Source: Methanocella paludicola SANAE
GTDB taxonomy: Archaea > Halobacteriota > Methanocellia > Methanocellales > Methanocellaceae
Assembly (NCBI RefSeq): GCF_000011005.1
Contig: NC_013665.1
Span: forward strand, 124,001-188,000
Length of the DNA: 64,000 nucleotides
Reading direction: 5' to 3'
A model generated the notes under the pieces. That model worked only from the letters and a program-made list of their open reading frames with translations. It had not been told where the DNA came from and ran no database searches. A program made the position numbers and the translations under genes. This document shows, piece by piece, positions 1 through 64,000 of this stretch. How positions within the stretch are numbered: the first letter of the stretch is position 1; each line of letters starts with the position of its first letter.

Positions 1-1197
1 CCCTCGTGGACCGGGGAAGAGATCCCCGTGCCCTTCGCCGTGGCCATGGAGGTGGGCGCCATCCGCCGCGCCGTGGAGGAGATGAAGGACGGGCCGGACC
101 AGGAGATCGTCGACAGCCTCATGAAGCGCTATCCCACGGACGCATACACGGCCCGGAAGCTCGTCGAGTACGTGAAGCGGCAGATTGGCGACAGCTACCT
201 GGTGCCCACCGATAAAAGGGTCGTGGTGGAGGACGAGCAGCGGACCATCATCATCAACGCCTGCTTCGGCCACAAGGTCAACGAGACGCTGGGCCGGGTC
301 ATCACGGCTTTACTGGCCTCCCGGTTCGGCAGCGGCGTGGCCATGGAGATCGACCCGTACCGCATTAAATTGGAGCTGCCGAAGCGCATCCGTGCCACGG
401 ACATCACGAAGCTCATCATGGACATCGACCCCCTGTTCGTCGAGCCCATCATCGAGAAGACCTTAAAGAATACCATGCTCCTGAAGTGGAAGATGGTGCA
501 CGTCGCCCGCAAGTTCGGAGCCCTCTCCAGGGACGTGGACTACGAGCGCATCAGCATGGACAAGCTTCTCAAGATATTCGAGGGGACGCCCATGTACGAG
601 GAGGCCGTCCGGGAGATATTCCACGATAAGCTGGACGTGGAGAATGCCCGGAAGGTGCTCACGATGCTTCGCAACGGCGAAATATCTTTAGCGGCGGGCA
701 GGCTCAGCTTCATCGGCGGCTCCGGCTTCACCGGCGGCCGGGAATTGATGGCCCCCGAGACCGCCGACCGTTCTATATTGATGGCCCTGAAGGACCGCAT
801 CATGAACGACCACGTGCTCTTGTTCTGCCTGAACTGTAAGCAGTACTCCGCCAAAAAAAGAGTTGAGGACGTCGAGGACCCGCCTGTGTGCCCCGTGTGC
901 GGCTCGAAGCTCATAGCGGCGTTGAAGCCCTGGGAGAGGGACGAGATGGAGCTGGCGAAGCACCCGGAGAAGCTCAAGGCCGAGGACGACAAGATCAAGG
1001 TCAAGCGGGTCTACCGGAACGCCAACATCGTGCTCTCCCACGGCAAGAAGGCCGTTATCGCCCTTGCCTCCAGAGGATTAGGGCCCGAGACGGCGTCCCG
1101 CGTCATCGCGAAATTGAAGGAAGATGAGGACGACTTCTACCGGGACATCCTGAGGGCCGAGCGGGACTATGTGCGTACTCGGCGTTTCTGGGTTTAA
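1..1197 (+). CDS. Lhr-type ATP-dependent helicase, C-terminal part
   Basis: This is the C-terminal half of a large DEAD/H-box helicase of the Lhr family, which remodels DNA or RNA-DNA duplexes in archaeal repair. The frame is open to the first base of the window, and the residues before the first ATG (SWTGEEIPVP) read like Lhr sequence, so the gene starts upstream. Visible parts are a winged-helix-like and DNA-binding Lhr core domain, then a zinc knuckle made of CLNC (nt 826-837) and CPVC (889-900), then a basic tail ending at a TAA. The RecA-like motor domains lie outside the window. It converges on tbp with a 34-bp gap. The family assignment rests on the Lhr-core sequence style and the zinc knuckle; a related Ski2-like helicase is the main alternative. 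Confidence 0.85.
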   Translation, partial: PSWTGEEIPVPFAVAMEVGAIRRAVEEMKDGPDQEIVDSLMKRYPTDAYTARKLVEYVKRQIGDSYLVPTDKRVVVEDEQRTIIINACFGHKVNETLGRVITALLASRFGSGVAMEIDPYRIKLELPKRIRATDITKLIMDIDPLFVEPIIEKTLKNTMLLKWKMVHVARKFGALSRDVDYERISMDKLLKIFEGTPMYEEAVREIFHDKLDVENARKVLTMLRNGEISLAAGRLSFIGGSGFTGGRELMAPETADRSILMALKDRIMNDHVLLFCLNCKQYSAKKRVEDVEDPPVCPVCGSKLIAALKPWERDEMELAKHPEKLKAEDDKIKVKRVYRNANIVLSHGKKAVIALASRGLGPETASRVIAKLKEDEDDFYRDILRAERDYVRTRRFWV

Positions 1198-1231
1198 TAA
1201 AATTATAAATAAAAATGTAGTTGGGCCAGCC

Positions 1232-1798
1232 TCACAGTAAGGCGAGGCCCTCGAGTTCCTTGACAATGCGGTCGACTGCCTCTTCGGCGTCCTTGGGCTT
1301 CTTGCCGCCGGTGACGACGAGCTTGCCGGAACCGAACAGGAGCACGACGACCTTGGGGTGGTCCAGCCGGTACACGAGGCCGGGGAACTGCTCGGGCTCG
1401 TACTCGATGTTCTCGAGGCCGAGGCCGATGGCGATGGCGTTCAGGTTAAGGACGGAGCCCAGGTCCGCCGATGCGACGATGTTCTGGACGGTGATCTCGG
1501 GGTTCTGGTCGACCTTGATGCCCACGCTGTCCATCTTTTTGAAGACCTTCTTGAGCCCGCGGTCCACGTCCTCGATGCTCTTGGCGCCCGTGCACACGAT
1601 CTTGCCGCTCCGGAAAATGAGCGCGGCGGTCTTGGGGTCCTTGGTGCGGTATACGAGGCCCGGGAACTGCTCCGGGTCGTAGTCGGCGCCTTCGAGGGCG
1701 AGGGTGACCGACTTGAGGTCTATCTCCTGGCCGATGGCGGTGGATGCCACGACGTTCTCGATTGTGATCGTCTTCTTGGCTTCTTCGGCTTTACTCAT
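1232..1798 (-). CDS. tbp: TATA-box binding protein (TBP)
   Basis: General transcription factor that binds the TATA box and recruits TFB and RNA polymerase. At 188 residues it has the usual archaeal TBP length and shows the two-fold repeat directly: each half contains EQFPGLVYR followed by a basic GK(I/L)V.TG segment (around residues 43-72 and 135-165). A short acidic C-terminal tail follows the second repeat, as in many archaeal TBPs. The ATG at 1798 is preceded by a GGAG ribosome-binding site and by a TATA box about 45 bp upstream. The gene is monocistronic, with MarC upstream on the same strand after a 215-bp AT-rich gap. Confidence 0.97.
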
Positions 1799-1842
1799 AA
1801 ATGCAACTCCTATAGCAACCTTTCCTATAACGGGTATTTATC

Positions 1843-1850
1843 GTATATAA
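1843..1850 (-). promoter_or_regulatory. Proximal TATA box of tbp
   Basis: On the minus strand this reads TTATATAC, about 45 bp before the tbp ATG, which puts transcription start near 1820 and gives a roughly 20-nt leader containing GGAG. A second cluster of TATA-like sequence lies further up, around 1930-1970, so tbp may have two promoters. TBP control of its own gene is possible but nothing in the sequence proves it. Confidence 0.55.
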
Positions 1851-1884
1851 GCATACGGATAATATACTGGCGTTAGCTTGACTT

Positions 1885-1908
1885 CCGGCGGGACGATTTT
1901 CCCACCGG
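1885..1908. other. GC-rich hairpin in the tbp upstream region
   Basis: CCGGCGGGA (1885-1893) pairs with TCCCACCGG (1900-1908) around a six-base loop, giving a nine-pair stem with one G-T pair. It sits alone in very AT-rich sequence, between the proximal tbp TATA box and the distal TATA-like cluster. A transcript from the distal promoter would carry it in its leader. It could be a leader structure, a terminator for marC, or a fragment of a small RNA. Confidence 0.4.
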
Positions 1909-2013
1909 GGTATTTAAATATATTATAATTTTAGTACGTCACTGATATATAAACTTTATATACTCTTTATAAATGTTTTTGAAAGGCGGTACGAAAAAGT
2001 AGTATCGCATGCT

Positions 2014-2640
2014 TCAGCCCAGCAGCGCCGGGAACGAGCCGCCGATGCCCGTGATCATCATGCCGGTGGCAATAGCGGCAAGCACGATGCCCATCACCTT
2101 GGTGAGCACCCGGGCGCCGTCCTTGTGGATGAAGCTGTAGAGAAGGTCGCTGTTCACCACGACGATCCATGAGGCGAGCATCGCTATCAGTATGGCGGCC
2201 AGTATCCAGAGCTTATCGAAGCCAGCGGCCTCGTTCATGTAGATCATGGTGACGGCCATGGACCCCGGGCCGGCTATGAGGGGAGTGGCCATCGGGGTCA
2301 CCGCGATGGAGTCGAAGTCCTCCTCCTCGTGAGGGCCGTCCGTCTTTTTAGCACGGGTCTCGCTGCCCAGGAGCATGTCGAAAGCGATCAGCAAAAGCAG
2401 TATGCCGCCGGCGATGCGCAAAGAGTTCAGCGAGATATCGAGCACGTCCATGAACGGCTTGCCCACGAGCGCGAAAATGAAAAGGATGATGCTGCCGATG
2501 ACCGATGCCTTGGTGATGACGTAGCGGCGCTCGGTGCCGCTCATGCCCCCGGTCAGGCCAAGAAAGATGGGTATGTTCCCGAAGGGGTCGGCCATGACGA
2601 AAATCGAGATGACCACGCTGATAAAAAACTCGAAGTTCAT
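2014..2640 (-). CDS. MarC family (UPF0056) integral membrane protein
   Basis: A 208-residue membrane protein with about six hydrophobic segments and the family's small-residue pattern (DPFGNIPIFLGLTGG near the N-terminus, TPLIAGPGSM in the middle). MarC proteins are found across bacteria and archaea; the old link to multiple antibiotic resistance is not supported and the transported substrate is unknown. Length and helix layout match the family. It is divergent from the sulfur operon and upstream of tbp on the same strand, but the large gap argues against co-transcription. The start at 2640 is the only ATG before the first membrane segment. Confidence 0.9.
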   Translation of the reverse strand: MNFEFFISVVISIFVMADPFGNIPIFLGLTGGMSGTERRYVITKASVIGSIILFIFALVGKPFMDVLDISLNSLRIAGGILLLLIAFDMLLGSETRAKKTDGPHEEEDFDSIAVTPMATPLIAGPGSMAVTMIYMNEAAGFDKLWILAAILIAMLASWIVVVNSDLLYSFIHKDGARVLTKVMGIVLAAIATGMMITGIGGSFPALLG

Positions 2641-2782
2641 GGCAATAAATGAAATAATCGATAAGGATATAATCCTATTCGTGCAAGGACGCGGCTTCCT
2701 GCCAGGCCGGATATTACCAGCAATTATAAATAGTCACAGGTATTATTACAGAAACAAAGGTAAACAATAGTAAAGTGGTATT

Positions 2783-4288
2783 ATGGTTCGAAGAACGATC
2801 GAAGAGATCAACGATAAGATCAGAGACGGCTCCGTTAACGTGGTCACCGCTGAGGAAATGACCACGCTCGCGCAGGAGCTGGGCGTTAAGGAGGCGGCGA
2901 AGCAGGTGGACGTCGTGACGACGGGGACCTTCGGCGCCATGTGCTCTTCGGGCGTTTTCTTCAACTTCGGGCACTCCGACCCTCCCATCAAGATGCAGAA
3001 AGTGTGGATGAACGACGTGGAAGCGTACACGGGCATCGCGGCCGTCGACGCATACCTCGGGGCCACGCAGCTATCCGAGACGAAAGGCATGGAGTACGGG
3101 GGCTCGCACGTCATCGAGGACCTGCTCCAGGGCAAGGAGATATGGCTCAAGGCCACGGCCTACGGCACGGACTGCTATCCGCGTAAGCGCATCGACACGT
3201 CCATCACGTTAGATGATATGAACACGGCGACCATGGTCAACCCCAGGAACGCCTACCAGAAATATAACTCGGCGACGAACTGCTCGTCCAAGACGATATA
3301 CACTTACATGGGCACCCTGCTCCCGAACTGCGGCAACGTCGCGTACAGCGGCGCCGGCGTGCTCTCGCCACTGTCCAACGACCCGGGGTACCGCACCATC
3401 GGCATCGGCACCCGGATATTCCTGGGCGGGGCCCAGGGCTACGTGGTTTCCGAGGGCACCCAGCACAGCCCGTCCGGCGGGTTCGGAACGCTGATGGTGA
3501 CCGGGGACCTGAAGAAGATGAGCCGGGAGTACATAAGGGCGGCCGCCTTCTACAAGTACGGCACCACCATGTACGTCGGCCTCGGCATACCAATACCCAT
3601 ACTGGACGACGAGATCGCGAAAGCGACCGCCGTGAGCGACGCGGACATCACCACCACCGTCTACGACTACTCCACGCCCCGGCGTAATAAGCCCGCCCTC
3701 CGGGACGTCACTTACGAGGAGCTGAAGAGCGGCATGATCGACCTGAACGGCAAGGAAGTCAGGACCTCCTCGCTTTCGAGCTTCTACAAGGCCCGCCAGG
3801 TGGCGAGCGAGCTCAAGGCGCAGATCAAAAAGGGCAAATTCTTCCTCTCGCTTCCTGCCCAGACCATCCAGGCGCAGGGCTCGTCGAAGCCAATGAAGCA
3901 GACCCTGGAGATGCCCCTCATCAAGGACGTCATGGCCCCGGTCGCGACCATCACGCTGGGCTTCAGCGTCCACGAGGCCGCCAAAAAGATCATCCAGGAC
4001 AAGTTCAACCACCTCCCGGTGGTGGACGAGAACAGCCGCCTCGTGGGCATCGTGACCTCGTGGGACGTGTCCAAGGCGCTGGCGCTGTCGAAGAGCGACA
4101 AGCTCGCCCCGATAATGACCCGGAACGTCATCACCGTGGCCCCCGACGACCCCGCCGACCTCGCGGTCAGGCTCCTGGAGAAGCACAACATATCCGCCCT
4201 GCCGGTCATCGATAAGGATAAGAAAGTCCTGGGCATCGTGACGGGCGAAGGCTTGAGCAAGCTCATCTCGAGGGGGGTGCAGCCATGA
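2783..4288 (+). CDS. L-aspartate semialdehyde sulfurtransferase (COG1900/DUF39) with CBS pair
   Basis: Catalyses sulfur insertion into aspartate semialdehyde on the way to homocysteine in methanogens, replacing the usual O-acyl-homoserine route. The first about 370 residues are the DUF39/COG1900 catalytic region; cysteines 54 (in GAMCSSGVFF) and 131 (in GTDCYPRKR) are the candidates for carrying a persulfide. The last about 125 residues form two CBS motifs (VTSWDVSKAL and VTGEGLSKLI mark the ends), a likely ligand-sensing module. It is the first gene of a three-gene operon, overlapping the ferredoxin gene by four bases (ATGA), and has its own AT-rich promoter region shared divergently with marC. 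Function follows the Methanosarcina homologue; the family match is strong. Confidence 0.9.
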   Translation: MVRRTIEEINDKIRDGSVNVVTAEEMTTLAQELGVKEAAKQVDVVTTGTFGAMCSSGVFFNFGHSDPPIKMQKVWMNDVEAYTGIAAVDAYLGATQLSETKGMEYGGSHVIEDLLQGKEIWLKATAYGTDCYPRKRIDTSITLDDMNTATMVNPRNAYQKYNSATNCSSKTIYTYMGTLLPNCGNVAYSGAGVLSPLSNDPGYRTIGIGTRIFLGGAQGYVVSEGTQHSPSGGFGTLMVTGDLKKMSREYIRAAAFYKYGTTMYVGLGIPIPILDDEIAKATAVSDADITTTVYDYSTPRRNKPALRDVTYEELKSGMIDLNGKEVRTSSLSSFYKARQVASELKAQIKKGKFFLSLPAQTIQAQGSSKPMKQTLEMPLIKDVMAPVATITLGFSVHEAAKKIIQDKFNHLPVVDENSRLVGIVTSWDVSKALALSKSDKLAPIMTRNVITVAPDDPADLAVRLLEKHNISALPVIDKDKKVLGIVTGEGLSKLISRGVQP

Positions 4289-4674
4289 AATTATTATTGC
4301 GCTTTAACCCGGAAATCATCAAGAAGCCCATCATCGCGGAGACGGTGCTCGAGACGGGCATCCTGCTCGACATCGAGCGGGCCAGGGTCGAGGGCCCGAA
4401 GGGCGAGATCGTGCTCAACGTCCCCGACGATAACTGCCGCCAGGTCGTCGACATACTAAAACGCAAGAAGGTCGACGTGGTCCGCCTGGACGTGCCCATC
4501 ACGAAGGACGAGGAGAACTGCGTGCACTGCGGCGCCTGCGTCGCAGTCTGCCCCGTCGGCGCCATCGCCTTCGAGTACGACTGGCGGGTGCGGATGGACG
4601 AGAAGGCCTGCGTACAGTGCGGCAACTGCGTGACCGCCTGCCCCGTGAAGGTCATAAGGCTCTCCGACAATTGA
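4285..4674 (+). CDS. NIL-domain 4Fe-4S ferredoxin of the sulfurtransferase
   Basis: A 129-residue electron carrier that partners the COG1900 sulfurtransferase in homocysteine synthesis. The N-terminal about 70 residues form a NIL domain (small ligand-binding fold, also found in methionine importers), and the C-terminal half carries two classic [4Fe-4S] motifs, CVHCGACVAVCP and CVQCGNCVTACP. Its ATG overlaps the stop of the upstream gene by four bases, indicating translational coupling, and the next gene starts two bases after its stop. Both the length and the domain order match the ferredoxin found with COG1900 in other methanogens. Confidence 0.93.
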   Translation: MKLLLRFNPEIIKKPIIAETVLETGILLDIERARVEGPKGEIVLNVPDDNCRQVVDILKRKKVDVVRLDVPITKDEENCVHCGACVAVCPVGAIAFEYDWRVRMDEKACVQCGNCVTACPVKVIRLSDN

Positions 4675-4675
4675 T

Positions 4676-5389
4676 ATGCTGACCAGGAAATACCAGGTGA
4701 AGGAGACCATCGTCACCGTCACGGCCGACGAGCAGTACCATCCGGTATGCCTGGCCTCCATCGGGCGCTCCCGGAGCGACCTTGAGCGCCACATCCTGGA
4801 AGACCCCTTTTTTAAGGTCACATTCGAGCCGTACGAGTGCCCTCCCGGCGCCCCTGAGGTCGTTAAACGCATGGTCGACGCCGCTTCCCGGGTCGGCGTG
4901 GGCCCCATGGCCGCCGTGGCGGGCACCATCGCGTGGCTCGCCCTGGAGGACATGGTGAAGGCCGGGTGCACTTACGGCATCATCGACAACGGCGGGGACA
5001 TCGCCCTCATTAACGACCGCACGGTGGTCGTGGGCATATATGCCGGAGAGTCTCCAATAAAAGGCTTTGGCCTGGAGATCGGTCCCCGCGACCACATTCT
5101 CGGCGTGTGCACGTCCTCGGCCACCGTGGGGCCCTCCATCAGTTTGGGCAATTCCGACGCCGCGCTCATCATATCGGAGGACGTGTCCCTGGCGGACGCT
5201 GCGGCCACGGCCCTGGGGAACCGCATAGTCGATAAAGAGTCCCTGGCGACGGCGTTCGACTTTTTAAAAAGCATCCCCGAAGTTAGCGGGGCCATCGGCA
5301 TCATCGGAGACCGCATGGCCACATACGGCCGCCTGCCAGAGATCGTGAGGGCAGACGTCGATCAGGGAAAAATAACGAAGGGCGATTAG
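4676..5389 (+). CDS. UPF0280 family protein (COG2122), sulfide assimilation
   Basis: A 237-residue protein of the UPF0280/COG2122 family, related to the ApbE fold. In Methanosarcina a member of this family is needed for efficient use of low sulfide, and families COG1900, NIL-ferredoxin and COG2122 are often found together. Here it is the third gene of that operon, starting two bases after the ferredoxin stop. Visible features are a glycine-rich stretch (IDNGGDIALI, residues 102-111) and a SSATVGPS segment (about 143-150), both typical of the family. Its exact reaction is unknown. Its TAG stop overlaps the TAA stop of the converging glycosyltransferase gene by three bases. Confidence 0.88.
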   Translation: MLTRKYQVKETIVTVTADEQYHPVCLASIGRSRSDLERHILEDPFFKVTFEPYECPPGAPEVVKRMVDAASRVGVGPMAAVAGTIAWLALEDMVKAGCTYGIIDNGGDIALINDRTVVVGIYAGESPIKGFGLEIGPRDHILGVCTSSATVGPSISLGNSDAALIISEDVSLADAAATALGNRIVDKESLATAFDFLKSIPEVSGAIGIIGDRMATYGRLPEIVRADVDQGKITKGD

Positions 5390-6087
5390 CGGATTGGCTC
5401 GAAGAGCTTCCCGGCCGTCCCCTTCGTGTGGTACTTGATGGTGTTCGACGTGTAGAAGGAGAGCATCTTCAGGTAGCCCCACTCCCTGACCCGCCTCGTG
5501 GACACGTAGACCACGGCGTCGGGGTTGTAGACGAACTTGCCCAGCTTTTTTATCCGGTTGCAGAGGTCCACGTCCTCGGCCGTGACAAGCTTCGTGTTGA
5601 ATCCCCTGACCTTGTTGAACGCCTTCCTCCGGACGGCGAAGTTCGAGCCGGGCACGGAAGGCTTGTTGATGTTGACCATGAACTGGGAGTACGGTGGCAG
5701 CACGTAGTTACAAAAATCGTTCTCGATGCGGTTGCCGTCCAGCGGGAGCAGCTTGCCGTGGGCGCCGACGACCCGGCAGTCTTCCAGAGACGCGGCCAGG
5801 TTGCTGAGCCAGTCGGACGGTATGTACGTGTCCGCGTCCGTGAAGGCGAGGATGGAATACTTAGCGGCGTGAGCGCCCGCCTGCCTTCCATAGGCTATCG
5901 TGTCCTTGCGGTCCACGATCACGCGGTCCGCGTGCCTGCCCGCGATGTCGACGGTGCCGTCAGTGCTGCTGCCGTCGGAGACGATGACCTCGTAGTTCCC
6001 GGGGAAATCCTGGCACTCGAGCGACTTCAGGCACGTCTCGATATATTTCTCTTCATTATAGGTAGGAATGATGACTGAAATGTCCAT
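5386..6087 (-). CDS. Family 2 glycosyltransferase
   Basis: A 233-residue GT-A-fold sugar transferase. The N-terminus reads ISVIIPTYNEEKYI, followed by a DGSSTDGT nucleotide-binding motif and the DTD/DADTYI metal-binding motif (about residues 82-92), then an EDVDLC segment typical of the acceptor side. There are no strong membrane helices, unlike dolichol-phosphate mannosyltransferases with C-terminal anchors, so the acceptor is unclear. The ATG at 6087 is chosen over an upstream GTG (6099) because GGTGAG sits four bases before it. The gene is alone between convergent and divergent neighbours. Confidence 0.9.
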   Translation of the reverse strand: MDISVIIPTYNEEKYIETCLKSLECQDFPGNYEVIVSDGSSTDGTVDIAGRHADRVIVDRKDTIAYGRQAGAHAAKYSILAFTDADTYIPSDWLSNLAASLEDCRVVGAHGKLLPLDGNRIENDFCNYVLPPYSQFMVNINKPSVPGSNFAVRRKAFNKVRGFNTKLVTAEDVDLCNRIKKLGKFVYNPDAVVYVSTRRVREWGYLKMLSFYTSNTIKYHTKGTAGKLFEPIR

Positions 6088-6251
6088 GCTTCTCACCACA
6101 TGGTCGATAGTTGTGATAAACGAAATACCCGGTCCAAATTTACGCTTTTACATACATAAGGCTTACGAATTTAAATAATGTTCGCGCTCGCATGCCATGC
6201 GCTTACTATATGGTTTCACTTATATAGTTTAGTGGATAAAATGCTCCGCTG

Positions 6252-7016
6252 ATGGAACGCAGGAGCCTGTACGTGCATGCGGCAGCCGCCATCGTGCTGT
6301 TGGTGCTGCTCATCGTCTCCGTAGTCGAGTACTACGATATTACCTCTCTGGACCGGCAGCTCGGCGTTTACCAGAAGCAGCAACAGGAGCTCTCCAGGGT
6401 CTTCGCCGTGGAGCACGCCCTGGACATGGACGCCGCGCAAAGGGCCTGGATAGCCGCCAACCAGCAGGAGTACATATCGCTGAAGAACGCAGGCATCACC
6501 GTCCGGGCGGACTCGGTAGTGACGGGCTCGTACGCCCTCATCCTGGACCTTCGGGACCCGTCGGGGACGAGGGTGGACTCGACGCCGGGCGACGTGTCTC
6601 CCGGGGCGGCCGTGGTATACCTGGGCCAGTACTACGACGAGAACATGACCAGGGTCCCGGGCTGGGAGGCCTCGTACACGGTCAACACGACCACCCACGC
6701 CGTCTCGGGCCTCACGCCCCTGCTCATCCAGAACATCGCCTACGAGTACTATACGAGTAGCCTGGCCCCGGACATATACCTGAGCCTCGGGGTCTCCGCA
6801 GGCAGCATCACCGGCTCTACCGCAAGATCTATCGACTGCTCGAGGCTGGACACGGGCGACTGGATGGACGTCACGGAGCACAAGTACTCGCTCAAGAACG
6901 TCGACATCCGCGAGTACCTGCTCATAAAAACGTACGTGAACGCCACGACCCAGGGCGTCACGGGCGTGGACATATCGAAGCCCTACTACGACAGCGTCAC
7001 GGGAAGCAACTATTAA
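6252..7016 (+). CDS. Membrane-anchored extracytoplasmic protein, unknown function
   Basis: Not recognised. The 254-residue product starts with a short basic stretch (MERRSLY) and one strong hydrophobic segment (about residues 9-27), which should act as an uncleaved signal anchor. The rest is soluble, rich in Thr, Ser, Tyr and acidic residues, and has several N-x-T/S sites (for example NMT and NTT), consistent with a domain outside the cell. A short coiled region (LDRQLGVYQKQQQELS) follows the anchor. A TATA-like element (TTATATAG) lies about 40 bp upstream. It converges on the DUF460 gene with an eight-base gap. Confidence 0.7.
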   Translation: MERRSLYVHAAAAIVLLVLLIVSVVEYYDITSLDRQLGVYQKQQQELSRVFAVEHALDMDAAQRAWIAANQQEYISLKNAGITVRADSVVTGSYALILDLRDPSGTRVDSTPGDVSPGAAVVYLGQYYDENMTRVPGWEASYTVNTTTHAVSGLTPLLIQNIAYEYYTSSLAPDIYLSLGVSAGSITGSTARSIDCSRLDTGDWMDVTEHKYSLKNVDIREYLLIKTYVNATTQGVTGVDISKPYYDSVTGSNY

Positions 7017-7024
7017 GACGACTT

Positions 7025-9001
7025 CTAGTCGGACGCCTTCGAGTCGTTCCGGTACTCCCTGGCCCGCTTCGCCCTGTACTCGTCGATGATGCCCAGGAGC
7101 TTCTCCTCCCTGCCACGCTTCTCCACGCCGGCCGCGTACGCCTTCCACTTCTCGATCGCCGCCTCCAGCCTGCCGGGGTCCAGGACCGCGTATCCGTCGA
7201 CGAACTTCAGCGGCACGTCGTCCCTGGGCAGGACGGGCACCTTCGCCCTGAATAGCCGCTCCTCCGCCATGTGGGACATGGGCGTCCCCTTGATGACCGC
7301 CTTCACGCCCCTCTCGGCCAGCATGGCCGCCGCCTCCGCTCCTCCCCCGGCGTCCCTGACGAAGATGACGTCGCCTGCCTTGATGCCGAACTTCCTGTCG
7401 CAGTTCAGCACGGCCTCCTTCGACAGGCTCTCCACCACCTTGACGGGCGCCTTATCTCCCCTGAATTCCATGGCACGGATGTGCTTGAGCCTGTCCATGT
7501 TGGACTGGAGCTCGGAGTTACGCCTCTTGAGGTCCGCAGACTCCTTCTTGAGCCGGGCGATCTCGCCGTCCCTTATCGTTATCTCCCTGGTCCGGCGCAC
7601 GTCATCGATGCCCTTGCTCTTTAAATTTCTAATGATCCGGTCCTGGGACGAGACCCTGAGCTCAAGGTGCTTCATGTCGCGCCTGAGGTCGCCCATGTAA
7701 GAGCGCAGGTTCTCCACCTGCTCCTCCTTCTGCTTCAGCCTGGCCCGGAGCTCCTCGAGCTTCGCGTCCGGCTCCGTCTCGGGGAGAATGGCCCCCCTCG
7801 GCCTCTCCGGGGCGGGGGGCGCGGTGAGCATGTCCAGGGCCATCTCGATGGGCTTGCCCTCTATGGCCAGCGCCTTCACATCGTTCGCGTCCAGGTGCGA
7901 TGGCGTCTTCTTGTCGATCTGGGCGAACTTGTTCTTGTAAGTGTTAAAGGCCTTTACGGCCGCGGCCAGGGCGTCCCTCTCGTGGTCATTGCTGTAGCCC
8001 AGCGGCCTGGCGAGCCTCACTTTCTCCTCGACGGGTATGCGCTCGTTTGGCGTGAACAGGACTGCCTTGAATGCCCTCTTTATCTTTTCCACGGCGCCCG
8101 GCGGGGGCACCACGTCGGTCGCGATGACGACCGGGCGGCCCTTTTCGCTGATGTGCTCGATGATGTCGGGTATGGACGAGACCCTGGAGCTGGTGACCTC
8201 GACGAGCCGGCCGTTCAGGTCCAGTATGGCGACGGCCGTAGTGGTGCCCGGGTCGACGCCCACGATGATGTAGTCCCGCTTCCGCCTCTGGAGCGGGATG
8301 AACTCGATGGCCTCCTTCTCCACGCTGGTCACTGTGACCTGCACGTCCTCCTCCCTGGAGCTGTGGATGCCCAGGTCGGAGCGCCGGGCGTTCACGATGA
8401 ACGTGCCGTTCACGTAGCCCCCGAACCCCTCGGTGATCGTCATGTCGTAGACGCGGTCCTTCAGCTTCGCCTCGATCTCCCGGACCTTTTCTCTGACCTT
8501 CCCCTGCACCTTGCGCCGGTACCGGTTCTGGCTCCACCCGCCCCTCCCGAGCGAGCGGCCGCGGCTGACCTTGATGACTGTCCTGTCCTCGAAGGCGGAA
8601 ACGATGTACCCGACGCCCATGGACGCCAGGCAGGCGGCGGCGAACGCCTCCTCGTCGGGCATGACGGGGTTAAAAGTGATGCCGTTATCACGGCCCAGCT
8701 TCGTCAACGGCTCCTGGTGCTCGTTGCCGGTCACCTGCACGAGCTTTACCTCGGGAGGCAGCCTCTTCAGGAATCTAACAAGCTCCTTCCGGTTCTCTGC
8801 CAGCTCGGTGATGCTGTCCACGGCCAGGATGCCGGGGCGGTACTGCCTGATGAGCCTGAGCAGCTTAAAACGGCTTACAGAAGAGTATTTTTCTACGCTG
8901 CCGTTGAGGACTGCCACCGCATAGCGAGGGGCTTCCCTGGAGCGGCTCGAGCCTTTGACGATGTCCACGCCGAATATGGTCTGTGTGGTTTGTGCTGCCA
9001 T
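7025..9001 (-). CDS. DUF460 (COG2433) RNase H-like protein with coiled coil
   Basis: A 658-residue archaeal protein of unknown role. The N-terminal and central parts (about 1-140 and 235-360) have RNase H-fold character: IFGVDIVKGSS near the start and IIVGVDPGTTTAVAILDLNGR further on look like the first strand-loop of that fold. Residues about 420-520 are a long heptad-rich coiled coil, and the last about 130 residues are a compact alpha/beta domain (FVRDAGGGAEAAAMLAERGVKAVI). The family is widespread in archaea and has been suggested to act on nucleic acid, but no activity is established. A 195-bp gap separates it from larB upstream. Confidence 0.85.
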   Translation of the reverse strand: MAAQTTQTIFGVDIVKGSSRSREAPRYAVAVLNGSVEKYSSVSRFKLLRLIRQYRPGILAVDSITELAENRKELVRFLKRLPPEVKLVQVTGNEHQEPLTKLGRDNGITFNPVMPDEEAFAAACLASMGVGYIVSAFEDRTVIKVSRGRSLGRGGWSQNRYRRKVQGKVREKVREIEAKLKDRVYDMTITEGFGGYVNGTFIVNARRSDLGIHSSREEDVQVTVTSVEKEAIEFIPLQRRKRDYIIVGVDPGTTTAVAILDLNGRLVEVTSSRVSSIPDIIEHISEKGRPVVIATDVVPPPGAVEKIKRAFKAVLFTPNERIPVEEKVRLARPLGYSNDHERDALAAAVKAFNTYKNKFAQIDKKTPSHLDANDVKALAIEGKPIEMALDMLTAPPAPERPRGAILPETEPDAKLEELRARLKQKEEQVENLRSYMGDLRRDMKHLELRVSSQDRIIRNLKSKGIDDVRRTREITIRDGEIARLKKESADLKRRNSELQSNMDRLKHIRAMEFRGDKAPVKVVESLSKEAVLNCDRKFGIKAGDVIFVRDAGGGAEAAAMLAERGVKAVIKGTPMSHMAEERLFRAKVPVLPRDDVPLKFVDGYAVLDPGRLEAAIEKWKAYAAGVEKRGREEKLLGIIDEYRAKRAREYRNDSKASD

Positions 9002-9196
9002 TTTCGTATGATTCTGGGTATCTGTCGTATGTCACGGTTCAATAAGTTTTTGTTGGCCAGTTAGCGGCCGTCCTTTTATGAAAGGATTAACTCGTTGAAC
9101 ACCCCCGGATACGAGAATATCGAGAACCATCAGGCGCATGGCTCTTTCATCAAAATTAAATAGGCCGGAAATGTGATAAAATTAACCCTGTATTTT

Positions 9197-9967
9197 TTAT
9201 TTTTTTCCATGCTTCATCTTTGCAATTAATGCTGCCGTGGCGCCGGCGTTGAAGCCGTTATCGATATTGACCACTACCAGGCCGGGCGCACAGGACTGGA
9301 GCATCGTGGTCAGGGCGCCCATGCCGCCCGCTCCCAGGCCGTACCCGATGCTCGTGGGGACGCCGATGACCGGGACCCCCACCATGCCCGCCACAACTGA
9401 GGGAAGCGCGCCCTCCATCCCCGCAACGACGACCACGCAGGCCACGTCCTGCCTTATCATATCCTTGAGCGGGTCAAGCAGGCGGTGGATGCCGGCGACG
9501 CCCACGTCGTAGCCCCTGATGACCGTGCAGCCCATGACCTCCGCTATCGTGGCGGCCTCCTCCGCGACCGGGATGTCCGACGTGCCCGCGGTGAGGACGC
9601 CGATCTTGCCGATGTGCTCCTGAACGCAGCCCCGGCGGTCGATGACGATCATCCGGGCCTCGGGCCTGTACATAACGCCATCCTCGCCTATACGCCTGAC
9701 CACCTCGTCGTGGTACTTCTCCGAGGCGCGGGACAGCACGAGCATGCCTCTTTTAGCGATGACCCGCTCGACGATCTCGCCCGCCTTCTCGGGCGTCTTC
9801 CCCTCGGCGTAGACGACCTCCGGTATGCCCGAGCGGCACTCCCGGCTCATGTCGAAGACCGTGTGGTTACCGATCCTCTCCACGTAGTCCAGCCTTAGCA
9901 GGCGCTCCGCCATGTCGATGCCGATCTCGCCTGCGGCGAGCTTTTCAAGTACTTCTCTGGCGTCCAT
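9197..9967 (-). CDS. larB: LarB: pyridinium-3,5-biscarboxylate mononucleotide synthase
   Basis: LarB carboxylates and hydrolyses nicotinic acid adenine dinucleotide in the first step of nickel-pincer-nucleotide cofactor synthesis. The 256-residue protein has the short helical N-terminal part and the PurE-like C-terminal domain (TAGTSDIPVAEEAA, VVVAGMEGALPSVVAG, VGVPTSIGYG and the late NIDNGFNAG). Annotation as AIR carboxylase is a common error for this family; length and N-terminal extension fit LarB. A GTG lies nine bases further upstream, but the ATG at 9967 matches family starts. No larC, larE or larA is present in the window, so the user of the cofactor is not known. Confidence 0.88.
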   Translation of the reverse strand: MDAREVLEKLAAGEIGIDMAERLLRLDYVERIGNHTVFDMSRECRSGIPEVVYAEGKTPEKAGEIVERVIAKRGMLVLSRASEKYHDEVVRRIGEDGVMYRPEARMIVIDRRGCVQEHIGKIGVLTAGTSDIPVAEEAATIAEVMGCTVIRGYDVGVAGIHRLLDPLKDMIRQDVACVVVVAGMEGALPSVVAGMVGVPVIGVPTSIGYGLGAGGMGALTTMLQSCAPGLVVVNIDNGFNAGATAALIAKMKHGKK

Positions 9968-10027
9968 GCCGGTCACACATCTAAAAATGGTTTTAAAAAT
10001 ACTATAGCGTTAAGGGATAAAAATTTA

Positions 10028-11056
10028 TCAGTAGTCCCGCTCGACCAGGAACCGCCCTATCGTGCGCAGCTTGTCCATCGGCCCCTTATGGAGCTTTAAC
10101 CCGTCGAACTGGGCCATTGCCTCGTCCTTGTAGCGCTGTGCCTCGCTCTGGGTGTACTCCAGGGCCCCGGCCTCCGTGAGGATCTCGAACACCCGGGCGA
10201 TGTCGCCGTCGGTGAGCTGCTCCTTCGCATAAATTGTTTTAAGCTCTGCCCTGTGCCTCGACTTCTCCATGGCGTACAGCACGGGCAGGGACTTCTTCTT
10301 GTTACGGATGTCGTTCTTCGCCGACTTGCCGGTGCTCTCCGGGTCGCCCCAGATGCCCAGGATGTCGTCCCGTATCTGGAAGGCGATGCCGATCTTTCGC
10401 CCGAAGGTCCCGAAGCGGCTTATGACGTCCCTGTCCCCGGTGGCGACCATGGCGCCGATGGCGGTCGAGGCCTCGATGAGCGCGGCGGTCTTGCCGCTGA
10501 CCATGGTGATGTACTCGCCCACGGAGACGTCGCTCCTGCCCTGGAAGTCCATATCCAGGTACTGGCCCTCGCATAATTCGATGACGGTCTGGTTGAAGAT
10601 GCGGATGATGTCCACCATCATCCCGGGCTCGACAGTGCCGTCCAGGTCGAGTAAAGAAAGGTTGGCCGCTATATCCATTGCGTCGCCGGTGTTGATCGCC
10701 TGGGGGACGCCCCAGAGCTTCCAGAGCGTGTCCCTGTGGCGGCGCTTCACGTCGCCGTCCTCGATGTCGTCGTGGATGAGAGAGAAATTATGCAGGAGCT
10801 CGACGGCCGCGGCCGCGGGCAGCGCCTTATTGCTATCGCCGGAGATCGCCTCGCAGGCGAGCAGGCACATGGTCGACCTCAGGCTCTTGCCCCTGGGGGC
10901 ACGGCACTCCCTGAAGTCCTCGTCCAGCCAGCCCAGATGGTACATCATCATGTCGTACAGGCGCCCCACTCTTTTCCGGTTGTTGAGCACGGCCCGCATC
11001 TGGCGGTCCGTATACGCAGAGTACTCCTCGAGAATAGGCGTGACTGTATCGACCAT
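10028..11056 (-). CDS. Polyprenyl (geranylgeranyl-type) diphosphate synthase
   Basis: Condenses isopentenyl diphosphate with allylic diphosphates to make the C20 (or longer) chains of archaeal ether lipids. The 342-residue sequence shows the first aspartate-rich motif in SLIHDDIEDGD and the second region in FQIRDDILGIWGD, with the KKSLPVLYA helix after it. Length and motifs match trans-prenyl synthases; the product chain length cannot be told from sequence by eye. It lies 60 bp upstream of larB on the same strand and is divergent from the MinD-like gene. Confidence 0.92.
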   Translation of the reverse strand: MVDTVTPILEEYSAYTDRQMRAVLNNRKRVGRLYDMMMYHLGWLDEDFRECRAPRGKSLRSTMCLLACEAISGDSNKALPAAAAVELLHNFSLIHDDIEDGDVKRRHRDTLWKLWGVPQAINTGDAMDIAANLSLLDLDGTVEPGMMVDIIRIFNQTVIELCEGQYLDMDFQGRSDVSVGEYITMVSGKTAALIEASTAIGAMVATGDRDVISRFGTFGRKIGIAFQIRDDILGIWGDPESTGKSAKNDIRNKKKSLPVLYAMEKSRHRAELKTIYAKEQLTDGDIARVFEILTEAGALEYTQSEAQRYKDEAMAQFDGLKLHKGPMDKLRTIGRFLVERDY

Positions 11057-11159
11057 GTTGACTCCCTGTTTTCAGTTGGCGTATAATCCTGCTGATATTA
11101 ATATTCTTCGCAAATGACGGCAAGTATTATATGCAATAAAATGAAAATAAGTATATGCC

Positions 11160-12377
11160 ATGCAGGATATGCCTACGCTGACGAAATACTGGGATGAGAA
11201 GAGGGGACGTATGTCGGTCATCCTCAGGAACGGGGAGCGGCCGCTCCGGGGCATCGTGGTGGAGGACGAGTACCCGGGGGCGATATCGGGCATCCTGTGC
11301 TTCGCCAAGTCGGGAGGCATCGCCCCCGTAGCAACGGCATCGAACGGTAAGATCATATGGAAGGTCGCCAACCTGGCCCCTGGCGAGCTGAAGGAACTAG
11401 TGTATACGTCGCTCACCAGGGACGCCCTGGAGGGCTATGCCCCTAAAAAGCCTACGGCGGCCGACGCGGCCCTGCTCGCCTCTATGGCCTCCCGTACCCC
11501 CAGGCTCGCCGGAGACCAGCCCGCAGAGGCCCCGGAGAAGGCCGAGGAGAAGCCGGCCCCCATGCCAGTTAAGGCGCCTGTCGAAAAGGCCGCAAAGAGG
11601 GCCGTGGTGATCGCGGTGGGCGCCGGAAAGGGGGGCACTGGAAAGACCACGTTCTCGATAAACTTAGGCGTCGCGCTGGCCGAGATGGGCCGAAGGACCA
11701 TCCTCATGGACGCTGACGCCAGCATGAGCAACCTGTCCACGTACATGGGCATTGAGCCTCATACCCTGAAAACCACTCTGCACGAGGTGCTTGCGGGGGA
11801 GGCTGAGCCGGATAAGGCCGTATATAAGGCGTTCAACGATAACCTCCGCGTCGTGCCCAGCGGGCTCTCCATCGAGGGCTTCCTGAAGATGGACCGCTCG
11901 CTGCTCAAGGACGTCATAGAGTACTTCTCCAGGGACGCCGACTTCATCGTCATCGACACGCCCGCAGGGTATAACAAGGAGCTGGCATTGTCGTTGGCCG
12001 CCTCCGACCACCTTATCCTCGTGCTCAACCCTGACGAGGGGAGCATGACCGACGGCCTCAAGGTGCAGGAGATGGCCCGCATCCTGGACGTGAACATCCT
12101 GGGCATCGTGCTCAACCGGTACGACATGAAGAACCCCTTTTTTTCCCGCTCCCAGGTGGAGGCGCACTTCGGCTCGCCCGTCATCGCCATGCTGCCCGAG
12201 GAGCCCGGCGTGAGGCGCAAGGATAAGGTGCCCTCCGTACTTGCAGCCCCGTCAAGCCGGATGGCGGCGGAGGTCTACCACGTCGCAGAGCTCCTGGCCG
12301 GCCAGAAGGCGCCCTCGGAGAGCACGTCCTTCGTGTCCCGGCTCATGCTCGCGCTCTTCAATACGGCAGCTATTTAG
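11160..12377 (+). CDS. MinD/ParA-type ATPase with extra N-terminal domain
   Basis: A 405-residue deviant-Walker ATPase. The P-loop GAGKGGTGKTT sits near residue 155, with the second lysine of the MinD signature, followed by LMDADASMSNL and the DFIVIDTPAG switch. Before it lie an about 75-residue beta-rich domain (GKIIWKVANLAPGELKELVYT ends it in two parts, WKVANLAPGE being the core) and a Pro/Ala/Glu-rich linker of about 60 residues. The last 16 residues (SFVSRLMLALF region) form a possible amphipathic helix like the MinD membrane-targeting tail. TATA-like sequence precedes the ATG. The role may be membrane-linked positioning; the target is not evident from neighbours. Its stop is 22 bp before the DUF72 start. 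Confidence 0.85.
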   Translation: MQDMPTLTKYWDEKRGRMSVILRNGERPLRGIVVEDEYPGAISGILCFAKSGGIAPVATASNGKIIWKVANLAPGELKELVYTSLTRDALEGYAPKKPTAADAALLASMASRTPRLAGDQPAEAPEKAEEKPAPMPVKAPVEKAAKRAVVIAVGAGKGGTGKTTFSINLGVALAEMGRRTILMDADASMSNLSTYMGIEPHTLKTTLHEVLAGEAEPDKAVYKAFNDNLRVVPSGLSIEGFLKMDRSLLKDVIEYFSRDADFIVIDTPAGYNKELALSLAASDHLILVLNPDEGSMTDGLKVQEMARILDVNILGIVLNRYDMKNPFFSRSQVEAHFGSPVIAMLPEEPGVRRKDKVPSVLAAPSSRMAAEVYHVAELLAGQKAPSESTSFVSRLMLALFNTAAI

Positions 12378-12399
12378 CGTCCGGTGCCTAGTATGCTAT

Positions 12400-13260
12400 G
12401 TGATCCTGGTAGGCACTTCCGGCTGGTCATACGACGACTGGGTGGGCGAGTTCTATCCGCAGGGCCTTGGCAGGGATAAGTGGCTCGAGTTTTACGCGAA
12501 GTACTTCCGCACCACCGAGATCAACAGCACCTACTATAGCTTTCCTTCGCCCGCCGTCGTCCAGAGCTGGATCGCCAAAGCCTCGAAGCTCGAGGCGTTC
12601 GAGTACTCATTAAAGATGCCCGGGCGGGTCACCCACGAGAGCCTCCTGCTGGACACGGGGCACGCCCTGGAGTTCGAGGCCAGAGTGCTGGCCCCGATGC
12701 GCGATGCCGGCTGCCTGGGGGCCGTCCTGTTACAGTTATCCCCTTACCTCATGCTCCACGATAAAGGCAGGAAGACCGAGCACCCGGAGCGCCTCAAAGC
12801 GCTGCTGGAGCGGCTCGACACCGGGCGCTTCGAGTACGCGGCCGAGTTCAGGCACCGCTCCTGGCTGGAGAACGGGGCCCTTGCCGGCGATACAGTAGAC
12901 CTGCTCCGGGAGAGGAACGTCGCCGCCTGCGCCGTGGACGGCCCCTCCATGCCTCCCGTCGTCGAGAACACCGCCGGCCACGCGTACATACGGTTCCACG
13001 GCCACAATGACGACATCTGGTACAGGAAGGGCCCGGGAGATGGCCGCATGAACCGCTACGACTATAATTATCGCCCCGAGGAACTACAGCCCTGGAAGAA
13101 GCGGATGGAGCCGCTCCAGGGGGGAAAAGTCAGGGCCTACTTTAACAACCATCCCCACGCCAACGCCGCCCGTAACGCGAAGCTTTTCGAGTCCATCATG
13201 GGCGTGGAGTCGGTGCCCTTGAGCATTCAGAAACAATCGGACCTGTCCTCGTTTTTTTAA
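12400..13260 (+). CDS. DUF72 domain protein (YecE-like TIM barrel)
   Basis: A 286-residue member of the DUF72 family, a TIM-barrel group of unknown activity. Recognisable pieces are the N-terminal ILVGTSGWSYDDW, the FRTTEINSTYYSFP strand, the FAAEFRHRSWL-type strand (here YAAEFRHRSWL) and YIRFHGHND near the C-terminus, which ends with YFNNHPHANA. The GTG at 12400 is used because the family begins at the first strand; the frame stays open upstream through the MinD gene but that stretch has no family similarity. It follows the MinD-like gene by 22 bp and probably shares its transcript. A three-base gap separates it from the converging tatC. Confidence 0.88.
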   Translation: MILVGTSGWSYDDWVGEFYPQGLGRDKWLEFYAKYFRTTEINSTYYSFPSPAVVQSWIAKASKLEAFEYSLKMPGRVTHESLLLDTGHALEFEARVLAPMRDAGCLGAVLLQLSPYLMLHDKGRKTEHPERLKALLERLDTGRFEYAAEFRHRSWLENGALAGDTVDLLRERNVAACAVDGPSMPPVVENTAGHAYIRFHGHNDDIWYRKGPGDGRMNRYDYNYRPEELQPWKKRMEPLQGGKVRAYFNNHPHANAARNAKLFESIMGVESVPLSIQKQSDLSSFF

Positions 13261-13263
13261 TAA

Positions 13264-13986
13264 TTATGCCTGAGGGGCGACTTTCGCCTTCGGCACCGTG
13301 AACCGCATGATGAACAGGCTGATCTCGTAAAAAATAATTAAAGGCACGCCCACCATGACCTGGGTGATCACGTCGGGGCTGGTCACCAGCGCCGCGACGA
13401 TCAGGATGATGACCCACATGTGGCGCCGGTACTTCTTGAAGATCTCCGCCGGCACGAGGCCGGACCGGGCGAGAGCGTTCATTACCAGGGGCAGCTCGAA
13501 GACCAGGCCGAACACGAACGTCGTGAGCATGGCGAAGTTCACGAAGTCCGAGACGCGCCAGTTGCTGGCCACGCCGGCGTCGGTCGCGCTATTGATGAGG
13601 TACTGGAACACCAGGGGCAGCATCAGGAAGTACGAATAGGCGCATCCCACGAGGAAGAGCACGACCGCCAGGCCTGCGACGAGCACGACCATGAGCTTAT
13701 TAATTTTAAAGCGCTGGCCCAGCTTTAAACGGCTCAAGTACCGATAGCCGTAGAAGAAAACGATAGGCAGCGCCGCCAGGATGCCGATGATGAACGACAG
13801 CTTGAGCTCCAGCATCATGAGCTCAAGGGGCTGCGTCTGGATGAGGTGGAAGCTGTCGGGGACGACATTTATAATAAGGTCATCCCTCATGCGCTCGATG
13901 ATCATGCCCGTGAAGGGGAACGATATCGTGGCTATGATCAGTACATACAGGGCCAGGAACAGGATGCCTTTTTTAAACCGCGCCAC
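13264..13986 (-). CDS. tatC: TatC, twin-arginine translocase subunit
   Basis: Multispanning receptor of the twin-arginine pathway, which exports folded, often cofactor-bearing proteins. The 240-residue protein has six hydrophobic segments and TatC hallmarks: FPF near the first loop, PLELMMLELKLSF before helix 2, and FVFGLVFELPLVM in helix 4. The start is a GTG at 13986; no ATG is available before the stop codon upstream. No tatA is seen nearby. Members in archaea are often encoded as two TatC paralogues; only one occurs here. Confidence 0.92.
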   Translation of the reverse strand: MARFKKGILFLALYVLIIATISFPFTGMIIERMRDDLIINVVPDSFHLIQTQPLELMMLELKLSFIIGILAALPIVFFYGYRYLSRLKLGQRFKINKLMVVLVAGLAVVLFLVGCAYSYFLMLPLVFQYLINSATDAGVASNWRVSDFVNFAMLTTFVFGLVFELPLVMNALARSGLVPAEIFKKYRRHMWVIILIVAALVTSPDVITQVMVGVPLIIFYEISLFIMRFTVPKAKVAPQA

Positions 13987-14058
13987 CAGGGCCGCGATGT
14001 CCGTTAACGATGCCAGCTAGACCGCCCCTCGAATTATATCGGCTGTGAAAATAAATAC

Positions 14059-15237
14059 TTAGGGGTTTGCGCGGCGCGAGAGGACGTCCTCGTAGACACG
14101 TTTCGTCTTCTCGGCGATGAGCTTCCAGTCCAGCCTCCTCTCGGCGGCCTCCCGGCCTTTCAGGCCCATGTCGGCCCGCAGGCGGGCGTCCGACAGAAGC
14201 GTATTGATCTTTTCGGCCAGCGCCTCAGGGCTCCCCGGGGGCACCACGAACCCGCTGGAGCCATCGTCCACGATCTCCCTCACCCCGCCCGAGTCTGTGC
14301 ACACGACCGGCTTCCCGCTGGCCATGGCCTCGGCGACCACGATGCCGAACGGCTCGACCGTGGACGGCAAAATGAAAAGATCGCAGGCGCCATAGGCCTC
14401 CTTAAGCTCGTCCTCCTCCACGTACCCGGAGAAGACGGCGTTGCCGTCCAGCCCCAGCTCCCTGGCCCGGCGCCGGAGGCCGTCGCACAGGCTTCCCCGG
14501 CCCACAAGTACAAGCTTCGTGCCGGGATGCGTCCGGAGCACGCAGGGCATGGCCTCCAGCAGGTAGCCGATGCCCTTCTGGGGCACCATGCGGCCCACGA
14601 ACAGCAGCATGTTGCCCCTGACGCCGTACCTCTCCCTGGCCCTCCCGCCGCCCCGGGGCCTGTATGAGTCCACGTTGATGCCGTTGTGGATGGTCACGAT
14701 CTTGCTTTTATCCACGCCGTACTTCGCGATGTCGTGCTTCGTCCAGTCGGATACGGCGATGACCCTGTCGGCCAGGATGAACGGCCAGCGGCCGATGAGC
14801 CAGTCGTACGCGACGCCCAGCGTTCCGGCCGCAGAGGCCACGTGCTTTGGCCTGGGATTGTGGGCCGTCATGACGAACGGCTTGTTCTTCAGCCGGGCAT
14901 ACACCGAGGCCATGTTAAAGTCGATGAAGAAACGGTTGTGCAGGTGAATGATATCGAAGCCCAGCTCATCGTCGAGCCTCCCGAGGCGGAAGTAGAAGAG
15001 CGGCGACAGGACCAGCGGAGGCGGGTAGATCAGCGGGGCCCTGACGGCCCTGCAGGGCACTCGCCTCACGTCAACTCCGTCAATGTCCTCCCGCTCCGGC
15101 AGGCCGTTGATCCTGCCGGTGACGACGGTCACGTCCACGCCCTGGCGGACGAGCTCCCTCGATAGTTCGTACATGTGCTTCTCGATCCCGCCGGAAAAGG
15201 GATGGAAAAGCGCGTTGACCAGGCAGACCCTCATCAT
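14059..15237 (-). CDS. GT4 glycosyltransferase (copy 1 of tandem pair)
   Basis: A 392-residue retaining GT-B glycosyltransferase. The N-terminal Rossmann half begins CLVNALFHPFSGGIEKH, the glycine-rich acceptor loop of GT4, and the C-terminal half has LLFVGRMVPQKGIGYLLEAM and the EPFGIVVAEAMASGKPVVC motif that binds the nucleotide sugar. It lies directly downstream of a close paralogue (18 bp gap) with the same start and overall sequence, so the two arose by tandem duplication. Both probably act in surface glycan or glycolipid synthesis; substrates are unknown. Confidence 0.93.
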   Translation of the reverse strand: MMRVCLVNALFHPFSGGIEKHMYELSRELVRQGVDVTVVTGRINGLPEREDIDGVDVRRVPCRAVRAPLIYPPPLVLSPLFYFRLGRLDDELGFDIIHLHNRFFIDFNMASVYARLKNKPFVMTAHNPRPKHVASAAGTLGVAYDWLIGRWPFILADRVIAVSDWTKHDIAKYGVDKSKIVTIHNGINVDSYRPRGGGRARERYGVRGNMLLFVGRMVPQKGIGYLLEAMPCVLRTHPGTKLVLVGRGSLCDGLRRRARELGLDGNAVFSGYVEEDELKEAYGACDLFILPSTVEPFGIVVAEAMASGKPVVCTDSGGVREIVDDGSSGFVVPPGSPEALAEKINTLLSDARLRADMGLKGREAAERRLDWKLIAEKTKRVYEDVLSRRANP

Positions 15238-15255
15238 TTAAAAAAAGAAGGCCAT

Positions 15256-16473
15256 TTATGTAACGTTGACGTGAGGATAATACCGGTTATTTTTTCTCCC
15301 GCCATTCTTTTTTTCCATGAGCAGGTCCTCGTAGACATGTTTTGTCTTCGAGGCGATGAGCTTCCAGTCGAACTCGTCCTCGGCGCGCCTCCGGCCCGCA
15401 CATCCCATGCTTTTCATCTTCTCCGGGTCGTCCAGCAGGTCGTTTATTCTGTCGGCGAGCGCCTCAGGGCTCCGCATGGGCACCACGTAGCCGTTATATC
15501 CGTCTTTTACCAGTTCGGCGTTCCCGCCGGCGTTTGTGCACACCACCGGCTTCGAGGACGACATGGCCTCCAGGATGGCGATGGGGAGCACCTCCCACAC
15601 CGAGGGTAGCACGAACATGTCGCAGGTACCGTAGGTCTCCTTTAGCATGTCCTCCGTCATGTAACCGGAAAAGATGACGCTCTTTTCCAGGCCCATGGCC
15701 CCCACCTTCTTCTTTAACGACTCCAGCGCGTTGCCACGGCCCACGAGGAGCAGCTTCGTGTCCGGGTGCTTTTCAAGGACGAGCGGCATGGCGTCGATGA
15801 GATATGGAACGCCCTTCTGGGTGATCATCCGGCCCACGAAAAGCAGCATGGGGCCGTCGATGCCGTACTGCTTCCGGACGTTCGTGGCCGCCGTGGGCCT
15901 GAACGAGCCCACGTTGATCCCGTTGTGCACCGGCACGATCTTCCTCTCGTCGATGCGGTACCTGGCGATGTCGTACTTGACCCACTCCGAGACCGCGATG
16001 ATGCGGTCCGCCATGGCGAAGGGCCAGCGGCCGATCGCCCAGTCGTAGGCCGACCCGAATACGGATATGGGCAGCGATATGCCAAGAGGGCGGGCGTTGT
16101 GGATGGTCATCATGAAGGGCTTCTTTTTAAGCCGGGCGTATAGCGCGGCGGTGTCGAAGTCCACGAAGAACCGGTTCTGCAGGTGTATGATGTCGAAGCC
16201 GTTCTCGTCATCCAGCCTTTTCAAGTATAGCGCAAAGAAGGGGGACATGACGAACGGGGGCGGGTACAGGCCCGGCACCTTCACGCTCAGGCAGGGCACC
16301 CGGTGAACCTTCACGCCGTCCATCTCCTCGTAGGCGGGGGTGCCCTCGATGCGGGCCGTGACGATGGTCACGTCGACGTCCTGCTTCACCAGCTCCCTCG
16401 AGAGCTCGAGCATGTGCTTCTCCACGCCGCCCGAGAACGGGTGGAACAGCGCGTTGACCAGGCAGACCTTCAT
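15256..16473 (-). CDS. GT4 glycosyltransferase (copy 2 of tandem pair)
   Basis: A 405-residue GT-B glycosyltransferase with the same N-terminus as its neighbour (CLVNALFHPFSGGVEKH) and the same core MLLFVGRMITQKGVPYLIDAM. The usual E-x7-E motif differs from the neighbour: here it is EVLPIAILEAMSSSKPVVC, so the residues around the sugar-nucleotide pocket have diverged, which suggests a different donor or acceptor. A short basic, asparagine-rich tail follows the last helix. It is the upstream gene of the pair and is divergent from the GNAT gene. Confidence 0.93.
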   Translation of the reverse strand: MKVCLVNALFHPFSGGVEKHMLELSRELVKQDVDVTIVTARIEGTPAYEEMDGVKVHRVPCLSVKVPGLYPPPFVMSPFFALYLKRLDDENGFDIIHLQNRFFVDFDTAALYARLKKKPFMMTIHNARPLGISLPISVFGSAYDWAIGRWPFAMADRIIAVSEWVKYDIARYRIDERKIVPVHNGINVGSFRPTAATNVRKQYGIDGPMLLFVGRMITQKGVPYLIDAMPLVLEKHPDTKLLLVGRGNALESLKKKVGAMGLEKSVIFSGYMTEDMLKETYGTCDMFVLPSVWEVLPIAILEAMSSSKPVVCTNAGGNAELVKDGYNGYVVPMRSPEALADRINDLLDDPEKMKSMGCAGRRRAEDEFDWKLIASKTKHVYEDLLMEKKNGGRKNNRYYPHVNVT

Positions 16474-16564
16474 CGCATCACTCGTTTAAATTTACAGTTG
16501 TCCGTTCCATAAGACAGTGCGATATTTAATGATTGCGCAACTGACTAATACCTGCTAATCCAAT

Positions 16565-17503
16565 ATGGCATCTCGCATGTTGAAAGAGGGGCTGAAAGTG
16601 GCCCGCGGCATGGCGGACGACATCGGGCCGGTATTCGCTGAAGCGGCCCGGAGCCTGCCAATCGCCGACCAGGCGGAGCGCAGCTACATCAGCAATTTGA
16701 TCGAGCGGGCCAGGCAGGGAGACCTGGGCATCTACACGCTCTTACTCGGCGCCCGCTCCGTCGGCGTCATCTGCTATAAGACTCTGGACGGGGACGCCGA
16801 GCTCGTCTTCGGCCACGCGGGCGGCAGCGAGGCGTACTTCCTGAGGTCAGTGGCAGAGGGCCTCTTTAGCGAGGGCATTCACACCGTCAGGAGCAACTTT
16901 AACTGGCCGGCCCCCCGTGGCTTTATATCGGCGGCCAGGGACATGGGCTTCGTCGTGACCGAGCGCATGGGCATGTGCCTGAGCCCCGCACCCGTGAAGC
17001 CGGCGTACGACGGATTCGACATACTTCCATGGAAGGACGACTACGCGGGCGAAGTCTGCCGTATAATGTACGAGAGCCAGGCTCCCGCCGACATCCCCGT
17101 GTACCCGATGCTCGCCCGGCCGGAGGGCGTGCGGGCGCTCATGGACAGCGTCATGGCCGGGAAGCACGGGCGGTTCCTGAGAGGCTTCTCGTACGTGGCG
17201 TGGGCGGGCGGCAGGCCCGTCGGGTTCATCATATCCACCATGCTCTCGGACGGCAGCATCCTTATCCTCGACCTGGGCGTGGACCGGGGGCACCGGAAGA
17301 GGGGCATCGGCGGGGCGCTGCTCGACCGGCTCTCCGGGGACGCCTACCGGGAGGGCCACGGCCTGATCGTGCTCGCCGTGACCTCGAACAACTATGACGC
17401 TATACGGCTGTACGAGCGCAAGGGCTTCAAGGTGAACGGCTACTTCAGGCAGCACGTCCTCTCAAAAATAGCTACTCCCTCGGGCGGTACTCCGAGTCCA
17501 TGA
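16565..17503 (+). CDS. GNAT family acetyltransferase
   Basis: A 312-residue protein whose C-terminal about 150 residues form a GNAT fold: ILILDLGVDRGHRKRGIGGALLDRL carries the acetyl-CoA loop in two pieces (DLGVDRGHRKRGIGGALL), followed by LAVTSNNYDAIRLYERKGFKV. The N-terminal half looks like a second, degenerate GNAT-type domain without the pyrophosphate loop. The acceptor is unknown; the layout is seen in N-acetyltransferases acting on protein N-termini or small amines. The 3' end overlaps the converging hef gene by 32 bp. Confidence 0.85.
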   Translation: MASRMLKEGLKVARGMADDIGPVFAEAARSLPIADQAERSYISNLIERARQGDLGIYTLLLGARSVGVICYKTLDGDAELVFGHAGGSEAYFLRSVAEGLFSEGIHTVRSNFNWPAPRGFISAARDMGFVVTERMGMCLSPAPVKPAYDGFDILPWKDDYAGEVCRIMYESQAPADIPVYPMLARPEGVRALMDSVMAGKHGRFLRGFSYVAWAGGRPVGFIISTMLSDGSILILDLGVDRGHRKRGIGGALLDRLSGDAYREGHGLIVLAVTSNNYDAIRLYERKGFKVNGYFRQHVLSKIATPSGGTPSP

Positions 17504-19769
17504 CCTCTCTTATCTTTGCGGCCGTCTTCTCCCCCACCTTATCCACTTCCATGAGCTCCTCCTTCGAGGCGCTCACGATGTTCTTCACCGAGCCGAAGTG
17601 CCTGAGGAGGTTCTTAGAGATGACCGGCCCGACCTCGGAGATGGCCGATACCAGGTACTCCTGCCTCTCCGCCAGCGTGTGGGACGCCTTCTGGGCGTGA
17701 GGGTTGACGCTGCGCTTCCGCTCGGCCTGCTCCCTGCGGGCGATGGAAAACAGGAAAGACGCCGTCTCGGCCTCGTTCGCCGTGAAGAGGACGGTCACGC
17801 CGTAATCGACCGCTATTGACGCCAGGACGCCGTGGATCACGTTCGGACTGATGCGGCGCTTCGTGTAAAGGCCGTCGCCCTCGATGAGCAGCAGGGGCCG
17901 CATGTACGCGTGCTTCATGGCGATGATCTGCTCGAACAGGCTCCTGTCCGCGCCGAACAGCGTGTCCAGAAAGTCGTCCGTGGTCTTGCGCTCCACGCAC
18001 ACCCTGTCCGACAGGACGTAGTCCCCCACGTCCAGCGTCCGGATGCTCAGGGACGCCTTCATGTCCTCCAGGTTCTTTACGACGGCAGAGCGCATCTCCC
18101 GCATGTCCACGTATATCTCGATGGCCTCCTTTGCCCCGGCCTTCGGCCCGAACTCCCCGAGGCTCGTCTGGCCCTGCGCCGGCAGGGGCGGCGTCGTCTC
18201 CGGAATTTTCGCGGGGGCCCCGCCGTTCTCCAGCATGTCCGACATCCGCTGGCCGTCCTTCATGTCGTTCATGGTGCGGTACATCTTCTTCTCCTTCGCC
18301 TGGCTGACACGGTAGGTGCCCTCGTCCCTGGTGCCCTTCGATATCAGGACGATCACCCGGCCCACGGCGTTCCTCCCCGTCCTCCCCCGGCGCTGTATGC
18401 TCCTTATCTCGGAGGGCACGGGCTCGTAGAAGATCACGAGATCGGTCGAGGGGATGTCCAGCCCCTCCTCGGCCACCGACGTGGCGATGAGCGTGTTGAA
18501 CTCGCCGGCCCTGAAAGCATCGAGTATCTCGACCTGCTTTTTCTGGGAGAGGCCCTTATCGTTGAGCTTCGAGGCCTGTCCCACGAACCGCACCGGCTTC
18601 ACGCCCTCCACCGCGGCCAGCTCCCTGGACACGAACTCGGCCGTGTCCCTGAAGTTCGTGAACACGATGATGCGGGACGACGGCTTTTCCTTTAGCTGCT
18701 CGACGACGATCTCCTTGACCTTCTCTGTCTTGGGGTTGACCTCGTCGGCCGTGCCCGCCACCCTTATCGCCCCGGCGAGGCGGGCGTCCTGCATGAGCCG
18801 CTTCGTGGCCTTGCTACCGCCCTTGCTCCCCGCCTCTTCTTTCAGGCGGTCGAAGTACTTCTTGAGGGGCACGACGCCCTGCGTCTGTATCAGGTCCACG
18901 GCGTGCTCGATCTTCATGATCTCCGCTAAAATTGAGACGGCCTTGTAGCTCTCCGGCGAGCCCCCTCTGGATATGGACGCCTGCAGCTTCGCCTGGAGCA
19001 TGAGCAGCTCTTTTTTGTTCAGATGAGTGTTATACAGGACGCCCATGGCCCGGAGCCTGTCCAGCCGGTCGTCCATGAGGGAGTCGAGCAGAATTTTTAT
19101 CTCGGCGGCCTTGTCGGGCACGTCCACCTTGACCCACTCCACGTCCTTCTCGTAGATGTACGGCGAGACGTCCGGGTCGTTCTCCGTCTTGAGCTCGACG
19201 TGCTCGATGGAGAGGTTCTGCTTCACCTCGTTGATCTTCTCGGGCGTGCTGCCCGGCGAGGCCGTGATCCCCAGCACCAGCGGGTCAGAGGACTGCTCTT
19301 TGTACTTTTTCGCGATGTAGACGTACGCATAGTCGCCCGTCGCCCTGTGGGCCTCGTCGAAGATGATCAACGATACGTCCCGGAGGTCGAACCTTTTCAT
19401 GAGCACGTCGTTCTCGATTACCTGGGGCGTGGAGACGACCACTCTGGAGCGCTTCCATACCTCCTCCCTCTGCTCCGGGGCGACGCTACCCGTGAACACG
19501 GCCACCTGCTCCGGGTCGATGGTCAGCACCCGCCTGAGGAACGCGGCGTGCTGCTCCACCAGAGGCTTGGTGGGAGATAACATGAGGACCTTTTTGCCGT
19601 CCCCGAGGCGCTCGATCATGACAAAAAGCGCGATGATGGTCTTCCCCAGCCCGGTGGGTAGCACGATGAGCGACGACCTCTCCAGGGCCGTCCTCGCCAG
19701 CGTGAGCTGATACTCGCGGCTCGACACCGTGTCCGGCTTTATGAGGGGATGGCTCACGTATTCTGGCAT
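17472..19769 (-). CDS. hef: Hef: fork-structure helicase-endonuclease (XPF/FANCM family)
   Basis: A 765-residue archaeal protein that unwinds and cleaves stalled replication forks. The N-terminal half is an SF2 helicase with LPTGLGKT (Walker A, residues 37-44), FDEAH (Walker B, about 137-141) and QRRGRTGR (motif VI, about 455-462). The C-terminal half is an active ERCC4-type nuclease: VDMREMRS, then GDYVLSDRVCVERKTTDDF with the ERK catalytic core intact. Two helix-hairpin-helix units (ISKNLLRHFGSVKNI and VDKVGEKTAAKI) end the protein. Both activities therefore look functional. The start ATG lies about 30 bp from a good TATA box. A long palindrome lies upstream of the promoter. Confidence 0.95.
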   Translation of the reverse strand: MPEYVSHPLIKPDTVSSREYQLTLARTALERSSLIVLPTGLGKTIIALFVMIERLGDGKKVLMLSPTKPLVEQHAAFLRRVLTIDPEQVAVFTGSVAPEQREEVWKRSRVVVSTPQVIENDVLMKRFDLRDVSLIIFDEAHRATGDYAYVYIAKKYKEQSSDPLVLGITASPGSTPEKINEVKQNLSIEHVELKTENDPDVSPYIYEKDVEWVKVDVPDKAAEIKILLDSLMDDRLDRLRAMGVLYNTHLNKKELLMLQAKLQASISRGGSPESYKAVSILAEIMKIEHAVDLIQTQGVVPLKKYFDRLKEEAGSKGGSKATKRLMQDARLAGAIRVAGTADEVNPKTEKVKEIVVEQLKEKPSSRIIVFTNFRDTAEFVSRELAAVEGVKPVRFVGQASKLNDKGLSQKKQVEILDAFRAGEFNTLIATSVAEEGLDIPSTDLVIFYEPVPSEIRSIQRRGRTGRNAVGRVIVLISKGTRDEGTYRVSQAKEKKMYRTMNDMKDGQRMSDMLENGGAPAKIPETTPPLPAQGQTSLGEFGPKAGAKEAIEIYVDMREMRSAVVKNLEDMKASLSIRTLDVGDYVLSDRVCVERKTTDDFLDTLFGADRSLFEQIIAMKHAYMRPLLLIEGDGLYTKRRISPNVIHGVLASIAVDYGVTVLFTANEAETASFLFSIARREQAERKRSVNPHAQKASHTLAERQEYLVSAISEVGPVISKNLLRHFGSVKNIVSASKEELMEVDKVGEKTAAKIREVMDSEYRPRE

Positions 19770-19796
19770 GTTCTCAGCCTATGTATCGTCGAGGCG

Positions 19797-19805
19797 TTAT
19801 ATAAG
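19797..19805 (-). promoter_or_regulatory. TATA box of hef
   Basis: On the minus strand the site reads CTTATATAA. It ends 28 bases before the hef ATG, so the transcript would begin within a few bases of the start codon, giving a leaderless or nearly leaderless mRNA. It separates the gene from the palindromic element further upstream. Confidence 0.5.
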
Positions 19806-19853
19806 TTGTTTCAGCACGTCTTGAAAATAATTAGAAATGTTTTTTTCCATTTG

Positions 19854-20185
19854 CCTTTGAGGCACTAAGCGTACAGAGCCACTATTTTCACCACAATGGC
19901 ACGAAGCGCACCAAGTTTCACAAAGCTTTCTTTTAAATGTGAGTCACCAAGGCCTCAGAGAAGGCTTTTTGGGTTAAGAGGCACAAAGGGGACAATGACA
20001 CGATGGCAAAAAGTGTTCGCATGTTCATTCCATTGTGCCATTGTCATCTTTGTGCCTTCAAACCCAATGAACCGTCCTTTGTGAACTTTGTGACTTACAT
20101 TTTAAAAAAAATCTTAGTGAGCCTTCGTGAACTCCGTGCCATTGTGGTGAGAATAGTGCCTCAGTCAGCTTAGTGCCTTAAAATT
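19854..20185. repeat. Long imperfect palindrome 1 (about 330 bp)
   Basis: The 427-bp gap between hef and the polyprenol-kinase-like gene has no gene; it is almost entirely an inverted repeat centred near 20020. Perfectly paired blocks, from outside inward, are 19861-19870 with 20168-20177, 19888-19903 with 20135-20150 (TCACCACAATGGCACG), and 19979-19988 with 20048-20057. The middle block extends outwards to a 28-bp arm with two mismatches. Within each arm the sequence is built from short words of the form CAC-N-AAG spaced 9-10 bases apart (CAC at 19900, 19909 and 19919). Related words occur in the palindromes at 26.7 kb and 40.2 kb. No open frame or transposase is present. Confidence 0.85.
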
Positions 20186-20196
20186 AATGCTTCTTT

Positions 20197-20865
20197 TTAC
20201 ACGATAGCGGCCAGCGACATCAGGCACCCGGAGACCAGGGGTATCGAGAGGTTGTCGTCCACCGTCAGGCCGAAGATGCGCCAGGGGAACGCGTCCGCCG
20301 CCATGGCGCCAAAGGCGCCGGCCGCGATCATCTCGAAGGAGAGCGACGGATAGAGGGCCAGGCCGGCAGCCCCGCAGACGACGAGCATGACGGCCATTAG
20401 TATCGGCGACTTGGGGTGCGTCAGGGCGTACCAGAGCTCTTCTGGCAAGGTGCGCCCGTCCGTATCATATTTACGCTTATCCGCCTCCTTTGGCCCCGCC
20501 AGCATGGTCAGCGCCGCCCCTGCCAGCCCGGTGATCCCGTCGCCCAGGGTCAAAAAGAGCATGGCGGCGACGGCGACTGGCTTATCGAACAGGAGCACGG
20601 CCAGGAACGACGAGGTCAGCGCGTAGAAATACCCACCGACTAAGCCCTTTTTTTCATGGTCGCGGAGCAGTACCTTAGGAAAGAGTGGAACGCCCGACAG
20701 GCGGATAAGCTCCAGAATGCCGGCGCCCAGCACGCCTGCGCCAAGCAGGATCAGCAAAAGTTCCCGGGAGAGGAAAAAATAGTAGGCGACGGGGATCAGG
20801 AAGCCCGCCATGTGCACGGACTTCCTCGACGCCTCCTTCGCCAGCACGCCCCAATCAAGGGACAT
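20197..20865 (-). CDS. Polyprenol/dolichol kinase-like membrane protein
   Basis: A 222-residue protein with about seven hydrophobic segments, related to the CTP-dependent polyprenol kinase / phosphatidate cytidylyltransferase superfamily (dolichol, phytol and diacylglycerol kinases). Family marks are RKSVHMAGF near the N-terminus, FLTLGDGITGLAGA in the middle and DAFPWRIFGLTVDDNLSIPL near the end, which resembles the conserved D-N-L/I-x-I-P motif. It starts one base after the glyS stop, so the two form an operon. A paralogue lies at 36677-37417. The lipid substrate is not known; archaeal polyprenol or geranylgeraniol is a reasonable guess. Confidence 0.8.
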   Translation of the reverse strand: MSLDWGVLAKEASRKSVHMAGFLIPVAYYFFLSRELLLILLGAGVLGAGILELIRLSGVPLFPKVLLRDHEKKGLVGGYFYALTSSFLAVLLFDKPVAVAAMLFLTLGDGITGLAGAALTMLAGPKEADKRKYDTDGRTLPEELWYALTHPKSPILMAVMLVVCGAAGLALYPSLSFEMIAAGAFGAMAADAFPWRIFGLTVDDNLSIPLVSGCLMSLAAIV

Positions 20866-20866
20866 A

Positions 20867-22609
20867 TTACTCTGCGGCGACCTTCTTGCCGAAGTCGGTC
20901 AGTGGCCTGTCGCTCGCGAGAAGCTCGCCCAGGACCGACGAAAGGTCCTTCACGGGCACCCTGACCTGGCTCATGGTATCCCGGTCCCGGATGGTCACCG
21001 TGTCGTCCTCCATCGTGTCGAAGTCGATGGTGATGGAGAACGGCGTGCCCACCTCGTCGTTGCGCCGGTAGCGCTTGCCGATGGTGCCGGACTCGTCGTA
21101 CTCGATGAAGAAGCCCTTTTCCTTCAAGTCCAGCGCGATGGCCCGTGCCTTCCCCGCCAGTGGCTCTTTGCTGAGCAGCGGCAGGACGGCCGCCGTTATC
21201 GGCGCCACGGAGCGGGCCAGCCGGAGCACGATACGCTCCTCGCCTTTAACGATCTCCTCGCCGTAGGCGTGCTCTAATGCAGAGTAAAGGGTACGGTCGA
21301 CGCCGTACGAGGGCTCCACCACGTGCGCCAGCACGTTCTCGCCCGATACGTCCTCCTCCACGGTCTTATGCTCGAACAGGCTGCTCGGGATGACGATATC
21401 CTCGCCGTCGATGTTAAGCACGACCTCGGGCTTGCTCAGCTCCTCCTGCTTCATGGCCTTGAGGGCGGCCATGATCTTGCCGGCCTTGCCCTTGTACTTC
21501 GGGCCGATGACCTTCATGTCGGGCGTGACGATGGTGCGGGTGACCTTCATGGGCTTCTCGAACGGAACGAAGACGGACATGTCCACCTCGCTCCGCTTCT
21601 GGTGGGCCGTGAGGTCGTAGTTCGTGCGGTCCGCGATGCCCACGATCTCCACCCAGCCGAACCTTTCGAGGAGCACTTCGGCGTCCCAGCAGTCCGTGGC
21701 GTAGTGCGCCCTCTCGGTGCGCATGTGCTGCCTGAACCTGAGCCGCTTCGGGTCGATGCCCACCGTGGCCAGGAACACGTTTGTCAGGGCCACGTAATAG
21801 GCCAGGTACTCGTTGGCGATGGTGCCCTTCGCCACCGCGTCGCCCACCGTCATGGGCACGGGCGGCTTATTGTTCAGCTGACAGTCCTCGTCGTAAAGGC
21901 TCAGCACCATATCCCTGACGGCGGCGAAGTTGGGGTGCGAGTTCTTATCCTTCGGGTTGACGAACACCTCGGCCTCGGCCTGGGTGAACTCCCTCAGGCG
22001 TATAACGCCCTGCCTCGGGGAGATCTCGTTCCTGTAAGACTTTCCGATCTGGGTCACGCCGAACGGGAGCTTCTCCCTGTAGAACCGAAGCAATCGCGGA
22101 AAGTCCACGAACATCCCCTGGGCCGTCTCCGGCCGCAGGTAGCCCTTCTTCTTCTGGCCGGGGCCTATCCAGGTGTTGAACATCAGGTTAAAATCGTATA
22201 CTTCGCCCAGGGGGCCGCCGCACTCCGGGCACTCGATATTCTTGTTCTTGATGATCTCGGTGAGCTGCTCTTTTTTAAGGCCGTCCGGGATCTCCATGAC
22301 GCCCTTGATGATGTGGTCGGCCCTGAAGGACTCCTTGCACTTCTGGCAGGTGGTCATAGGATCGGCGAAGCCGCCTACGTGGCCCGACGCCTCGAATATC
22401 GCCTCGACGCCGATGGTGGGGGCCTCGATCTCGTAGAAGCCCTCGCCCACGCAATAGAGACGCCGCCAGGCGTCCTCGATCTTCCGCTTCAGCGTGGCGC
22501 CCATGGGGCCGTAGTCGTAGAATCCGGATGCGCCGCCGTATATCTCGAATGATGGCCAGATGAACCCCCGGTTCTTGGCGAGCTCAAAGACCTTATCATA
22601 TGTATCCAT
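20867..22609 (-). CDS. glyS: Glycyl-tRNA synthetase
   Basis: Charges tRNA-Gly. The 580-residue alpha2-type class II enzyme starts with YDKVFELAKNRGFIWPSFEIYGGASGFYDYGPMGATLK in family order (FYDYGPMG being motif-1 neighbour), has FIGIGQ-type motif 2 as TQIGKSYRNEISPRQG, and motif 3 as EPSYGVDRTLYSAL. A small zinc knuckle is visible (CQKCKESF and CPECGGPLG). C-terminal anticodon-binding domain begins about residue 470 (PITAAVLPLL). It is followed at one base by the polyprenol-kinase-like gene. Length and motifs are full. Confidence 0.97.
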   Translation of the reverse strand: MDTYDKVFELAKNRGFIWPSFEIYGGASGFYDYGPMGATLKRKIEDAWRRLYCVGEGFYEIEAPTIGVEAIFEASGHVGGFADPMTTCQKCKESFRADHIIKGVMEIPDGLKKEQLTEIIKNKNIECPECGGPLGEVYDFNLMFNTWIGPGQKKKGYLRPETAQGMFVDFPRLLRFYREKLPFGVTQIGKSYRNEISPRQGVIRLREFTQAEAEVFVNPKDKNSHPNFAAVRDMVLSLYDEDCQLNNKPPVPMTVGDAVAKGTIANEYLAYYVALTNVFLATVGIDPKRLRFRQHMRTERAHYATDCWDAEVLLERFGWVEIVGIADRTNYDLTAHQKRSEVDMSVFVPFEKPMKVTRTIVTPDMKVIGPKYKGKAGKIMAALKAMKQEELSKPEVVLNIDGEDIVIPSSLFEHKTVEEDVSGENVLAHVVEPSYGVDRTLYSALEHAYGEEIVKGEERIVLRLARSVAPITAAVLPLLSKEPLAGKARAIALDLKEKGFFIEYDESGTIGKRYRRNDEVGTPFSITIDFDTMEDDTVTIRDRDTMSQVRVPVKDLSSVLGELLASDRPLTDFGKKVAAE

Positions 22610-22748
22610 GCTCTCTCCTCAAAATGATTAACGCACAGAGAATATCGGGGCATGAGATATATTTTTTGTCGGCCCCGGCCTAAAACGGCAGTAATATAGC
22701 AAAAGCTACTAAGAAGCAGGGGGTTATTATTGGGGGGCAATCGTTTTT

Positions 22749-22787
22749 AGGAATATGGCGATGAGGGGGCACACATCGCATATTCCT
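22749..22787. terminator. Stem-loop after the 22.8-kb regulator gene
   Basis: AGGAATATGGCGATG (22749-22763) pairs with CATCGCATATTCCT (22774-22787), a 14-pair stem with one bulged base and a ten-base loop. It abuts the TAA of the minus-strand regulator gene, so it is well placed to end that transcript. No clear T-run follows on the minus strand, so a processing or stabilising role is also possible. Confidence 0.5.
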
Positions 22788-23213
22788 TTAAATTACTACT
22801 TTGTGTTCTTCCGGATGGGCCGTAAGCAGCGTGCCCGGGTCCATGTTGAACATTTCCTTGAATGCGTTCGGATTGAATCTTAGCCTTAGCTTTGGCCTAC
22901 CAGGCCCCTTGTTATGCATCGACTCCGTGTAGATGAGCCCTGCCCGGCGCATCTCATATATCCGCCTGGAGAACGTCTCCACGCTAGCTATCCCGAGCTT
23001 CAAGCCCGCTTCCCTCAAGTCCTTATAAAGAATATTGCTGTTGGCGCAAGCCATTATAAAGACAGATGTCGAGTCCTTGAAGGTGTTTTTAATAGCGCTG
23101 AACCTGGGCTGGCTGACCTGGTTCATCATGTTGACGTAATCGTTGGCGATGGTGTCGCCACATAACTCCCTGATATTTACCACAAGCTCCTCTGAGGGAG
23201 ATATTTTTGCCAT
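22788..23213 (-). CDS. Winged-helix DNA-binding regulator
   Basis: A 141-residue protein with a helix-turn-helix core around residues 55-105: NILYKDLREAGLKLGIASVETFSRRIYEMRRAGLIY has the spacing of a winged helix that ends in a beta-wing (KLRLRFNP). The N-terminus is helical. It resembles archaeal regulators of the ArsR/MarR-like type; the operator and effector are unknown. The ATG at 23213 is preferred to a GTG at 23270, which would add a basic segment without similarity. A strong hairpin directly follows the stop. Confidence 0.7.
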   Translation of the reverse strand: MAKISPSEELVVNIRELCGDTIANDYVNMMNQVSQPRFSAIKNTFKDSTSVFIMACANSNILYKDLREAGLKLGIASVETFSRRIYEMRRAGLIYTESMHNKGPGRPKLRLRFNPNAFKEMFNMDPGTLLTAHPEEHKVVI

Positions 23214-23470
23214 AGTAAATACCAGAATCCTTTTATGTCTTAAATATTGCGTTAATCGAAATAAATGCACAGAAGTGGGCTTTTTATCGAAAAATAACTA
23301 CAAATTTATATTATTTTCCCAAAAAATGTTTTTATATTTCTTGTTTTATTTTTTAACCGCCGCACCTGGAGGAAAAATTTTATCGCCCCATTGCGACCGC
23401 ATGGAGCTCTGGCGCCCATACGTCGCGATGGAAAAGTTTTTGCCCCGGCATGAGGCCTATAACAGTACAC

Positions 23471-23833
23471 ATGGCGCGAAAGGTGGACGTTAAATTATTC
23501 GGGTACTACCCGGAAGCTGGCTGCAGCGAATGCTCTAATTATTCTTCCTGCGGGGGCCAGGCCCACCGCCAGGACGACGGCACGGTGAAAGCGCTTTTAG
23601 ACGCTTACGGCGACCGGGTCGAGGTTTCTCTTGTCAACGTGTTCTCCGACGTCATGAAGGGCTACCCCGAAGTGGCCGACTGCATCCGGAAGAACGGCCT
23701 GAGGGTGCCCATCGTCACCGTCGACGGCAAGCTGAAGCTCTTCGGGAGCGAGGCCACCCTGGACGCCATCCGCAGGGAGGTCGACCTGGAGCTTAACTGG
23801 GGCCCGCTGTCCTTCCTGAGCCGGCGGCCCTGA
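23471..23833 (+). CDS. Thioredoxin-like small protein with cysteine cluster
   Basis: A 120-residue protein with a thioredoxin-like beta-alpha-beta layout: VDVKLFGYYPEAG strand, helix, then VEVSLVNVFSD strand, VPIVTVDGKLKLFGSEATLDAI. Four cysteines lie in CSECSNYSSCGG and one at DCIRKNGL, so it may carry a redox or metal site near its N-terminus. The start ATG at 23471 is preferred; ATG at 23450 would add seven residues. It is in an isolated transcript between AT-rich sequence and the beta-lactamase-fold gene. Function is not known. Confidence 0.65.
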   Translation: MARKVDVKLFGYYPEAGCSECSNYSSCGGQAHRQDDGTVKALLDAYGDRVEVSLVNVFSDVMKGYPEVADCIRKNGLRVPIVTVDGKLKLFGSEATLDAIRREVDLELNWGPLSFLSRRP

Positions 23834-23913
23834 GCAAAACGACCACTCGTAGCCACTTTTTTTCACCCAATCCCACAAAGAGTAAATAGTATCAGGAGAA
23901 TAACGGTCACCCG

Positions 23914-24921
23914 ATGGACGCGACCAGGAGACTCGGCGATATGGGCTTTACCGCCCTCCGGAGAAAGACCTCCGGGGGCAAGTGCAAGCCCCACCTATCG
24001 CTATCCTTCAGGGCGGGCGGGAACGACCTCACCTTCGGCATCGACACGACGAGGCTCTCCCGGAACGACGACCAGCACTTTTTGATCACCCACGCCCACA
24101 CCGACCACTACGGCAAGTCGGCCATGCTCTCGAAGAAGTCCATCGCCTCCGATAAGACGGCCGTGGCCCTGGAGCTGAGGCATGACCTGCGCTTCGAAGG
24201 GACCAGATTTAAGGTCGGCGACTCCCTCGATGTCGGCGGAGTGAAGGTGAAGACGTTCAATACTTACCACTCGATCGGCTCGACCGCATTCTCCTGGGAG
24301 AACGAGGTGGGCATCAAAACCCTCGTGACAGGCGACATAAAAGACTACCGGGACCTGCCGAAGTGCGACCTGCTCGTCATGGAGGCGACCTACGGCAACC
24401 CGGGCGATCTTTCGTGTATCTTCCAGGACGACTACGACGCCTTCGAGGCCGCGCTCGGCGAGCGCCGCGTGGGCTTCGGCGCGTACTCGTTCGGCAAGGC
24501 GCAGCGGGCCGTTTCTTTGATCAGGGAACTCGGGGACGAGCGCCCCATCGAGATGGACCGGAGCGCGCTCACCCTGACCAGGCACCTCCTGGGAGACGAG
24601 GCGGGCGAGATCGGCAGGCTGGGGGAGTTCGACGGCGGCTTGTGCATCACGTCCCCCTGGAGCCTGGACCGGCTGCCCTACGGCATGAAGAAGTACGTTC
24701 TCACGGGCCAGCACTACTACGATCACCCGTGTATCTGCCTCAGCGACCACATCGACTTTAACGGGCTGCGGGAGCTCGTGGAGAAGGTGGACCCCAAGTT
24801 CGTGATCGTGTACCACCCGGAGATGGGCAACTCGATCAGCTTCGCCGGGTTCCTGAACAGGAACGGCCGGGAGGCATGCACGCTGGCAGACCTATCCCCC
24901 GTCAGGCAAACCACCCTATAA
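23914..24921 (+). CDS. Metallo-beta-lactamase-fold hydrolase (COG1236-like, RNA processing)
   Basis: A 335-residue zinc hydrolase. The HAHTDHYG motif (about residues 50-57) is the di-zinc site. Further on are GDIKDYRDLP, MEATYGNPG and FGAYSFGKAQRAVSLI, which resemble the short beta-CASP-type exonuclease family COG1236 involved in RNA 3' processing, as well as LSDHIDFNGL with the late histidine/aspartate. The protein is shorter than full CPSF-type nucleases and lacks KH domains. It is preceded by 80 bp of sequence with a probable promoter. Exonuclease activity is inferred from family only. Confidence 0.8.
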   Translation: MDATRRLGDMGFTALRRKTSGGKCKPHLSLSFRAGGNDLTFGIDTTRLSRNDDQHFLITHAHTDHYGKSAMLSKKSIASDKTAVALELRHDLRFEGTRFKVGDSLDVGGVKVKTFNTYHSIGSTAFSWENEVGIKTLVTGDIKDYRDLPKCDLLVMEATYGNPGDLSCIFQDDYDAFEAALGERRVGFGAYSFGKAQRAVSLIRELGDERPIEMDRSALTLTRHLLGDEAGEIGRLGEFDGGLCITSPWSLDRLPYGMKKYVLTGQHYYDHPCICLSDHIDFNGLRELVEKVDPKFVIVYHPEMGNSISFAGFLNRNGREACTLADLSPVRQTTL

Positions 24922-25065
24922 AGAGGCCTTTTTTACTAAATCGAACAGCGGCAAATGTTTATACTAGAAAGTAGGTAAAGGTTATAAAATTGAACGATTG
25001 TGAGAAAAGCTATATATGCTCCTTTCTTTACAATTGATAACATCGAAAAAGCAGAGGGAATCTGA

Positions 25066-25893
25066 GTGAAGAGGATCGGATTAATCGTACTGGCTATGGT
25101 GGCGATAGCCTTCTTCGTGCCTGCCGGCATGGCGCAGAGCACGCAAGTTGTGAACATCAACGGATACGTATACAGCGGCGCCCTGCCCATGGGCGGCGCG
25201 AAAGTGCAGCTATACTCCTGGGACGGCAAGAACATGGGGAACTCGCCCATGAAGACCGTCACCACGAAGGACGGGAGCACCGGCACCGGGTCGTTCTCCT
25301 TCACGAACGTGCCCTACGACTCATCCAAGACCTTTAACTACGTAGTGAAGGCCGAGCTTAACGACAGGACGGCATATGCGCTCGTCCACATCGTGCCCGC
25401 CCAGAAGGCCGGCGAGGCCGCCAAGGCCGAAGCCATCGTGCTTGACCTGGCCATGGACTCGTGGGTCACCGACCTCACCGGCACGGTGCAGAGCGGCAAT
25501 CTACTGGACCGCGCCATAGGCGTCCAGGGCGCCAACGTGACGATCTATGAGCGCAACCAGACCGACGGCACAGTGCTGCCAGGGGTCAAGGCGACCGCGG
25601 TCACCGACATGAACGGCAAGATCGAGATCAAGAACCTGCCCTACGGCCTCTACCAGGCGGTCGTGACGGCCTCCGTCAGCGGCAAGAACTACCAGGAGAA
25701 AGTGGACTTCACCGCCTACCAGCAGGAGACCCACATTAACGCTATCATGTCCCAGCTAATGCTCGCGACCCCGACCCCCACCCCGACGCCCAAGCCCAGT
25801 GGCAGCGGCGGGCTGTTCGGCATCCCGGGATTTGAGGCAGTGCTCGCGCTCGTCGCCCTCTCCGGCACGGCACTCTTCCTCAGGAAGCGTTAA
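25066..25893 (+). CDS. PGF-CTERM surface protein
   Basis: A 275-residue secreted protein. It has an N-terminal signal peptide (MKRIGLIVLAMVAIAFFVPAGMAQ), two or more beta-sandwich domains of carboxypeptidase-regulatory-like type (INGYVYSGALPMGGAKVQLY; GVQGANVTIYERN), a TPTPTPTPKP linker and a C-terminal sorting signal with PGFEAV, a hydrophobic helix and RKR. This is the pattern recognised by archaeosortase, which replaces the C-terminal helix with a lipid. The start is GTG at 25066 with GAGGGA about six bases before. No archaeosortase gene is present in the window. Confidence 0.88.
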   Translation: MKRIGLIVLAMVAIAFFVPAGMAQSTQVVNINGYVYSGALPMGGAKVQLYSWDGKNMGNSPMKTVTTKDGSTGTGSFSFTNVPYDSSKTFNYVVKAELNDRTAYALVHIVPAQKAGEAAKAEAIVLDLAMDSWVTDLTGTVQSGNLLDRAIGVQGANVTIYERNQTDGTVLPGVKATAVTDMNGKIEIKNLPYGLYQAVVTASVSGKNYQEKVDFTAYQQETHINAIMSQLMLATPTPTPTPKPSGSGGLFGIPGFEAVLALVALSGTALFLRKR

Positions 25894-26009
25894 AACACCA
25901 CAAACGAACAAAGGAGGGCCAATCGGCCTCCCTTTTCTATTTTTAACTCCAAATCCTTTCGTAGTTATAGAAAAAGAGATTAATGATGCCATATTAATAG
26001 TTCAACCAT

Positions 26010-26693
26010 ATGGCGGATGATGAAAAGTTCCTCGTAGTGCCGTTAGGCAAGAAGTCAAAGGCGATCACCCAGACCGTATCCAACGACACGGCCATGGAGA
26101 TCATGGAGCTGCTGGCGGACGGCCCCATGTCCACGTCGGGCGTGGCGGAGAGGCTGAGCATACCGCTCACCACGGCCCAGTATAACATCGAGAAGCTCAT
26201 GGAGGCCGGGCTGGTCAGGATCGCCCGGACGAAGTACAGCGAGAAGGGCCGCGAGGTCAAGCTCTACGAGGCCATGAACCGCGCCATCATCATCCTGCCC
26301 GGGAAGTCCGGCGCCGGGGCCGTCATGGACGCCCTGAGGCGGTACATCATCGTCCTGCCCATCGTGGCCGTCGCCTCCGTCCTGGTAGAGTACCTGGTGC
26401 CACTGACGCAGAACTCTTACTCGCCCGTCCTGGACGAGGCCTCGAAGAGCGCCGGCGGCACGTACCTGATGAACTCCGCTGCATCGCCCACCGCGTCGGC
26501 TGTGCCCGTGGTGGCATACCCGCCCCCGGTTCCCACGGCGGAGGTCGCGAGGAGCGTCTGGGACCAGGCGAGCCAGAGCGTCGTGCCCATCGTCCAGCAC
26601 ACGGGCCTGTGGTTCTTTGCCGGCTGCCTGATGGTGATCCTGCTGCTCGTCGTGCTCGAGTACGCCCGGTATAGCAAGAAGCCTAAAAAATAA
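26010..26693 (+). CDS. Membrane-anchored winged-helix regulator
   Basis: A 227-residue protein. Residues 20-95 form an ArsR-like winged helix: DTAMEIMELLADGPMSTSGV, then LSIPLTTAQYNIEKLMEAGLV and a wing KYSEKGREVKLYEA. Two hydrophobic segments follow (about 112-132, YIIVLPIVAVASVLVEYLV, and 198-218, LWFFAGCLMVILLLVVLEY), with a Pro/Ser/Ala-rich loop between that would lie outside. This makes a one-component membrane regulator that could sense an outside signal. The target is unknown. The PGF-CTERM gene precedes it by 117 bp. Confidence 0.78.
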   Translation: MADDEKFLVVPLGKKSKAITQTVSNDTAMEIMELLADGPMSTSGVAERLSIPLTTAQYNIEKLMEAGLVRIARTKYSEKGREVKLYEAMNRAIIILPGKSGAGAVMDALRRYIIVLPIVAVASVLVEYLVPLTQNSYSPVLDEASKSAGGTYLMNSAASPTASAVPVVAYPPPVPTAEVARSVWDQASQSVVPIVQHTGLWFFAGCLMVILLLVVLEYARYSKKPKK

Positions 26694-26702
26694 TCTTAAG
26701 CC

Positions 26703-26884
26703 TCTCTAAACCGGTTAAGGATGCTCGAAGACTTTTTCAGCCTCAAAGCGACACGAAGCTGGCTCAAAGTTCTCTAAGCCTTTTTAAAATAATTTTATTA
26801 TGTCTTCGTGTAGTTTCAGGCACGCTTCGAGCCGCTTCGTAGCTGAAAAAGTCTTCGAGCAACTTATTAAATCTTAGAGTAGCT
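26703..26884. repeat. Long imperfect palindrome 2 (about 180 bp)
   Basis: The space between two convergent genes is filled by an inverted repeat. The core arms are perfect over 20 bp: TGCTCGAAGACTTTTTCAGC at 26722-26741 and its complement at 26842-26861. Outer parts (CTCTAAA / CTCTAAG) and inner parts (ACACGAAG) also pair, with mismatches. Its words (CTCAAAG, CACGAAG) are like those of the 19.9-kb palindrome. It could serve as a bidirectional terminator. Confidence 0.8.
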
Positions 26885-26886
26885 TC

Positions 26887-28308
26887 TCACTCGCCCTGGC
26901 CTTCCATCCCAACGGCGGCAAGGAACCGGCGGGTCACGGCCTCTTCGGTCAGCTTCATCAGGATGGCCCGGTCCTTGACGCCGCTGAACACGCCTAGGGG
27001 GATCTGCGCCGCGGCGGTCTTCTGGTGGCCGCCGGCCGAGCCGATCTCGCCGAAGGCCTTCTGGACGGCGTCCCCTATGTTGATGCGGATGTCCTTGCTC
27101 CTGGCGGAAATGAATATGCGGTCCTCGGTGATGCCGAACACGAGCACCGTGGAGATGCCCTCCAGCTTCAGCAAATAGTCGGCGGCCTGGGGCAGGGTAT
27201 CACGGTCGTGGATGAAGCCGACGTTCGAGATGAGGTAGCTACCCTCGATCTTCTTGTTCCGGATGGCGACGCCCAGGACGTCCATCGCCTCCGGGGACAT
27301 GGACGGCGTCTCGATCTGGGATAAGAGGTCCTTATCCACGAACCCGTAGAGGTATGCGGCCGCGTTGAGGTCGGCGGCCGAGGTGTTCCGCTTGAACTCG
27401 TTCGTGTCGGTCCGGATGCCGTATAATAGCGCGGTCGCCAGGTTGCTCGTCAGCTCGAAGTCGAGCTCCTGCAGGTACCTGGTCATCATGGTGGACGACG
27501 CCCCCACGTCGGGCCTGATGTCCACGAAGTCCGCGCCCGGCTCGATCCCGTCGGGAGGCGGGTGGTGGTCGATGATCACGTTGACCCGGGTGCCCCGCGG
27601 GAGGGAGTTGTTCTTCCCCGGCGTGTTACAGTCCACCAGCGCGATGACGGAGTACCTGTCGGGGATCCCGTTAGTAATGTGGATGAGCGGTATGTCTAAA
27701 AGGTTCACGAAGGCCCGGGTCTCGTGGTGGCCGATGGTGCCGTAGTAGAGGATGTCGGCGCTCCTGCCCAGGCTCTCGGCCATGGTACGGAGGCAGAGCG
27801 CGCTGGCGAACGCGTCGGAGTCGGGGTTGTCGTGCACCACGATGCCTATGCGCTGGTCCGGATCCAGTGTTTTTATGTAGCTCATGAGCTGCCACGCCGC
27901 CCCCCTGAGCTCCATCTTCTGTAGCTCGTTGAGCGCCTCGTCGGCGACGATGGTGGGCGGGTGGAGCACGATGTCGGCGCCGGCCCTGTAGAGCTCGTCG
28001 ATGGTGAGCAGGTCGACGGCCCTGGCCATGACGAACGGCGCGGGCGACTGGCTTTTCACGAATTCGAGGGCCTTGACGTTGGCGGCCTGGCTGGAGCTGA
28101 GGATGAATATGCCTTCGACGCCCTTAAGGGGCAGCTCCTGTAGTATCCTGTATGAGCCGATGTCGCCCTCCACGGCCTCGTAGTCCTGCTCCCGTAGCGC
28201 CTCTACCCTGGCCGGGTCCGCGTCGACCATGAGGAAGTCTTTCCGGGATCGTGTCAGTTCCCGTGCCAGAGCGACGCCTATGCTGCCTCCGCCGAGGATG
28301 ATGTACAA
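26887..28308 (-). CDS. DHH phosphoesterase with N-terminal RCK (TrkA-N) domain
   Basis: A 473-residue fusion. The first about 115 residues are a Rossmann RCK/TrkA-N domain (IILGGGSIGVALAREL then VEGDIGSYRILQEL), which in potassium-channel regulators binds NAD(H) or nucleotides. Residues about 150-330 are a DHH catalytic domain: DNPDSDAFASA (metal motif), DCN, and DHHPPPDG. The last 120 residues are DHHA1 with GSAGGHQKTAAAQIP. This DHH/DHHA1 order is that of nanoRNases and c-di-AMP/pApA phosphodiesterases. A cyclic-dinucleotide link is inferred from family, not shown here. It converges on the regulator gene across palindrome 2. Confidence 0.88.
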   Translation of the reverse strand: MYIILGGGSIGVALARELTRSRKDFLMVDADPARVEALREQDYEAVEGDIGSYRILQELPLKGVEGIFILSSSQAANVKALEFVKSQSPAPFVMARAVDLLTIDELYRAGADIVLHPPTIVADEALNELQKMELRGAAWQLMSYIKTLDPDQRIGIVVHDNPDSDAFASALCLRTMAESLGRSADILYYGTIGHHETRAFVNLLDIPLIHITNGIPDRYSVIALVDCNTPGKNNSLPRGTRVNVIIDHHPPPDGIEPGADFVDIRPDVGASSTMMTRYLQELDFELTSNLATALLYGIRTDTNEFKRNTSAADLNAAAYLYGFVDKDLLSQIETPSMSPEAMDVLGVAIRNKKIEGSYLISNVGFIHDRDTLPQAADYLLKLEGISTVLVFGITEDRIFISARSKDIRINIGDAVQKAFGEIGSAGGHQKTAAAQIPLGVFSGVKDRAILMKLTEEAVTRRFLAAVGMEGQGE

Positions 28309-28487
28309 GTATTTTTGTTTGTGTAGCGGCGGGAGCTCGCCGAGCTGTCTTGCCTGTACGATTAGCCCTCCGTTCTCGTTTTTTTGTCTTTCTTTAAAAG
28401 GTGCGATAGTTGTGATGGATGTTGATAAACTTTGTGCGGGCGGGCGTGGCTGGCTATATACCGCAATGTATATATCCTAGATGAGAC

Positions 28488-28494
28488 TATAAAA
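28488..28494 (+). promoter_or_regulatory. TATA box of the tRNA-Lys gene
   Basis: TATAAAA, 54 bp before the mature tRNA 5' end, predicts a transcript starting near 28517 with a 30-base leader to be removed by RNase P. Two further TATA-like stretches (around 28454-28474) lie upstream and may be alternatives. Confidence 0.5.
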
Positions 28495-28547
28495 GGTTCG
28501 CTGCGCCGCACCGGAATGGTGGCATTATGGCGCCGCTTTTGTGTCTT

Positions 28548-28624
28548 GGGCCCGTGGCTCAGTCAGGCAGAGCGGCGGACTCTTAATCCGCATGCCATGG
28601 GTTCAAATCCCATCGGGCCCGCCA
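28548..28624 (+). tRNA. tRNA-Lys (anticodon CTT)
   Basis: The full cloverleaf is visible: acceptor GGGCCCG (28548-28554) pairs with CGGGCCC (28614-28620), the D-arm is GCTC...GAGC-like, the anticodon stem GCGGA/TCCGC encloses the loop CTCTTAA with anticodon CTT at 28582-28584, and the T-arm is ATGGG-TTCAAAT-CCCAT. The discriminator base is G, followed by an encoded CCA (28622-28624). No intron is present. Confidence 0.97.
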
Positions 28625-28645
28625 CACTATCCTTAAAATATTTTT

Positions 28646-28722
28646 CCGCCTCCGGAGGAGGCGGCACCAAAAAAGTTTTTTGAAAGGCTGGAGGAAAGCT
28701 TTTTTTTCAAAAAAGTTTGCCT
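28646..28722. repeat. Stem-loop and A/T-run inverted repeat after tRNA-Lys
   Basis: Two structures follow the tRNA. The first is CCGCCTCC-GGA-GGAGGCGG (28646-28664), an eight-pair GC stem with a three-base loop. The second is an inverted repeat of TTTTTTGAAA (28675-28686) and its complement near 28700-28718, flanking a GGCTGGAGGAAAGC core. The GC stem is well placed to end the tRNA transcript. The second part looks like a dispersed short repeat, but only one copy is seen here. Confidence 0.5.
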
Positions 28723-28796
28723 GCCATAGTGCCATGATATGTTTAGCGCGGTAAACCCGCCACAAATATAAAGCGAAACAGGCCAATGTCTCACTG

Positions 28797-29180
28797 ATGA
28801 AGGTACTACTCGCCACCGATGGCATGCCCCACACCGACAGGGCCATTGATTACGCCATAGACTACGCGTCCAGGTACAGGGCGGCACTCTTCGTCGTGTA
28901 CGCGCTCAGCCCTGGCAGGGACCAGAAGGCCGCCTACGCGGAAGGCAAGGAAACGGTACAGGGCATCAAGCAGAAGGCGCTCTCCAGGGAGGTAGGCATC
29001 ACGACCATGCTGGAGGCGGGGGAGCCCGCGGAGGCGATCGTCAGGACGGCGGACAAGATCGGGGCGGACGCCGTCATCCTGGGCGCGTCGGGGAAGTGCG
29101 AGGGCAGGAAGAGGCCGCTGGGAAGCGTCTCGGCCAGGGTGGTGCAGGACGCCTGCTGCTCGGTCTTTATCATACGCTAG
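28797..29180 (+). CDS. Universal stress protein (UspA family)
   Basis: A 127-residue single-domain UspA protein: KVLLATDGMPHTDRAIDYAI at the start, LEAGEPAEAIVRTADKIGADAVILGASGKC in the middle, and the ATP-binding-type end GSVSARVVQDACCSVFIIR. The G-2x-G-9x-G(S/T) nucleotide motif is mostly present (GASGKCEGRKRPLGSVS). Role and trigger are unknown. It lies in its own transcript after the tRNA gene. Confidence 0.92.
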   Translation: MKVLLATDGMPHTDRAIDYAIDYASRYRAALFVVYALSPGRDQKAAYAEGKETVQGIKQKALSREVGITTMLEAGEPAEAIVRTADKIGADAVILGASGKCEGRKRPLGSVSARVVQDACCSVFIIR

Positions 29181-29303
29181 TCTATAAACGGCCAAATACC
29201 GGGCCAAAGCCGTGCAAACCGCGAATTTCGGCCCTCATAGCTATTGAATTTACTCCATAAGGCCTTACTATCCATCCACTTATTATATTATTGTGAATAT
29301 ACA

Positions 29304-29507
29304 ATGAGACTTGGTGTTGTCACTGCGTCCACCGCTAGCCTCATCTTCGTCGTGCTGATCATAGCCCTCGCAGCCGTGGCCGCCAGCTATGCCGGCCATA
29401 TCGGCGACATCACGCTGCCCGAAATAAACCCGCAGGCCGGCGCTTTCCTGTTACTGGGCTTCGGGCTTCTCGCCAGCCTGGTGGTCATGTACAGGGCCCA
29501 CGTCTAA
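29304..29507 (+). CDS. Small membrane protein, two helices
   Basis: A 67-residue product with two hydrophobic segments (about 5-29, TASTASLIFVVLIIALAAVA, and 43-62, GAFLLLGFGLLASLVVMYR) joined by a short polar loop. Not recognised. The ATG at 29304 follows a TATA-like TTATATTATTG about 20 bp upstream; an upstream in-frame ATG at 29244 would add a non-hydrophobic stretch and is less likely. Confidence 0.5.
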   Translation: MRLGVVTASTASLIFVVLIIALAAVAASYAGHIGDITLPEINPQAGAFLLLGFGLLASLVVMYRAHV

Positions 29508-29559
29508 GAAACCAAAAGGCTAATAAGCCGCCTCTCGAAACCATGTCTGAGTGGTCTCT

Positions 29560-30183
29560 ATGGTCTCTGAGGATTTGCTGCGCTTTTTTAACGATAACCC
29601 GCTTCTCTATGGCCGTGCAGGCCGGGAGGACCTGGATCAGCTATCCCGCATATGCGAGCTTTTCCCCGATAGTGCCCGCCTCCTGGGAGACCGGGAGGCG
29701 GTGGAGCTTCCCGAGTTCGAGTGCCTGCGATGCGGGCGATGCTGCTCCTCGATCCGCTTCATTTCCGTCTGCCATGGCGACGTGAAGCGCTGGGTCGGGC
29801 AGAAGAGGGCGGACATACTCGAGCGCCTTGTCGTGGACCGCCGGAGGACGCCGCTGCTCGCGATGCGCCGGGATGCCGTCGAGGCCGCAAAGGAGGAGGC
29901 CAGGTCGTTCCTCTCGGGCGCCGGGGTCGATGACGAGCGCTTTTTTGAGCTTCTATACGTGACGGGGCTGCTGGAGTGCGCCGTGTACGTGAAACGCAAG
30001 GATCGCGGCTGCACATTCCTCCAGTATGTGGAAGGCAGGGCGGCGTGCGCCATACAGGACACGAAGCCACGGGTATGCGAAAAGTTCCCCTACTACATCG
30101 GCAAATACACGGACAGCAGGCTGCTGAAAGAGGATAGCTTCTGCCCGTCGCTCGGAGAGATCGCTAAAAAAAGGACGAAATAA
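29560..30183 (+). CDS. YkgJ-type cysteine-cluster protein
   Basis: A 207-residue protein of the Fe-S/zinc-chelating YkgJ/CxxCxxCC family. The N-terminal motif is CLRCGRCCSSIRF, followed by a conserved-type CTFLQ and ACAIQDTKPRVCEKFP, which complete the metal ligands. An about 80-residue insertion lies between them. A GTG at 29551 is possible, but ATG at 29560 fits. The role of this family is unclear; in some members the cluster serves protein modification. The gene is followed by the opposite-strand zinc-ribbon cluster. Confidence 0.82.
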   Translation: MVSEDLLRFFNDNPLLYGRAGREDLDQLSRICELFPDSARLLGDREAVELPEFECLRCGRCCSSIRFISVCHGDVKRWVGQKRADILERLVVDRRRTPLLAMRRDAVEAAKEEARSFLSGAGVDDERFFELLYVTGLLECAVYVKRKDRGCTFLQYVEGRAACAIQDTKPRVCEKFPYYIGKYTDSRLLKEDSFCPSLGEIAKKRTK

Positions 30184-30188
30184 GGCGC

Positions 30189-30857
30189 TTACGGCATCTT
30201 CATGCCGCACTCGCCGCAAAACCTTGTCCCGAGGGCCACCTTGTTGCCGCACTTCGGGCACACGGCCATGCCTAACGGGGCGCCGCAATTGTTACAGAAC
30301 TTGCCCTCGCCGGCGGGCTTGCCGCAGGCAGGACAGGTAGTAGTGCGCCGCTCGATCTCGCCGTGGAACACGCTGGCCTTCTGGGCCTTCTCCTGTATTT
30401 CCTGCTTCATGCGCTCGGCCCGTGCCGCCGTGACCTCGACGTTCTCCCTCGGCGCATCCTCGACGCACATGCCGTCGTCCTCGTTCCAGTCGGCATCGCA
30501 CACGTACTGCCGGCACTTGGGGCAGCGGTGGAAGTGGCCTTTGGCCTCGTTCTGGGCCTCCTCGAAGGCGACCTCGTACTCCTTGTGCCATTCGGGGGTC
30601 ATGCCCGAGTGGCGGTTGTGCATCAGGTCCGCTCCCCGGCTGGCGGCGTTGCCTATCCTGGAGGCGCCGGCCAGGTCGGCGCCGATCTGCACGGCCTTGC
30701 CGAACATGTTGAACAGGTTGGCCTTTTTATACGTTTTCGACTCGATGAACTTCGACTTGTATCCGTCGCCGCAGATGTCGCACTTGAAGATGAACTGGAA
30801 CCCCGCCTCGGTGCACAGGTCCTCGTAGTTCTTCGTAAATGATTGAAACTCTACCAT
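30189..30857 (-). CDS. Multi-zinc-ribbon protein (cluster gene 3)
   Basis: A 222-residue protein with four CxxC pairs in its first and middle parts (CDICGDG, CPKCRQYVC) and two tandem zinc ribbons at the end (CPACGK...CNNCGA and CPKCGN...CGECGM). Between them is a Gly/Ala-rich segment (GKAVQIGADLAGASRIGNAASRGADL in parts) and a helix with acidic and basic residues. It resembles zinc-ribbon partners found with SPFH or repeat proteins in other prokaryotes. No enzymatic motif is seen. It lies 15 bp downstream of the second zinc-ribbon gene. Confidence 0.75.
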   Translation of the reverse strand: MVEFQSFTKNYEDLCTEAGFQFIFKCDICGDGYKSKFIESKTYKKANLFNMFGKAVQIGADLAGASRIGNAASRGADLMHNRHSGMTPEWHKEYEVAFEEAQNEAKGHFHRCPKCRQYVCDADWNEDDGMCVEDAPRENVEVTAARAERMKQEIQEKAQKASVFHGEIERRTTTCPACGKPAGEGKFCNNCGAPLGMAVCPKCGNKVALGTRFCGECGMKMP

Positions 30858-30872
30858 TATGCTCCCTCCGTT

Positions 30873-31199
30873 TTACTTTTTCAATGGCTTACCGCATTTC
30901 GAGCAATTCGGGCCCACCGCGGGCTGCACCGTGCCGCACTTGGGGCAGGTCACCTTGAGCGAGGCGCCGCACACTTCGCAGTTATCCCCGAAGAAGGTCT
31001 GCTTGCCGCACACGGGGCACGCCGTCTGGAGCGACAGCCCGCAGTGCGGGCATACCGCATAGTCCTTCTCGATATTGTCCCTGCACCGGGGGCACTTTAG
31101 CGACCCGATGGGCGTTCCCTTGCCGCAGTACGGGCATATCCTGGCGTCGGGTGGCACCAGCTTGCCGCAGTACCGGCAGGGCTGCTTATAACCGGCCAT
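30873..31199 (-). CDS. Triple zinc-ribbon protein (cluster gene 2)
   Basis: A 108-residue protein made almost only of CxxC pairs: CRYCGK, CPYCGK, CPRCRD, CPHCGL, CPVCGK, CEVCGA, CPKCGT, CSKCGK. These pair up as about four zinc ribbons in tandem. It should be a scaffold or nucleic-acid/protein binder. It is the middle gene of a three-gene same-strand cluster with the 450-residue protein upstream (46 bp gap) and the 222-residue protein downstream. Confidence 0.78.
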   Translation of the reverse strand: MAGYKQPCRYCGKLVPPDARICPYCGKGTPIGSLKCPRCRDNIEKDYAVCPHCGLSLQTACPVCGKQTFFGDNCEVCGASLKVTCPKCGTVQPAVGPNCSKCGKPLKK

Positions 31200-31245
31200 A
31201 GTAATCCCTCTTACCCTCCAAAATATAAAAGCTTAAGGTCTTGCC

Positions 31246-32598
31246 TTACTTCGTGTATTTCGCCCGGTCGTCCTTAGACTTCACGTTGAACTCCAGAACA
31301 GCCCGGACAGCCTTCTGCCACTGCGCCTTGTTGACGTGGATGGCCCGCCCCACGAAGTGGCTCCGCAGCTCGCGAAGCAGGGGCAGCTTCTGCACGGAGT
31401 ACCAGTACTTGATGTTCCTCGGAAGCTCCAGGTCCTCGTCTGAAGTAAATATCGGCTCCCTCCTGAAGTTGATGGAGAGCATGCAGTCGTTCAGGGACCT
31501 GATGAAGGCGTCCGCCGCGGCGTCCATGTCCGCTGCCGGGTACTGGCTCCTGGGCACGATGCTGAACACGTACGTCGCCCAGCGCCCGCCGCTCTTGTTC
31601 ACTTCCTCGTCCTTCGGCTCCTCTTCGGTGGCCTCGCCTTCCGCCGCTGACTGGAGGGGCTCCACTGTCTCGCCCTCGCCGACCGTCACCGCCTCCAGGA
31701 TCATGGCGTTCGAGGCGGGTACCGGGGCCAGGATCCAGACGTAGTCGCCCGTGACGTCGCCCATCAGGCCTCTCTTGAACCCGGCGCACATCCTGTCCTT
31801 CTGCGCCAGCGTCCCGATGAACTTATATTCCTCCAGGATGCCGACCTCCTCGATCTTCTTCTCCAGGCCGCGCCAAATGGCCGGGGATATGGCGTCCAGG
31901 TCGGCCTTCCTCGCAGCCTTGCCGTCCCTCATGAGCCTGGCCGCCCTCCTGAGCGAGGACGAGTCGATGCCCGGGGTGAAGCCTTTTATCAGTTCCTGCG
32001 TCTTCAGGGTGAGCGTGTTCATGGCGTCGTTCAGGGCCTTCTTGAAGGGCTCGTGCCGGCCGCCCATCCTGGAGATGGTCAGCTTTTCGCCGCTCTCCAT
32101 TGTGAGCGTGAGCGAGTAGTCGCCTTCCGCGATGCCGGCGATGTTGCTGTACTGGAATCGCAAGGGCTCGCCCCGCTCGACTGCGAGCACCAGCCCTGCC
32201 TCGAACAGGCGCAGCTCGCAGCCGCCCGATCTTCCCTCATACTCGTAGAAGCCCTTCAGGCCTCCCAGCACCAGGCTCTCCTGCATGAGCATGTCCTTCA
32301 TGACCACGTCGTTCCTGGCCTTCGAGAGTATGCGGGAAAAGTTCTCGAAGTTGATGCCCAGCTTCGTGATGGCGAGCTTTTCCTTCGACGTCAATAGTAA
32401 ATTGATAGAATAGTCGCCTTCGGCGAACTCCAGTATCTCGCGGGGCGAAAAGAGTATGGCCTCGCCCAGCTTCGGGACGATCGATACGTTCTCCTCGTCG
32501 ATGCGCCCCACCGCGGCGCCGCTGCTGATGGCGCCGCCGTCATCGCTCAGCGAGTACTCGAGGGGGCACTCAATGAGCTTTGTAGCCTCGTCGCTCAT
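31246..32598 (-). CDS. Repeat-containing protein of the zinc-ribbon cluster (cluster gene 1)
   Basis: Not recognised. The 450-residue protein has two copies of an about 100-residue unit in its N-terminal half; each contains an AEGDYS motif (around 60 and 155), an EKL(A/T)I strand and a helix ending near RILSKARND or KALNDAMNT. The units are beta-rich and PH-like in style. Then comes an Ala/Arg-rich helical hinge, a beta-rich domain (DYVWILAPVPASN), an acidic low-complexity loop (EGEATEEEPKDEE), and a last alpha/beta domain. No signal peptide or membrane helix is present. It is the first gene of the cluster with two zinc-ribbon proteins. Confidence 0.65.
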   Translation of the reverse strand: MSDEATKLIECPLEYSLSDDGGAISSGAAVGRIDEENVSIVPKLGEAILFSPREILEFAEGDYSINLLLTSKEKLAITKLGINFENFSRILSKARNDVVMKDMLMQESLVLGGLKGFYEYEGRSGGCELRLFEAGLVLAVERGEPLRFQYSNIAGIAEGDYSLTLTMESGEKLTISRMGGRHEPFKKALNDAMNTLTLKTQELIKGFTPGIDSSSLRRAARLMRDGKAARKADLDAISPAIWRGLEKKIEEVGILEEYKFIGTLAQKDRMCAGFKRGLMGDVTGDYVWILAPVPASNAMILEAVTVGEGETVEPLQSAAEGEATEEEPKDEEVNKSGGRWATYVFSIVPRSQYPAADMDAAADAFIRSLNDCMLSINFRREPIFTSDEDLELPRNIKYWYSVQKLPLLRELRSHFVGRAIHVNKAQWQKAVRAVLEFNVKSKDDRAKYTK

Positions 32599-32670
32599 AA
32601 GCTTAGCTGTATGCTTTTTAGGATATTAACATTTAGCACGCTTAAAAAAGAGGGAAAGTAGGGGGCTGCC

Positions 32671-33966
32671 CTACTTACTTAAGATGTCGCCGATGATCCT
32701 GCCGTAGGCGGGCCTCGTTATGAGGATGCCGATGAACACGCCCAGGATCGTCGTGATGGCGAACCCCTTGAGCGCGCCGAAGCCCATGTACCAGAGCGGT
32801 ATCATGGCCACGACCACCGTGGCCGCGGAGGACACGATGATCTTGAAGGCCGACGACAGCTTCTGGAGGATCTTCTTCGTGGTGGGCGCCCTGCCCGTGG
32901 CCATGACCTCGTCCGTGATGATGATAAGCTGGTCTATTCCAGTGCCTATCACGGCGATGATGCCGGCCACCGAGGGAAGGTCGATCTCCCAGTTGATGAA
33001 CGCCGCCACGCCCAGGAGTATGACCACCTCGAATATCGAGGTCAGGAACATGGGTAGTATGATCCTGGGCTCCCGGTAGCGCAGGTACATGATGAGGCCG
33101 ATGGCGGCCTGGGCCAGGATCATGCCGATGATGACCATGGTCTTGAACGTGGCGCCCTGCTCGGCGGGCACCTGCCCTGAGCTGACCACCTGGACGCTGA
33201 CAGGCAGCGAGCCGCCCTTCATGTGGACGGCCACCTCTTTCGCGATGGCCTTGCCCTCGTCGCCAGTCCCGGTCATGGCGACCATCTGGTCCACCTGCTT
33301 CGTCTTCAGGCTGTTCGCCAGCTCGGACGAGAGGGGCCTCGAGTAGAACACTTTACCGTCCAGGATCATCATGATATAGTGTTCCTCCGGGGCGGTCGTG
33401 GCCCCGTACTGGATGGCGGCCTGCTGGAACTTCTCCGCGCCTGCCTTTGTCAGGCTGAATGTCACGCCCCAGGCCGTCTCCGTGCCGGACAGCTCGGAGG
33501 TCGGGTCTGAAACGCCCTGAACTTCGCTGCCGTCGAGTATGAAGGCCGACTCGTTGCCCTGGGTCTGGATCCTCATCTCGAACTTGCCCTGCTTGCCCAC
33601 GATGGACATGGCCTCCTCGTACGGGATGCCCGCGAAGTCGATGAGCACGTACGCGTTGCCCGAGTCGTCCCTTACCGTGTTGACGGGCGTGTTCTTGAGG
33701 CCGTAGCTGTTGATCTTATTCTCCAGTATGGCCTTGGTATCCTCGAGCGTCTTGTCGCTGATGGTCGGCGTGGTGTTGTTGACCAGCTTGAGCTTGACGA
33801 AGGAGCCTCCCTCGAAGTCCAGCCCGAACTTCAGATTGGTCGTAAGCTGGCCGTTCGAGTAGCTCGGCCCCAGGAAGATGATCGATAGTAACAGGGCGAT
33901 GACCAGGAGGATCACGCGGTAGTCGGTGAGCAGCTTCGTCCACGTTCCCTGCGGCTTCTCAGGCAT
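32671..33966 (-). CDS. secD: SecD, protein-export subunit
   Basis: One of two membrane proteins that help Sec-translocated proteins leave the channel using the ion gradient. The 431-residue product has an N-terminal helix, a large P1-type exterior domain starting at LKFGLDFEGGSFVKLKL (the conserved DLxGG-like strand), and five further helices with GTGIDQLIIITDEV and the final IGILITRPAYGRI. It is shorter than bacterial SecD, as usual for archaea. Its start overlaps the secF stop by eight bases. Confidence 0.95.
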   Translation of the reverse strand: MPEKPQGTWTKLLTDYRVILLVIALLLSIIFLGPSYSNGQLTTNLKFGLDFEGGSFVKLKLVNNTTPTISDKTLEDTKAILENKINSYGLKNTPVNTVRDDSGNAYVLIDFAGIPYEEAMSIVGKQGKFEMRIQTQGNESAFILDGSEVQGVSDPTSELSGTETAWGVTFSLTKAGAEKFQQAAIQYGATTAPEEHYIMMILDGKVFYSRPLSSELANSLKTKQVDQMVAMTGTGDEGKAIAKEVAVHMKGGSLPVSVQVVSSGQVPAEQGATFKTMVIIGMILAQAAIGLIMYLRYREPRIILPMFLTSIFEVVILLGVAAFINWEIDLPSVAGIIAVIGTGIDQLIIITDEVMATGRAPTTKKILQKLSSAFKIIVSSAATVVVAMIPLWYMGFGALKGFAITTILGVFIGILITRPAYGRIIGDILSK

Positions 33967-34933
33967 ATTTTGCCCTCCCCTGCGGAGATTCCATGTACCA
34001 TTTCAACAGGCCGGCGTTCAGGAACCAGGTGTTCATGAGGTCCGCGATCAGGCCGAAGATCATGACCGTCGAGATGTTCGCGAGCACCGGTATGGTGGAG
34101 AACCCGACGAGGTACCCGTAGCTCGCCACGATGTGGAGCACCAGGAAGGCGACGATGGCCGCGCCGGTCATTGTCAGGCCCGTGGCCCGGCAGGACGTGA
34201 TCTTCTTGTCCAGGTACTTCCGCTCTCCTAGCACCTTGGTCGTCAGCAAAATATCGGTGTCCACCGAGTAGCCGATCAACATTAACAGGGCGGCGAACGT
34301 CCCGAACGTCAGCTCGATCCCGAATATGTTCATGAGCGCCACGGCGATCATGATGTCCGAGAACGCCGACGTGATGACCGCGATGGATGGGACGAAGTCC
34401 CTGAAGATGATGAATATTACGAGCGCCATCAGGATGAAGGCGGCCACGATGGCTATTACTGCCTGGCTCTGGTTGGTGGCGCTGAAGGTGCTTCCCGTAT
34501 GCTCCAGTGAGGCGTCCGGGTACGCATTAGCGAGGTACGCCGTTAGCGAGTCGAGCTGCGCCTGCTCCATCGAGCTGAACCGGATCGAGACCGTGCCCGA
34601 CGGGTCCCGGGTGATCAGGCTGAGCGGGTACTGCGAGAACTCGCCCTGGAGCGCGGCATCCGTCTTGTCCGTCTTCAGGGTGACCAGCGTGCCGCCCTGG
34701 AAGTCCAGCCCCAGGTGCAGGGGCGACCCTACGGTGAAGTACGTGAAGCCCGTGATCAATAGCGCTATGGCCAGTACGGCCAGCGGTATGCCGATGGCCT
34801 GTTTGGTCGGAAGCTCGGGCCACTTGAGCTTCTCGAACGGCCCCAGGTTGCTTTCGGGCTCTTCCGGAGAGCCCTTATTATCTTCCGTTTTCGCGGGGGC
34901 CTTTTGTTTCTTCGATTCGTCGGCCTTCTTCAT
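33959..34933 (-). CDS. secF: SecF, protein-export subunit
   Basis: Partner of SecD. The 324-residue protein begins with a charged, low-complexity tail (KKADESKKQKAPAKTEDNK), then helix 1, then LHLGLDFQGGTLVTLKT, the strand shared with SecD, and five more helices with the SecF hallmark LLMLIGYSVDTDILLTTKV and FLVLHIVASY. The start ATG at 34933 is chosen; an upstream reading adds only non-family residues. It is the upstream gene of the pair, so both are made from one transcript with translational coupling. Confidence 0.95.
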   Translation of the reverse strand: MKKADESKKQKAPAKTEDNKGSPEEPESNLGPFEKLKWPELPTKQAIGIPLAVLAIALLITGFTYFTVGSPLHLGLDFQGGTLVTLKTDKTDAALQGEFSQYPLSLITRDPSGTVSIRFSSMEQAQLDSLTAYLANAYPDASLEHTGSTFSATNQSQAVIAIVAAFILMALVIFIIFRDFVPSIAVITSAFSDIMIAVALMNIFGIELTFGTFAALLMLIGYSVDTDILLTTKVLGERKYLDKKITSCRATGLTMTGAAIVAFLVLHIVASYGYLVGFSTIPVLANISTVMIFGLIADLMNTWFLNAGLLKWYMESPQGRAKYA

Positions 34934-35101
34934 TGAAATCAAGACGAACATAATATGTTGATGCCCTAAAAAGCTTTTGTATGCTTTTAAGGGAATGTCG
35001 GTCTCTTGCATGGCTTCTGCGCGCTATCCATTTATATATAAAAGACAATATCATTACTTCAGCGGCCCGAAAAATCAAAAAAATTTTGCGAGAGTCGAAG
35101 G

Positions 35102-35110
35102 TTATATATA
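35102..35110 (+). promoter_or_regulatory. TATA box of the DUF7123-like gene
   Basis: TTATATATA, preceded by a purine-rich stretch (GAGTCGAAGG) that could serve as a TFB recognition element. A transcript would start near 35135; the leader then carries GAGGGGAAGG before the ATG at 35155, a strong ribosome-binding site. This is the best-defined promoter in the window. Confidence 0.6.
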
Positions 35111-35154
35111 CTTGCTGGTACATAATAACATTCAGAGGGGAAGGAAAGAAGACC

Positions 35155-35403
35155 ATGTTAAAGAAACTACAGCTAAAGGATAAGTATAACCACAGCCAGG
35201 AAGTCATCATCGAGTACCTTAAGAACGGCTTAAAGGAAGGGAAGCAGTTCTTTAAGTCCAAGTACATCGCGAGGGACCTTGGCATGAGCCCGAAGGAGGT
35301 CGGCACTAACATGAAGATCCTTTCGGACGAGTGCAAGGACCTGCTCATAGAGAAGTGGAGCTATTCCAAGAGCACCACCTGGCGTGTCGAAACAGCCGCA
35401 TAA
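35155..35403 (+). CDS. Small winged-helix protein, DUF7123-like
   Basis: An 82-residue protein: a short basic start (MLKKLQLKDKYNHSQEV), then helices IIEYLKNGLKEGKQF and FKSKYIARDLGMSPKEVGTNMKIL, which has helix-turn-helix spacing, and a C-terminal strand TTWRVETAA acting as a wing. It resembles the DUF7123 small archaeal regulators. It has its own strong promoter and ribosome-binding site, suggesting high expression. Target unknown. Confidence 0.7.
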   Translation: MLKKLQLKDKYNHSQEVIIEYLKNGLKEGKQFFKSKYIARDLGMSPKEVGTNMKILSDECKDLLIEKWSYSKSTTWRVETAA

Positions 35404-35523
35404 AAACGTTTTTCTCCATTTCTCGCCTTTTATTTTAACTGCTTATTTTCCATCGCTTAACCAAAATTAAAAAAGCTTTTTATATCATCTACATATCTTA
35501 GGTATTTTAAGGAAGTAAAGGCA

Positions 35524-36672
35524 GTGACATTCGTATCCCTCGTTAAGAACAGCGATCCTTCAAAGGCCGTGAGCGACGCGGTCCAGCTCGCCGGGGGGCT
35601 CGAGGTCAGCGGCACCGTCCTCATCAAGCCTAACCTGAGCTGTGCGAAGCCTTCGGGCAGCGGCCTGGTCACGAACGTCGACGTTGTCGTAGCCCTGGTA
35701 AAGATGGTCGCGGAGCAGGGGGCGAAACCGCTAGTCGGGGACCTGCCTATTCTCGGGTGGGACCCGAAGACGGTGTTCGACGCGTCCGGCATACGCGCCA
35801 TCGAGCAGGCGGGCGGAGAGCTCGTCGACTGGAGCGCCGGCCACATCGAGATATCGCTGCCGGGGGCAAAGACCCTGAAGAGAGTGCCCATCGCGAGGCC
35901 GGCACTCGAGGTGGACGCCATCATCAACGTACCCGTCCTTAAGCATCACTTTCTCACTCATCTTTCCGGAGGCATGAAGAACCTTTTCGGGCTCGTGCAG
36001 CCCGAGTTCAGGCCGAAGGTCCACGTCCTGGGCCTGGACGGGCCATTGGTGGATTTTTACGAGTTCCTCAAGCCCCGCATCGTTTTAAATGTAATGGACG
36101 CCACGAGCATCGCCCAGTCGGTGAGGCCCGCCGGCCCGTACTACGGGCCCTCCGAGGCTAAATCGGCGTACCAGGCCAACATGATCCTGGCCAGCAAGGA
36201 CGCGGTGGCGCTGGACGCGGTGGCGGCCCGGGTCATCGGGATCGAGCCGGATGACGTGGAGATGGTGCGCATCGCCGCATCCCGACGCCTGGGCGACGTC
36301 AACCCGAGGACCGTCGGGAACGCCCGGGGCGCCAGCGTGAAGATCAAAAGCTCGCTCCTCGGCAAGGTCATGCCGTACATGGAGGACGCCTGGACGAGCC
36401 AGCGCCTCAACCGGATAGCCCATCCGCTCGCGAAGCGCATCTACGGCCAGGACATCGTATCGCTAAAGGAGGTCCGCCGGGAGATGAACGCCATCGACCC
36501 GTCCCGCATCGTGCTGGCTGGAAATTGTACGCAGTGCGGCCTCTGCGTGAACGCCTGCCCAACGAAGAACATCGCGCTCGGCAGCAAGCCGGCCTTCGGC
36601 TCGAAGTGCATCAAGTGCTTCATCTGCGTCGAGATATGCCCGGGCGGCGTGCTGGCCATCCAGAGGAAGTGA
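35524..36672 (+). CDS. DUF362 iron-sulfur protein
   Basis: A 382-residue protein of the DUF362 family: VLIKPNLSC near the N-terminus, VPVLKHHFLTHLSGGMKNLFG in the middle (two parts), and at the C-terminus a double [4Fe-4S] motif, CTQCGLCVNACPTKN and CIKCFICVEICPGG. DUF362 is linked in some archaea to redox or cofactor steps, but no reaction is established. The start is GTG at 35524. Its stop is four bases before the polyprenol-kinase gene, giving an operon with two kinases. Confidence 0.88.
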   Translation: MTFVSLVKNSDPSKAVSDAVQLAGGLEVSGTVLIKPNLSCAKPSGSGLVTNVDVVVALVKMVAEQGAKPLVGDLPILGWDPKTVFDASGIRAIEQAGGELVDWSAGHIEISLPGAKTLKRVPIARPALEVDAIINVPVLKHHFLTHLSGGMKNLFGLVQPEFRPKVHVLGLDGPLVDFYEFLKPRIVLNVMDATSIAQSVRPAGPYYGPSEAKSAYQANMILASKDAVALDAVAARVIGIEPDDVEMVRIAASRRLGDVNPRTVGNARGASVKIKSSLLGKVMPYMEDAWTSQRLNRIAHPLAKRIYGQDIVSLKEVRREMNAIDPSRIVLAGNCTQCGLCVNACPTKNIALGSKPAFGSKCIKCFICVEICPGGVLAIQRK

Positions 36673-36676
36673 CGCC

Positions 36677-37417
36677 TTGCTCGGGTTCTCCCTGCATGAC
36701 GTGCTGGGCGGGGTCCTGGTCTATGTCTATATCATCCTGATCTTTTTAGCCGTTGAGAAGCTGTGGAAGGGCGACAGGGCCGTGGGCAGGAAGATCCTGC
36801 ACATCGCGATGGGCAACATCGTGTTCATTTTAGCCTTTTTCGATAATTGGTACGCGGAGGTGCTCATCGCGGGCTCTGCCCTGCTGTTCTCGCTGCTCAT
36901 TACGCAGAGGATGCAGCTTTACTTCTTGAACAAGCTTACCGTGGTGCCTGGCGAGGAGAGCTTTTTCCGTAAGGCGTACCGGAAGGTCATCCGGAAGCTG
37001 TCGCTCATATCGGCGTCGGACGCCGGGAACGAGTGGGGGCTGGTTTATTACTGTTTGATGTTCACGGTGCTCGCCGGGCTTTTCGCGAAGAGCCCCGTGG
37101 TCGTGGCCGTCGGCATGCTCCCCCTGGCTTACGGGGACGGCCTTGGGGCCGTCATCGGCCGGAAGTTCGGCCGCCACCCCTACCGGATCATCGATAAGAA
37201 GAGCATCGAGGGCTCCCTTGCCGTGTTCGCCGGCACCGCCCTCTCCCTGGTCGGGGGGATGGTATATTACGGCGTGCCGCTGCAGGACGCCGCCTGGATG
37301 TCCGCCGCCATAGGCCTGGTGATCATGGTCGTGGAGGGCGTGACGCCCAAAGGGCTGGATAACCTGGCCATACCGCTGTCCGCGGTCGTCCTATTCCTAT
37401 TGTTCGGGGCGGTCTGA
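36677..37417 (+). CDS. Polyprenol/phytol kinase-like membrane protein
   Basis: A 246-residue protein with about seven hydrophobic segments of the same superfamily as the gene at 20197-20865. Marks are GRKILHIAMGN near the start, LPLAYGDGLGAVIGRKFG and KSIEGSLAVFAGTAL, the last two being the classic D-G-L-G and K-S-x-E-G-S pair of the CTP-dependent lipid kinases/cytidylyltransferases. The start appears to be TTG at 36677. It shares its last base with the start of the next gene. Probable role: phosphorylating an isoprenoid alcohol or making CDP-lipid. Confidence 0.82.
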   Translation: MLGFSLHDVLGGVLVYVYIILIFLAVEKLWKGDRAVGRKILHIAMGNIVFILAFFDNWYAEVLIAGSALLFSLLITQRMQLYFLNKLTVVPGEESFFRKAYRKVIRKLSLISASDAGNEWGLVYYCLMFTVLAGLFAKSPVVVAVGMLPLAYGDGLGAVIGRKFGRHPYRIIDKKSIEGSLAVFAGTALSLVGGMVYYGVPLQDAAWMSAAIGLVIMVVEGVTPKGLDNLAIPLSAVVLFLLFGAV

Positions 37418-37977
37418 TGCGTTTCTACGTTATTGACGGCCTGGACGGCTCGGGCAAGGATACCCAGGCGTATAAGCTGAAGGAGTACCTCTCTAAGAGC
37501 GGCCGGGAGGTCGCGCTGCGGATTCATCCTGCGAGCGATAACGCCTTCGGGCACATCGCCAAGCGCTCGCTGGTCAAGAGCGGCGCGTTCTGGCGCCTCG
37601 TCGCGACGTTCTTTTACGGCCTGGACGTGGTGCGCTCCATCATTCTATATTGCCGAGGGGACCGGGACGTCATCTTCGTCCGGTACACGCTCGCCTGCGC
37701 CTACCTGCCCAGGGCCATCATCAGGCCAGTCTACGCCGTCGTAAACTTCCTGCTCCCGAAGTCCCCTCACATGTTCTTCCTGGACGTCTCGCCCGAGGAG
37801 GCGCTCCGCCGCATCAAGAAGCGGGGGGACAGCGAGGAGATGTTCGAGACGCTGCCTCACCTGCAGAAGAACCGTTCCCGCGCTTTGCTCATCCTCGGGA
37901 ACTGGAAGGTCGTTGACGGGAACGTGGCGCCCGATAAGGTATTTGAGCAAATTGTGGGTTCCTTATCCGATCAATAA
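37417..37977 (+). CDS. Thymidylate-kinase-like P-loop kinase
   Basis: A 186-residue P-loop nucleotide kinase of TMK-type fold. The Walker A is IDGLDGSGKDTQAYKL; the usual T/S after the lysine is replaced by D followed by T. FVRYTLACAYLPRA may be a remnant of the DR(Y/W) motif (residues 88-90), and PHMFFLDVSPEEALRRIKKRGD matches the TMK strand-helix that ends in the lid region. It overlaps the polyprenol-kinase gene by one base (TGATG). It may be a real TMK or a kinase for the lipid pathway of its neighbours. Confidence 0.75.
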   Translation: MRFYVIDGLDGSGKDTQAYKLKEYLSKSGREVALRIHPASDNAFGHIAKRSLVKSGAFWRLVATFFYGLDVVRSIILYCRGDRDVIFVRYTLACAYLPRAIIRPVYAVVNFLLPKSPHMFFLDVSPEEALRRIKKRGDSEEMFETLPHLQKNRSRALLILGNWKVVDGNVAPDKVFEQIVGSLSDQ

Positions 37978-38045
37978 CTATCTTCATGTGCAGTACCCAA
38001 AAACGTAACATAGGTTTATCTCTTTTAACGTGAATTTTTTACCGT

Positions 38046-38852
38046 ATGATCACGTTGTACGGCGTCATCGGCGACCCGGTCGCGCACTCGCTTTCTCCGG
38101 CCATGCACAACGCGGCCTTCAAGGCCCTGGGCATGGACTGCTATTATGCCCCCTTCCACGTCAAAGGCCGATACCTCTACGAGGCAGTCAACGGGGCCCG
38201 GGCCCTGGGATTCGGGGGCCTCAACGTCACGGTGCCCCACAAGGAGGCCGTCATACGGTTCGTCGAGGCCGACCAGGCCGTCCGCGACATCGGCGCCGCC
38301 AACACCATCGATTTTCATACGAACAAAGCGTACAACACCGACGCCCCTGGAGCGATAGCATCGCTCAGGGACAGCGGCGTCAGGGTGAAGGGCAGGAACG
38401 TGCTCGTGATGGGCGCCGGGGGCGCCGCCAGGGCCGTGACATACGGACTATTAAAAGAAGGCGCAACGGTCACCATCGCCAACCGCACCGCGCCCAAGGC
38501 GGCAGACCTTGCCGCATACATGCGGGAGTACGGCGACGTGTTCGGCACCGGCATGGACTCGCTGGCCGAAAAGGTGGCTATCTCGGACGTCATCGTCAAC
38601 ACGACCACCGTGGGCATGGGCGAGGACCGGACCCTGGTCACGGCCGCCATGCTCGGCCCTGAGCAGGCGGTATTCGACCTGGTGTATAAGCCTGTGGAGA
38701 CACAGCTCCTCAAGGAGGCGAAGGCGGCCGGGGCGAAGGCCATCGACGGCATCACCATGCTGGCAAGGCAGGGCGCCCTGTCCTTCGAGATATGGACGGG
38801 CGTGAAGCCGCCGCTCGACGTCATGGAGAGGAGCGCCAGGGATGCCGTTTAA
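38046..38852 (+). CDS. aroE: Shikimate dehydrogenase
   Basis: Reduces 3-dehydroshikimate to shikimate with NADPH. The 268-residue protein has YGVIGDPVAHSLSPAMHN (substrate site, residues 5-22 in parts), GLNVTVPHKEAV with the catalytic lysine, VMGAGGAARAVTYGL (NADPH loop) and NTTTVGMGED. Length is typical. It overlaps tyrA by 11 bases, so the pair is translated together. Other pathway genes lie on the opposite strand (aroK, aroQ) just downstream. Confidence 0.96.
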   Translation: MITLYGVIGDPVAHSLSPAMHNAAFKALGMDCYYAPFHVKGRYLYEAVNGARALGFGGLNVTVPHKEAVIRFVEADQAVRDIGAANTIDFHTNKAYNTDAPGAIASLRDSGVRVKGRNVLVMGAGGAARAVTYGLLKEGATVTIANRTAPKAADLAAYMREYGDVFGTGMDSLAEKVAISDVIVNTTTVGMGEDRTLVTAAMLGPEQAVFDLVYKPVETQLLKEAKAAGAKAIDGITMLARQGALSFEIWTGVKPPLDVMERSARDAV

Positions 38853-40113
38853 GGTGCTCGTCGTGGGCGGGGCCGGCGGGATGGGCCGGTGGTGTACCTC
38901 GCTTTTCAAGAACTCCGGGATGGAGGTGTCCATCAGCTCGAGGCGGGACGCCTCGGATGTGGCGCGGTCGCTCGGCGTCGGATTATCGAGCCCTGGCGAT
39001 GCAGGATCGTTCGATATCGTAGTCCTGTCGGTCCCGATCGACGCCGTCGAGCACGTTGCCTCCGGGGTCGCCCCAAAAATGAGGCAGGGCTCGCTGCTCA
39101 TGGACATGTCCTCGCTCAAGGTGAAGCCCGTCGAGTCTATGCTCCGGCACTCGCCCCCGGGAGTGGAGGTCATCGGCGCCCACCCGCTGTTCGGCCCAGG
39201 CTCCGACGGCCGGGGAATGAGCATTGCCCTCGTGCCCACGGAGCGGAGCGAGCGCTGGTTTTCGATCATCCGTGACCTCTTCGAGGATGCCGGCTACGGC
39301 GTGCTCGTGACCACTGCGGAGAGGCACGACAGGGACATGGCCGTCGTCCAGGGCCTGACCCATTTCATGTACGTCGCCATGGGCCGCGCGCTCGAAAGGT
39401 CGAACGCGGACTTAAATGAAGCCTCGGCCTTCCGGACGCCCGTCTACGGGATCACTAAAGAGCTGCTCGGCCGGGTCCTGTCCCAGAGCCCCGGGCTTTA
39501 TGCGCTCATACAGTCGTCCGGGCCCGCGGGCGAGCTCAGGAGGGCATTCGTCGGGGCGTGCGAGGAGCTATCGTCGGAGCTGGACGCCGGGGACCTTGAG
39601 GGCTTCGCCCGGGACTTCGGGTCCGCCGCCCGCTACTATGGCGATACAGAAGGGGCCCGGAAGCGCTCCGAGCGCATCGTCCGGGACTATATGGAGCCCC
39701 GGCTTCGGGCCATGGACGCCGTGGGCAAGGAGCGTGCCTTCGAGCTCGACGGCCGGGTCGTCTACGGGGTCGTGAAGCACGCGGGGCCCGACGACTTCAC
39801 CCTGGAGACTTCCGACGGCACTATCATTCTCAAGTACGAGGACGTCAGCGATGCCAGCGATCGCGCCTGCCAGGAGCCCCTCGTGAGCCGGGACATCCTG
39901 GTGAAGCTGCCCATCGGCGCCGACCCCTCGATCCTCCAGTGGGCGCTGTCGAACATCGACGGCGTGAAGCGCGCAGGCTTCGAGACAGCAGACGCCCTCG
40001 GCCCTGACTTTGTCGCCTGCCGGTTTACCGTCAGCGTGCCCGCCGGCAGGAGCGACGAGGTGCTGCAAAAGGTATTAAAAACGATATGGGGGTTGGGGCT
40101 CGAGGTAAAGTGA
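38842..40113 (+). CDS. tyrA: Prephenate dehydrogenase with C-terminal extra domain
   Basis: Oxidises prephenate to 4-hydroxyphenylpyruvate in tyrosine synthesis. The Rossmann domain shows VGGAGGMGRWCTSLF, then the VLSVPIDAVEHV loop, and GAHPLFGPGSDG, the TyrA substrate motif. After about residue 290 comes an about 130-residue extension that looks like an ACT-like or ferredoxin-fold domain (FELDGRVVYGVV; LVKLPIGADPSILQWALS). This could sense tyrosine. The 423-residue length is above single-domain TyrA, matching methanogen forms. The ATG overlaps the end of aroE. Confidence 0.93.
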   Translation: MPFKVLVVGGAGGMGRWCTSLFKNSGMEVSISSRRDASDVARSLGVGLSSPGDAGSFDIVVLSVPIDAVEHVASGVAPKMRQGSLLMDMSSLKVKPVESMLRHSPPGVEVIGAHPLFGPGSDGRGMSIALVPTERSERWFSIIRDLFEDAGYGVLVTTAERHDRDMAVVQGLTHFMYVAMGRALERSNADLNEASAFRTPVYGITKELLGRVLSQSPGLYALIQSSGPAGELRRAFVGACEELSSELDAGDLEGFARDFGSAARYYGDTEGARKRSERIVRDYMEPRLRAMDAVGKERAFELDGRVVYGVVKHAGPDDFTLETSDGTIILKYEDVSDASDRACQEPLVSRDILVKLPIGADPSILQWALSNIDGVKRAGFETADALGPDFVACRFTVSVPAGRSDEVLQKVLKTIWGLGLEVK

Positions 40114-40174
40114 TCCCTGCCCAAAACGATTGATATATGTGTATTTTATACGCGCTTTTACGTTATACCGTCGT

Positions 40175-40487
40175 TGAGTGTCCTCAACCACAGGGGCACG
40201 GAGAGCGCAGAGTTCACTGAGTTTTTTTATAGATGGAGGCTCAGAGGGCACGGAGACGGGTTTATAATTACCTGGGGCACAGAGTTAATTGAGGCACTGC
40301 TGAGAATAAACCCGCATTATTGTTTATTGGTCAACCGAGCCTCAATTAACTCTGTGCCCCAGGGAAACCAATAAACCGGGCTCCGTGTACTCCGTGTCTC
40401 ATACTATTAAATAAAAACTCTGTGAACTCCAGTGCGCTCTGCGCCCCTGTGGTTGCTCGAATTCGCATCAGCGAAAAGGACACTCCA
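40175..40487. repeat. Long imperfect palindrome 3 (about 310 bp)
   Basis: The 470-bp gap between the convergent tyrA and aroQ genes holds no gene and is mostly an inverted repeat centred near 40317. The core arms match perfectly over 25 bases, 40271-40295 with 40339-40363; further out, GAGTGTCC at the left edge pairs with GGACACTC at 40479-40486. Arms contain the words GGCACGGAG, GCGCAGAG and TTCACTGAG in the same order as GGCACGAAG, CGCACCAAG and TTTCACAAAG of palindrome 1, which argues that both belong to one family. There is no coding frame across it. Confidence 0.85.
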
Positions 40488-40583
40488 AGAATGTATAACC
40501 GGAAAACGAAAATTTGCATTAGCTATAGGACAAGACACGGCTTCGTAGTAATATTTTAAGATTTTATATCAAATGAAAAGGTT

Positions 40584-40868
40584 TCAGGGAAGCCTGCCCT
40601 CGCCCGAGAGCTCATGCTGCCGGCTGATGCTCATATCGATGATGACCTTGAAAAGCTCCTTCACGGCCCCGGTATCCAGGCCCAGCTCGAGCGCCTTCTC
40701 CATGGCCCGCTTCACGACGAGCTCATTCTGCTTATCATCGTTAATGGCTATGCCTTCCTTCTTCTTGATCTCCACGATACGGCCCGCGAGCTGCATGCGC
40801 TTTGCCAGCAGGCGCAATATTTCGAGGTCTACTTTCTTAACTTCCTCTCGGACTTCTTCAAGGGACAT
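40584..40868 (-). CDS. aroQ: Chorismate mutase (AroQ class)
   Basis: Converts chorismate to prephenate. The 94-residue all-helical protein fits the AroQ monofunctional type: EVREEVKKVDLEILRLLAKRMQLAGRIVEIKKKEG has the R and K active-site residues, and VIDMSISRQHELSGEGRLP ends it. The ATG at 40868 is chosen over GTG at 40880 because GGTGAGG sits six bases before it; this start lies eight bases past the aroK stop. It shares an operon with aroK. Confidence 0.9.
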   Translation of the reverse strand: MSLEEVREEVKKVDLEILRLLAKRMQLAGRIVEIKKKEGIAINDDKQNELVVKRAMEKALELGLDTGAVKELFKVIIDMSISRQHELSGEGRLP

Positions 40869-40876
40869 GATGTACC

Positions 40877-41719
40877 TCACCTGAGCGTATGAGCTCCTGT
40901 GTTGTTCGTTCTCGTGATCATGACTTTGCCGGGGTAGGACGACCAGGCGGCCCTTAGCTCTTCGAGCTTCTCGCCGGAGGCCAGCGCCACGTACGAAGGC
41001 CCCGTGCCGGAAAGGCTCACAGCGTCGACGCCCAGCTCTAGCGCCGCCATCATGGGCTCCGGGCTATAGCCGAGCGCGGCCGTGTACAGGAAGCCGTTCA
41101 GGGTCATCGCCCTGCGGTATTCGCCCCGCATGGCCATGTCGAACGCGGCGTCCACCCAGGGCCCGATGGCCCGTGACCGGGCGACGTTCGTCTGGCTTGA
41201 AAAGGCCTTCTTATCGGGCGCATAGATGATGACGTCCGACTCGACGGGCTCCCGCTTCAGCAGCTCGTTATTCCGGTTATCAGTAACGACGATCCCGCCC
41301 AGCATGGAGGCGCACGCGTCGTCGAAGGCGCCCGTGATGGACACGCCGGTATCCAGTGCCGCCCTCACGCCGAGGCGCACCATGTCCAGGGGCTCCATAT
41401 CCCTGCCTATGGCCCGCAGCGTGGCAAGCACGGTGGCGTTGGCCGCGGCGCTGGAGGACTTCAGGCCGCTCGCCTGGGGCACCTGGCTTTTAGTTCTGAT
41501 CTTCGCCCCGGAGTCGACATCGAACTCTTCGAGCACGAGCTCGCAGGCCCTCTCGATGAGCCTCGTGTCCCCGCCGCCCTCGATCTCGCCCTCAACGAGG
41601 TCGCCCCTCAGGGTGACTTCGGCCTCAGTCTTTAATGTGATGCCGAAGGCGCTCCCCTTATATGTGGCGATGGCGTTAATGACCGTGCCCGCGCCGAACG
41701 CTATCCCGTGGCCTCTCAT
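40877..41719 (-). CDS. aroK: Shikimate kinase, archaeal GHMP type
   Basis: Phosphorylates shikimate with ATP. The 280-residue protein is not the bacterial P-loop form but a GHMP-superfamily kinase: IAFGAGTVINAIATYKGSAFGITL at the start, SQVPQASGLKSSSAAANAT with the ATP-binding SSSAA loop, and LSGTGPSYVALAS near the C-terminus. These are archaeal AroK marks. It is upstream of aroQ on the same strand. Confidence 0.93.
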   Translation of the reverse strand: MRGHGIAFGAGTVINAIATYKGSAFGITLKTEAEVTLRGDLVEGEIEGGGDTRLIERACELVLEEFDVDSGAKIRTKSQVPQASGLKSSSAAANATVLATLRAIGRDMEPLDMVRLGVRAALDTGVSITGAFDDACASMLGGIVVTDNRNNELLKREPVESDVIIYAPDKKAFSSQTNVARSRAIGPWVDAAFDMAMRGEYRRAMTLNGFLYTAALGYSPEPMMAALELGVDAVSLSGTGPSYVALASGEKLEELRAAWSSYPGKVMITRTNNTGAHTLR

Positions 41720-41828
41720 CGTCCGCTCCAGTGTGTGCTATACAATAGCACACTTCGTATAAATCTCTATCCATTAAATTATGATAATCGCTATGCGATA
41801 ACCTTTATCTAGGCGCGGCCTCAAAACA

Positions 41829-42785
41829 ATGCTCATGAACGAGTTACGCCGGGACTATTTTCTCGACCGATGGGTGATCATCGCGACCGACCGAGCCAGG
41901 CGGCCCAGCGACTTCATCAAGGCCCGGGACCCCCCTGCGGGAGCGCAGGGCTGCTCCTTCTGCCCCGGCTGCGAGGACAAGACTCCCCCGAGCAAGGCGA
42001 GCTACTTCGACGACAGCCACAGGCCCGACGAGCCCGGAAAGCCTCCCCTCACAGGGTGGACCGTCCGGGTGATACCAAACCTGTACCCGGCCGTAAAGCA
42101 GGAAGGCGTCATGCTCATGGACGGCAGGGGAATGACGGCATCGGGCGTCCACGAGGTCATCGTAGAGAGCCCCCTGCACGACCATCACCCCCAGTTCATG
42201 TCCGACGGCGAAGTTAAGCGCCTGTTCCGCGTTTATAAGGACCGCTACGCGGAGATCGCCGGCATACCCTACATCAGGTACATCTCTCTCTTCAGGAACT
42301 ACGGCCGCGAGGCCGGGGCGTCGCTCGCTCACGCCCATTCCCAGCTCATCGCCCTCCCCATCGTGCCGGAGAATATAAAAGAGCAGGGCGGCCTCGACTA
42401 CGGCCGGGTCATCGCGGAAGAGTCGGGCTCGCCGAGGGCTATCCTGGACACGGCACACACCCTGGCGATCGCCCCTTATGCCTCGTGCTACACGTACGAG
42501 GCCTGGGTCATCCCGAAGAGGAAGCGGAGGAACCTGGCGGAGATGACGGACGAGGAGAGGGACGACTTCGCCGTGACGGCGAGGAACGTGCTCGCCAGGC
42601 TGTCGAAGCTGCTCTCGGACCCACCGTATAATTATGCGTTCGTCCAGTCCGTGGACGACGATGTGCACATGCACCTGCGCATCTACCCAAAGCTGGGCAT
42701 TGAGGCCGGCTTCGAGCTCAATACCAGGGTCCACATCAACTCCGTGACCCCTGAAAGCGCGGCTAAAAGCTTAAGGGAAATATAG
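41829..42785 (+). CDS. galT: Galactose-1-phosphate uridylyltransferase
   Basis: Exchanges UMP between UDP-glucose and galactose-1-phosphate. The 318-residue HIT-superfamily protein shows the N-terminal zinc pair CSFCPGCEDK, YPAVKQEGV, VIVESPLHDHHP and the active-site HAHSQLIALPIVP. Later, a HMHLRIYPK-type end contains further histidines. It begins with ATG at 41829, with another ATG six bases later. It is followed by a glycogen-synthase-like gene 50 bp downstream, consistent with sugar-nucleotide supply to glycogen metabolism. Confidence 0.92.
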   Translation: MLMNELRRDYFLDRWVIIATDRARRPSDFIKARDPPAGAQGCSFCPGCEDKTPPSKASYFDDSHRPDEPGKPPLTGWTVRVIPNLYPAVKQEGVMLMDGRGMTASGVHEVIVESPLHDHHPQFMSDGEVKRLFRVYKDRYAEIAGIPYIRYISLFRNYGREAGASLAHAHSQLIALPIVPENIKEQGGLDYGRVIAEESGSPRAILDTAHTLAIAPYASCYTYEAWVIPKRKRRNLAEMTDEERDDFAVTARNVLARLSKLLSDPPYNYAFVQSVDDDVHMHLRIYPKLGIEAGFELNTRVHINSVTPESAAKSLREI

Positions 42786-42835
42786 CCGTTAAAACCCGAC
42801 CCCATTATTTTATAAATACAAATTAATCTTAATTC

Positions 42836-44086
42836 GTGAGGATCGCCTTCTTCGCATGGGAGTACCCGCCGAGGCTGGTGGGCGGCCTGGGCACATACGC
42901 AGAGTACATCACCCGGGAGTACGTGAGGCTAGGGCACGACGTCGCCGTGTTCACGATGAACAACGGCGGCCTGAAGACCAGCGAGGTGGTCCACGGCGTC
43001 TCGGTGCACCGGCCCCTGGGGGTCGACTTCTCAGACCTCCTGAAGGTCATCTCGGACGGCGAGCTAAGGTCGTGGGGAGGCCAGCTGCGCTTTTTCAGCT
43101 CCATCATGGTCAATGACATACTGTGCTGTGCCAAGCTGGCCAACCAGCTCACGAGGGCGGAGGGGGTTAAGTTCGACATGGCCTGCGTCCACGACTGGAT
43201 GGGCGCCATGGCCGCGCCCACGCTGAAGGGCGAGCTATCCCTGCCCGTCGTGTTCCACGTCCACTCGACAGAATGGGGCAGGAGCGGCGGGCGCGGGAGC
43301 AAGGCCGTGGGCGATATCGAGTACCTGGGCGCCACAACTGCCGACGATATAGTCACGGTGAGCTATGCCATGAAGGAAGACCTGGCCGGCCACGGCTGGC
43401 CCGCCGAAAAGATCCACGTCGTCTGGAATGGCATTGACCCGGATACGTATGGCCCGTCTAAAGCCGTCCCGCGAGAAGTCGAAGCGCTAAGGAAGCGCTA
43501 TGGCATCGCGGACGGCCAGAAGATGATACTGTTCGTGGGACGGCTCAACTGGGTCAAGGGCATCATGAACCTGGTGCAGGCCATGCCCGCCGTGCTCAAG
43601 GAGCACCCGGAGGCGAAGCTCGTCATCCTGGGCACCGGGGGCGAGGAGAACGACATCCGGAGCCTCGTGTCACGGCTCGGCCTTGAAAAAAGCGTCGCCT
43701 GCCGGTTCGAGTTCGTTTCTGAAAAGGAGCGTATACTCCATTACGCGGCCTCGGACCTCTGCGTCTTCCCGTCATTATATGAGCCGTTCGGCATCGTGAG
43801 CCTGGAGGCCATGGCCATGGAAAAGCCCATCGTGGTCGGGGCGAGCGGCGTATCAGGCCTCAAGGAGCAGGTGGTCAACTCGGGCCCCGAAAGGACCGGG
43901 GTGCACGTCGACGGGAACTCGCCGGCGGATATCGCATGGGGCATCCTGGAGGCATTAAGGGACGAGGGCCGCATGAAGGCCTGGGGACAGGCCGCCCGGA
44001 AAAGGGTCCTGGAGTACTTCACCTGGGATAAGGCGGCCAGGGAAACGCTGAGCATATACGAGGGGCTTCTGCATGGCCGACGGTGA
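42836..44086 (+). CDS. Glycogen-synthase-like glycosyltransferase (GT4/GT5)
   Basis: A 416-residue GT-B enzyme. The N-terminus AFFAWEYPPRLVGGLGTYAEY carries the GGLG acceptor motif typical of starch/glycogen synthases, and the C-terminal half has MILFVGRLNWVKGIMNLVQAM and SLYEPFGIVSLEAMAMEKPIVV. It is smaller than bacterial GlgA (about 480), fitting short archaeal GT4/GT5 forms. The start is GTG at 42836. It overlaps the 88-residue gene by 14 bases and follows galT. Confidence 0.88.
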   Translation: MRIAFFAWEYPPRLVGGLGTYAEYITREYVRLGHDVAVFTMNNGGLKTSEVVHGVSVHRPLGVDFSDLLKVISDGELRSWGGQLRFFSSIMVNDILCCAKLANQLTRAEGVKFDMACVHDWMGAMAAPTLKGELSLPVVFHVHSTEWGRSGGRGSKAVGDIEYLGATTADDIVTVSYAMKEDLAGHGWPAEKIHVVWNGIDPDTYGPSKAVPREVEALRKRYGIADGQKMILFVGRLNWVKGIMNLVQAMPAVLKEHPEAKLVILGTGGEENDIRSLVSRLGLEKSVACRFEFVSEKERILHYAASDLCVFPSLYEPFGIVSLEAMAMEKPIVVGASGVSGLKEQVVNSGPERTGVHVDGNSPADIAWGILEALRDEGRMKAWGQAARKRVLEYFTWDKAARETLSIYEGLLHGRR

Positions 44087-44339
44087 TAAGCACGACATGG
44101 CCCGCGGGCTGTTCAGGCCCGAGGGCAAGAGCCCTTACATCTTTAACGGTAAGCCGCTCAATAATTTTAATGACCTGAAGGACTACCTGGTCGCCTTCAC
44201 GGGCGCGGAGGCCCTCTGGGTGGCCTCCTGGCTCGAGTACCTGGGGGACGCGGAGACGGCTGACCGCATCCGCCGCAGGCCCCGGGACTTCAAGGACATC
44301 GTCCTTAAAAGGTACAGGGAGCTGAAGCCCTACATCTGA
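44073..44339 (+). CDS. Small acidic/basic protein, unknown
   Basis: An 88-residue soluble protein, not recognised. It begins MADGDKHDMARGLFRP, and its middle FNDLKDYLVAFTGAEALWVASWLEYLGDAETADRI is helical with a KDYL..WLEYLGD pattern; the end is RRRPRDFKDIVLKRYRELKPYI. Translational overlap (14 bp) with the glycogen-synthase-like gene suggests a partner or regulator of it. It overlaps the converging DJ-1 gene by ten bases. Confidence 0.6.
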   Translation: MADGDKHDMARGLFRPEGKSPYIFNGKPLNNFNDLKDYLVAFTGAEALWVASWLEYLGDAETADRIRRRPRDFKDIVLKRYRELKPYI

Positions 44340-44926
44340 GCGGCAGCGGGCAGCCTTTCCTTTAGCAGCGCTAATATTGTCTCGGCGAACTCCTTAGCGT
44401 ACGTGGGCCCCGCCCCCGTGACCACGTTCCCGTCTACGACGACGCCCTCGTTCACGTAGGTCTCGCCGTTCTCTTTCAGCACTTCCAGCGCCCCGGTATC
44501 GGGGTATACGGTGCCCCTGCGGCCCCGCATGATGCCCGCGATAGCGGGTATTGCGCCCGATATACAGATAGCTCCGATGACCTTGCCCTTCTCGTTCGCC
44601 TCCCTGACCTTTCGAAGCAGCGCCTCATTGTGCCACAGGTGCTCCCGGGCGCCCTTCCCGCCGGCGATGACCAGGGCGTTCAGGCTGTCGACTTTGATGT
44701 CCTCGATGTGCAGGTCGGGGAGCGTCGAACCGCCCTGCGAGCCGTATATCGGCTTCTTAGTCGTGCTGGCCGTGAGCACGAAGGCGCCCACCCCCGAAAA
44801 AACGTCCTCGGGCACGAACAGCTCCTCGTCCCTGAACCCCTCCGGGGCCGCGACCAGCACGATCTCCGTGTTATCAAGGCTGAACTCCATGAAGATTACC
44901 ATCGACAGTATACCGGGCCGGGGCAT
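44330..44926 (-). CDS. DJ-1/PfpI family protein
   Basis: A 198-residue class-I glutamine amidotransferase-like protein: IVLVAAPEGFRDEELFVPEDVF start, DIKVDSLNALVIAGGKGAREHL with the strand of the nucleophile elbow, GKVIGAICISGAIPAIAG containing the C-I-S-G nucleophile region (AICISGA), and VVTGAGPTYAKEFAETILAL. The cysteine is conserved, so protease, glyoxalase or deglycase-like chemistry is possible. Start choice is uncertain: ATG at 44926 has AAAGG just upstream, but ATG at 44902 or 44890 is also possible. Confidence 0.82.
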   Translation of the reverse strand: MPRPGILSMVIFMEFSLDNTEIVLVAAPEGFRDEELFVPEDVFSGVGAFVLTASTTKKPIYGSQGGSTLPDLHIEDIKVDSLNALVIAGGKGAREHLWHNEALLRKVREANEKGKVIGAICISGAIPAIAGIMRGRRGTVYPDTGALEVLKENGETYVNEGVVVDGNVVTGAGPTYAKEFAETILALLKERLPAAAQM

Positions 44927-44986
44927 TATCCTTTGGCTTTTATGGAACGGAAAAACGTTAATATCGTTGAGGCCCGATTGTAAATC

Positions 44987-45778
44987 ATGTACTACGGAAC
45001 GCTCGCCGACCCGAAGGGCGACAGCGACATCCTGCAGGAGATCAACTACGCGAAGGATGCCGGCTTCGACTTTCTGGAAATTAGCGCCGAGGGGCCCAAG
45101 TTCACTACCTCGAAGCTTTTATCGCGGGCAGGCGAGATAAAAAAGGCCCGGGACGAAGCCGGGATATTTTTCACCTGCCACACGCCCTGGGGATGGAACG
45201 TGGGCAACCCGTATAAGCCCATTAGGGACGCCACCCTGAGCGAGGTCATCGGCGTCATCGGCTTCGCGGAAGAGGTCGAGGCGAGGCTGGTCACGGTGCA
45301 CATGCACACCCGGTTCGGGCTCTACCACAGGGACGAGATGATCCGCCATATGGCCGAAGGGCTGAGTGTTTTGTGCGACAGGGCGGAGAAGTCCGGCATG
45401 CCGGTCACCGTGGAGAACGTGGACCAGAGCGTCGATGACTTCAAGAAGCTGTTCGAGCTGGAGCCCAGGGCGAAGTTCCACCTCGACGTCGGCCACGCCA
45501 ACATCTCCTGCAAGGGCGGCGCCAACATCGCCGACTTCATCGACACGTTCAAGGACAGGCTGTACCACGTCCACGTGCACGACAACAAGGGCGGCCACGG
45601 CGTCGATGGCGACCTTCACCTGGCCCTGGGCATGGGCAACATCGACTGGCACAAGGTGGTGAACGCGCTCAAAGCGGCAAAATATGATAAGACGGTCACC
45701 TTCGAGGTGTTCTCCAAGAACCGTCAGTACCTGGAGACGAGCCTGGACGTGTTCAGGGGCCTTGCCGGCGGCAGGTAA
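44987..45778 (+). CDS. Sugar phosphate isomerase/epimerase-like TIM barrel
   Basis: A 263-residue AP-endonuclease-2/xylose-isomerase-like TIM barrel. Visible metal ligands fit this family: FLEISAEGPK (E), VTVHMHTRFG (H), VTVENVDQS (E), FHLDVGHANI (D, H), YHVHVHDNKGGHGVDG (H, D, H) and VTFEVFSKNR (E). The reaction is unknown; family members isomerise sugars or process inositol-like compounds. It is divergent from the DJ-1 gene and converges on the lipoprotein gene. Confidence 0.85.
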   Translation: MYYGTLADPKGDSDILQEINYAKDAGFDFLEISAEGPKFTTSKLLSRAGEIKKARDEAGIFFTCHTPWGWNVGNPYKPIRDATLSEVIGVIGFAEEVEARLVTVHMHTRFGLYHRDEMIRHMAEGLSVLCDRAEKSGMPVTVENVDQSVDDFKKLFELEPRAKFHLDVGHANISCKGGANIADFIDTFKDRLYHVHVHDNKGGHGVDGDLHLALGMGNIDWHKVVNALKAAKYDKTVTFEVFSKNRQYLETSLDVFRGLAGGR

Positions 45779-45796
45779 AAGATCGGCCGATACCGA

Positions 45797-46363
45797 TCAC
45801 GTCCATATGGACCTGGCCACGTTCAGGTACTTGATGTCGTTATAGTACTCGCCGTCGTCTCCCCACTCGATGCGCTCGATGGTGATGAGCACCGAAGGGG
45901 CGAGGTCGTGCTTATCGGTCTCAAGGGAGACTACTTTGCGGTCTCCTCTGGCCATATCGCCGATGACAAAGGGCTGCTCTATTAGCTCATTGCCCCCATG
46001 CGCATCAATTATTTTTAGCGTGACCGTCACTTTCTTTGCAGTAGTGTTGCCGTCGTTGGCCAGCTCGATGGTGATGTACTCCTTCTGGTAGTCCGAATCC
46101 TTCGTGAAATTGAACGATTCCAGCCCTTTTTCCCCGACGGGCAGGACCTTCACGTCCGTGCTCATCTGCCTAGCCACCACAGTGGGCGCGGGAGTCACCG
46201 TGGGGGGCTTCGGCGTGGGGGTCAGCGTAACGACGACCGGCGTGGTCGTCGGCCCGGGATTGATGATGTCCTGTATGTAAACACAGCCGCTTGAAGCCAT
46301 CATGATGGCCGCTAAAAGAGTTACCATCACGATCGCCAGTGCTTTTCTCGTGTTTGAACCCAC
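45797..46363 (-). CDS. Putative lipoprotein with Thr-Pro linker
   Basis: A 188-residue exported protein. Starting at GTG 46363 gives GSNTRKALAIVMVTLLAAIMMASSGC, an n-region, hydrophobic core and a lipobox-like ASSGC, followed by a TTTPVVVTLTPTPKPPTVTPAPTVV linker and a beta-rich domain with an immunoglobulin-like pattern (YITIELANDGNTTAKKVTVTLKII). An upstream ATG at 46399 lies inside a TATA box (46398-46404), so it would not be in the mRNA. Function unknown; probably attached to the outer face of the membrane. Confidence 0.72.
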   Translation of the reverse strand: MGSNTRKALAIVMVTLLAAIMMASSGCVYIQDIINPGPTTTPVVVTLTPTPKPPTVTPAPTVVARQMSTDVKVLPVGEKGLESFNFTKDSDYQKEYITIELANDGNTTAKKVTVTLKIIDAHGGNELIEQPFVIGDMARGDRKVVSLETDKHDLAPSVLITIERIEWGDDGEYYNDIKYLNVARSIWT

Positions 46364-46397
46364 CTGTGATCTTTTATGGAAAGAGCACTCCCGAGCC

Positions 46398-46404
46398 ATA
46401 TAAA
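46398..46404 (-). promoter_or_regulatory. TATA box of the lipoprotein gene
   Basis: Reads TTTATAT on the minus strand. Transcription would start near 46372, about ten bases before the GTG at 46363. Because an earlier ATG overlaps the box itself, this site decides the start codon. Confidence 0.5.
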
Positions 46405-46490
46405 CATTGTGTTCTTTCCCCTCCTCGAAATAGTTATTACCGTTGAGCGTCCCTAACTAAGGTATATCGAAATCGACGTGGTGTGGACGC

Positions 46491-47240
46491 ATGACCGAAA
46501 TAAAGAACCGGGCCAGGTTCGGCATACAGGACCTGGACAACGCGCTCGACGGAGGCCTGCCAAGGGGGTCGCTCGTGCTCATCGAGGAGGACACGGGGGC
46601 CAAATCGCAGATCTTACAGAGCAAGTTCATCGCCGATGGGCTGCTCAACAACGAGTACTGCTACATCTTCAACATGGAGCATCCGCCCCAGGCGATCGTG
46701 AACTCGCTCAACGTGTTCGGCCTCGAGCCCGAGGAGAACATCAACAGCGACCAGCTTATGATCATCGACGGCTTCACCGACGCCTTCGGGTGGGGGGAGT
46801 TCGTCTCGAAGTGGAAGTACGTCTGCCACGACCTGGCCAGCATCACCGAGGTCCACGACGTGGTGAAGCAGGCCACGGCCGAGATCAAGCCGTATAATAA
46901 TCTGAGGGGCGTCGTGGACTCGCTGACCACGCTAATCCTGGCCAGCGACTCCGAGCGCTCTATCTTAAACTACATCCACCACCAGATGGCCATCCAGAAG
47001 AACTACGGCACGACCACGCTCTACACGATCCACATGGGGGCGCATCGCCCCGAATTAATTAAAGCGCTGGAGCACATCGTGGACGGGGTCATCTGGATAA
47101 GCAAGGTCGAGGTGGACGACGAGCCCAGGGACGTCATACAGATAAAGAAGCTCCGGGATTCGAAGTACTCATCGCGCAAGTACTTCTTTAACGCGGACGA
47201 GGAAGGCGCCGCTCTCGAAGTGATGAAAAAGCATCCCTGA
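46491..47240 (+). CDS. KaiC/RadA-like ATPase with degenerate P-loop
   Basis: A 249-residue RecA-superfamily protein. The start FGIQDLDNALDGGLPRGSLVLI matches the KaiC family exactly in layout, but the P-loop that follows reads EEDTGAKSQIL instead of GxxGxGKT: the first glycines are lost while GAKS is kept. The Walker B strand reads LMIIDGF, and the C-terminal strands VIWISKVEVDDEPRDVIQIKKLRD are like KaiC. It is therefore likely a non-hydrolysing sensor or scaffold. The next genes are a TPR protein and an MBL hydrolase, separated by a 190-bp AT-rich gap. Confidence 0.8.
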   Translation: MTEIKNRARFGIQDLDNALDGGLPRGSLVLIEEDTGAKSQILQSKFIADGLLNNEYCYIFNMEHPPQAIVNSLNVFGLEPEENINSDQLMIIDGFTDAFGWGEFVSKWKYVCHDLASITEVHDVVKQATAEIKPYNNLRGVVDSLTTLILASDSERSILNYIHHQMAIQKNYGTTTLYTIHMGAHRPELIKALEHIVDGVIWISKVEVDDEPRDVIQIKKLRDSKYSSRKYFFNADEEGAALEVMKKHP

Positions 47241-47432
47241 CTAGTAACTTATCCCCCCGTTATCGGCGGAAAAATTTTCTTTTTATCGAATAATATGTTC
47301 GCATTTTTGTAAAAATAGCTAAAATTATTCTCTATAAAGTGAAACAATCGGTAGTTTAATTATGTATAGTGTTAATATTTTTCTAATATTTGGCGCATGC
47401 GAAATGCATGGCATAAGAAAAAGTGGGGCATA

Positions 47433-48518
47433 ATGAAGGATATCGTAAGAGCTTTGGGCTTGATCACTAAAGGCCTTCTCGTGGACGGCAGGGCTGAAGA
47501 GCCCGGCGCCGAGAAGGCCAGGGCGTACCTGGGCAGACGGGACTACGCCCATGCGGCCGAAGAGCTCAAGAAGGCTATCTCATCTCATCCTGACGACCCC
47601 GAAGCACATTATGATCTGGGCGTAGCCCTCGTGCGCGCAGGTAAGCTGGACGATGCCATGGGATCGTTCGTCGCCGCCATCAAGCTGGACCCCGGGTTCG
47701 CGGAGGCGCATTATAACCTGGGCGTCGTCTTCGCGAAGAAGGGCATGCTCGACGACGCCATAAGGGAGTACAACCGGGCCGCGAGGCTCAGGCCGGACTA
47801 CGCGAAGGCCCACTTTAACCTGGCCCTGGCGCTCACCAACAAGGGCCTCCACGACCACGCGAAGAGCGAGCTCATGGCTGTCGGGGGCATCCGGCGCAGG
47901 CAGGCCCTGGAGCACTACAACAGGGGCGTGGAGCTGGCCGGCCGGGACGAGGCCATACTATCGATGGCCGAGTTCAGGGAGGCGCTCAGGCTCGACCCGG
48001 GCCTGTACCAGGCATATAACAACATCGGCGCAATGCTCGCCCATAACGGGATGATCGACCGGGCCGTGGCCGAGTACGGGCGGGGGCTCAGCATCAACCC
48101 GGACGACCCGGAGCTCCACTTCAACATGGCGCTCGCCCTGAGCGCAAGGGAAGACCACGGCGCCGCCCTGAAGGAGCTCGGCGAGGCCGTGCGGCTGAGC
48201 CCGAACTTCGCCGAGGCCCACTACAGCCTGGGGAAGACCCTGGCCGCGCTCGACAAGCTGGACTGGGCCGTTTCCGAGTATAAGGAGGCCCTTAGTCTGG
48301 ACCCCGGCCTGAGCATGGCCTACTTAGACATGGGCGTTGCGCTCGAGGAGTCGGGGGACCTTGAGGCGGCTGCCGGCGCTTACCGGGACTTCATCAAGAG
48401 CTGGAAGTTCGAGTACGGCGCGCTGTGGGAGTTCGCCGACCGGCGGCTGAACGACCTGGAGAAGGCGCCGGCCTCGCCTCCTGGCCCGCGAAGTATTTAT
48501 CCGACGGCCGCCAAGTAG
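47433..48518 (+). CDS. TPR-repeat protein
   Basis: A 361-residue protein made of about eight tetratricopeptide repeats. Repeated units such as AHYDLGVALVRAGKLDDAMGSF, AHYNLGVVFAKKGMLDDAI and AHFNLALALTNKGLHDHAK have the TPR W-LG-Y-A-F-A-P pattern. It has no signal peptide or membrane helix. The ATG at 47433 is chosen because GGGG precedes it; ATG at 47397 is possible. TPR proteins bind other proteins. Five bases separate it from the next gene. Confidence 0.9.
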   Translation: MKDIVRALGLITKGLLVDGRAEEPGAEKARAYLGRRDYAHAAEELKKAISSHPDDPEAHYDLGVALVRAGKLDDAMGSFVAAIKLDPGFAEAHYNLGVVFAKKGMLDDAIREYNRAARLRPDYAKAHFNLALALTNKGLHDHAKSELMAVGGIRRRQALEHYNRGVELAGRDEAILSMAEFREALRLDPGLYQAYNNIGAMLAHNGMIDRAVAEYGRGLSINPDDPELHFNMALALSAREDHGAALKELGEAVRLSPNFAEAHYSLGKTLAALDKLDWAVSEYKEALSLDPGLSMAYLDMGVALEESGDLEAAAGAYRDFIKSWKFEYGALWEFADRRLNDLEKAPASPPGPRSIYPTAAK

Positions 48519-48523
48519 CGTGT

Positions 48524-49249
48524 ATGAAAGTCACGTTCCTGGGCACGAACGGCTGGTTCGACAGCGAGACGGGCAACACGATATGCACTCTCCTGGAGGC
48601 GGACGGCCGGCACGTGGTCCTCGACGCCGGGAACGGCATCCACAAGCTGGGCAGATACATAAAAAATAAGCCGGTAGACCTCTTTCTCAGCCACTACCAC
48701 TTCGACCACATCGAGGGCTTGCACACTATCGTAATGCTCCCGTTAGAGAGCCTGCGGATATTCGGGATGGAGGGCACGGAAAAGGCGCTCCGTGCCATCA
48801 TCAAGAAGCCCTACACCGTTCCCCTGGGCGAAGGCCCCTTCCCGGTCGAGGTGTACGAGCTGCCCCGGGACAGGGCGAAGGCGCCCTACCTCGAGGACTT
48901 CGGGCTTCTCATGCATTCCGACCCTTGCATGGGATACCGGTTCCGGCTGGGCGGCCTCACGATCGCCTACTGCACGGACACCGGGCTATGCGATAATCTC
49001 ATAAGGCTCGGCAGGGACGCGGACCTGCTCATCACGGAGTGCTCCGAGCTCCCGGGCCGCCACAGCGACCGGTGGCCTCACCTGAACCCGGAGGACGCCC
49101 TCGCGGCGGCGGAAAAGTCCGGGGCAAAAAAGCTGGCGCTGACGCATTTTAATGCTCACTTATACGACACGCCCGGCGCACGTAAAGAGATCGAGCGCTC
49201 GAATAACGGCCTCATCGCGGCATACGACGGCCTTGAGCTCGAGCTTTAG
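48524..49249 (+). CDS. MBL-fold metallohydrolase
   Basis: A 241-residue metallo-beta-lactamase-fold protein of the RNase Z-like / phosphodiesterase type. KVTFLGTNGWFDSETGN begins it, followed by LSHYHFDHIEGL (di-zinc motif HxHxDH) at about residue 62, GGLTIAYCTDTGL with the bridging D, and LALTHFNAH at the end. The ATG at 48524 is used since the family begins with this strand, although the frame is open upstream. It follows the TPR gene by five bases, in one transcript. Confidence 0.9.
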   Translation: MKVTFLGTNGWFDSETGNTICTLLEADGRHVVLDAGNGIHKLGRYIKNKPVDLFLSHYHFDHIEGLHTIVMLPLESLRIFGMEGTEKALRAIIKKPYTVPLGEGPFPVEVYELPRDRAKAPYLEDFGLLMHSDPCMGYRFRLGGLTIAYCTDTGLCDNLIRLGRDADLLITECSELPGRHSDRWPHLNPEDALAAAEKSGAKKLALTHFNAHLYDTPGARKEIERSNNGLIAAYDGLELEL

Positions 49250-49258
49250 CGCTCCGCT

Positions 49259-49603
49259 TTAGCGGATCCTCCTCTTTTGCTTGATCTTAATGATGCCCCG
49301 CCTGACCAGGACGTTGATGGCGTACACGTGGACTAGCGTGGAGGCCAGAATGATGACGAGCCCGATGGCCAGGCTAATCAGCATGCCGCTGCTTTCCGAC
49401 AGCGACGGAAGGATGAGGAAGAGTATGGCCAGGACGATCGAAAAGTAGAGCGCGTTGAAGAGGCTGTAGTACAGTCTTGATCTCTTGTCCCCGTACTCGG
49501 TGTATAAGGGGGACGTAAAATAGTAGATGAGGAAGAGCACTACCGAGCCGATCACGAACATGGTGCCCGTGGAGATCAGGGCGGACGAGACATCCATCAG
49601 CAT
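49259..49603 (-). CDS. Small membrane protein, three helices
   Basis: A 114-residue product with three hydrophobic segments (about 9-30, 50-66 and 72-95) and a basic end (RRGIIKIKQKRRIR). Not recognised. It converges on the MBL-hydrolase gene and lies downstream of the flavodoxin-ferredoxin gene on the same strand with a 37-bp gap, so it may be co-transcribed with that. Confidence 0.55.
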   Translation of the reverse strand: MLMDVSSALISTGTMFVIGSVVLFLIYYFTSPLYTEYGDKRSRLYYSLFNALYFSIVLAILFLILPSLSESSGMLISLAIGLVIILASTLVHVYAINVLVRRGIIKIKQKRRIR

Positions 49604-49640
49604 AAGTTTCTAACTCTCTTTGTTAGTTAATAAGGCTATG

Positions 49641-50489
49641 TCAGGGAACGATATATGCCCGAGCCTTTTCCTCGGGGGTGTCGGCGATGCCCTTGAGCAG
49701 CTTCTTGTATTCCTTGTCCGATATGGGCTGCTCGTATAGCAGCGCCTTGCCAGGGCATACCCGGACGCACTGGTAGCAGCGCATGCCGTCGATGCACTTC
49801 CAGCTGAACTCGGGGTGGGCCTCGCCGGAGGTGATGCTCTTCGTGGGGCAGGATTTCTTGCAGGTCTCGCAGAACAGGCAGAGCTCCTTGTTGAATATTA
49901 CTTTGCCTTCCACCTTCTCGCGCAGGGCTCCCACGGTCTTCTTCCGGGGCTTGCCGCGATTCTTAATGAAGAACGGGTTCGTGCTGGCCAGCGCCTCCGG
50001 CTCGATGCCCTGGCGCTCGCTATGCGCCTTAAGTATCCGCGCGGCGAACTCCTCGCTCCGGGCCAGGTCGATCTCGTTGGGCCGGCCCTCATTGATCTTA
50101 AGCCAGATGCTCTGGGGATAATTATCGAAGGCCTCGACTTTCAGGCCGCCCAGGACCCTGAAGCCCCGCTTCGATAGCGCCATGGCAGCGTCGAACAGGC
50201 TATCGCCGGCCGTGGTGCCCCCGTACGTGGTGAAGACGAAGGCGCTCCTGCCCTTGCCCTTGAGGCGCCGGATGAATTTCATGACGTGAGGGGGCGGGTA
50301 GCCGAAGAACGTGGGGAATCCCACGCCCACGATGTCCGAATCCTCGTAGGCCTCCGGGAAGTCCGCGGCGTCCTCGAGGTGGAGGGTCACGTTGTCCACG
50401 CCTTCGCCCTGGAAGCGTCCCGCTATGGTGTAGGCCACCTTCTCGGTGTTGCCGGTCTGTGAAAAGTACAGGATGCACGCGCTGACCAT
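49641..50489 (-). CDS. EFR1-type flavodoxin-ferredoxin fusion
   Basis: A 282-residue electron carrier. The N-terminal 150 residues are a flavodoxin-like domain (ILYFSQTGNTEKVAYTI, with the phosphate-binding T-x-T/S-G-N-T loop, and FVFTTYGGTTAGDSL), and the C-terminal part has two [4Fe-4S] motifs, CLFCETCKKSCPTKS and CIDGMRCYQCVRVCPGKA. This order is that of EFR1 family proteins. The flavin and cluster sites look intact. A partner oxidoreductase is not visible nearby. Confidence 0.9.
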   Translation of the reverse strand: MVSACILYFSQTGNTEKVAYTIAGRFQGEGVDNVTLHLEDAADFPEAYEDSDIVGVGFPTFFGYPPPHVMKFIRRLKGKGRSAFVFTTYGGTTAGDSLFDAAMALSKRGFRVLGGLKVEAFDNYPQSIWLKINEGRPNEIDLARSEEFAARILKAHSERQGIEPEALASTNPFFIKNRGKPRKKTVGALREKVEGKVIFNKELCLFCETCKKSCPTKSITSGEAHPEFSWKCIDGMRCYQCVRVCPGKALLYEQPISDKEYKKLLKGIADTPEEKARAYIVP

Positions 50490-50579
50490 GGTCGTACCTT
50501 TTTTCCATATAGCCGGGAATAGTATGTATATTTTCCCCGGCGGGTAACCATTATATCGGCTGCCGACTACTAGGATAAT

Positions 50580-51836
50580 ATGCTTACACGCCCCCTTATG
50601 ACCGCACTGGCCCTTCTGGCCGCGCTGATGTTATTGCCCACGGCATGGGCCGCCACCTACTCGGTGCCGGGCGACTACCCGACCATCGGCGCTGCCGTCG
50701 CCAATTCCTCGTCCGGCGACATTATCAGCGTCGACAGCGGCACGTACCACGAGAACGTGGTCATCACGAAGGATATCACGCTCGTGGGCGGGGGCTCCGG
50801 CGCGGGCATGCCCACTATCGACGTCGACTCTGGCGCCGGCATCACGATCGCCGCAGACAACGCCGTGGTACAGAGGTTCCGCGTCACGGGCGGCTCCACG
50901 GGCATCGTAGTAAGGGACTGCGGAAGCGTGAAGGTCATGGAATGCATCGTGACCGGCAACGGTAACGGCATCCTGGTCTCGGGGGCGCACGGCTGCGCCG
51001 TCATGAACAACACGGTCGCCGGGAACGACAACGTGGGCATCAACGTCCCCGACTCCAGCGGGAACGCCATATACCTCAACATCGTCACGGACAACCAGTA
51101 CGGCATCGCCGTGACCGGCTCCAGCGCCTCCAACACGATCTACATGAACGTGCTCAGGGACAACCCGGGGTCGAACGGCCTGGGTAACGGCATCTGGAAC
51201 CACTGGAACTCGTCCATGCCGCTGACCTACGGCTACGGGGGCAGGCAATTCTCGGGCTATTTAGGCAACTACTGGGGCGGCCTGGACGGAACCGACGCTA
51301 ACGGGGACGGCGTTGTGGATACGGCAGTCATGCTGGCCGAGAACAACGGCGACCACGCCCCCCTGGTCGATCCCATGCCGGAGCACCCGGCGGCCGACTT
51401 TACATCTGACGCCACTTCGGGAACATCCCCACTGCCCGTGCAATTCACCGACGCCAGTACGGGGTATCCGGTGAGCTGGCTCTGGGACTTCGGCGACGGG
51501 ACCACGTCGAACATGCAGAGCCCGCCCCACATTTACCAGAACTCCGGCTCATACACCGTCACCCTTACGGTGAAGAACGTGCGGGGCGAGGGAAAGCTCG
51601 TCCGGAGCAACTACATCGTGGCCGGCGCGGCAGCGACGCCGACCCCGACGGCCACTCCGACGCCCACCGCCACCCCGGAGCCCTGGCCCTCGGCCACGCT
51701 TACTCCCTCGCCTACGGAGAAGCCAGCTGGAACACCCACTTCAACGGCAACGCCTAAGCCCTCCCCCGGAATGGAATGGCTCATAGGAGCCTCGGCGCTC
51801 GCGGCGGCGACCCTGCTATCTAAAAAGAAGCAATAA
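50580..51836 (+). CDS. NosD-type beta-helix / PKD surface protein
   Basis: A 418-residue secreted protein. A signal peptide (LTRPLMTALALLAALMLLP, cleaving after AWA) is followed by a right-handed beta-helix with NosD-type repeats (YHENVVITKDITLVGGGSG; VMNNTVAGNDNVGI), a PKD domain (PLPVQFTDASTGYPVSWLWDFGDG in parts, ending YTVTLTVKNVRGEG), a Thr-Pro-rich linker (ATPTPTATPTPTATPEP) and a C-terminal helix with KKK. The terminal PGMEWLIGASAL resembles PGF-CTERM but has M for F. It probably lies on the cell surface. Confidence 0.88.
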   Translation: MLTRPLMTALALLAALMLLPTAWAATYSVPGDYPTIGAAVANSSSGDIISVDSGTYHENVVITKDITLVGGGSGAGMPTIDVDSGAGITIAADNAVVQRFRVTGGSTGIVVRDCGSVKVMECIVTGNGNGILVSGAHGCAVMNNTVAGNDNVGINVPDSSGNAIYLNIVTDNQYGIAVTGSSASNTIYMNVLRDNPGSNGLGNGIWNHWNSSMPLTYGYGGRQFSGYLGNYWGGLDGTDANGDGVVDTAVMLAENNGDHAPLVDPMPEHPAADFTSDATSGTSPLPVQFTDASTGYPVSWLWDFGDGTTSNMQSPPHIYQNSGSYTVTLTVKNVRGEGKLVRSNYIVAGAAATPTPTATPTPTATPEPWPSATLTPSPTEKPAGTPTSTATPKPSPGMEWLIGASALAAATLLSKKKQ

Positions 51837-51962
51837 AGCTCCCGCACTATGTTTTTTACCCGGAGGAACCAGTTAGCCGCCGGTGCCGTTAAGATTATAT
51901 CATATTACCTTGAAAATACCGTAGCGCATTCATCATTCATAGTGCTTGGCGAGGAATAGTGC

Positions 51963-53705
51963 ATGGTACGGATAACGGAAACGATCCTGAGAGACGCCCA
52001 CCAGTCCCTGGCGGCGACGAGGATGAGGACCGCGGACATGGTCCCCATCATCGAGAAGCTGGACCAGGTAGGCTTCTACTCTTTAGAGGCATGGGGCGGC
52101 GCGACCTTCGACACGTGCATACGGTACCTCAACGAGGACCCGTGGGAACGGCTGAGAATTATTAAAAAGGCCGCGAAGACCACTCCGATCCAGATGCTCC
52201 TGAGGGGCCAGAACCTCGTAGGATACCGGCACTACTCCGACGACGTCGTCGAGAAGTTCGTCACCCTCGCATCGAAGAACGGCGTGGACATCTTTAGAGT
52301 CTTCGACGCCGTGAACGACATCCGGAACATGGAGGCCTCCATCAAGGCCGCCAGGAAGTGCGGCGCCCGCGTCCAGGGCACGATCTGCTATACGCTCAGC
52401 CCGGTCCACTCGAACGACAAGTTCGTGGAGATGGCGAAGGAGCTTGCCGCCCTGGACTGCGATTCCATATGTATCAAGGACATGGCGGGGCTCATCATGC
52501 CCGAGCCGGCCGCCGACCTGGTGTCCCGGCTCAAGAAGGAGGTCGGGCTTCCGGTGGATCTGCACTGCCACTGCACCAACGGCATCGCCCCCATGAGCTA
52601 TTACGCGGCCGCCGGGTCGGGAGTCGACATACTCGACACGGCCATGTCGCCCTTCGGGTTCGGCACCTCTCAGCCCGCCACCGAGTCCATCGTGGGCGCC
52701 CTGCAGGGCACGCCTTACGACACGGGCCTCGACTTAAAACTACTGGCGGAGATCGCCGAGTACTTCTGGAAGGTCAAGGAGAAGTATGGAGCCATCATCG
52801 ACCCCATCCTGGAGAGGATCGACGTCAACGTCCTGGTATACCAGATACCGGGAGGAATGCTCTCCAACCTCGTCTCACAATTAAAACAGCAGAACAAGAT
52901 GGAGCTGTACGACGCCGTGCTGAAAGAGGTGCCCGTCGTGCGCAGGGAATTAGGATACCCGCCCCTTGTCACGCCGACCTCGCAGATCGTGGGCACCCAG
53001 GCGGTGCTCAACGTGGTCATGGGCGAGCGCTACAAGGTCGTCCCCAAAGAGGTCAAGGACTACGTGAAGGGCTTTTACGGCAGGTCGCCCGCGCCCGTGG
53101 ACCCTGAGATCCAGAAGAAGGTCATCGGCGACGAGCAGCCCATCACCGTCCGCCCCGCGGACCTCCTGAAACCCGAGATGCCCGGCGTCATAGCCGCCGT
53201 TAACGGGCTAGGCCTCAAGAATGTGAAGGACGAGGACTATATCACTTATGCCTTATACCCGCCCGTCGCGGAGAAGTTCCTGAAGGGCGAGATCAAGCCC
53301 GAGGCGCTGGAGCCCAAAGCGGCGCCGGCGAAGAAGTCGAAGCTCGGGCCCAGCGCGAGGCGCTTCCTGATCGAGATGGACGGCCAGGTCAAGGAGATCA
53401 GGATCGAGGCGCTGGACGCGCCCCTGCCGCCCATTGGCGTAGCCGTTACTGCACAGCCGCAGGCGGAGGCCGTGGTCGAGGAGGCGTCGTCGAACGGCGC
53501 CGTGACCAGCCCCATGCAGGGCACCATACTGAAGGTCAACGTCAAGGTGGGCGACAGCGTGAAGAAGGGCGACGTCATCGCCGTCCTGGAGGCCATGAAG
53601 ATGGAGAACGACATCGTGGCCCATAGCTCCGGCACCGTCAAGGCCGTGTATGCCCAGAAGGGCAAGAACGTGGACGCGAACGCCGTGCTGGCCGTCATCG
53701 AGTGA
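51963..53705 (+). CDS. pycB: Pyruvate carboxylase subunit B
   Basis: Carries the carboxyltransferase and biotin-carrier functions of two-subunit pyruvate carboxylase, which makes oxaloacetate in methanogens. The 580-residue product has an HMGL-type TIM barrel ([42 protein letters not shown]), a conserved carboxylase domain, and a C-terminal lipoyl/biotinyl domain with [12 protein letters not shown], in which lysine is biotinylated. pycA follows with a four-base overlap (GTGA). A 126-bp gap separates it from the surface-protein gene. Confidence 0.96.
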
Positions 53706-55882
53706 AAAAAATGTTCAACAAGGTACTGATCGCTAACCGGGGCGAGATCGCGCTCCGCATCGAAAGGGCGTGCAAGGAGCTGGGCATATCCACCGTGGCT
53801 GTCTACTCGGAGGCCGACGCGAAGTCCCTGCACGTCAAATACGCCGACGAGGCCTACAGCATCGGCCCCCCGCCGGTAAAGAGCAGCTACCTCAACGTTG
53901 ACGCCTTATTAGAGGTGGCCGCCGACTCCGGGTGCGATGCCGTGCACCCCGGCTATGGCTTTTTATCCGAGAACGCCCCGTTCGCCGAGTCCGTGCGGAA
54001 GGCGGGCGCCACGTTCATCGGCCCCCCGCCGTCGGTCATTAAGAAACTGGGCGACAAGACCGTGGCCCGGAGCACCATGAAGAAGGCGGGCCTGCCGCTC
54101 ATCCCCGGCTCCACGGGCACCCTGAGGAGCGCCGACGAGGCCATCGAGCTGGCCAACCGGTTCGGCTACCCGTGCATCATCAAGGCCGCGGGCGGAGGCG
54201 GAGGCCGCGGCATGCGCCTGGTATTCTCGGACGCCGAGGTGCCCGACGCCCTGGAGAGCGCCAAGCGCGAAGCGGAGGCGTTCTTCAGCAACGGGGACGT
54301 CTACATCGAGAAATACCTCGAGGACCCCCGGCACATCGAGTTCCAGATCCTGGCCGACAAGAGCGGCAACGTCATCCACCTGGGCGAGAGGGACTGCTCC
54401 ATCCAGCGCCGCCACCAGAAATTACTCGAAGAGGCGCCGTCGCCGAGGATGACCCCCGTGCTCAGGGAGACCATGGGCAACGCCGCCGTCCAGGGCGCCA
54501 AGGCCGTCAAGTACGAGAACGCCGGGACCTTCGAGTTCCTGCTGGACAAGTACGGCAACTTCTATTTCATGGAGGTCAACACCCGCATCCAGGTCGAGCA
54601 CCCGGTGACGGAGCTCGTCACGGGCATGGACCTGGTCAAGGAGCAGCTGCGCATCGCCGCGGGCGAAGAGCTACCTTACAGGCAGAGCGACATTAAGATC
54701 AACGGCCACGCCATCGAGTGCCGCATCAACGCGGAGGACCCCCAGGAGAACTTCTTCCCGTCCCCGGGCAAGATCACCCAGTACATGGCCCCCGGCGGAC
54801 CCGGCGTGCGCATCGACGGGTGCTCCTATCCAGGATACGAGATCCCTCCATACTATGACAGCATGGTAGCCAAGCTCATCGTGTGGGACTCTAACCGGGC
54901 GGGCGCGATCAACCGCATGCGTCGGGCGCTGGACGAGTACGTCGTCGAGGGCGTCAAGACCACCATCCCGTTCCACAAGATGATACTGTTCAACGCCTAC
55001 TTCCGCAAGGGCGACTACAGCACGAGCTTCATCACAAAGAACATCCTGAACGAGGACAAGCTCATCCCGAAGGAGATCAAGAAGGGCCTGAAGACGAAGG
55101 TGCTGGGCCAGAAGATCCACTACTTCGAGGAAGTCGCTTCCACCAACCGCATCGCCAAGGAGATGGCCGCGGCGGGCGCCGCGGAGGGCACGATGGTGCT
55201 CGCCGAGACGCAGAGCGGCGGCGTCAAGGGGCGCATCGGCCGGGAGTGGATATCCCCGTTCGGGGGCGTCTGCTTCTCGCTGGTGCTCCGCCCGAAGTGC
55301 CAGCCCCGGCACGCCACCAAGATAACGCTGGCAGCGGCCTCGGCGGTATGCAAGACGATCCGGGACCTCTACGGCCTGGACGCCAAGATCAACTGGCCGA
55401 ACGACATCCTCATCGGCGGACGAAAGGTCTGCGGCATCCTCACGGACATGGCCATGGACGTGAACAGCATCAAGTACATCGTCCTGGGATTCGGCGTCAA
55501 CGTGAACGTCGAGCGGCTCTCGTTCCCCCAGAAGATCCAGAAGACCGCCACCTCGATCAAGGAAGAGCTCGGCAAGACCGTGTCCCGCAAGGACTTTATT
55601 GATGCGTTGCTGGTCGAGTTCGAGCGCCAGTACCAGAACTTCAACGACGGCCAGTACGGCGTAATATTGGACGAGTACAAGAGCCTCGCCTACCCGCTGG
55701 GCGGCCACATCATCGTCAAGGACCAGGACAAGCTCTACGAGGGCCAGTCCGTGGACATCAGCGAGGACGGCGCCCTGGTCATGAAGACCAAAGAGGGCAC
55801 GGTCATGACGTTCGTCACCGGCGACGTGCACGCCCACCCCGACGAAGTGCTCAAGAAGGACGAGGTCAGGCACGAGGCCTGA
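53702..55882 (+). CDS. pycA: Pyruvate carboxylase subunit A fused to biotin protein ligase
   Basis: A 726-residue two-part enzyme. Residues 1-about 465 are biotin carboxylase ([60 protein letters not shown]). Residues about 475-726 are a BirA-type ligase ([46 protein letters not shown] and a C-terminal beta-barrel). Its glycine-rich biotin-AMP loop reads [11 protein letters not shown], one residue longer than usual and with VK in place of GR. In Methanosarcina the ligase is a separate gene in the pyc operon. No break or frameshift lies at the junction. The start is GTG 53702 (overlapping the pycB stop) or ATG 53711. Confidence 0.9.
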
Positions 55883-55886
55883 TCTT

Positions 55887-56420
55887 TTACGTGATCTGTT
55901 TTAAAAAGCCCAGCCAGTACTTCGCCTCTTCGAGCCGCCGCTGGCTGGTCCTCGTCTTCAGGGCGCAGGTGTCCTTTCGCCCGACGAGCGACTTCAGGCT
56001 CAGTATCGCGCGGAGCAGCCCCGAGGCCTCCCTGAAGATCACGTCCGCCTCGGCGACGGTAAGCTGGCTGTTGTGGAGGACTTCCTCGTCGAAGTTCTCG
56101 TGCTTCTGGAGCTTGTTAATGAGCTTACGGACGTACTCCTTCTCCTCATCGGTGAGGCAGTCCTTGGCCAGCAGGTCCCACACCATATCGTGCAGGGGCA
56201 CGACCCTTCCGCCGAGCTCGAACTCGAACGGGGTTAGCACTCCCACCCATACGAGCATCTTGTGCAGCCTCAGCTCGAGGCGCCGTCGCTCTTCGGGCGT
56301 GATGGGGCGCGAGGCATCCCTGCCATAATGGCGTATCGCCGCCTTCAGGTCCCTCATGACCCCCTTCGGCGTGGTGCCGTCGATGACGCTGCGGGACTCC
56401 TGGGTTAATGCGGCGGGCAT
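55887..56420 (-). CDS. DUF5788-like protein
   Basis: A 177-residue soluble, helix-rich protein resembling the archaeal DUF5788 family, of unknown role. It contains ERRRLELRLHKMLVWVGVLTPFEFELGGRVVPLHDMVWDLL (in two parts), DEEKEYVRKLINKL and a helical end rich in leucine and lysine. No metal or catalytic motif is seen. It lies downstream of the 45-residue protein and PrsW-type genes on the same strand, with a 64-bp gap. Confidence 0.7.
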   Translation of the reverse strand: MPAALTQESRSVIDGTTPKGVMRDLKAAIRHYGRDASRPITPEERRRLELRLHKMLVWVGVLTPFEFELGGRVVPLHDMVWDLLAKDCLTDEEKEYVRKLINKLQKHENFDEEVLHNSQLTVAEADVIFREASGLLRAILSLKSLVGRKDTCALKTRTSQRRLEEAKYWLGFLKQIT

Positions 56421-56484
56421 AATAGTGCGTACTCACTCCGGCTATAAAAAAATGGCTAATAAAAGTAAAATAGGTGAAAAAGAT

Positions 56485-56622
56485 CTACTTGATCTTTTTC
56501 TCGAGCTTCTTGAGCTTCTTCTTCGCGGCGGCGCTGCCCGATGCGGCCTGCTTCGCCAGTTCCTCTGCCTTCGCCTTCTTCACCTTGTTCAGCTTTTCCA
56601 TCTGTTTCTTGCTCGTCGGCAT
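56485..56622 (-). CDS. 45-residue lysine-rich small protein
   Basis: A small gene read by hand. It starts ATG at 56622, reads MPTSKKQMEKLNKVKKAK onwards and stops at TAG 56485. Of 45 residues, 16 are lysine and 8 are alanine; the sequence is two helices (QMEKLNKVKKAKAEELAKQ and AAAKKKLKKLEKKIK) joined by ASGS. The start is preceded by AGGTGA. It begins five bases after the stop of the PrsW-type gene. Such peptides often bind nucleic acid, but this is inference. Confidence 0.65.
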   Translation of the reverse strand: MPTSKKQMEKLNKVKKAKAEELAKQAASGSAAAKKKLKKLEKKIK

Positions 56623-56627
56623 TACAT

Positions 56628-58109
56628 TCACCTGTTAACAGCCTTATTATTGTTCTTCATTTTTAACTGTAGATATGCCCCAAGTATTATGTATATTACG
56701 GTTATCACGATGGTCAGCAAGGGGTCGAATACCGGCAGGGGGACGCCGAAGGCCGTCTGCATGATGGAGTCGAAGACCGCCGTGAGGTTGAACACGCCGT
56801 GCAGGAGGATGGCGACCGGCAGGCCCAGGAAGAACCCCGCGATGGCGAAGCCCGCGGACTTCATGCGGCCCTTGAAGAAGCCGATGGCCGCGCCCGTGGC
56901 CGCCGTGAAGCAGCCGTGGGCCAGCGAGCACAGGAACGAGCGGTATAAAATGTTATACGTCCACTCGGTCAGGCCCCCGACGGCCACGGGGCTGGCGTTC
57001 GTGGCGAAGTAGAGCCAGTTCTCGATGAACGCGAAGCCCATGCCGATGGCGAAGCCGAACACGATGCCGTCGAACACGTTGTCGAAGTCGTGGTGGCCCG
57101 ATAATATTAATAGTCCGGTGCCCTTCGCCGTCTCCTCCACCACGGGCGCCACGAGGACGGCGAGGATGATCTGGGCCGCCCCGGCGCTTAAGATGAGGCC
57201 CGCCACGAGCGAGAACGTGGTATTGATGAAGAACGCGAAGAAGGTGGCCATCACGCCCCACATGAACATGCCCACGGTGAAGCGGAACGGCTCTCTCTCA
57301 TAATAGTCGGCCAGCCATCCTATTATCAGGAATATGACGGGCATGAACACGGCCGCCACCCCTCCGATGAGGAACACCAGCCAGCCGATGTCGGGGCGGG
57401 TCTCGTTCAGGGTGAACCAGAGTATCAAGGCGACCAGCAGCGCCCCGAGCGCGATCTCGATGACCCAGAAGAACGGGTTGATGATGATGTTCGCGATACG
57501 CTCGGCCCAGGGCCGCATCTTCGTGATGGGGAAGAATAGCGTACGTAACGTGTACTCGCCGTCATTTCCGTAGTTCGTGTGGAGCGCCTTCGAGACGACC
57601 CCGGCAAGGACGATGATCAGGATCAGCATCAGCACGGCCGCCGAAGCCGCCCCGAAGATCGAGAGCGTGGATTTCAGGGAGTCCTCGTACACCGTCCAGT
57701 TCTCGTTAATGGAAAAGACCGAACCCACGTAGCCGGCGTACGTCCTGCCCACCACGCCGAACCGGTCGACCTCCTCGCTCTTTCCGCTGTAGGTGAAGTT
57801 AACGGGGTAGTCGAACGTCTTCTGCGCCCCGGCCGCGACGCTCCCCAGCTTCTCCAGCACGTTCCACTGCTGGTTCTGATAAACGGCCAGGTATACGTCC
57901 ATGGGCGAGTTAGTGGGGTTGCTCACGACGATGGATAGCGTCTGGCTCGAGGGGGACCTGTCGAACGAGAAGTTCGACTGCGCGACCGAGATGCTCAGGT
58001 CTTTCTCCTGGAATGCCGACGCCGGCACGTCCGTGGAAGACTGGGCCAGGGCCGGCGAAATGAAAAGGAATAAAAGAATAACGATAAGAGCAGACGACTT
58101 TGCCTTCAT
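56628..58109 (-). CDS. PrsW-type intramembrane protease with secreted N-terminal domain
   Basis: A 493-residue membrane protein. It has a signal peptide (MKAKSSALIVILLFLFISPALA), a beta-sandwich domain of about 120 residues outside the membrane (VSNPTNSPMDVYLAVYQN), a helix and then seven or so transmembrane segments. The PrsW motifs are VVEETAKG (E-E-x-x-K), FAFIENWLYF (F-x-x-x-E-N) and LLHGVFNLTAVFD / AHGCFTAATG (histidines). This is a putative zinc-dependent regulated-proteolysis enzyme. The extra extracytoplasmic domain is not usual for PrsW. The ATG at 58109 is the start; the upstream frame has no signal-like sequence. Confidence 0.85.
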   Translation of the reverse strand: MKAKSSALIVILLFLFISPALAQSSTDVPASAFQEKDLSISVAQSNFSFDRSPSSQTLSIVVSNPTNSPMDVYLAVYQNQQWNVLEKLGSVAAGAQKTFDYPVNFTYSGKSEEVDRFGVVGRTYAGYVGSVFSINENWTVYEDSLKSTLSIFGAASAAVLMLILIIVLAGVVSKALHTNYGNDGEYTLRTLFFPITKMRPWAERIANIIINPFFWVIEIALGALLVALILWFTLNETRPDIGWLVFLIGGVAAVFMPVIFLIIGWLADYYEREPFRFTVGMFMWGVMATFFAFFINTTFSLVAGLILSAGAAQIILAVLVAPVVEETAKGTGLLILSGHHDFDNVFDGIVFGFAIGMGFAFIENWLYFATNASPVAVGGLTEWTYNILYRSFLCSLAHGCFTAATGAAIGFFKGRMKSAGFAIAGFFLGLPVAILLHGVFNLTAVFDSIMQTAFGVPLPVFDPLLTIVITVIYIILGAYLQLKMKNNNKAVNR

Positions 58110-58210
58110 GACTCGACCAAACCAGATACATCTTTTGAGCTTAAAATTCTTATGCAGTCCGCCCACTGTAAATTTAAATAGTATGAGCCTCACCTTTTCT
58201 CGTTGATATC

Positions 58211-58648
58211 ATGAAGAAAGCGATCATCGAAACGGACAAGGGCAACATCGAGATCGTCCTGTTCGACAAGGACGCCCCGAACACTGTGAAGAACTTCGAG
58301 AAGCTCGCGAACTCCGGCTTTTACAACGGGCTGAAGTTCCACCGTGTCATCCCCGGATTCGTCATCCAGGGCGGCGACCCGAAGGGCGACGGCACCGGCG
58401 GCCCGGGCTATACCATCAAGTGCGAGTGCTATCAGCCGAACGCCCACAAGCACACGAAGGGCGCCCTGTCCATGGCCCATGCGGGCAAGGACACCGGCGG
58501 CAGCCAGTTCTTCATCACCCACGCCCCCCAGCCTCACCTCGACGGCAAGCACACCGTCTTCGGCCAGGTCGAGAAGGGCATGGACATCGTCCTCAAGATA
58601 AAGCAGGGCGATAAGATGAAGAGCGTGAAGGTTATCGAAGCCCCGTAA
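58211..58648 (+). CDS. Peptidyl-prolyl cis-trans isomerase (cyclophilin)
   Basis: Speeds proline isomerisation in folding. The 145-residue single-domain cyclophilin shows [21 protein letters not shown] (with catalytic R and F), [30 protein letters not shown] and [12 protein letters not shown], all the active-site segments. It has no signal peptide, so acts in the cytoplasm. It is in its own transcript, divergent from the PrsW gene. Confidence 0.96.
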
Positions 58649-58718
58649 ATGCCCACTTTTTTAACCTTTTTATACTAACATAAAAAAGCTTATTTTATTG
58701 TAATCGAATGTCCCGTGT

Positions 58719-59066
58719 ATGAAGATCGAGCGCGAAGCGTACGAGACCGCCACGGCCGCCGGCATGGAATCCGAGGTGCCGCTGCTGCTCGTCGGAGACA
58801 AGGGGATCATTACCGACATCCTGGTCGTCCCGTGCATGGACTCGGCCGACTACTCGATGACCCGGCTCCGCTACATCACTCCCATGGGCATGCACGTGTA
58901 CGGCAAGGTCATCACGAAGAACGATACCAAACTCGGTCCCGGGCTGAACCTCATCCAGGAAGACGGGCGGTGGAAGTTCATCGACCTCGATAAGAACGAG
59001 GTGGAGGTCGAGACCGTCGAAGGGCCTCCAAGAAAAGAGGAGAATATCGAGGAGTCGCTTCCCTGA
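58719..59066 (+). CDS. Small protein, unknown function
   Basis: A 115-residue soluble, acidic protein, not recognised. The N-terminus has KIEREAYETATAAGMESEVPLLLVGDKGIITDI, then a middle beta-rich part (YSMTRLRYITPMGMHVYGKVI) and an acidic tail (EVEVETVEGPPRKEENIEES). No membrane helix or catalytic motif. It is 70 bp after the cyclophilin gene and converges on egsA with a four-base gap. Confidence 0.55.
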   Translation: MKIEREAYETATAAGMESEVPLLLVGDKGIITDILVVPCMDSADYSMTRLRYITPMGMHVYGKVITKNDTKLGPGLNLIQEDGRWKFIDLDKNEVEVETVEGPPRKEENIEESLP

Positions 59067-59070
59067 AAAC

Positions 59071-60108
59071 CTATTCTATGACTTTCGTCGTCCTGGCGAT
59101 GTTCACGGCCGCCTCATGGGGCAGGTCCTTGTCGCCTAAGATGGTGTAGCGCTCCGGCCTGATGGTGTGGGCCTTTATCAGCGCCTCCACGATGTACTTA
59201 TCCTCGATGCCGAGATCTTTTGCAGTAGTTGGGGCGCCGATTGTCTTTAGCGCGTCCCGGATGCGCTGCCAGTCGCCGCCGTGGAGGTACATCATCATGA
59301 TGGTGCCCACGCCGCACTGCTCGCCGTGCAGCGCCGGCTTCGGGGCGATCTGGTCGAGCATATGGGCGAACTTGTGCTCGCTGCCGCTCGCGGGGGCCGA
59401 TGACCCGGCAATGCTCATGGCGACGCTCGAGGATATCAATGCCTTCACGACGAGCCGGACGGACTCCTCCAGGCCGGGCTTGATATCGTGGGCGTAATCC
59501 AGGACCATGCGTGCGGTCATCTCGGAAAGGGCCACTGAGTATTCGGAAATGTAGACGTTCCGGAGCCGGGCGGCCAGGCGCCAGTCCAGCACCGCCGTAT
59601 AGTTCGAGATAATGTCGCCGCAGCCCGCGGCGAGGAGCCTGTAGGGGGACTTCATGATGATCCCCGTGTCGGCGATGACGCACAGGGGCGCCTCCGCCTG
59701 GTTCGAGACGGACTTGCCGCCCTGGATGATGGAGGCCCTGGACGAGGCGATGCCGTCGTGGGAGGCCGCGGTGGGTACGCTGATGAAGTACATGTCGAGC
59801 TGGGATGACGCCAGCTTGGCGATATCGATGGCCTTGCCGCCGCCGACGCCCAGCAAAAATTCCGCGTTCGTGTCCCTGGCGGCCCTTTTCGCCTTCTCCA
59901 CGTTCTCCATGGTGGCGCTCTCGACGATTAAAAAATCAGCGTCGTAGCCATTCTTACTGAGGCTCTCGGCGACAGCGTCGCCGGCAATGCCCTTGGTATT
60001 ACGGCCCGTGACGATGAGCGCCCGGCCCTTAAGGCGCATCGACCTGCAGATGGGGCCCACGCTCTCGAGGGCGCCCGGCCCGGCGATCACGTTGCGGGGG
60101 AGCTGCAT
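59071..60108 (-). CDS. egsA: sn-Glycerol-1-phosphate dehydrogenase
   Basis: Makes the G1P backbone of archaeal membrane lipids from dihydroxyacetone phosphate, using NAD(P)H. The 345-residue protein starts [15 protein letters not shown] and has [16 protein letters not shown] (the dinucleotide loop), [17 protein letters not shown] and [11 protein letters not shown] and [14 protein letters not shown], which carry the zinc histidines. It is divergent from the DUF63 gene with a 57-bp gap. Strong archaeal marker. Confidence 0.97.
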
Positions 60109-60165
60109 CCACTTTTCGCTGTGCTTAGATACATTTATGTCAAGTTCGCCCGTATAGACACCCCA

Positions 60166-61008
60166 ATGGATTCTGTGGACATAGGCTCGTTCATAGCCAA
60201 GTATTACATTGACCCGATCATATACAATGAAGGCTACAACGTCGTAAATACGCTTACCTACGCTATTATCCTTGCTATAAGCCTCTTTGCCATATTAAAG
60301 TTAATGGCGCTCCTGAGGCTCAAGATCGACGAGCGGCTTATCATGGCGGTCGCGCCCTTCATCATCCTCGGCGCGTCCTTGCGGAATCTGGAGGACGTTC
60401 ACCTGCTCTCGCCCCCACTGAGCTATATGTTCATCACCCCTCTCGTGTACGTGCTGGCGTTCCTCATCACGCTGGCCGTGCTGCTCATCTGCGTCTACCT
60501 CGAGAGGGCCGGCAGGGTCGGTGACTATTCGAAGCCCCTGTTCTGGACGGGCGTCGCCGGCGTCATCGTTGTCTGGGGCACCCTGCTCCTGACGCAGCCC
60601 ATACGTGTCTGGTGGGCGCCCATCGTGGTCTTCGCGCTGGCCTTCACCTTTACCGGGGTCGTCTACCTCATCGCCCGTTACCTGAAGCTGGGCTTCCTCA
60701 CCATGCCCCTGAACGTCGCGATCCTGGGGGCCCACATGTTCGACGCCTCCTCAACGTTCACGGCCATCGACATCGTGACGGGCTTCGCGGAGAAGCACGT
60801 CGTCCCCGTGTTCTTCATAGACATCTTCGGCTCGGCCTTCGTCATGTACGCCCTGAAGCTGGCCGTGTTCATACCGGTCATCTACCTCATCGAGAAGTAC
60901 TTCATCGAGGATAAGGACCTCTATTACGTGCTCAAGTTCGTGCTCCTCGTGCTCGGCTTCGGCCCCGGCATCCGCAACACCCTGGAGCTGGTGTTCATCC
61001 ATGGTTAA
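60166..61008 (+). CDS. DUF63 family membrane protein
   Basis: A 280-residue polytopic protein with about seven to eight hydrophobic segments. It fits the archaeal DUF63 family: [17 protein letters not shown] at the start, [11 protein letters not shown], then [16 protein letters not shown] and the C-terminal [12 protein letters not shown]. The function is unknown. ATG at 60166 is used; a GTG at 60121 would add a stretch that overlaps its probable promoter. Its end overlaps the first SpoIIM-like gene by eight bases, so they are coupled. Confidence 0.85.
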
Positions 61009-61609
61009 CATTCCCGGGCCCTCCCGGTTCGTCAGGTACCTGGGCGAGCTACGCGCGTTCATCGCCATCATAGTGGCCCTGTTCTGCCTGTCGGCCGCCC
61101 TTGGGTACGTCATCCCCGGCATGTACCCGGAGCTCGTGGACGCGCTCCTCTCGGGCCTGCAGGATAAGGCGGACCAGCTTACGGGGCAGCAGCCGCTGCT
61201 CATGATGCTCGGCATCTTCTGGAACAACGCCCTCGCCTCGCTGCTCGCCCTCATCTTCGGCCTTGTCGCCGGCCTGTTCCCCCTGTTCTTCGTGATGGCC
61301 AACGGGCTGGCCATAGGCATCGTGCTCGAGATGGTCGTGGCGAAGATGGGTGCCGTCGGCGGGATACTGTTGTTCCTGGCGGGCATACTCCCCCACGGCG
61401 TCCTCGAGCTTCCCGCGGTGCTCATCTCCGCCGCCATCGGCCTGAAGCTGGGCTACCTGGCGCTGCTCTCCCTGATAAAGAGGCAGGACGTGGTCACCGG
61501 GGAGCTCATGGCCGGGCTCATGGTCTTCGTGTTCTGGATCGTGCCCATGCTGTTCGTCGCCGCCTTCATCGAGACGTTCATCACGAGCGCGCTCCTCGGC
61601 TCCGTTTAG
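61001..61609 (+). CDS. SpoIIM-family (DUF95) membrane protein, copy 1
   Basis: A 202-residue protein with four to five hydrophobic segments. The pattern FWNNALASLLALIFGLVAGLFPLFFVMANGL and FLAGILPHGVLELPAVLISAAIGLKLG (in parts, with the P-H-G-V-x-E-L-P signature) is that of stage II sporulation M/DUF95 proteins, common in archaea with no spores. It is translationally coupled to the DUF63 gene and followed by a second, related copy. Confidence 0.85.
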   Translation: MVNIPGPSRFVRYLGELRAFIAIIVALFCLSAALGYVIPGMYPELVDALLSGLQDKADQLTGQQPLLMMLGIFWNNALASLLALIFGLVAGLFPLFFVMANGLAIGIVLEMVVAKMGAVGGILLFLAGILPHGVLELPAVLISAAIGLKLGYLALLSLIKRQDVVTGELMAGLMVFVFWIVPMLFVAAFIETFITSALLGSV

Positions 61610-61683
61610 CCCCCGCATTTAAAAAGAAGATAATATATAATAGTGTAAACTATAAATTATCTTACGCCTTACGGCGAGGAGCG

Positions 61684-62301
61684 ATGCCACTGAACCTGAG
61701 GATACCGGGCCCGAAAGCCTTTTTAAGATACGTCTGGGACTTGAGGCTTTACATACTGGCCGCCATTGCGGTATTCACCGTATTCTATATCCTGGGCTAC
61801 GCGGCCGCGGTGAGCATACCCGAGGTGAGAGATACCATCATGTCCAGCGTCTCGGAGGAGGTGTCGCCGCTCAAGGAACTTTCGCCGTTAAGCCTCATGC
61901 TCGGCATATTCGTCAATAACGCCGTAAAATGCCTGCTGGTCATCGTGCTCGGCATGGCCTTCGGGATCGTGCCCGCGTTCTTCATGATGGCCAACGGCCT
62001 CATCCTGGGGATCGTCATCGGAGTGACCATGTCCCGGACGAGCCTCCTGTACGTCCTGGCGGGCACGCTGCCCCACGGGGTCATCGAGCTGCCCATGGTG
62101 TTCATCTCGGCCGCCATCGGCCTGAAGCTGGGAGTGCTGGCGCTGAAGGCGCTTTTCGGCAAGAAGGAGGGCCTCCTCGATAAAGTTAAGGAAGCCCTTT
62201 TAATTTACTTCATCTGGATCTTTCCATTATTGTTTTTAGCGGCCTTCCTCGAGACATTCGTGACCAGCACTGTCCTGTACCTGCTCTTCGGGTCCGGGTA
62301 A
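61684..62301 (+). CDS. SpoIIM-family (DUF95) membrane protein, copy 2
   Basis: A 205-residue paralogue of the preceding gene, with the same order and signature (FVNNAVKCLLVIVLGMAFGI; FFMMANGLILGIVIG; GTLPHGVIELPMVFISAAIG). It starts at ATG 61684 with GAGGAG just before it and its own TATA-like sequence (TAATATATAA at 61631), so may be separately expressed. A duplication of the SpoIIM gene is likely. Confidence 0.85.
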   Translation: MPLNLRIPGPKAFLRYVWDLRLYILAAIAVFTVFYILGYAAAVSIPEVRDTIMSSVSEEVSPLKELSPLSLMLGIFVNNAVKCLLVIVLGMAFGIVPAFFMMANGLILGIVIGVTMSRTSLLYVLAGTLPHGVIELPMVFISAAIGLKLGVLALKALFGKKEGLLDKVKEALLIYFIWIFPLLFLAAFLETFVTSTVLYLLFGSG

Positions 62302-62416
62302 CGGAGAACAATGCCTTTTTTGCCGGGCCGCGGGCCCTACAGACAAGTATAATTATTAGGAGATGCATGGTAATCCAGAGTCTAAAAAGCCTCAACGTCA
62401 TTGTAAAGGTAACAAT

Positions 62417-63319
62417 ATGACACAGATCGTCGACGAGATCAAGAAGCTTAAGGAAGCGCGCAGGGCCGTCATCTTAGCCCACAACTACCAGCGCGGCGAA
62501 GTCCAGGACATCGCCGACTACGTGGGCGATTCGTTCGGGCTGAGCCAGAAGGCCGTCGAGGCCGACGCCGAAGTGATCGTCTTTTGCGGCGTGGACTTCA
62601 TGGCAGAGTCCGCGGCCATCCTGAACCCGGGAAGGGCCGTGCTGAACCCGGCCCCGGAGGCCGGCTGCCCCATGGCCCGGATGATCACCGCGGCCGACGT
62701 GAGGAAGCTCAAGGAGCAGCACCCCGGCGCCGAGGTGGTCTGCTACGTCAATTCGAGCGCCGAGGTAAAGGCCGAGAGCGACGTGTGCTGCACGTCCTCC
62801 AACGCGATCAAGGTGGTCAACTCCTTGAAAGGCGCCGAGGCCGTCTTCGTGCCCGACATGAACCTCGCAGCTTACGCTCAAAAGTTCACCAGTAAAAAAA
62901 TAATCCCCTGGCACGGCTACTGCCCGACCCACCACCTCATCACGGCGGGCGACGTGCTCGTGGCCAAAATGGAGCACCCCGGCGCACAGGTGCTCGTCCA
63001 CCCGGAGTGCCGGCCCGAGGTCGTCGACCTCGCCGACGGGGTCTTCTCCACCGACGGCATGATCAAGTACGCCCGAGAGGCTACCGCCGACCTCATCATC
63101 GGCACCGAGTCGGGCCTCATCCACCGCCTGAAAAAGGAGAACCCGCGCATACGGTATTACCCGCTGTCCACGTACGCGGTATGCCCCAACATGAAGATGA
63201 CGTCCCTCGTATCCGTGAGGGACAGCCTGAGGGACATGAAGACGCAGATACGGGTACCGGAAAATATTCGTATACGTGCAAAAAAAGCACTGGATAGAAT
63301 GCTGGAAGTGGGCAGGTAA
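62417..63319 (+). CDS. nadA: Quinolinate synthase A
   Basis: Makes quinolinate from iminoaspartate and dihydroxyacetone phosphate for NAD synthesis. The 300-residue protein has RRAVILAHNYQRGEVQDIADYVGDS, VFCGVDFMAESAAIL, CYVNSSAEVKAESDVCCTSSNA and a late CPNMKMT, giving the three cysteines of a [4Fe-4S] cluster. ATG at 62417 is used because family starts lie here. The start of hypD follows after one base. Confidence 0.96.
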   Translation: MTQIVDEIKKLKEARRAVILAHNYQRGEVQDIADYVGDSFGLSQKAVEADAEVIVFCGVDFMAESAAILNPGRAVLNPAPEAGCPMARMITAADVRKLKEQHPGAEVVCYVNSSAEVKAESDVCCTSSNAIKVVNSLKGAEAVFVPDMNLAAYAQKFTSKKIIPWHGYCPTHHLITAGDVLVAKMEHPGAQVLVHPECRPEVVDLADGVFSTDGMIKYAREATADLIIGTESGLIHRLKKENPRIRYYPLSTYAVCPNMKMTSLVSVRDSLRDMKTQIRVPENIRIRAKKALDRMLEVGR

Positions 63320-63320
63320 C

Positions 63321-64000
63321 ATGCAAGAGGAACAGATCGCGAAGGGGCTCGCCAAGAAGATAGAGAAGCTGGCGGCGGGCCGTGAGATTAAGATCATGCA
63401 CGTGTGCGGGACGCACGAGTACACGATAACGAAGAGCGGCATCCGGTCGCTCCTCCCGAAGAACGTGAAGGTGGTCATGGGCCCGGGCTGCCCGGTGTGC
63501 GTCACCCCCCAGGCCGAGATCGACGCCATTGTGGAACTGGCGGAGCAGGGCAAGGTCATCTGCACCTACGGCGACCTCCTTAGAGTGCCCGGCTCAAGGA
63601 CGTCGCTGTACGACTCGGTGGGCGAGATCCACATCGTCCAGAGCATCAGCCAGGCCGTCGACTTCGCCCGGGAGCACCCGGACAAGGAGGTCGTGTTCAT
63701 GGCAGTGGGCTTCGAGACCACCGCCCCCACGACGGCTGCCGTCATGCTCGCCAATCCCCCGGATAACTTTTCCATCCTCGTCTCTCACCGCCTGGTGCCG
63801 CCGGCCATGAAGTGGCTCATGCAGCAGGGCGAGGCCAACCTTTCCGGCTTTTTATTGCCGGGCCACGTCTGCGCCATCAGCGGCATCGAGGAGTACGAGC
63901 AATTCCCCGTACCGCAGGTCATCGCGGGCTTCGAGCCCCTGCAGGTCATGTATGGCCTGTACAAGCTGGTCAGGCAGATCGTAGAAAACCGGGCCGAGGT
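63321..64000 (+). CDS. hypD: Hydrogenase maturation protein HypD (5' part)
   Basis: HypD helps build the Fe(CN)2CO group of NiFe hydrogenases. The visible 226 residues include MHVCGTHEYTI (the cysteine that binds cyanide), GPGCPVCVTPQAEI and LPGHVCAISGIEEYEQF, and AVGFETTAPTTAAV. The gene runs off the window end, still in frame. It begins one base after the nadA stop, suggesting co-transcription by position rather than function. Confidence 0.95.
   Translation, partial: MQEEQIAKGLAKKIEKLAAGREIKIMHVCGTHEYTITKSGIRSLLPKNVKVVMGPGCPVCVTPQAEIDAIVELAEQGKVICTYGDLLRVPGSRTSLYDSVGEIHIVQSISQAVDFAREHPDKEVVFMAVGFETTAPTTAAVMLANPPDNFSILVSHRLVPPAMKWLMQQGEANLSGFLLPGHVCAISGIEEYEQFPVPQVIAGFEPLQVMYGLYKLVRQIVENRAE

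Follow-up and report, generated by a model that had tools for sequence, protein, structure and literature searches.

At positions 26,887 to 28,308 of the window, by which is meant the whole 64,000-nucleotide stretch of Methanocella DNA analysed here, lies a gene that joins a potential nucleotide sensor to what looks like a phosphoesterase. Its product, here called RCK-DHH, is laid out as follows.

26887..28308, minus strand: RCK_N-DHH-DHHA1 protein of 473 amino acids, read from a TTG through the stop codon
27958..28305, minus strand: TrkA_N / RCK_N domain, residues 2-117 (Pfam), with a fold like 3llv, MthK, and KtrA
28276..28293, minus strand: GGGSIG nucleotide-binding loop, residues 6-11, with G6, G8, and G11 in 40/40 aligned members
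27868..27960, minus strand: long helix between the two halves, residues 117-147 (predicted model)
27415..27852, minus strand: DHH domain, residues 153-298 (Pfam)
27814..27834, minus strand: motif I, HDNPDSD (H159, D163, D165), residues 159-165 (alignment)
27631..27633, minus strand: motif II aspartate, D226 (alignment)
27562..27570, minus strand: motif III, DHH (D247 H248 H249), residues 247-249 (alignment)
27406..27408, minus strand: motif IV aspartate, D301 (alignment)
26998..27243, minus strand: DHHA1 domain, residues 356-437 (Pfam)
27025..27033, minus strand: GGH motif, residues 426-428 (alignment)

All three domains are found by Pfam above the curated cut-offs, with E values of 5.5e-23 for TrkA_N (81.9 bits, against a cut-off of 23.8), 2.5e-13 for DHH, and 3.5e-11 for DHHA1. 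This bears out the core of the original prediction, that an RCK sensor and a DHH/DHHA1 enzyme share one chain; the motifs that it named (GGGSIG, DNPDSDA, and DHHPPP) are found exactly as it wrote them. Motifs I-IV and GGH, by which the DHH-DHHA1 superfamily is recognized, are all intact, and we take them to have their catalytic roles here. At residue 29, the acidic residue that ends strand 2, 38 of the 40 aligned members have Asp and 2 have Glu; with G6, G8, and G11, this is, as a sequence pattern, the usual signature of a Rossmann-fold nucleotide site. The RCK part can be refined. RCK_N is present, but RCK_C (TrkA_C) gives no Pfam match at E 0.01, and the DHH domain starts at residue 153. Nor is there a DHHA2 match at E 0.01, DHHA1 being present instead, and no PAS or GGDEF match lies ahead of DHH, where only TrkA_N precedes.

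The reported TTG start sits right at the edge of strand 1. Two features lie upstream of it.

28360..28362, minus strand: probable start codon, ATC, adding 18 residues before the reported start
28367..28371, minus strand: GGAGG, the probable ribosome-binding site, four bases upstream of the ATC

The ATC at 28362 puts the N-terminus at the position where starts lie in Methanosarcina and Methanolobus relatives, and is probably the true start. The survey of starts covered 57 distinct entries (58, with one duplicate removed) from the Methanosarcinia, the Methanocellia, and groups close to them, with the window included; other groups, mostly with ATG, were not counted. In 32 of the 57 loci, an in-frame ATT (17), ATC (10), or ATA (5) lies 4-9 nt past a GGAGG, with no NTG there. 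TTG (10) or ATG (3) is found in another 13, and the last 12 have no strict pair. For 14 of the 32, the frame holds no ATG, GTG, or TTG whatever from the upstream stop to the domain; the remaining 18 have one somewhere, and some of these may therefore start there. As a control, 593 other ORFs of such loci were read over a fixed stretch past the upstream stop, a test that differs from that applied to the 57 loci; 44 have the pair with NTG and 7 with ATT, ATC, or ATA only (8 before RCK-DHH itself, at L162, was removed). An AUU, AUC, or AUA start after GGAGG appears to recur in many Methanosarcinia and in Methanocella. If true, a non-AUG start would hold the expression of RCK-DHH low.

A fold model (mean pLDDT 91.3, pTM 0.66) gives an RCK part, the helix of residues 117-147, and a DHH-DHHA1 part; with this pTM, the placing of the domains relative to one another is less sure. 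Among the VIA-align matches listed, the RCK_N closest to that of Methanocella is 3llv, an exopolyphosphatase-related NAD(P)-binding domain from A. fulgidus (Z 19.9, 30% identity). That entry differs in holding only the N-terminal domain, some 140 residues; the whole fusion is carried by four Archaeoglobaceae loci (L164, L185, L189, and L199). The fold is also that of the RCK domains of KtrA, KtrC, TrkA, and MthK (KtrA 5but, 4.4e-27 by profile), where MthK and KtrA/KtrC are among the closest solved RCK domains, both with ATP-bound entries. Unlike these, the Methanocella protein has no RCK_C after its RCK_N. In KtrA and CpaA, c-di-AMP binds RCK_C. As RCK_C is missing here, c-di-AMP is more likely to be a substrate of RCK-DHH than its RCK ligand.

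For the other half, a profile made from the 40 members places GdpP (5xsi) first among DHH-DHHA1 structures at 3.2e-18. The next whole-length match is 9n0l, a c-di-AMP phosphodiesterase (1.4e-17), followed by 3dev (4.9e-10), DhhP of Borrelia (1.1e-9), TmPDE (1.2e-9), and NrnA (4.4e-8). Foldseek also has GdpP first, narrowly (5.9e-21, with TmPDE at 6.5e-20 and a RecJ-like structure at 1.7e-19). Among the VIA-align matches listed, GdpP gives Z 26.8 over 311 residues with 25% identity and TmPDE gives Z 23.8; NrnA, DhhP, TmPDE, and Rv2837c all have the same fold, with Z 21-24. The closest solved DHH-DHHA1 is that of GdpP (PDB 5xsi, 5xsp, and 5xt3), and this closeness favours c-di-AMP as the candidate substrate. 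GdpP itself has PAS and a degenerate GGDEF in its N-terminal parts. Because only TrkA_N precedes DHH in the Methanocella protein, it is not filed as a GdpP.

The fusion is an old archaeal protein rather than a curiosity, being matched at E <= 1e-10 in 266 of the 294 genomes of its own phylum and in 15 of the 23 genomes of a second phylum. Nearly all of the own-phylum matches are full length among those listed; the 266 include weaker, perhaps fragmentary, matches in three genomes (G031, G082, and G198). Over a whole-length alignment, 39 relatives are 42-70% identical, and these full-length relatives, with the matches across the phylum, exclude chance. A pseudogene is likewise ruled out by the 40 aligned members. 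The alignment (A1) holds 40 of 41 sequences, L113 having been omitted for an in-frame TGA in its match. When contigs were scanned with the single RCK-DHH protein as query, no relative was returned; with A1, 554 relatives were found, of which 80 were kept. The named relatives among the best matches belong to the Methanocellales and Methanosarcinales.

Thus, the fusion is neither unusual nor rare, and its architecture is already in print. A widespread archaeal group of matching architecture, arCOG01566, is described in PMC3307487, where the account of the group names none as characterised and proposes no c-di-AMP role. By its architecture and range, the Methanocella protein very probably belongs to it. 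Three Haloferax proteins (HVO_0756, HVO_0990, and HVO_1690) stand as predictions under the c-di-AMP item of a table in PMC8305020, credited there to an earlier paper. In Haloferax denitrificans, a convergent PRC-barrel gene adjoins RCK-DHH; because this neighbour matches HVO_1691, the "PRC domain protein" of PMC8406309, we infer that HVO_1690 corresponds to RCK-DHH. The apparent Haloferax counterpart is, therefore, already a published prediction of a c-di-AMP phosphodiesterase. Experimental proof of that role was looked for in the open-licence literature, and none was found there.

The original prediction proposed a search for a DisA-like cyclase, whose absence would have spoken against it. 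Two DAC-domain proteins are found by profile in the genome, so that this objection falls away: one of 289 amino acids with DacZ_A and DAC, and a second of 216 amino acids with DAC. The shorter (L002:1273-1920) has a hydrophobic C-terminal end, and the three genomes of the same family likewise have two DAC matches each. The DacZ-type protein (Pfam DacZ_A + DAC) is the predicted producer of c-di-AMP; it would run the reverse reaction, and its gene is not adjacent to that of RCK-DHH.

Across the phylum, DAC is found in 263 of the 294 genomes. Both RCK-DHH and DAC are present in 255, RCK-DHH only in 11, DAC only in 8, and neither in 20; the genomes without a match were in part deduced from the numbering G000-G293 (8 and 11), consistently with the tallies. 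For the 234 good genomes (at least 90% complete, at most 5% contaminated), the corresponding counts are 212, 5, 2, and 15 (Fisher p 1.2e-17, relatedness ignored), in a table assembled by hand from completeness that agrees with the tallies of 217/234 and 214/234. Among these, the discordant genomes are G024, G037, G092, G178, and G187, which lack a DAC match, and G006 and G050, which lack RCK-DHH. In a second phylum (n=23), 13 genomes have both, 2 RCK-DHH only, 1 DAC only, and 7 neither (p 0.001, relatedness again ignored). The co-absences may reflect few loss events, and the p values therefore overstate independence. One family (f19) has neither in 10/10 genomes seen, and one genus (g15) has two genomes with both and five with neither; family labels of the genomes with neither cover all but G232, G261, and G290. 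As a control, a stand-alone DHH-DHHA1 protein (C1:2763607-2764542) is present in 62 of the 294 genomes, including the 10 f19 genomes seen, which means that this family did not shed such enzymes generally. The presence and absence of RCK-DHH tracks that of the cyclase; the stand-alone DHH-DHHA1 protein does not.

The surroundings of the gene had been described as free of channel genes. As far as genes with an RCK domain go, this is correct: the next TrkA_N match is about 381 kb distant. The window has these features near RCK-DHH.

28548-28624: tRNA-Lys, between RCK-DHH and the Usp-family gene
28797-29180: Usp-family gene, beyond the tRNA-Lys
30189-30857: zinc-ribbon ORF, beside the 450-aa ORF
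30873-31199: small cysteine-rich ORF, beside the 450-aa ORF
31246-32598, minus strand: 450-aa ORF, with no Pfam match at E 0.01

The Usp gene belongs to a small cluster (85), an ORF of which also lies near RCK-DHH in one relative (L114). Forty neighbourhoods were fetched in addition to the window; the ORF clusters in at least three families were viewed, five were traced, and a part of the clusters was annotated. An operon with a cyclase or a potassium channel was considered and set aside, none appearing among the clusters viewed in these 41 loci. The commonest neighbour is a PRC-barrel (PF05239) gene, found in 18 of the 41 loci under 17 family labels; in haloarchaea, and at some loci elsewhere, it is close by and convergent. 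The window itself is without one. Loci having it near or convergent to RCK-DHH include L089, L098, L100, L101, L108, L112, and L198, among others. We take CdpB1 to be HVO_1691. CdpB1 and CdpB2 are PRC-barrel proteins of the Haloferax divisome (PMC12186497), and the regulator CdrS has dacZ and HVO_1691 among its targets, binding upstream of each (PMC8406309). An MptE-like gene (PF01973) occurs in 10 loci. In seven of these, from six families (L097, L102, L103, L104, L105, L109, and L119), it comes immediately after RCK-DHH in the same orientation and is itself followed by a conserved radical-SAM-like ORF, so named by eye from its sequence. It is possible that these two form an operon with RCK-DHH in several methanogen-like families. 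M50-CBS, Thg1, and TraB genes also recur as neighbours.

In the haloarchaea, copies of the protein have decayed in reciprocal fashion. At E <= 1e-30, each of 35 genomes, taken as haloarchaeal because they are close to named haloarchaeal loci, has between two and four copies. Another ten genomes have several matches at the looser E <= 1e-5, which include fragments and RCK-only hits. The 132 sequences compared comprise ten non-halophile members, one unclassed (L295, dropped), and 121 in three classes, the haloarchaeal loci being among L050-L079 and L209-L298. In class A (57, of which 56 are distinct), all four residues of the RCK site are kept in 56/56, the full catalytic set in 1/56, and motif III DHH in 7/56. 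Class B (44) has the catalytic set in 44/44 and the RCK-site residues in 8/44; most of its copies retain an RCK-like region though the site has decayed, and one match (G077, L278) contains a TAG in frame. Class C lacks RCK; its catalytic set is intact in 20/20 fetched, or 19 distinct genes, L298 and L271 being one gene. A FastTree built on the DHH-DHHA1 part places class A in one clade (0.996) and class B, together with L298, itself a B gene, in another (1.0); class C is not a single clade.

The simplest reading is that haloarchaeal paralogs have divided sensing from catalysis between them. Such a split would mean that the RCK site has an importance of its own, and suggests that selection keeps this site separately from catalysis. 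Proteins of classes A and B may form a heteromer. HVO_0990 and HVO_1690 are named together in PMC10294847 among the proteins that rise under hypochlorite, which is in keeping with a joint role, where HVO_0990 is a candidate for class B.

Taken together, these observations make it rather probable that RCK-DHH is the main c-di-AMP phosphodiesterase of Methanocella, controlled by a nucleotide on RCK_N. Here, a metal-dependent DHH-DHHA1 centre would open c-di-AMP to pApA, and possibly carry it on to AMP. The nucleotide on RCK_N would set this activity, its signal travelling via the long interdomain helix. RCK-DHH would oppose the DacZ-type cyclase, and c-di-AMP, with osmotic and potassium balance, would thereby be tied to energy or redox state. 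The substrate, the direction of regulation, the RCK ligand, and the physiological role are all given here as what we infer. The link to c-di-AMP first proposed for this protein has gained from the cyclase in the genome, from the co-occurrence, and from GdpP being closest; the sensing of NAD(H) or ions by RCK, proposed with it, has advanced no further than plausible, GxGxxG and the acidic residue being kept.

Several things count against the c-di-AMP reading: the narrow Foldseek lead, the low identity to GdpP (about 25%), the nearly equal match of pyrophosphatases to the DHH half by itself, the seven discordant genomes, and the lack of a recurrent cyclase or potassium transporter among the neighbour clusters viewed. 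Further, enzymes with DHH-DHHA1 can use pApA, nanoRNA, or pAp instead; the archaeal DHH enzyme PyapApase, as reported in PMC8268124, is specific for pAp and does not act on c-di-AMP. RCK-DHH might, then, be a housekeeping enzyme for one of these, NrnA-like or PAP-phosphatase-like, linked to the cyclase only indirectly, for example by clearing the pApA of another enzyme. The fold that it shares with NrnA, DhhP, TmPDE, and Rv2837c is compatible with this, as are the five good genomes that have it without a DAC match. However, the profile puts GdpP nearer than these enzymes, and it is RCK-DHH, not the stand-alone DHH protein, that follows DAC in two phyla; we regard the housekeeping alternative as unlikely, if worth serious attention.

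It is also conceivable that RCK_N is a structural or dimerisation module, exerting no ligand control over catalysis. Its ligand is putative, RCK_C is absent, and the RCK-like region persists in most class B copies despite a decayed site. Against this stand the three invariant glycines and the acidic residue at position 29 in 40/40, and a class A that has all four site residues in every member though catalysis is mostly lost; we regard a purely structural role as unlikely. An identity as inorganic pyrophosphatase or exopolyphosphatase, after the name given to the structural-genomics relative 3llv, is very improbable indeed. The best NCBIfam match is a manganese-dependent pyrophosphatase model, and pyrophosphatases match the profile nearly as well as GdpP does (up to 3.6e-17, for 1wpn). 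Both kinds of match cover the DHH half only, however, the NCBIfam score (55.3 bits) is far under the model cut-off of 283, and the dinucleotide phosphodiesterases give whole-domain matches. This identity was dropped because the protein has DHHA1 rather than DHHA2.

To return to the c-di-AMP phosphodiesterase, a broader version can be put forward tentatively, and is on the whole doubtful: RCK-DHH may be a general archaeal thermostat for c-di-AMP, present in haloarchaea as sensor and enzyme subunits in a heteromer, and limited in amount by an AUU, AUC, or AUA start in the Methanosarcinia and Methanocella.

For Haloferax volcanii, a 2021 paper calls the phosphodiesterases that degrade c-di-AMP "currently unknown" (PMC8646023); dacZ is essential in that organism, and its overexpression is lethal (PMC8406309). 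The fusion itself is less of a novelty than its coupling to the cyclase, its division in haloarchaea, and its start codon. If the c-di-AMP reading is right, as is likely, an enzyme that tracks the cyclase, with a natural division into sensor and enzyme in a genetically tractable group, would offer a direct route to the half of c-di-AMP signalling that archaea still lack on paper, and to the cue that it senses.
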